DNA from: a virus | Virus record (IMG/VR): IMGVR_UViG_3300023442_000026 | Span: 1 to 24,713 of that record | Reading direction: 5' to 3' (one strand) | DNA length: 24,713 bases | Position numbers and translations under genes: made by a program | Shown here: positions 1-24,713 of the stretch, in pieces | How the letters are laid out: the number at the start of each line of letters is the position of its first letter | How positions within the stretch are numbered: the first letter of the stretch is position 1 | The notes under the pieces: generated by a model | The model's input: the letters and a program-made list of their open reading frames with translations, nothing else | Told to the model about the DNA's origin: nothing | Database searches by the model: none

Positions 1-2
1 AT

Positions 3-704
3 GTAATGCTTCAAGCGTTACACCCTGTTGCTGAATGATTTGATGATGTAAAAGATATTATAGAAAGATGACAAATAGATGTAGTTCAATCTTTAAAATG
101 ATGTGTATTTGATAACCCTAATATAATTGATATATGTATTAATGGTAAGATAGATAATGTTAAAGCTTTGAAATGATCTTGCTACTATAATGATAATGTA
201 GCAAGGATATGTATTAAGTGAAAACTTGAAAATATAAAAGCCTTAAGTTGACAAGACTATGCTAATAATACTATAGCATATATATGTTGTAATGGTAAAC
301 TTGAAAACATAAAAGAGTTAATTAATAATTGATGAGTTAATTTTTCAAATGATAAGGTGGCTGACGTATGTGTATACTGAAAGCTTGAAAATATAAAGAT
401 CTTAAAGGGGCAAGACTTTACTAATAAAGATATAGTTAGAATGGCTAGGCACTGAGAGCCGTTAGTAATAAAAAAATATCTTAATCAGTTTGAAGCGTGC
501 ACACTGTGACCTTCTGATATGATATCTAAAAATATACAAAAATATATTATTAATACAAATTACAAACTAATAGCTAATATTCCTGAACCATCTGTAGAGA
601 TGTGTATATATGCTATAAATAAAAATCCAGATGCTATAAACTATATTAATGAAAAAGCACTTGCAAAAGTGGCGAGCTGGATCCGTGATGAAACTAGTAG
701 ATAA
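3..704 (+). CDS. Repeat protein, ankyrin-like with DUF4116-like C-terminus (5' end may be missing)
   Basis: Open from the window edge with UGA read as Gly, 233 residues visible; an ATG lies at base 6, but the true start may be upstream. The middle has four near-tandem units of 25-28 residues beginning GKIDNVKAL, GKLENIKAL, GKLENIKEL and GKLENIKIL, each preceded by a helix such as NVARICIK. This is a helix-turn-helix pattern like degenerate ankyrin or related alpha-solenoid repeats. The C-terminal stretch EMCIYAINKNPDAINYI resembles DUF4116-type repeats (inferred from pattern only). Such repeats bind proteins; no catalytic residue is visible. It is followed by small accessory genes, so it may be an early or host-interaction protein. 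The function is unknown. Confidence 0.75.
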
Positions 705-755
705 TAAGTAGTAGCTTAACTATTAAATAATTTAATTTTATAACTAATAATAATT

Positions 756-1007
756 ATGAGCAATATGGATATAGCAAACATAGGTGATAATGTGGTTGAC
801 GCAGTAATCGCTAATGCTGAATGAATAATATCAGTATGAGTACAAGAACAAATAGCCGAAGTAAGGGGAAAATTAGAAGACTTACTTAATGATTTAGAAG
901 TTATACAAGGTACTATAGAGCAGTACCCTTGATATTTCGAAGAGTGAGAGAAGGAAGACACTGAAAGGAGAATAAGCGAGGTTATAAATACTATTTCTAA
1001 AATATAA
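756..1007 (+). CDS. Small acidic helical protein, unknown function
   Basis: 83 residues with UGA = Gly, starting MSNMDIANIGDNVVDAVIAN and ending ISEVINTISKI. After a Gly-containing first third (AEGIISVGVQ) the rest is charged and probably helical, with a possible coiled coil around QIAEVRGKLEDLLNDLEVIQ. Five in-frame UGA codons would break it in the standard code. The start follows an A/T-only leader (taataataatt) without a Shine-Dalgarno sequence. The next gene begins 5 nt after its stop, so the two are probably cotranscribed. No family is recognised. Confidence 0.65.
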
Positions 1008-1011
1008 TAAT

Positions 1012-1188
1012 ATGGAAGAAATAATTAGAAAATTTAATATATATAGTAGTGAGTGAGATATAGTATCACTCACTAGATTACAAAGGGAATTACAGCATAT
1101 CATATCTAAACCAAGTAATAATAATGAAGAAGTTAAACAATTAGAATATGAGGTGTCTGATATGATAAATTTTATTATTAATAATTAA
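1012..1188 (+). CDS. Small charged helical protein, unknown function
   Basis: 58 residues with one in-frame UGA (SSEGDIVSL). The sequence is highly charged and predicted helical: an N-terminal segment MEEIIRKFNIY, a middle TRLQRELQHIIS, then KQLEYEVSDMINFIINN. It sits between two other small genes with 4-nt gaps, in the style of a phage accessory operon. It has no cysteine or histidine clusters and no membrane segment. No family is recognised, and it is supported mainly by frame continuity and spacing. Confidence 0.6.
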
Positions 1189-1192
1189 TACT

Positions 1193-1978
1193 ATGTATTG
1201 TAAGAATAATATAACTATTGCTTGACAGATGTTTAAGTCTGTTGAGCATCTATTTATTTATAAATGAGGCCCTAGTTTTAACTATGGGTATATTTTCCCT
1301 AATATTACCCAAACCAAATGAGAATATGATATTGATATTTTTAAATATAACATATGAACTAGTGAAATATCTAATGTAACTATAGAGCAGTCTTGAGATG
1401 ATGTTAAGATATCTTGTTTATCATTGTATACTCCTGTAAATCCTATGCTTGAGAAGATTCATAATACTTATTGATATAACATAACTAATGAGTATGACGA
1501 ACGCTCATCATTATTACAATGAGTATATTATGCTAATGATAAATTAATAGCTGATGTCTGTAATGATATCTATATATATACTTGTGGTAGGTGTAACATT
1601 ACTTCTAAAGATGTTAAGTATAGGAGTGAAGATGATATGCATACTTGTTATGAATGTTTTAGTAAATATAAGTATTGCAATTTTATTGAAGTGTATCATA
1701 GTAAAGATAAGATAATCTCTGATTGACTTATTGTAAGCAATAAAAATGGCTGATATAATTTATGTACTAAATTAAATTCATATCCTGTAACATTAGTTAA
1801 GATGGACTGATGATTGATATCAATTGTATTCAAAACAAATGAGCCTGCTATATCTATTGTTAAAGATATACATAACATATATTGATATGATGTTAAGAAT
1901 ACATTTAGTAAATGAGGTATAACCCGTGAGTTTGTTGTTACAAATGAGTGAGAATATTATTATATAAACAATAATTAA
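1193..1978 (+). CDS. Protein with four-cysteine zinc-ribbon-like motif, unknown function
   Basis: 261 residues with many in-frame UGA codons as Gly. Around residues 130-155 there is CGRC followed about 18 residues later by CYEC, a CxxC...CxxC arrangement typical of zinc ribbons and treble-clef fingers; a further Cys follows in KYKYCNF. The flanks are rich in Tyr, Ile and Asn and look beta-rich (for example VVTNEGEYYYINNN at the C-terminus). Zinc binding is inferred from cysteine spacing. The partner (DNA, RNA or protein) cannot be told. It lies in the accessory block upstream of the late operon. Confidence 0.65.
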
Positions 1979-1980
1979 TT

Positions 1981-2154
1981 ATGTGAACATTAGACAATAT
2001 TAGAGATAGAGCTGATGATCTATATGATAGAAGAGACTGACACTGACTAGATGATCTACTATGAGAACTAGATGATATAGAAGATGGTGATGCATCTAGG
2101 GATTTAAGATATGAGATACAAGATGCAATAAATGATATAATTGAGAACTGATAA
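1981..2154 (+). CDS. Very acidic small protein, unknown function
   Basis: 57 residues, starting 2 nt after the previous stop. It is strikingly rich in Asp and Arg (MGTLDNIRDRADDLYDRRDG, then GELDDIEDGDASRDLRYEIQ), strongly acidic and helical. Five UGA codons are read as Gly, one of them directly before the UAA stop. Small acidic phage proteins are sometimes DNA mimics or inhibitors of host factors, but nothing here proves that. No family is recognised. Confidence 0.6.
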
Positions 2155-2179
2155 TTTTATTTAATAATTTTAAATAATA

Positions 2180-2515
2180 ATGAACTATGAAATAATAAAG
2201 AGGATGATGTATAATACTGAAGATAATTCATATACAATTAATTCTATAAGGACAAATGATAGTATGCCAAGTAGTAATCGGCGCTGTTGATATATTAGTA
2301 GAAGAATAAAGAAGTTGCCTAAGTACACAGATAAAGAGAAACTTGATATATCTATACTTGTATCATTTATTGAGTGAATATTCTGGTCTAATACTGAAAA
2401 TAAATTTACTATAGCATTAAAGAACTTATTAAATGATGATGAGTTTATTAGGACTAGATGAAGTAATACTAATGAATATTATAATTTAATTGCTAAATAC
2501 TTATTCAAGAACTAA
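2180..2515 (+). CDS. Hypothetical protein, 111 residues
   Basis: 111 residues with UGA as Gly at three positions (RRCGYI, IEGIFW, TRGSNT). It has a basic middle region (SSNRRCGYISRRIKKLPK) followed by alternating hydrophobic helices (LDISILVSFIEGIFW, FTIALKNLLNDDEFI, EYYNLIAKYLFKN). The basic patch would suit nucleic-acid contact, but this is weak inference. The ATG overlaps the end of a taataa string, again with no Shine-Dalgarno sequence. No family is recognised. Confidence 0.6.
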
Positions 2516-2543
2516 AATATTTTAACACTTAATTATTAAATTA

Positions 2544-2849
2544 ATGCATATATGTAGCAAGTGTAATACTTCGTATTGAAACTATGCCTTCGCTAGAGGT
2601 ACTAGTATGTGTAAATACTGTAAGATTAAATCTAGACAAACTCCGCTTAAAGATGAAGCTAAGAGACTTGTAGATACCATGCTGAAAGACGAAACAATAC
2701 AAAAAAATATACTCTTATCTAGTGTAGAACCTGATCCAGTTGCTTATTGGATATCAAGGGGAATGAGCCCCGGGTATATAAGAAGTGTATTCAAGGATAC
2801 AAGATACAAGAAGCAAGTTAAATATAGTAAAAACAATAATTGGGTTTAG
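2544..2849 (+). CDS. Zinc-ribbon protein, unknown function
   Basis: 101 residues. The N-terminus carries CSKC and, about 14 residues later, CKYC (residues about 4-7 and 23-26), a CxxC-x15-CxxC zinc-ribbon signature; one Gly between them is a UGA. If translated in the standard code only the part from base 2607 would be called, losing the first cysteine pair. The rest is basic and helical (KIKSRQTPLKDEAKRLVDTM), with VAYWISRGMSPGYIRSVFKD looking like a helix-turn-helix. This resembles small phage or endonuclease-associated zinc proteins; DNA binding is an inference. It is the last gene before an intrinsic terminator. Confidence 0.75.
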
Positions 2850-2854
2850 TTAAT

Positions 2855-2890
2855 AAAAATGGTAATAAGTTCAATCTTATTGCCATTTTT
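2855..2890 (+). terminator. Intrinsic terminator after the accessory block
   Basis: AAAAATGGTAATAAG and CTTATTGCCATTTTT form a 15-bp stem with one G-U pair, loop TTCAAT, followed by the T-rich tract TTTTTATTTTCTTTT. It begins 6 nt after the stop of the zinc-ribbon gene, a textbook rho-independent terminator. It separates the accessory genes from the downstream promoter. Confidence 0.85.
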
Positions 2891-2898
2891 ATTTTCTT

Positions 2899-2926
2899 TT
2901 GACTTATATCATTATATTAATATACT
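2899..2926 (+). promoter_or_regulatory. Sigma-70-type promoter, candidate late promoter
   Basis: TTGACT at 2899-2904, a 16-bp spacer, and TATACT at 2921-2926, directly downstream of the terminator's T tract. Predicted transcription starts near 2932. It would drive the structured region that follows and possibly the whole operon from the small terminase onward. The spacer length matches that of the second candidate promoter at 24371. It is a sequence match only. Confidence 0.65.
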
Positions 2927-2930
2927 ACTA

Positions 2931-3370
2931 CTTAGATTAAGTCTAAGGCGAAAGCTGGGGGCCCCTGTTGATAGTTGTAGACAATAGGAACTGGTCCACT
3001 CTATATGACTATAAAGAATGGAGTGAGATTTTACAACCTTGCGACGCTATATATCTATAGGCAAGAAGGCGTGTATGGAGATCACACGGTTTATAACTTG
3101 AAAAACTATAAACGGAAAAGTACCCTAGTAATCTAAACAATATGAGTGTCATGCCTTTGAGACCTTTTAGGTGAAGTTAATCCTCCTTTTAAAATACTAA
3201 TAGTATTGGGGGGTAAGGGGGGAGATGAGCTTTGCTATTCTATTCTCTAAGGCATACAGGCAATAGTTTATTAGTTAATAGTTTATTAGTTAATAGTTTA
3301 TTAGTTAATAGTTTATATAGTGATAGAGTTAAAGGAGTGAGATGTCTTTAAGTTATGAGATCATAGACTT
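2931..3370 (+). ncRNA. Putative large structured RNA or long late-operon leader
   Basis: There is no open frame of note, but the segment is locally GC-richer than its surroundings and dense in helices. Hairpins seen: CTTAGA/TCTAAG (2931-2947); CCTGTTG/CAATAGG (2964-2988, one G-U); CACTC/GAGTG (2997-3025); CTTGC..CTATA/TATAG GCAAG (3038-3065); CGTGT/ACACG (3070-3088); GTTTATA/TATAAAC (3089-3113); AATACT/AGTATT (3193-3207); AAGTTATG/CATA-g-ACTT (3350-3370). A long-range 12-bp helix with one mismatch pairs 3151-3162 with 3244-3255 and encloses CCTCC and two GGGGGG tracts. A promoter lies just upstream. It matches no RNA family I can name. It could be a stand-alone ncRNA, an antitermination leader, or packaging-site DNA. 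The 3' end is uncertain. Confidence 0.5.
3262..3316 (+). repeat. 15-bp tandem repeat, 3.7 copies
   Basis: The unit aatagtttattagtt occurs at 3262-3276, 3277-3291 and 3292-3306, with a 10-base partial copy at 3307-3316. Copies are identical. There are no spacers, so it is not a CRISPR. It lies in the gene-free segment upstream of the small terminase gene; iteron-like binding sites, a packaging site or slippage are all possible. Confidence 0.9.
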
Positions 3371-3565
3371 GTATTTGGTGATAGTTTAAAAGCTAGAACA
3401 TACGATCTATTACTAGAAATGGAACAGGTATTGACAGTTAACTAGGATAAGTAAAAAATATGCTACTGCTGATGAGAAATGTTTATTTCACACATTATTA
3501 GATTAATAAAAAAATAAAGTGCATTAATAGGAATACGGATTTAAGTTTATTATTAAGATAATATT
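3371..3565. other. Gene-free stretch before the terminase genes
   Basis: No coding frame is convincing here. A weak hairpin AATGT/ACATT lies near 3480-3500, and a perfect 6-bp hairpin TATTAT-TAAG-ATAATA occupies 3548-3563, ending two bases before the small terminase ATG. TTGACA at 3431 has no -10 box at usable distance. The stretch may be the 3' part of the leader RNA or hold a packaging site. Confidence 0.5.
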
Positions 3566-4012
3566 ATGCCAAGGAGAAGATATGATTGGGCGAAAATCAA
3601 ACAAGAGTTTTTCGCCTCAGACTACGTTCAAATAAAACAATATTTCAATGATTTATACAAAATATACAATGCGACAATAGCTATAAAGACAAAAGGTTGG
3701 GCAATGGAGAAAGAGAAGTATAAAATGAAACAGATAAGTAAAGCCAACAAGGAGTATGAAGCAGAGAGGGCAAGGAAATGGAAGAAGGCATTAAGGCACG
3801 TAGATACGGCTAGAATAGCTTGATTGCAAGAGTTGGGACAAAGACTTATATGACAAGATAAGGTTAGCAAGTTACAGGTAAGGGAAATAACTGAGGCGTT
3901 GAAGCATATGAGATTGGAGTTATGAGAAACAACAGATGAGGTAAGCAATAGGATAAAGGTTGACAACGACAACCCGTTATATAACAGATTAAAAGATTTA
4001 TGATTAGATTAA
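3566..4012 (+). CDS. terS: Terminase small subunit (probable)
   Basis: 148 residues (UGA = Gly). The N-terminus MPRRRYDWAKIKQEFFASDY followed by VQIKQYFNDLY looks like the helix-turn-helix DNA-binding domain of phage small terminases. A long charged helix follows (MEKEKYKMKQISKANKEYEAERARKWKKAL), then a C-terminal part ending NPLYNRLKDLGLD. Small terminases recognise the packaging site and deliver DNA to the large subunit. The assignment rests on fold pattern plus position: its last 13 nt overlap the start of an unmistakable large terminase. The standard code truncates it at residue 85. Confidence 0.75.
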
Positions 4013-5394
4013 CAGAGTCACAGTTAAGAGGTATTGAGGCTTTTGGTATTTGAAAATTAAGCGAACAAGAACTTTGTCAATATGCCTATAGTAAAGGGTA
4101 TTACGACAAAGTTTTTTTTGGTGATTTCTTTTTATGAAATCTAAAAGGCAAGAGTACACCACATTTCCATAAGGAGATATATAAAGCATTATGAGGGGAA
4201 GATAATATAAATATAATATGCCCTAGATGACACTGAAAGACCACAACAGTTATTATTGATATAATACATTCTTTAGTATATCAGCTATACAGCTCCCAAT
4301 TATATATAGCGAATGCGGGGCTTTGAAGTGAAACTCTATGAAAGATAAGGTATGAGTTAGAAACTAATTTACTTATTACAAAGGTGTTCTGAGTGCTAGT
4401 GCCGACACAACAAGTAAAGGAACATGATAACATTAAGAGAAGATGGAAGGAGAAGATGTTAGAGCTTACAAATTGAGAGATTATAGAAACATTAAGTAAA
4501 GGGAACCCTGTAAGGGGGAAAAGGCCTAAACGAATAATAGTTGATGATATAGACGAAAATAAAGATGTTATGAATAAGATGATAGTAGAAAAGACGAGGA
4601 CTTGGTTCTTTTCTTCATTATACAATACACTCCTGCCCGGCGGAAAAATATGTATACTTTGAACTATTGTCGGTACTATGTGTATGGTGAAGTACATCAA
4701 AGACACGAAACAATGGAAAACGATAGAATACAAAGCGGTTAATAATTGAGAGCCACTATGGGGAGACCTTTGGAGTTTGCAGGCATTAGAAGAAAGAAAA
4801 AAGGCTATAGGAACAACATTATACAACCAGGAATTTATGAATATCCCATTACAAGTAGCTAATACTATTATAAAGAGCGAACATATAAGATATTTTGAAT
4901 ATAAAGGGGAGAACTTCGACAAGATATATATATGAGTGGATCCAGCTATTAGCGAGAAGACCAACAGCGATAATTTTGCTATTACAGTATGTGGCATATT
5001 ATGAGGCAAGAAGTATATACTGGAATCATTGTCGCTAAAATGACAAGATAAAGACCCGTTTAAAGCTACAAATACAGTATATAATCTATACAAGAAATGG
5101 ACCGCAAATAAGGTTATAATTGAGACAGTTGCATTTCAACAAGTTATGAGTAAACTATTTAAAATGAAGGGTATAGCAACACAAGATATAACACCACATA
5201 AGGACAAGGTGACACGACTACTAGAACGGCAAGGGGACTTCGAGCAGTGACTAATATTATTTAATAAACCTACCACTTACAGTTTAATAGACCAACTATT
5301 ATCATTCCCGGATGTAGAGCACGATGATGAAGTGGACTCAATGGTTTACAGTTTCGGGGGGAAGCGACAAGAGGTATTTGTATGATGATTTTAA
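4000..5394 (+). CDS. terL: Terminase large subunit, DNA-packaging ATPase/nuclease
   Basis: 464 residues. It powers DNA translocation into the prohead and cuts the concatemer. Visible motifs: Walker A CPRGHGKTT (about residues 74-82), in which both glycines after Arg and His are UGA; Walker B RIIVDDIDE (about 177-185); coupling motif LGTIVGT (about 219-225); the RNase H-fold nuclease with its first Asp in YIGVDPAIS (about 309-317), the second acidic site in KVIIETVAFQQ (about 370-380), and the terminal acidic cluster HDDEVDSM (about 440-447). Length and domain order fit T4/HK97-type TerL. Seventeen in-frame UGA codons are present, and the standard code leaves no usable frame. It overlaps terS by 13 nt. 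Confidence 0.97.
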
Positions 5395-5411
5395 TATATA
5401 TATAATTTTTT

Positions 5412-6662
5412 ATGTTTAAGACTATAAAGAAGTTGTTTAGGATTAACAGACCAGAAACCAAGCAATTAGTTAATTCTGTAGGGGCACCAAATAACTTATT
5501 CCAAAACAATGTAGGGGTAGACCTTGCAATCAATATGAATTTGTTTTATAAGATGTATAGGTGAAACTCAGATGTAAATAGATGTATACAAGAGATACAA
5601 CAAGCTATAAGCGGACAATATATACTACAAGCGGAAACAAATAATTGATTTGAAACTATTCAGGACTTAACAATTGATGCAGTGTTAAACGGTAATAGTC
5701 AATTTTCTCACCTAAAAAATGAAGTACTAAAGCATTTAATAGTGTCTGGGAATATTTTTATATTGAAAGAAAGAAACGTAAGGGGGCAAGTTATAGCTTA
5801 TAAGGTCCTTGATACTAGATATATATCAGTCATAACAGATGAAGAATATAATGTAGTGAGGTATACATATTATGATCCAAAAGTTAATAAGCAGATGGTT
5901 ATAGGTACGGAGGAAGTATTCCACTATAAGACTATCAGTGACCCCGATAACTTGATATATGGTCTATCTAGTCTCGAATGAGTCGCGTATGATGTTATGA
6001 GTGATAGGGAGGCAAGTATATCAAATTATTACTTCTTTCAAAACGATGCCTTACCAAGTGCTTTATATGTATTAGAGTCGGGACTATCAGTAGACGAGCA
6101 AAAAGCGGTAATGGAAAGTATAAGAGTGCAACTAGAGTGAAGCCATAACAAGCACAAGAACTTAGCTAGCGCCAACATTGTAGATATAAAACAAATGAAC
6201 CAGAGCCACAAGGATATGGACTTTTTAGAACAAAGGAAGTATACAACAGAAAGGATATGCGCTTCTTTGTGAGTACCAAAGATAATATTAAACTATACGG
6301 ATGGTGTTAATTATTCAAATGCAAACACACAATATAAGAAGTTTGTCAATAATACTATACTTCCATATGCAGAAAGCTTAACGGCTATATTTACAAAACT
6401 TATAAACGAAGACTTCGCTGATTGATATGTTATAAAGATAGATACTAATATATTAGACGATATAGAGAGTAAAACAGACGTAGCAATTAAGAATATAACA
6501 GAGTGAATATGGACAAGGAATGAGGCAAGGAACTTTTTATGATATGATGTTATAGAAGATGATATAATGAATACTCCAACAGTTCCAGCTAATACGATGC
6601 TAATTGACGACTTAGCGGTAGTCGACCCTACATTAAGAATAAATAAACCTACAAATGGATAA
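5412..6662 (+). CDS. Portal protein, HK97 family
   Basis: 416 residues. It forms the dodecameric ring at the head vertex through which DNA enters and to which the connector binds. Family features in order: an N-terminal helix pair with SDVNRCIQEIQQAIS; the mid-region LKHLIVSGNIFILKER and GTEEVFHYKTISDPDNLIYGLSSLEG; wing/stem signature SNYYFFQNDALPSALYVLE; then DMDFLEQRKYTTERICASLG plus VPKIILNYTDGVNYSNA, the typical 'Ia..fgVP..ll....YsN' motif of Phage_portal proteins. The C-terminus IRLAVVDPTL-like tail is short. Position between terL and the MuF-like gene is canonical. The start is at an ATG 17 nt after the terL stop. Confidence 0.93.
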
Positions 6663-6687
6663 TTTATATTTAAACAGAAAGATTAGC

Positions 6688-7362
6688 ATGAGCAGTAGGG
6701 CTATAGCTAAAATACTGAAGGGGCAACAACGAGATTTTATAGCCTATTTGACAATAAATAAAAAATGAGTATTTAATATAGTGAGGTTTTTTGTTGATAC
6801 TATCAAGAGGAATATCCCTGAATATTTACAATGAGTATTGCCTAAAGTTATGAAGCAGGCAGTCAAAGACCAGCCACTTACAGACTATAACTTAAGATTT
6901 GATATAGAAACTTCACCAGCTAGCAAATATTTAAGGGATGTTATGATTAATCAATTATCTAACTATAAGGGGAGTATTACACATACAACCATTATGGAGT
7001 TGACGAATATAGTCACGGAAGGAATAGATAAATGATTAAGTTATACAGAGATAGGTACGAAGATAAAAAAGACAAATCCATTTGTATTTAGTAGGGCAAG
7101 GGCTAATATGATAGCTGTCAATGAGGTGTGACGAGCTTATGGATATGCTAATTACTTACCAGCGGTGAAACTACAGGAGGACTGATTTAAAGTAGTTAAG
7201 CACCGGCATACAAGTGGTGATCTGAAAGTAAGAGCAACACACAGGCAAAATGAAAGTGACGGGCGGATCTCTCTTGACGCTAGATTTAGTTGAACGGGCG
7301 ATATTTATGCACCGAGTCACGATATAAATTGTAGGTGCTATCATACATACAAAACTATTTAA
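6688..7362 (+). CDS. Head morphogenesis protein, MuF/SPP1 gp7-like
   Basis: 224 residues. MuF-domain proteins are minor head components that bind the portal and are often packaged or ejected with DNA. The hallmark lies in the C-terminal half: VVKHRHTSGDLKVRATHRQN, then ARFSGTGDIYAPSHDINCRC, which matches the family's conserved 'H...G......P....NCRC' pattern around the end of the domain; the paired cysteines may bind metal. The N-terminal half is helical. It is short for the family, which often carries an added toxin or enzyme domain; none is present. It uses rare Arg codons CGA and CGG several times. It lies directly downstream of the portal gene. Confidence 0.88.
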
Positions 7363-7379
7363 TAATTAACTATTTATAT

Positions 7380-8549
7380 ATGAATAATCTGAGTAGCAAT
7401 CTTTGAAAGGATAATCTGAACTTCTTTCAAATAAGTTTTAAGTCAGTAGAGAGTAAGGGGAAGGGGATAAAGATAAAGGGTTTCGCTAGCACTCCAGCAG
7501 TTGATAGGGGGTTGGATGTAGTAACACCTCAAGCCTTCACACATATAGATGAGGATATGAAAGAATTAAAGATACTCTTAATGCATAATCCAGATAAACC
7601 AATAGGTATACCTACAAGTTATGAGGTGAAACCAGAATGATTATATATTGAGGCTGATATACTAAACGACACTGATTGAGTATTTGAGATGATTATGAAT
7701 AAGACAATAACTTGATTCAGTATATGATACTATGTAAACAAGGCTAACTTTTATGAGAAGGAAATTGACGGTGAAATACAAACAATTAGAGAGATAACAG
7801 ATATTAGATTAGTGGAAATATCATGTGTAGCGGTACCGATGAACATGGGAGCAGTTTTCACACTCTCTAAAAGCTTAAAAAAATTATTCACCCCAAAAAC
7901 ATTAGAAATAAGCAATGAGAAAGGTGAAAAATGATACAATGTAAGCGAAGATAATAAAGACAGCGTAGGAGCTAAACAAACACCCATACACGGCGAGTGT
8001 AGTAATAACACTATGGAATGTACTGAAAAAAAGGACGTAGTTGTTAATATTAATGTAGATGTTGATACTGAAGAGACAGATACAGAGATAGATGTAGAAA
8101 ACAGTACGGGAAAAGAAGCTGGAAATGAAACAGACACAGAAGTAGATAAGGAAGCGAATCAAATGTCACCTCAAAATGCGAACCAGTCTGAAAATCAGTC
8201 TGTAATGACACCTCCGATAATGACGGAGGGGCAGGTCGCAATTATTAAGGGTATAGAATTATTTATGGATGAAAAAGGCTTAAATATTCTAAAGTTTACA
8301 GAGCTACTAGATTGAATAATGACTACAGTTTCTGAAGTGAAACAGATTAAAGCCTTAGAGCTTGAGAATAAGGACTCTTTTCTTAAAACTATCAGTCAGC
8401 ATAAAGATGCAACAGTCGAAAAGGTTGCGTCGCTTGAGAGCAAAATTAAGAAATTAGAGTCTGAGTTATTATCAATTAAGGTACCAGTATGAAATAAGAC
8501 TGATCCGACTAGTAATATTTTATTAAATAATTATTTACAACAATGATAA
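7380..8549 (+). CDS. Prohead protease (peptidase S78) with scaffold-like C-terminus
   Basis: 389 residues. Residues 1-165 are a peptidase S78/HK97 gp4-type protease: GFASTPAVDRGLDVVTPQAF, catalytic His in LLMHNPDKP (about H69), catalytic Ser in TGFSIGY (about S114, both glycines UGA), and the closing motif VEISCVAVPMNMGA. The protease matures the capsid by cutting scaffold and capsid delta regions. After it comes a very acidic linker (about 215-260, VDTEETDTEIDVE) and a helical coiled-coil end (VASLESKIKKLESELLSIK). This looks like a scaffold fused to the protease, consistent with the absence of a separate scaffold gene and with a capsid protein lacking an obvious delta domain. It overlaps the capsid gene by 7 nt. 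Confidence 0.92.
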
Positions 8550-9718
8550 AGGAATGATCTAAAAAAATAGCTGAAGTTAAATCTTCAGAAGAGCTAGCAG
8601 ACGTTATATCTTCACAACTAAAGGCAGAATGAAAGTCTGAGGCTCAGTATGATATAAAAAAGGCTTATGAGTCAAAAATGGTTAGAAATAACCTAGAAAC
8701 AAAAATAAATGAGGTAGTGCATACGGCAAATACTTGATTTGGTTCTGAATTAGTACCAGGGGCTGTACAGGTTACGGACTTCTTGGACATAGTGCCAAAG
8801 TACAGCACTTTTATAAACGGGTTAAGGTGATATCACGGTAGGAATATGGATAAGACAATGGAAGTACCAGTAATAGGTAGATTGCCTTTCCATCAACTTG
8901 CAGGAGAATGGACTACCTGATTAGCGGCTTCGCAAATAGCACAAGGTAAGGGTAGACTTCCAACTTCTAAAGTTACAATATCACAAAACAAGTATTTGTT
9001 TAGTGTAGATATATCAGATGAAGAGGTGAGATATGTAAATGTGCTTGATATTATGCAAAAAATGAATGAGAAATTAGCGTCAAGTGCGGCAAGGACTCAA
9101 ACTTCTAGTCTCCTAAATGGTGATATATCAACTATTTTAAATACAAATATAAACTTGATAGACTGAACACCAGCGGGGACAGAGCATTATTTATGAGGTG
9201 ATGGACTGAGAAAGAGTGCCTTAAACGGTACATTAACTTCTCTAAATGCTTGAGTTATCTCTAGTGCTACATTCACTGCTATGAGGAACCTAGTTGGTAA
9301 TAGAGCATCTACACCAGAAGACCTTATGTGGGTAGTAGATAATGGATTTTATAACAAAATGTTATTACTTCCAGAACTTAGTAACTGGTACATAAACGGG
9401 CAGAAATCAACTATACTAGATGGCGCAGTAACTAACATTCTTTGAAGTGATGTTATAACTGCGACTGATTTAGCATTAACAAATGCAACTGGTAAGATAT
9501 CATGAACACCAGCTAATAATACAAAAGGGCAAGTATTGTATATACATAAAGACTCAGTACAATATGGTTACAGCTGAGATTATAGTATAGAGGTATTTAG
9601 AGTTCCATGATATGGTTGGCAAGTATTAGGTTACTACTATATGTGATTTTCTATTGCTAATCAATTAGCAGGAGAAACAGAACCTACAGTAGCAATTTGA
9701 TTTAACGCTACCGTATAA
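8543..9718 (+). CDS. Major capsid protein, HK97 fold (probable)
   Basis: 391 residues, placed directly after the prohead protease with a 7-nt overlap. Family-like features are the N-terminal arm preceding GFGSELVPGAVQVTDFLDIV, the E-loop/beta region MEVPVIGRLPFHQLAGEWTT, the spine-helix segment SDEEVRYVNVLDIMQKMNEK, and the P-domain helix ATFTAMRNLVG followed by DLMWVVDNGFYNKML. The N-terminal 60 residues are charged and helical and may serve as a short scaffold-like arm. Many glycines are UGA. HK97-fold capsids assemble into the icosahedral shell. The identification is from gene order and pattern; sequence divergence is high. Confidence 0.87.
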
Positions 9719-9732
9719 TTGTAATCTTAACT

Positions 9733-9755
9733 CTTGAGGGGGATCCCCCCTTAAG
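9733..9755 (+). terminator. Strong hairpin after the capsid gene (terminator, attenuator or mRNA stabiliser)
   Basis: CTTGAGGGGG and CCCCCTTAAG pair over 10 bp (one G-U) with a three-base loop. It is one of the strongest hairpins in the window, in an otherwise AT-rich 65-nt gap 14 nt after the capsid stop. There is no U tract, so full termination is doubtful. It could raise capsid mRNA relative to downstream genes by protecting the 3' end or by pausing polymerase. Confidence 0.6.
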
Positions 9756-9783
9756 GTTTAGCTTATAATTTAACTACTACGTT

Positions 9784-9978
9784 ATGAAATTCTATCAATA
9801 TATATGACAAGGAAACACTTGCTATTATAATACTAAAGGTGACAATATTACAGTAAAAGAGTGAGAGATTATAGAAGATAATGAGACAGATGAAAATATA
9901 TTTTTGAATAATTGTTTCATCTCTGTAGATATGAGTAAAGGCGCAGACACTAAAAAGAGTAAAAAGACTAAAAAGTAA
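9784..9978 (+). CDS. Small head-region protein, unknown function
   Basis: 64 residues. A compact N-terminal part contains GQGNTCYYNTKGDNITVKEG and EIIEDNETDENIFLNNCFIS, ending in a Lys/Ser-rich tail KGADTKKSKKTKK. Small proteins with a 'G..y..Gd.i......L...' pattern and a basic tail are common between capsid and connector genes in siphophages (some resemble the FluMu N-terminal domain), but the match here is only suggestive. It may be a capsid decoration or assembly accessory. It is the first gene after the strong hairpin. Confidence 0.6.
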
Positions 9979-9990
9979 TCATAATATCAT

Positions 9991-10620
9991 ATGTATATAA
10001 CATTAGCAGAGGCAAATAATTATTTAGGTACCTCCTGAGAGGACACGCTTATAGATAGTATTATCTTAAGTGCTGAGAGTATACTAAATAACCTGTTAAA
10101 AGTAGCAACAATTACACAGGCAACATATACTGAAAATATAAAGTTTCCAGCATATACTGGGGCGGGGTATACTTCTTATGGTAAATCCTTTTACTTGAGT
10201 AATATAAATCCAACCTCTATAACTTCTATAGATGGCATTAGTGTGTGAGTATTAAATACAGATTACACTATAGCAGGCAGGAAGATAACTTTAAAACTAC
10301 CAATGCAAACTAATCCAGTATTTCCATTCACAAATACAGTTATTTATACTGCTTGATTTGCAACTGCGCCAAATGATATTAAACATGCAATGTATATACT
10401 AACATCCTGATTATACAATACTAGAAAAACAGAGTGAATTAAGAGATTTAAACAATCCCTTTTGGAAATAGAGTATAAAGACACCAATTGACTAGATACA
10501 ATACTAGACAACTCAAATAAATGAGTTTTACAGGCAATAGTGAATAAGTATAAAGTCATTACTGTGCTAACTACATGAATAGATAGGAATATTATAAATT
10601 GAATTTACCCTGTATGATAG
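9991..10620 (+). CDS. Head-tail connector protein (gp6-like, probable)
   Basis: 209 residues, starting MYITLAEANNYLGTSGEDTL, with the helix LIDSIILSAESILNNLL. This N-terminal pattern (a short helical entry followed by 'I..a...i...') is typical of HK97 gp6/SPP1 gp15-like adaptor proteins, which dock under the portal. A beta-rich middle follows (SFYLSNINPTSITSIDGISV, TDYTIAGRKITLKL, then TVIYTAGFATAPNDIKHAMY), matching the family's 'Y...Y.aGy...P.di..a...l' motif. Usual length is 100-200 residues. It ends in UGA-UAG and overlaps the next ATG by 7 nt. Confidence 0.83.
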
Positions 10621-10925
10621 CAACAACCAATAACACCGTCAATATAAGTAGATATACGACTATATCAGGCGAAAGCACTTATGGGCTAATTATCACTTGA
10701 TTAGATGTATACATAGAAGCTAAAAGCTGAAATGATAACCAGTGATTTGATTGACAAACTAATGCTTCTTTATACGTTATGATGTCGAATGGAGTGCAAG
10801 ATATACAAATAGGGGACCGTATAGTTGACAAAAATAATATTATCTATACAGTGGAAAACAGGGATATATTTGATGATATGAGCTGAAAACATTGAGAATA
10901 TATACTAAATACGGTAATTGATTAA
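10614..10925 (+). CDS. Putative head-tail joining/head closure protein
   Basis: 103 residues. The pattern is a beta barrel-like protein: ISRYTTISGESTYGLIITGL, VYIEAKSG, SLYVMMSNGVQDIQIGDRIV, then NIIYTVENRDIF. Head completion proteins (SPP1 gp16/HK97 gp7-like) are about 100 residues with a late 'i..gD.i.....Y.v......' motif, which is visible here. Position, immediately after the connector and before the gp10-like gene, is canonical. The start overlaps the previous stop (ATGATAG), so translation is probably coupled. Confidence 0.7.
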
Positions 10926-10926
10926 T

Positions 10927-11286
10927 ATGAGCATAGTAATAAAAACAAACTTTAAGCTTTGAAACTTTGATCCGTCACTTCTTATACAAGATGGACTATC
11001 AAACACCTGACAGGCTATACAGAGAAGGGCACAAGCGAATGCCCCATATTTGTCGGGAACATTAAGGAGGAGTATATGAGTTGAACCTAATATTATAACA
11101 AGAAACACTAAAAGTATAAATATATGACCTAGAAAAGTTAAATATGCAGTGGTGAGAGAATACAAGAATAAACTCCATCCATGAACTAGATTTTATATGA
11201 AGAAAGCTTTTGACAGCTGAGGCAATATAATAAAGACAGAGTTTGAGAAATCGTATAATAAAATATTAAGATTAATAAAGAAATAG
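10927..11286 (+). CDS. Neck/tail protein, HK97 gp10-like
   Basis: 119 residues. It shows the gp10 signature: a helix IQRRAQANAPYLSGTLRRSI ('A...AP..tG.Lr.SI'), then a beta part with KVKYAVVREYKNKLHPGTRF ('Y...vE.g....P'), then a C-terminal helix FYMKKAFDSGG...IKTEFEKSYNKI. These proteins sit at the head-tail interface and are needed for tail joining. Length fits the family. Its UAG stop is followed directly by the next ATG. Confidence 0.87.
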
Positions 11287-11706
11287 ATGTGATATAGCAC
11301 CGTATGAAACTCAATAAACAACCTACTTACAAGCTTGATAGCTACCACTACACTTACTGCAGTTTATAATTATGATGTGAAAGATAGCAATTCTTTCCCA
11401 TTTACAACCATAAGTATGAAATCAGGGAGTGAAAAAGAGCTTGACACAAGCACTAATGAGGCTAGTTACGAGCTTGTAATAAGGGTTGTAGATATGAATA
11501 AAGTAGTGTCTAGTATGGAGCCTAGAATGAGACTATTATGTGACAATATAATAGCAGAGCTCAGAAAGCTAAACAACCAGACTTTAGCAGGCACCGTAAT
11601 AAATATACTACCAATAACTACTAGTTGGGGATGGTATGATTGACAACAGGCACCGTCTCGAGTGTGTGAGATAACACTCACGATCAGGGAGATATTTACA
11701 ATTTAG
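11287..11706 (+). CDS. Putative tail completion/terminator protein
   Basis: 139 residues. An N-terminal helix (VGNSINNLLTSLIATTTLTA) is followed by alternating beta strands (FPFTTISMKSG, ASYELVIRVVDMNK), a helix (RMRLLCDNIIAELRKL) and a terminal beta segment (RVCEITLTIREIF). This alpha-beta order fits tail terminator (lambda gpU/SPP1 gp17-like) proteins that cap the tail tube, and the position just upstream of the tube gene fits too. It begins with zero gap after the gp10-like gene. It is assigned by position and pattern, not by a diagnostic motif. Confidence 0.65.
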
Positions 11707-11724
11707 TTTTTAATTTATTTTTTT

Positions 11725-11844
11725 ATGTGAAAAACCAAAAAGATAAAAGATGAGGAACCACTACATGACTTTGTATTCCCAGCTTTAGATAGAGTTATCA
11801 AGGCGAGAAACTACGAAGAAGCACTTAGTAAACTTAATTCTTAA
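11725..11844 (+). CDS. Very small protein before the tail tube gene
   Basis: 39 residues: basic start MGKTKKIKDEE, then PLHDFVFPALDRVIKARN and EEALSKLNS. It has one UGA at codon 2. It fits the 137-nt space between the tail terminator-like and tail tube genes with an ATG after a T-rich leader, and ends 10 nt before the next ATG. No family is recognised. Being short, it could be spurious, though it fills the gap in the expected manner. Confidence 0.5.
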
Positions 11845-11854
11845 CTAATAATAT

Positions 11855-12853
11855 ATGGCAATTGAGATATGAAGGCAACAAACCTTTGCACTTTGAATAG
11901 AAACAACTCCTGGTACTACTGCAGCTACTGTAGCATATATTCCGGTTAATAGTTGAAAACTTAAACCAACTAATACTTTTATAAAAGATAATAGTTGATT
12001 TGGTATTATAGATGAAAATAGTGGGGAGCATATAGCTAGTAAAATAAGCGAATTTACTGCGGATGGTATAGCTAGAAGTCATAATATATGATGGTTGCTA
12101 CTTTTAGCTTTATGAACTGCGTGAACACCTGCACTTTTAGAGACTTGAGTGTATAACCATACATTTACTAGGCTAAATAATAATACTCATCCAACCGCAA
12201 CAATATATAGAAATAATGGAACGATCGACTACTTTTCTAAATATAGTATGCTTGAAAGTGTAGACTTTACTGGGGCAGTGGGGGATTATCTAAAATTTAA
12301 TGTAGCCACTAAGGGGAGAAGTATATCCGGTACGACCGCACCTACTTTAGCTTTTAATACAGCTGATGAAGTGTTCCTTGTGAGTAATATGCAAGTTAAG
12401 TTCGCTTCTACTCTAGGATGATTAGCGGCCGCGACACCTGTATCAGTCACTAATGCTAAATTTACAATAAATAAAAATTTAATGCAAGTGTTTACTAGTT
12501 CCGTAACAACTGAGGCACTAGACTTTACAACACAACACAACCAGCAGTTTACAGTTTCATGAGACTTTGAAGTAGTGTATGACACTAGCTGAGTTGCTTT
12601 TGAGAGTAACTACTTAAATGGAACAGCGAAAGCTATGGAAATAAATATAAGTTGAAGGGCTTTGGTAGGTGCTACACTAAAAAATAAGCTAACTTTTCAA
12701 TTCGCTAATACTAGACAAGATACTTGGGATATGACAACAGATAACAACTGAGTAATTAAACAAACAGTATGATTTACTGCTATATATGACACTACTAATA
12801 CTCAAACAATTAACGCAACATTACAGAATTCAAGAGCAACACAATATGCATAA
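11855..12853 (+). CDS. Major tail tube protein (probable)
   Basis: 332 residues. The start MAIEIGRQQTFALGIETTPG followed by TTAATVAYIPVNSGKLKPT matches the typical opening of siphophage tube proteins ('G.E.tpGt.a.p...lp....').  Later segments TADGIARSHNIGWLLLLALG and FAIGSTLG-like Gly/Ala-rich parts, and strands such as NNHQFTVSGDFEVVY, suggest the tube's beta-sandwich with an added C-terminal Ig-like domain. It polymerises into the hexameric tail tube. Position upstream of the chaperone and tape measure genes is canonical. Many glycines are UGA. Confidence 0.83.
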
Positions 12854-12877
12854 TATTTTATTATTTATTACTTATAT

Positions 12878-13168
12878 ATGAAATTAAAAAGTTTAGATAG
12901 AGAAGTAGGAATACTTACAGAGACAAGGAAGATGGCTAGAGAAGTCCAGGAAATGTTAATGGAGTGAATAATGGTAGATCCAGGCGACACAACTAATATG
13001 CAATTTCCAGCCATTAACTCCACCAGGGCAGAAGAAAAGAGGGTGCAACTATTGTTCGGGCTATCACAAGACGAGCTAGATAACTTATCGCCGGATGACT
13101 ATGAGGCATTAAAACAGGCTATATTTGATAATGAAAAAAAAAGCAAGAGCAACAAGAAGAAATCTTAA
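12878..13168 (+). CDS. Tail assembly chaperone (gpG-like)
   Basis: 96 residues. Mostly helical: MKLKSLDREVGILTETRKMA, then EKRVQLLFGLSQDELDNLSP and DDYEALKQAIFDN, ending in a Lys/Ser-rich tail. It lies between the tube gene and the tape measure gene, the position of gpG-type chaperones that coat the tape measure before tube polymerisation. Its last codons run through nine consecutive A residues (13134-13142), a slippery site that would give a longer product (see next entry). Confidence 0.8.
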
Positions 13169-13377
13169 AAAGAGTTAAGAGAAGTATACAAGGGGGCACG
13201 GTGTGTGATGAATATATGGACTATGTCCTTATGAAAGAAGTCTATCACTGTCCCCCTTCTTTATATGAGGAACAGGATATATATATTATAAATTTACATA
13301 AGCAGATATACTTAGCAAAGAATAGAGAGGACTACCTGCAGAGTAAAAGAGACACCCAAAAACTTAACTTAAAGTAA
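12878..13377 (+). CDS. Frameshifted tail assembly chaperone (gpGT-like), probable -1 product
   Basis: In the -1 frame the sequence is open from 13132 to the UAA at 13375-13377 and lacks an upstream start of its own. Zero-frame reading is GAA AAA AAA AGC; a -1 slip on A-AAA-AAA (ending at 13141) continues KQEQQEEILKRVKRSIQGG and ends QSKRDTQKLNLK, a 166-residue fusion. Tail chaperone genes of siphophages are classically expressed as such a pair (lambda gpG/gpGT). A possible stem, GGGGGcACGGTG (13192-13203) with CACTGTCCCCC (13246-13256), lies about 50 nt downstream, farther than usual for a stimulator. Initiation at GTG 13201 or ATG 13216 is the alternative. Confidence 0.72.
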
Positions 13378-13379
13378 AT

Positions 13380-15896
13380 ATGAGTAATAAAATAGATATA
13401 TTAATCAGTGCAAAGGATGACGCTAGCAAGTCTATTGATAATGTGTCGGGCAGTATAGACGACTTAAGTAATAAAGGAAAAAGGGCAGGGAAATCATCAT
13501 GATGATTACTTTGATGACTGCTATCACTTAAATCATTATGAATAGGGGCTATCGCATCATTATGAACGGTTGCGGTTAATAGTGCTTCAGATTACGAACA
13601 ATCTAGAGTGGCTTTTGATACTATGTTATGAAGTGCTGAAGCGGGGCAACAAATGTTACAACAGATAACAGACTTCGCACAAAATACGCCTTTTGAGATA
13701 TCCGGGCTACAAGACTCAGCGTCTAAACTTCTAGCTTTTTGAATACCAGCAGACCAGACAATGGCAAGTCTGAAAAGTATATGAGATATAGCGTCTGGAG
13801 TATGAAAAGATAAGCTACCGCAACTTATAACAGCTTATTGACAAGTGTCTGCAAAGGGTAGGCTTATGTGAGATGAACTTATGCAGTTTACAGAGGCTGG
13901 GGTGCCACTTGTAGATCAATTAGCAAAATCATTCAATAAGACAGTTCCAGAAATACAAGATATGATAAGTGCCGGTCAAATATGATTCCCAATGGTGCAA
14001 AAAGCTATGTGAGATATGACTTGAGAAGGTGGGAAATTTAATGACTTAATGAAAAAGCAGTCTTCCACATTTGGTGGTATGGTGTCAAATCTTAAAGACT
14101 CTATATCTATAATGCTGAGAGACTTTGGAGGGAAATTAATTCCTAAGTTAAAAGTATGAGTTAAGAAGATATCAGCCTTTTTTGCAAAAAATTGAGCGGG
14201 TATAGTGAAGCAAGGGGCGAAGTTTATAAATAGTATTATAGATTTAGTGGTCAGTATGTATGGTATGGTAAAAAACGTATATACATCAATAACAGGCTTT
14301 ATATGATGATTATTTAGCAAAACAGAAGAGGAGTCTAGCAAATCACAAAAGACACAACGGTTAAGTATACAGGGGCTACTACTTGCGATGACAAATGGTA
14401 TATCAGCACTTAAGATAGCCTGAATAATGATAATGAGTTTTTTTACTGATACAATTGTAAATTATTTAGCTAAGTGAATAGCTTTTATTAAGAAATGATT
14501 TCTAAATGTTAAGAGTTGGATATATTGACTAATATGAAAAATAGCGGATAAGCTTGCAGAATTCACACCCGGGGAAATGTCTGATAAATTTAAGAGGACT
14601 GCAGATAGTATGAGGAAAAATACTAAGGATATAGACAAAGAATTAAAGCTAACACAATTAACAATTGATGGAATAGATAAAACTATAAGTTCAGATAATG
14701 AAGCGATGGCAGATAAGGTGATGGCCGAAGTAGGTAAAATGTCGACTTCCGTAGAAGATTTTAAATCTACAGGCGGGGATGTAGTAAAAGCAACAAAAGA
14801 GATGCAATTTAAAGGGCTTGATAGTATAAATCTATCTATAGCTGATACGACAAACAATCAAAAGAAACTAGCTGAAGAGGCTAAGAGAGTAGCTGATGAA
14901 ATAGCTAAACAGAAAGACACTTTGAAATGATACTACGACACAATGAATAGCTGAACAGATGATAGTTTAAAAAAAGTAAAATCTTTAAAAGATGAATATG
15001 CGAAACTTACTAATCAAATAGAAAAACAAAAAAAACTTATAGATAATATATGAAGCAAATGAAAGAGTAGTGTAGCAAATAGGGCTCTAGATATAGAGAA
15101 AGAGATAGCTAATATAAAATCTACTACTTGATGAAGTGATAAAACCTCACAACTTGCAAAACTAAACGAAGATATTGCAAGCACTCAAATAGCTATAAGG
15201 GGGGAGACTACTAAAACAGATGAAGCGACAAGGAAGGCAAATGCAACTAAATTAGAATGATTAAAAGCGGATAAAGAGGCGCTACTCAATACTTGATTGA
15301 CTGCAGTCGCTAAAGAGAAGATATACAAGCTAGAACAAGAGCTAGCAACCGCTAAAAAGTATGCAGGTAGTGATTTGATACAACAAACAAAAATAGCGAA
15401 CGAACAGACTATCACAGATAAAACAATAGAGCAGACAAATATAAAGAAAATGCAAGCGGAGAATGAGCTAACAAGACTACAAGATTTGCAGACTGCTAAA
15501 CTACAAGCTATAAAAGATGAGGCTCTTAATTATGTATCATTAGTAAAAACTAAAAATAGCATAGATAAAATATATTTTGATAAGTTTTGAGAGAGAATAC
15601 AAAAACAGATAGACAAAACCAAGGAGGCAATAGACTATATGAATAAAATGAACCAATTAAATGGAGGCTGAAGCCCCGCAAGTACTACTTCAGGTAGTTA
15701 TACACCACAAACACTTCACGACAACACACAGGGGCAAAAAATTGGTAATGGTGGGGTTAATATAAATGTATGAATGAATAATGTTAGTATATGAAGTAAA
15801 GAAGATACTGCGGGATTAGTAGATATGATGGTAGCAAAATTTGAGGAAAGTGTGTCTAGGAGTGCAGTCTTAAGGCAGGCTGGGGCTAATAATTAA
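13380..15896 (+). CDS. Tail tape measure protein
   Basis: 838 residues, starting MSNKIDILISAKDDASKSID, a typical tape measure opening. Residues about 43-66 are Gly/Leu-rich and hydrophobic. A TP901-like core follows (about 70-255): SDYEQSRVAFDTMLGSAEAG, ITDFAQNTPFEISGLQDSAS, ELMQFTEAGVPLVDQLAKSF and VQKAMGDMTGEGGKFNDLM. More hydrophobic helices lie at about 300-400, then long coiled coil to about 740, and a C-terminal region ending SRSAVLRQAGANN. The protein sets tail length and is ejected into the cell. At roughly 1.5 angstrom per residue the tail would be near 125 nm (inference). It begins 2 nt after the chaperone extension. Confidence 0.93.
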
Positions 15897-15910
15897 TAAG
15901 ATAAAACAGT

Positions 15911-16723
15911 ATGTATTGAAATAACCAATATGCAAGTCAATATTCAACATCTACAATTCCGACATATATCCCGACAGGGGATCTAAGCTTCAATGGCTAT
16001 AGCCTACAGAATGCTAATATAATTATAAGTAAACAGGAAGTATTTGATACACCTCTGGTAGAAAATAATACATATAATATTCCGAGAGGAGATTGAGTGT
16101 GATTTTTAAGTAGATACTTTAGGAGTAGAAAGATAAAACTAACTGGAGTTATTAAAAGTTCTACAAGAGATACAATGGAGCAACTTATAGATGAAATAAA
16201 AACAAACCTGTCGGTTCCCAATGCATTATTTAAATATAAAACACAATTCAAGATAAGGCAAACAAAGGCAACACTGACAAAATTAACAATAAAAAGGGAT
16301 TACTTCCATATAAATTTTACACCAGTAGTGATTGAATTTATGACCACTGATAGTTTCTTTTATGATGAAACTGATAGTTCTGTAAGCTGAACTACTGCAG
16401 TTTCTCCTTTTACTCTAGAGGTAACAAATATATGAAGTGTGATAAGTAATCCACAAATATACATAACTTTTACAACCGCAACATCCGTTAACAGTGTGTC
16501 GGTGAATATATGAGCTACAACAATCACTCATACAGGCATAATATCCGCAGGCGATATATTATTAATTGACTGTCTAAACCAGGAAGTTAGGTTGAACGGA
16601 GCATTACAAGAGTACAGTTGAACTTTTCCCGAGTTGACAACTGGAATAAATAGTATTATAACTACAGTAAACTGAACATTTGTGGCTGATATAACAACAA
16701 TATATAGAAATAACTACCTATAG
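15911..16723 (+). CDS. Distal tail protein (Dit-like, probable)
   Basis: 270 residues. The N-terminal part contains DLSFNGYSLQNANIIISKQE followed by RSRKIKLTGVIKSSTRDTME and QLIDEIKTNLS, the usual siphovirus distal-tail pattern ('..i.i.g.i...t...l...id.lk..l'). Then KLTIKRDYFHINFTPVVIEF and DSFFYDETDSSVSG match the late part of that N-terminal domain, and a galectin-like beta domain follows (GTTAVSPFTLEVTNIG, GDILLIDCLNQEVRLNG). Dit forms the hexameric hub joining tube to baseplate or fibres. Position directly after the tape measure gene agrees. Confidence 0.83.
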
Positions 16724-16724
16724 T

Positions 16725-17744
16725 ATGCAAAAGAGATACGAATATAAAGTATATAGCACATCATGAACCTTTAAAAAGACAATAGCTTGATGAAGCATTA
16801 TCAACGATTTATCTTTTAATGCATCTATAAACAGCGGACAGAATGATTGCGTTATAGATATAAACATACCTTTTAATGACACCTCAATAGTTTATGGAGA
16901 TATAATAAAAGTTTATGCCTACACAGACCTACACCCCACAGGAATACTAATGTATACATGATATGTAAGCATTATAAATAGAATACTAGCCTTCAATAAA
17001 GAAACTATTAGATTATCATTACTTTGACTCTGAATGATTATGCACTTCATATATGCAAAGATTGGTGGGGTATATACTTTCACAAAGAACCAGGATCCGG
17101 CTCTTACGATAATAGATATAGTTAACTACTTCAATACAGTGTATACAGCCCCCTGGTTGAATACAAACGGGATTATTAATTACTGAAGTAACATCAATTA
17201 TAGTTTTAATTATACAAAATGTTTAGCTTGATTAAAAAATATAACAGCCCTTACTGATAGATACTTTTATATTAAGGCAGACTGAACTGTTATATTTAAC
17301 ACCAGACAAGCAACACCGAAGCACTTATTTACAGTATGAAAAGACGTTAATTCTATAGATATATCAGATGACAGTGAATCAGTAGTTAACTCTTATAGTT
17401 TAACGTATTCAGCTGGTACAGTTAGTGCGATAGATATAGCTAGCCAAACAAATTATTGATTAAGAGAATTAAGAGAAACTAAAACCTCAATTGTTGATTT
17501 AGCAAGTGCGAATAGCTCTGCTAGTAAATATATAGCTAGTAATAAAGATTTTAAAAGGAAGATAAAGATTGTAGTTAATAATAGTTATGATATAGAAACT
17601 ATAGATATATGAGACACTGTTTCAGTGTTAAATACTAACCTACAGATCAGTAACTTGCAGATAGTGAAATTATCTTATAATAAAGATACAGTGGTCATAC
17701 ACCTAGAAGACTTCAATAGTTTAGTGAAAACTTTAATTCCTTAA
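16725..17744 (+). CDS. Tail-associated/baseplate hub protein (Tal-like, probable)
   Basis: 339 residues. It opens with a beta-rich region (INDLSFNASINSGQNDCVID, VYGDIIKVYAYTDL), then LTIIDIVNYFNTVYTAPWLN and CLAGLKNITALTDRYFYIKA, which fit the gp27-like domain of tail-associated proteins ('...l..l....g...yv...G.v.f'). The C-terminal part (IDIGDTVSVLNTNLQISNLQ, IVKLSYNKDTVVIHL) resembles the closing strands of that domain. It would cap the tube end. No lysozyme or peptidase domain is fused, unlike many longer Tal proteins. It starts 1 nt after the Dit-like gene. Confidence 0.75.
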
Positions 17745-17753
17745 TATAAATAT

Positions 17754-18923
17754 ATGGTATTCCAACAATACACATGATCCAATTTAGCGCAGTGAACTTT
17801 TGCATCCAATATAACCGCCGGGACTACAACCTGGATACTCACTGCTTGACAAGGTTGATTATTTCCTACTACATTCCCTTTTATTATAAAAGCCGAAAGT
17901 TTAGATGTTAATAATAATGTGATAAAAAGAGAGATAGCAACTTGCACCAACAGAATATGAGATACTCTAACGGTCACAAGAGCTTCAGAAGCTTGCCCTG
18001 CTAGTTATACAGCAGTAACACAAACTGCAACCGCTCAAACCTTTTCTGCTGGTGATACTATATCACTTGTGATAACACCTTCAGTTATAACTGATATACA
18101 AACAGAGGTGAACAATAAACTACCAACTACTGGTGGCATAATAACTGGACCACTTAAGCAAGCGCAAGGTACTAATATAGTAAGTGCGACAACAACTAAT
18201 CTAGCAAATGCTACCTGAAACTATATACATATAACTTGAGCAACTACTATAAATAGTTTCTGAGTGGTATCCGCTGGGGCTAAATATGAATTAGTCTTTG
18301 ATAGTGTTCTAACACTCACACACAACGCCACAAGTATGATACTACCTACTGGTTCAAATATAACAACACAGGCTGGAGATGTAGCTATTGTTATAAGTGA
18401 AGGAGGGGGGAACTGGAGGATCGCAAGTTATGAGAGAAAAGATGGCACACCTTTATGATGAAGTCTAAGTGGCGAGATAAAGTTATGGAGTACTACAACC
18501 GCTCCAATAGGCTGGTTAGTATGTAATGGAGGGGCTATCTCTAGAACCACTTATGCATCCTTATTCGCAGTAATAGGGACTATTTATGGAGTATGAGACG
18601 GTGTGACAACATTCAATATTCCAAATATGCAGAATAGGACGCCTGTAGGACTATGAACTTGAACTTTTAATGCTTTATGAAATGTGTGAGGTGCTGAAAC
18701 TCATACATTAACACCTACAGAAATGCCTATTCATAATCACTCAGTATCATTAGACGCTATAAATGGTTTTGCTTGATGACTTGCAACTGGTATAAATGCT
18801 AATACAGCAAGTACGTGATATAGTAATTCTGGTGTGGTAATTGCTACTGGGGTACAATGATGAGATTGACCTCATAATAATTTACAACCGTATATAGTTA
18901 TAAACTATATAATTAAAACATAA
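17754..18923 (+). CDS. Tail fibre with C-terminal phage tail collar domain
   Basis: 389 residues. The first 110 residues are beta-rich (NITAGTTTWILTAGQG, REIATCTNRIGDTLTVTRAS). The middle has the fibre-shaft pattern GNYIHITGATTINSFG and AGAKYELVFDSVLTLTHNAT. From about residue 240 comes a tail collar/microcystin-dependent-protein domain: GEIKLWSTTTAPIGWLVCNG, GAISRTTYASLFAVIGTIYG, FNIPNMQNRTPVG, and near the end PIHNHSV and GPHNNLQPYIVINYIIKT, all hallmark motifs. It is probably a receptor-binding or fibre-attachment protein. Many UGA glycines occur, for instance in the Gly-Gly-Asp-Gly run before PHNN. Confidence 0.92.
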
Positions 18924-18933
18924 TTTTTAAACG

Positions 18934-19266
18934 ATGATACTAGATATACAACACATAAAATGAGATAGTTTTATTCGCTCTCTTTTATTTAAAGACCCTA
19001 TAACAAATCTAGCAACTGATATAACATGAAGTACAATAACCTTTACAATTAAAAAGAATAAAGGGGACACTATAAATATCTTACAAGCAAATGCAACACT
19101 TACTACGCCAGCGAGCTGAATAGCTGATATAAATGTGCCAGGGGCAACAATGAGTATAGCTACTGGAGATTACTATTATGATATGCAGTGGATTAGTCAA
19201 GCTGGAGATATAACTACTTTCTTAAATGGTAAATTTACAATAACTTATGAAATAACTATACCATAA
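18934..19266 (+). CDS. BppU-like small baseplate/fibre protein (tentative)
   Basis: 110 residues of beta-sandwich pattern: GDSFIRSLLFKDPITNLATD, then ITGSTITFTIKKNKGD, ASGIADINVPGATMSIATGD and YYYDMQWISQAGDITTFLNG, closing KFTITYEITIP. This matches the N-terminal domain of baseplate upper proteins and similar phage Ig-like proteins ('DItG.titf.vk...', 'G.Y.YDmq....g...t...G.f.i...i'). It may anchor the long fibre that follows, whose ATG overlaps its stop (TAATG). The role is inferred from fold pattern and position. Confidence 0.68.
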
Positions 19267-21752
19267 TGAATATAACAGTTAATACTTGAGCCTCTACAGT
19301 ATATGCATATACAACTCCTGCAACTATACAAGTGACTACTGTATCACCGACAATACAAGTTAGCTCCACTATATGAGTAGCTGGTGCATGAGTGCCAATT
19401 TTATGAACCACTTCGCAATATCTCAAGAAAGCAAGTAATACAAATTATGACACTATACGGGGCAATTTAGCGCGGTGAGAGATGACGGGGGTGTTATCTA
19501 ACCAGATAGACCTACAAACGGCATTAGACCTCAAATTTAATACTGTAAACTTTGCGTCTAGCTTTACTTCTAATCTAGCGACTAAAACTACTACTGATAT
19601 AAACGAGTGAATAAACCTATATTATACTGATTCAAGAGTATCAGCTAATACAAGTGTGTCTACTAATACAGCTCATAGATTAATTACAACTTGAAATCCG
19701 CATAATGTAAACAGTACAGATATATGACTTTGAAATGTGGAAAATACAGCGCTCAGTACACGGGCTTGAAGTACTAATTTATCTATTATATGAACTGTCA
19801 CATCAGGGGTCTGGAATGGTTCAGCTGTTGCAATTGCAAATGGTTGAACTTGACAGACAACAGCACAAGCCTCTATAGACGCGCTAACACAAGTATGACC
19901 TGCAACAAATGAATTTGTATTAACTAAAGACACTACAACGGGCAGTGCTATATGGAAGGCTAGTGTTTGATGAGGTGGTGGTGCTATAGCGCTAGCAAGT
20001 GGTTCAGTATGATTTGGTAATGGGACCACTATAATAGAAGATAATGCTAATTTCTTTTGGGATAATCTAAATAAGAGACTATGAATATGAACCAATACCC
20101 CTATTGCGCCATTAGAAGTAAAGGACTATATTAGATTTGACACTACTAATTTAAATACTTCTCTTTGATTTCAATCAAATAACTTAACTAGTACTTGACA
20201 AGTAAATACAAGCTTTTGACAATGGAGCCTAAAGAGTGTAACTACTTGATGAAGTAATACTGCTGTATGATTTAGAGCTGGTTGGCAATTATGAGTATGA
20301 AGTTCTAATACTCTCATATGAAATGAGTCTGGTAGATTTATGACTACTTGAAATAATAATGTATTATTATGATATGGTTCTTGACTATCTTCTACTTGAA
20401 TGCAAAGTTGTATAGGTATATGATACTTTGCACTAGCTAGCAATACTTGATGAAGTAATGTAGCGGTGTGAAGTAGTGCATTGGCTAATAATACTACTTG
20501 AAGTTGATTAATGGCTTTATGAACACAAGCACTTACTAATAATACTACTTGAAAAGATAATGTAGCTATAGGTGCAAGCGCTTTACAGTCCAACACTACA
20601 ACTAGTTTTAATATAGCGATATGAGGTTCTAGTATGGCTAATGCTATATGATGATCTCAAAATACTGCTATTTGAAGTTCTACACTTAGTAATACTACCG
20701 GGGGTTGAAATGTGGCACTATGAAGTAATGCACTTTTTAGTAATACTTCCGGAATATGAAACATAGGAATAGGAAATGCATCATTACTTTTTAATACTAC
20801 TTCTAGCAACAATGTAGCCATATGACAGTCCTCTCTTCAAAAGAATACTACAGGTCCTCAAAATATAGCTATATGATGAAGTGCACTATTAAATAATACT
20901 ACTTGAAGTAGTAATATTGGTATATGATTTAATAGTTGAAGAAGTATCACTACTGCTAGTAATAATATGGCTCTATGATATAACTCATTAGTTTTCACTA
21001 CTACTGGTGGTACTAATGTCGCTATATGAAGTTACTCACTATATAATAATACTACACAAGGTAGTAACATAGCTATTTGAAATCAAGCAATGTATTTTAA
21101 TACTTGAGGTAATAGAAGTATTGCAATAGGTAGTAGTGCGTTAATATGAAATACTACTGGAGCTCTAAATATTGCAATAGGTAGTAGTTCTTTAAGTAGT
21201 AATACTACTGGAGGTAATAATATAGCTATTGGTTTTGGGGTTTTATCTAAGAATATAACGTGAAGTTCATCTGTCGCAATTGGAGCTAACTCTTTATTAA
21301 ATTCTACTAATTCTGGAAATACAGCAATATGAACAAATTCTAGTTTTGCAATAACTACTTGATGAGGTAATACATCAATATGAGTTAATTCATTAAGGCT
21401 AAATACTGCTTGAAATAATAATTTATGTATATGAAGTTCCTCTTGATTTAATTTACTAGGTTCAGGAAATGTGACTATATGATATAGGGCAGGATATAGT
21501 GAAACTTGAAGTAACAAACTTTATATTGCGAATACATTAACTACTACTCCACTAATCCATTGAGATTTTCTTAACAAGAACTTATGATTTTCTACTACTG
21601 ATTATGCTTGATGAGTATGAGTACAAGCAATAGCTAATGCAACTACTGCCCCCAGCTTGACACCTATTGGATGATGAGTATTTTATAGTAGCTGATGAGC
21701 TTTATATTGGAAATGAAGCGCCTGAACCGTTACTATGATAGCACCCGCTTAA
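19266..21752 (+). CDS. Long tail fibre with YadA-like head repeats
   Basis: 828 residues. Part 1 is an anchor/shaft with classic fibre motifs: NLYYTDSRVSANTSVSTNTA, HRLITTGNPHNVNSTDIGLG and NGGTGQTTAQASIDALTQVG. Part 2 starts with a switch motif (KRLGIGTNTPIAPLEVKD). Part 3, about residues 300-755, is roughly twenty or more copies of a 17-residue unit, for example NTTGKDNVAIGASALQS and NTTGALNIAIGSSSLSS, which is the left-handed beta-roll repeat of trimeric adhesin heads. Part 4 ends with GGGVFYSSGGALYWKGSGTV, a common fibre tip. The protein probably trimerises and binds the host surface. The two conserved Gly of each unit are mostly UGA. No S74 chaperone is present. Confidence 0.92.
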
Positions 21753-21777
21753 TTTATATTTTTTTACTTTATATATT

Positions 21778-22059
21778 ATGTATATACAAAAGACAATAGC
21801 ACTACAATGAGTAAGTGCAACAATATTTGCACCTAGCTTTTATATGCACGATTTAGAAAATAATACTTTTACAGTAAGATTAAAACCTTATTTAAATTTG
21901 ACAGAACTTAATAATAAAAATGAATTAAATGAGTGAACACTAAACTTGCAGTTCACTTATAATATATCTAATATAGATACTACTAATTGAGACGTGTCTT
22001 GATTACTAAATTATATAGTAAATAATGAGGCAAGTTTTACTGGTTGAGTAATAAAATAA
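21778..22059 (+). CDS. Hypothetical protein after the fibre gene
   Basis: 93 residues of beta-rich pattern: MYIQKTIALQGVSATIFAPS, LENNTFTVRLKPYLNLTELN, then LNLQFTYNISNIDTTNGDVS and a short C-terminus. It has no signal peptide or membrane segment. Location directly downstream of the long fibre suggests a fibre accessory, cap or assembly chaperone, but no family is recognised. Confidence 0.6.
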
Positions 22060-22085
22060 AACATATTAGATAATAATAGAATATT

Positions 22086-22376
22086 ATGACAAATGACGTG
22101 ATACATCTTTCTCTTGCTTGAATATTTACTATATGATTCATATTCTGATATGTAGCAGGCGCATATAAATACAACCCATTAATAATAAAAATATTAAATA
22201 TTGAGAAACTTGCTAGTCTATCTATTCTACTTGTGTATTTATGGATGATATCACACTGAACGGAAGTAACTAGTACATTTGAATACTTTGCAATGTGAGT
22301 AGCTTGACACTTAATAGGTATTGATTTATGAAGTTTATTTAATAAGTATAAGGCAAGTGGTAATAAAGATATATAA
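22086..22376 (+). CDS. Holin-like membrane protein (probable)
   Basis: 96 residues with three hydrophobic segments: LSLAGIFTIGFIFGYVAGAY (about 8-27), LASLSILLVYLWMISHG (about 42-58) and FEYFAMGVAGHLIGIDLGSL (about 66-85), ending in the charged tail FNKYKASGNKDI. Size, three-segment topology and charged C-terminus are typical of class I-like holins. It stands at the head of the cassette that holds phospholipase-like and protease-like genes, which supports a role in membrane permeabilisation. No family-specific motif is recognised; another small membrane protein is possible. Confidence 0.66.
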
Positions 22377-22428
22377 TTTAACCAGGAAATTGGAAAAGAG
22401 ACATAGGCTAGCATATTATATTATTAAT

Positions 22429-22512
22429 ATGTTATTAACCTCTATATTACTATGAATAGTATATCATAGTATAATGACAGTATATTTTATAATAAAGCAA
22501 TTATGACAATAA
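22429..22512 (+). CDS. Tiny membrane peptide
   Basis: 27 residues: MLLTSILLGIVYHSIMTVYF followed by a short polar end IIKQLGQ. It is hydrophobic almost throughout, with two UGA glycines, preceded by an AT-rich leader and overlapping the next ATG by 10 nt. It could be a mini-holin, an antiholin or a spurious frame. The length gives little statistical support. Confidence 0.4.
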
Positions 22513-22904
22513 AAGAAATAATAATTACTTACAGAACAACCGGGACTATATCAAAAGATAGTATGGATATATTAAGGGCTAAATGAATAGTAAACTGAGT
22601 ATGACCGCAGAAATCTATATGGGGAGTAAACTATCTTATAGACTGTATAACTAATAGTCTTGATATAGATATAGAAGCAAGCGGGGATATGCACGACCTT
22701 AATTATTATATAGGTTGAACTGAGGAGGATAAACAGAAAGCTGATAGGGGATTCTTTACAAGGCTCATAGATGATATAATGAAAGCTAACTTTAACCTTG
22801 CAAAAGAGTGATTTTATATTATACTTGCATATATAGCTTATGTATGAGTAAGATCATTTGGCTATAAACATTTTAATTATATAACTCTTAATAATGAAAA
22901 ATAA
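22503..22904 (+). CDS. Phospholipase A2-like protein
   Basis: 133 residues. Around residues 62-81 the sequence DMHDLNYYIGGTEEDKQKAD has the HDxxY motif of phospholipase A2, with His64-Asp65 as the expected catalytic pair, then GG...AD..F as in bacterial/phage PLA2-like proteins. Upstream, GVGPQ (about 32-36) could be a calcium-binding loop (in secreted PLA2 this is YGCxCGxGG, so the match is loose). The C-terminus has a hydrophobic segment FYIILAYIAYVGV (about 104-116). It would hydrolyse sn-2 esters of phospholipids and thereby help lysis or entry. There is no signal peptide; the window has no supporting proof of activity. It lies directly after holin-like genes. Confidence 0.65.
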
Positions 22905-23364
22905 AGACTTGTTAACTTTATACAATTATACTTGTGCTTCCAGTAGTGGGGACTCTAAGTTTAAATTTTTTATATCTAAAACTAAAGCATTACTTAATAA
23001 TGAGATAAAATTGTTACAGAGTGTACTCCCTAAGTATAAAGAATTAGAAGCATATGAGGTAGAGAGGATAGAACTATGTAACAAATACTGAGAGAGATTG
23101 GATAATTGAGATTTAGTAAATGATAATTGAAAGTATAAAATAAAGGAAGATAAAAGGATAGAATTTGAAGAACAAATGGAAAAGTTGAGAAATAGATACA
23201 AATCAGTACTGAGTAAGGCTAATAAATTGATAGAGGAATATAATGATAACTTAATGGAGGATAGTACAAATATACAGTTCCCAAAAATAGAACTAAAAAG
23301 TATACCCGATGATATAGAACAATGATTAATGGATATACTAGTAGTAAATAACCTTATTAAATAA
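22894..23364 (+). CDS. Coiled-coil protein, unknown function
   Basis: 156 residues, highly charged and helical after residue 25: KTKALLNNEIKLLQSVLPKY, AYEVERIELCNKYGERLDNG and EEQMEKLRNRYKSVLSKANK, so probably a long coiled coil. It ends with PKIELKSIPDDIEQGLMDIL. Its start lies inside the end of the phospholipase-like gene (11-nt overlap). Phage genes of this sort (DUF1617-like) often sit near the lysis cassette, but the similarity is by pattern only. Confidence 0.65.
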
Positions 23365-23375
23365 CTTATATATTT

Positions 23376-24230
23376 ATGACACCACAACAAGACTACGCGT
23401 TAGATAAGGAGGACGATAGAGATTATATATACAAGGACTTTTACTGAATAGCGTGAAGTTATGTCAATAAAAAGATAATAGACAAAGTGGACGACTATCA
23501 AGATCAGAGTCTGGATATAATAACAAAATATATGTGTGTGTTCTTCTCATCAGCCCACGGTACTAATATAGAGAATAATATAGAGGGGAGTTGAATAGTG
23601 ACAAATGGAATTGATTTAGGCCTAGAAGCTATAACAGACTGAACCCTTGACCCAAATGCTGGAGCGTATATAGTGGACTGACCAAAACTACTACTTAAAA
23701 AATGATTAATAAAATGATATGCGCTTGTAAAAACTATAGAAGAGATAAAACATTCGATAGCTAACAACCGCCCAGTAGTATGTGGGAGTAATAGAATAAT
23801 ATGGGGTGACACTGCGCCTTACATACTTAAAGAAGGTAAATCATATGGGCACGCGGTGGTGATTATATGATATGATGATGAAAGGGAGGTACTAATAATA
23901 AAAAATAGCTACTGAAAAGATAAGTATGATAAATGAAAAAATTATTTATTATACAAAGATTTTTGACTATTGTATAATAGTAAATACTCATTACTTGACA
24001 AAAAGGATGATATATTATCACATAAAAGAACACTTATGAACAATATAGAGTTTGACGAACAAAAAATACTATTTTCACTTTGAATATATAACGGGAAAGA
24101 TAACAATAAATCAATCACGAGAGGGGAAACCGCTATAATGATAGAGAGATGTATAGAAAAAATATTTAGTTGAGAAATAACAGCTAAAAGGATGATGGAC
24201 CTGAAGAAACAATTTAAAAAGTCTATATAG
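23376..24230 (+). CDS. Papain-like cysteine protease with SLH-like C-terminus (candidate endolysin)
   Basis: 284 residues. Clan CA papain layout is visible: Cys54 in KYMCVFFSSAHG, His159 in YGHAVVIIGYDDE and Asn177 in IIKNSYGKDKY, with the classic 'gHAv.i.GYd....li.NSyG..yG' C-terminal lobe (Gly mostly UGA). NRPVVCGSN is the preceding strand. Residues about 226-262, QKILFSLGIYNG and KSITRGETAIMIERC, resemble a single SLH module (TRGE motif), which would bind cell-wall polymer. It is the last gene of the late operon, in endolysin position, so it may cut peptide cross-links or surface proteins. No signal peptide is seen, so release would need a holin. Confidence 0.8.
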
Positions 24231-24280
24231 TATCCTTATACTATATTAAAATGAGTTTTAAGATAGTATAAATGATTTTA

Positions 24281-24289
24281 TGGTATAAT
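24281..24289 (+). promoter_or_regulatory. Possible extended -10 element
   Basis: TGG followed by TATAAT forms an extended -10 sequence, without a recognisable -35. A start near 24296 would give only about 35-40 nt before the terminator at 24306-24332. It may be coincidental in AT-rich DNA. Confidence 0.25.
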
Positions 24290-24305
24290 GACGCCATACG
24301 TCGCA

Positions 24306-24332
24306 AACTAGCTCTTAAAGGGTTAGTTTTTT
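24306..24332 (+). terminator. Intrinsic terminator of the late operon
   Basis: AACTAGCTC and GGGTTAGTT form a 9-bp stem (two G-U pairs) with loop TTAAA, followed by six T residues. A short GACG/CGTC hairpin precedes it near 24290. It lies about 75 nt after the protease stop codon and probably ends the operon that starts upstream of the small terminase. Confidence 0.85.
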
Positions 24333-24370
24333 AATTATTAAAAATAACTAAAAATTATCAATAAAAACAT

Positions 24371-24398
24371 TTGCTTTTAGCTTTTATATTTATATAAT
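24371..24398 (+). promoter_or_regulatory. Sigma-70-type promoter for small RNA or next module
   Basis: TTGCTT at 24371-24376, a 16-bp spacer and TATAAT at 24393-24398 (preceded by TA). The predicted start is near 24405. It follows the late-operon terminator and precedes a compact hairpin RNA ending in its own terminator. Confidence 0.7.
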
Positions 24399-24404
24399 AG
24401 GCTA

Positions 24405-24521
24405 GCAAACAATAAATATAGTATATTCAATTTAATATCAGAGGGGGTATTGGATTGAGTATATTATATATACTACTAAAAGCCGAATAAGTCCCCTCAG
24501 ACTACTTATTCGGCTTTTTTG
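24405..24521 (+). ncRNA. Putative small RNA with complementary hairpin loops (or attenuator leader)
   Basis: About 115 nt between a promoter and a terminator, without a credible ORF. Elements: an outer 8-bp stem TAGTATAT (24419-24426) with ATATACTA (24468-24475); inside it a 12-bp hairpin CAATTTAATATC (24428-24439) with GGTATTGGATTG (24446-24457), every position paired by Watson-Crick or G-U, loop AGAGGG; then a terminator hairpin whose loop starts CCCCTC. GAGGG of the first loop is exactly complementary to CCCTC of the second, so a loop-loop (kissing) contact is possible. It could be a free sRNA or a regulated leader of the gene at 24567. It matches no known family I can name. Confidence 0.6.
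24478..24520 (+). terminator. Strong intrinsic terminator
   Basis: AAAAGCCGAATAAGT and ACTTATTCGGCTTTT form a perfect 15-bp stem with an 11-base loop (CCCCTCAGACT), running into TTTTTT. It ends the putative small RNA 46 nt before the next start codon. Confidence 0.92.
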
Positions 24522-24566
24522 TTCTTTAAAATTACATGATACTTTTATTTATTAATAATAATTATT

Positions 24567-24713
24567 ATGAAAATACTTTGACAAAACGCTCACTGGATTT
24601 TAAACAAGGAACTTGTAAAGGATATATGATTGGAGCCAGCTCTAATGCTATCTGATCTTATAGATAAAAGTGAATATTTTAACTCTAGATGAGAGATAAT
24701 TTCAATAGATTGA
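24567..24713 (+). CDS. Probable winged-helix replication/regulatory protein, N-terminus (3' end missing)
   Basis: 49 codons to the window end, with the frame still open (last codon UGA = Gly). MKILGQNAHWILNKELVKDI then GLEPALMLSDLIDKSEYFNS resembles the N-terminal winged-helix domain of phage replication or helix-turn-helix proteins ('fWilnkel...lGle..lvl.dLidk.eyf'). UGA also encodes glycine here, so recoding is not confined to late genes. It is separated from the late operon by two terminators and a promoter and is probably the first gene of the replication module. Function beyond DNA binding cannot be judged from this fragment. Confidence 0.6.

Follow-up and report, generated by a model that had tools for sequence, protein, structure and literature searches.

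A candidate structured RNA and a decayed methyltransferase gene upstream of the terminase genes in a phage with TGA recoded as glycine

The locus upstream of the terminase genes

The window analysed here is a whole stretch of 24,713 nt, positions 1-24,713 of IMG/VR virus record IMGVR_UViG_3300023442_000026. All of its genes are on the + strand and are intelligible only with TGA read as Gly (code 25): coverage by long open frames rose from 11% to 76% once TGA was Gly, and the Walker motif of the terminase large subunit (TerL) then reads RGHGKTTT. The window was therefore assigned to a phage infecting code-25 bacteria of the Absconditabacteria/Gracilibacteria type, many of whose phages are reported to use the host code (PMC10746230). 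The noncoding RNAs of such phages seem to have been little studied; the words "intergenic" and "non-coding" are not used in PMC10746230. Shine-Dalgarno (SD)-like sequences are absent before the window genes (27 gene starts). Anti-SD pairing at these 27 starts was weaker than at random positions, and the upstream regions are very AT-rich. The locus contains the following features.

2852-2893, +: predicted intrinsic terminator for the gene cluster upstream (18-pair hairpin, then a T-rich tail)
2899-2926, +: candidate sigma-70-type promoter TTGACT-16-TATACT (10/12 consensus matches; predicted transcript start near 2933)
2932-3258, +: candidate structured RNA of ~330 nt (covariance model match in phage G015, blastn and alignment; no Rfam match)
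2932-3136, +: 5' domain of the RNA, with conserved P1-P4
3137-3258, +: 3' domain of the RNA
3262-3321, +: tandem repeat, 3.9 copies of the 15-mer AATAGTTTATTAGTT (TRF score 111)
3320-3445, +: ParB-type DNA methyltransferase fragment (EGDVFKLGDHRLVFGDS..., read VIELKEGDVFKLGDHRLVFGDS... with TGA as Gly; phrog_498, E=1.1e-5)
3484-3558, +: second methyltransferase fragment, the C-terminus (KKIKCINRNTDLSLLL; matches five intact code-25 methyltransferases over their final 16-25 residues)
3566-4012, +: TerS-like gene (code-25 ORF; weakly similar, as a TerS, to proteins encoded before TerL in L068/L070)
4000-5394, +: terminase large subunit (phrog_38, E=2.6e-68)

The 717 bases at 2850-3565 are by far the longest stretch of the window without an intact gene (the runner-up is 24231-24518), and the TerS-like gene is the first intact gene 3' of them. 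An earlier note had called this region gene-free, which is correct for intact genes but not for fragments, as 3320-3442 and ~3484-3558 are pieces of a DNA methyltransferase (MTase) gene with TGA read as Gly. The terminator that it proposed was borne out by the 18-pair hairpin (0.4 expected in 2.5 kb). Its promoter is present at 2899-2926, but 18 patterns of this quality were found against 15.3 expected, so the sequence match by itself is at chance level; it is the position alone of the promoter-like site that is suggestive. The predicted RNA starts ~40 bases 3' of the terminator. The minimum-energy fold is closed by a long-range helix and includes about eight hairpins, much as had been described, and the reported rise in GC was seen relative to the upstream genes (~0.38 versus 0.25-0.30), although the value is the same as that of terS and terL.

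Hairpins were also seen elsewhere in the window. The second large gap (24230-24518), between the lysin gene and a replication-type gene, folded with z -8.2 versus shuffles and contains a pair of terminator-like hairpins plus one that is long and AT-rich. A GC-rich terminator-like hairpin (9732-9756) lies within the late operon, directly 3' of the major capsid gene.

A decayed methyltransferase gene

The fragment at 3320-3445 shared as much as 68% identity with MTases of phages. It also had 79% DNA identity over 48 nt to the intact MTase gene of G015, a distant code-25 phage of 40 kb with a TerL 27% identical to the window TerL; the ends of the G015 record overlap by 104 nt, suggesting a complete genome of about 40.1 kb. 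The second fragment (3484-3558; best E=4.8e-4 in a local search) ends a few bases before terS. Because the two fragments represent the motif region and the C-terminus, the gene has lost its middle and N-terminal part. The stretch thus resembles ParB-type DNA adenine methyltransferases (phrog_498) in that its two fragments are ordered and oriented as in the gene, but differs in its internal deletion, its broken frames and the missing N-terminal ParB part.

Code-25 contigs with an intact ParB-type MTase were collected with a DNA pattern demanding two in-frame TGA codons in the MTase motif. An intact MTase lies directly upstream of terS, or up to about 200 bases from it, in L058, L059, L061, L064, L065, L068/L070, L072 and L073, and an intact gene occupies this slot in most of the code-25 relatives examined. 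In L052, ParB and methylase genes are found upstream. Searches with TerL and portal returned a single close code-25 relative, L002 (TerL 68%); on this contig, which is cut, the slot holds a SAM synthetase, the C-terminal part of which (1-474) is immediately upstream of terS, suggesting a phage DNA-modification cassette at that place. Together, these comparisons show ~3320-3558 to be the remains of a ParB-type DNA methyltransferase gene in the position expected from synteny. Gaps of this sort need to be translated with the correct genetic code before they are labelled non-coding. An MTase relic as the sole content of the stretch was rejected, since this is true for 3320-3558 only.

The gap upstream of the G015 MTase gene (G015 10658-11057; L104 2658-3057) also folds well (z -5.3 for about 300 nt). 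It does so through a long, MITE-like inverted repeat, and the RNA models found no similarity there.

Homology and covariation of the candidate RNA

The segment 2929-3258 folded at -90.1 kcal/mol, and none of 222 windows of 330 nt across the genome was more stable. Compared to dinucleotide shuffles the excess was modest (z -2.1, 7/200) and was confined to this segment, 3320-3565 having none. The reverse strand of the region had about the same excess, and the G015 copy described below folded no better than shuffles (z -0.7). Folding energy by itself would not have justified the claim of a structured RNA.

A covariance model (R2) built from the window alone (2948-3132) was run on 16 records and matched G015 63-271 over the full length of the model with E=3.2e-6; no other record matched. 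Independently of the model, blastn aligned the 37 nt at 3002-3038 with G015 at 84% identity, and it found a weaker, colinear match at 3204-3226, within the 3' domain. The aligned RNAs are 58.5% identical. RNAalifold gave -33.7 for the alignment and -14.0 for shuffled columns (0/200 as good), with 20 double changes compared to 7.3 in shuffled columns. The column-shuffle z was -5.8 for the whole alignment. Taken separately, the 5' domain scored -6.2 and the 3' domain only -1.0, the latter being conserved in sequence without a supported shared structure. A structure-based count found 92.9% of the pairs formed and 8 double changes, which fell to 0-1 when the pairing partners were slid by 1-3 columns; with only two sequences, the number of covariation events is small, and both alignments favour the structure, one (A6) having been fitted to it and the other anchored by hand. 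The conserved elements are as follows.

2939-2960, +: block AAGTCTAAGGC-gaaa-GCTGGGG, found in the alignments with G015
2964-2988, +: hairpin P2 with a conserved 11-nt loop (two pairs with both bases changed, one G-U to A-U)
2996-3026, +: hairpin P3 with a conserved 13-nt loop AUGACUnUAAAGA (aligned without gaps; four pairs with both bases changed, one broken)
3038-3066, +: hairpin P4, CUUGC/GCAAG (CAUAC/GUAUG in G015; two double changes)
3204-3226, +: purine motif GGGGG..UAAGGGGGGAGAU of the 3' domain (conserved block in G015 332-356)

In P1, CTGG of the first block would pair with CTAG near 3126-3129, with one change from G-U to G-C; the tetraloop of this block is GAAA in the window and UUCG in G015. 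P2 and P3 aligned free of gaps and together have six pairs changed on both sides. P4 counts for less because its double changes depend on gap placement. The 13-nt loop of P3 and the 14-nt block that follows it are almost invariant between the two phages. The P2 loop GUUGUAGA is complementary to UUUUACAAC near 3029-3037 through 8 pairs in both phages, one of them G-U in the window and A-U in G015, and the two could form a conserved potential pseudoknot. These comparisons show that 2932-3258 is homologous to an RNA predicted in one distant code-25 phage and that the putative helices P1-P3 were kept through compensating changes.

The same data bear on whether the entire stretch is pseudogene debris that folds by chance. 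The MTase pseudogene at 3320-3558 is real and the fold excess is modest (z -2.1), as such debris would have it. However, no convincing protein similarity was found for 2929-3258 in any frame, the RNA aligns with a non-coding gap of G015, and the changes between the copies preserve pairing. The homolog and its covariation refute debris as the explanation unless both arose by chance, and we regard it as decidedly unlikely. A coding origin for the conserved P3 block was rejected as well: read as codons it has 5 non-synonymous and 0 synonymous differences in 13 codons, and the differences in the conserved block are spread evenly over codon positions. What remains of the new structured RNA that the earlier note saw in the whole region is therefore about half of it (~2932-3258); the rest is the tandem repeat and the MTase pseudogene.

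Two checks suggested in that note also gave results. Neither the window copy nor the G015 copy matched any Rfam family, including the riboswitch models (SAM and others), and the search for covariation in related phages yielded the one relative with compensating changes, G015. Other searches for further members gave little. Exact 19-mer patterns had no matches in the viral collection, and a gapped pattern on the P3 block had 18, among which G015 was the only RNA match and the others look like chance matches in protein-coding sequence. Against phages and plasmids, blastn found nothing with the window RNA and only short, mostly AT-rich matches with the G015 RNA. Model R1 (3' domain) had no matches, and no third copy was found among the other code-25 records, most of which are fragments. 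A weak match of model R3 in G020 (E 0.04) was discarded because it did not recur and showed no motif, and a 90% match to the beginning of L052 was attributed to chance. A conserved RNA outside any known family, in phages with proteins 25-45% identical, is a target for probing, and the pair provides a seed alignment for finding more members.

Genomic position and possible role

The window RNA precedes the late genes. The G015 RNA opens the early region, ahead of small early genes and replication genes, and terL is about 15 kb distant. Because the structure stays the same while its neighbours change, a role tied to the terminase, as packaging RNA or pac site, is disfavoured. The packaging RNA of phi29, to which the earlier note had likened the region, comes from phages with the phi29-type ATPase motor. 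The likeness, a structured RNA encoded beside a packaging gene, holds in the window only; the window phage has TerS and TerL (TerL phrog_38) rather than a phi29-type motor, G015 likewise has an ordinary TerS/TerL motor and its RNA is not near terL, and the Rfam family of the packaging RNA was not matched. This link is therefore not supported. Hairpins and 15-bp repeats might instead be a pac or cos site that binds TerS to start packaging, and the location directly upstream of terS and the 3.9-copy repeat at 3262-3321 would suit such a site. Yet the G015 homolog is far from terL and no tandem repeat was seen at the equivalent place, L002 and most code-25 relatives have genes rather than repeats before terS, and hairpins with compensating base-pair changes would not be expected of a DNA site. 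We consider a pac/cos role for the whole region most improbable; for the tandem repeat alone it is possible.

A promoter-like site similar to that of the window (TTGCAA-16-TATACT) precedes the G015 RNA. In both phages the RNA heads a block of co-directional genes with no clear terminator 3' of it, which favours a leader. Transcription would start at the promoter just 3' of the terminator and yield the structured RNA 2932-3258 as the 5' leader of the following operon, the late genes in the window and the early genes in G015. The RNA would fold while emerging and act on the transcribing or translating machinery, possibly as an antitermination or attenuation element. We put the probability that 2932-3258 encodes a new structured RNA of phages, expressed from a promoter after a terminator as the 5' leader of the following operon, at about 0.5. 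The leader reading leaves unexplained a terminator-like hairpin that separates the RNA from the promoter-like site in G015. The put antitermination RNA of HK022 and EAR, the alternative named in the earlier note, are antitermination leader elements that make RNA polymerase pass terminators. As a candidate leader, the window RNA would resemble them in its place just 3' of a promoter-like site and ahead of a long operon, but it is larger and has no Rfam match.

Nearly as likely, though tentative, is that the same RNA is free-standing and acts in trans, in the manner of ROOL and GOLLD or by targeting the host, being processed or terminated near 3258 with its place in the operon incidental. The downstream genes differ between the phages (terS in the window, small early ORFs in G015), so there is no conserved cis target gene, and similarity at the DNA level was kept although the proteins are 25-45% identical. 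In addition, a pairing energy of -11.2 kcal/mol with the 16S anti-SD is predicted for the purine motif (UAAGGGGGG), and the motif is conserved where the genes show no SD. Against action in trans, a clear terminator 3' of the RNA and nearby tRNA genes are absent in both phages, and the anti-SD pairing may be incidental to the purine-rich strand of a helix; the pairing is an observation and does not count as evidence of function. ROOL and GOLLD are often found near phage tRNA genes, and a ROOL example has 659 nt and many GOLLD members exceed 800 nt (PMC12286853). The window RNA is like them in being phage-encoded and highly structured with a possible pseudoknot, but is smaller (about 330 nt), and neither the window nor G015 has a tRNA gene. 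The ROOL and GOLLD covariance models matched neither copy at the gathering threshold or at E up to 10.

A speculative extension, which we hold to be unlikely, is a new RNA class confined to viruses of bacteria with TGA=Gly, whose members would redirect expression by docking on the host's ribosomes or polymerase; this reading draws on the purine motif, the SD-less genes, the conserved 13-nt loop and the conserved potential pseudoknot.

The two phages also share a small conserved protein (45% identical), encoded near the lysin gene in the window (22503-22904) and near the RNA in G015 (1071-1478; L084).
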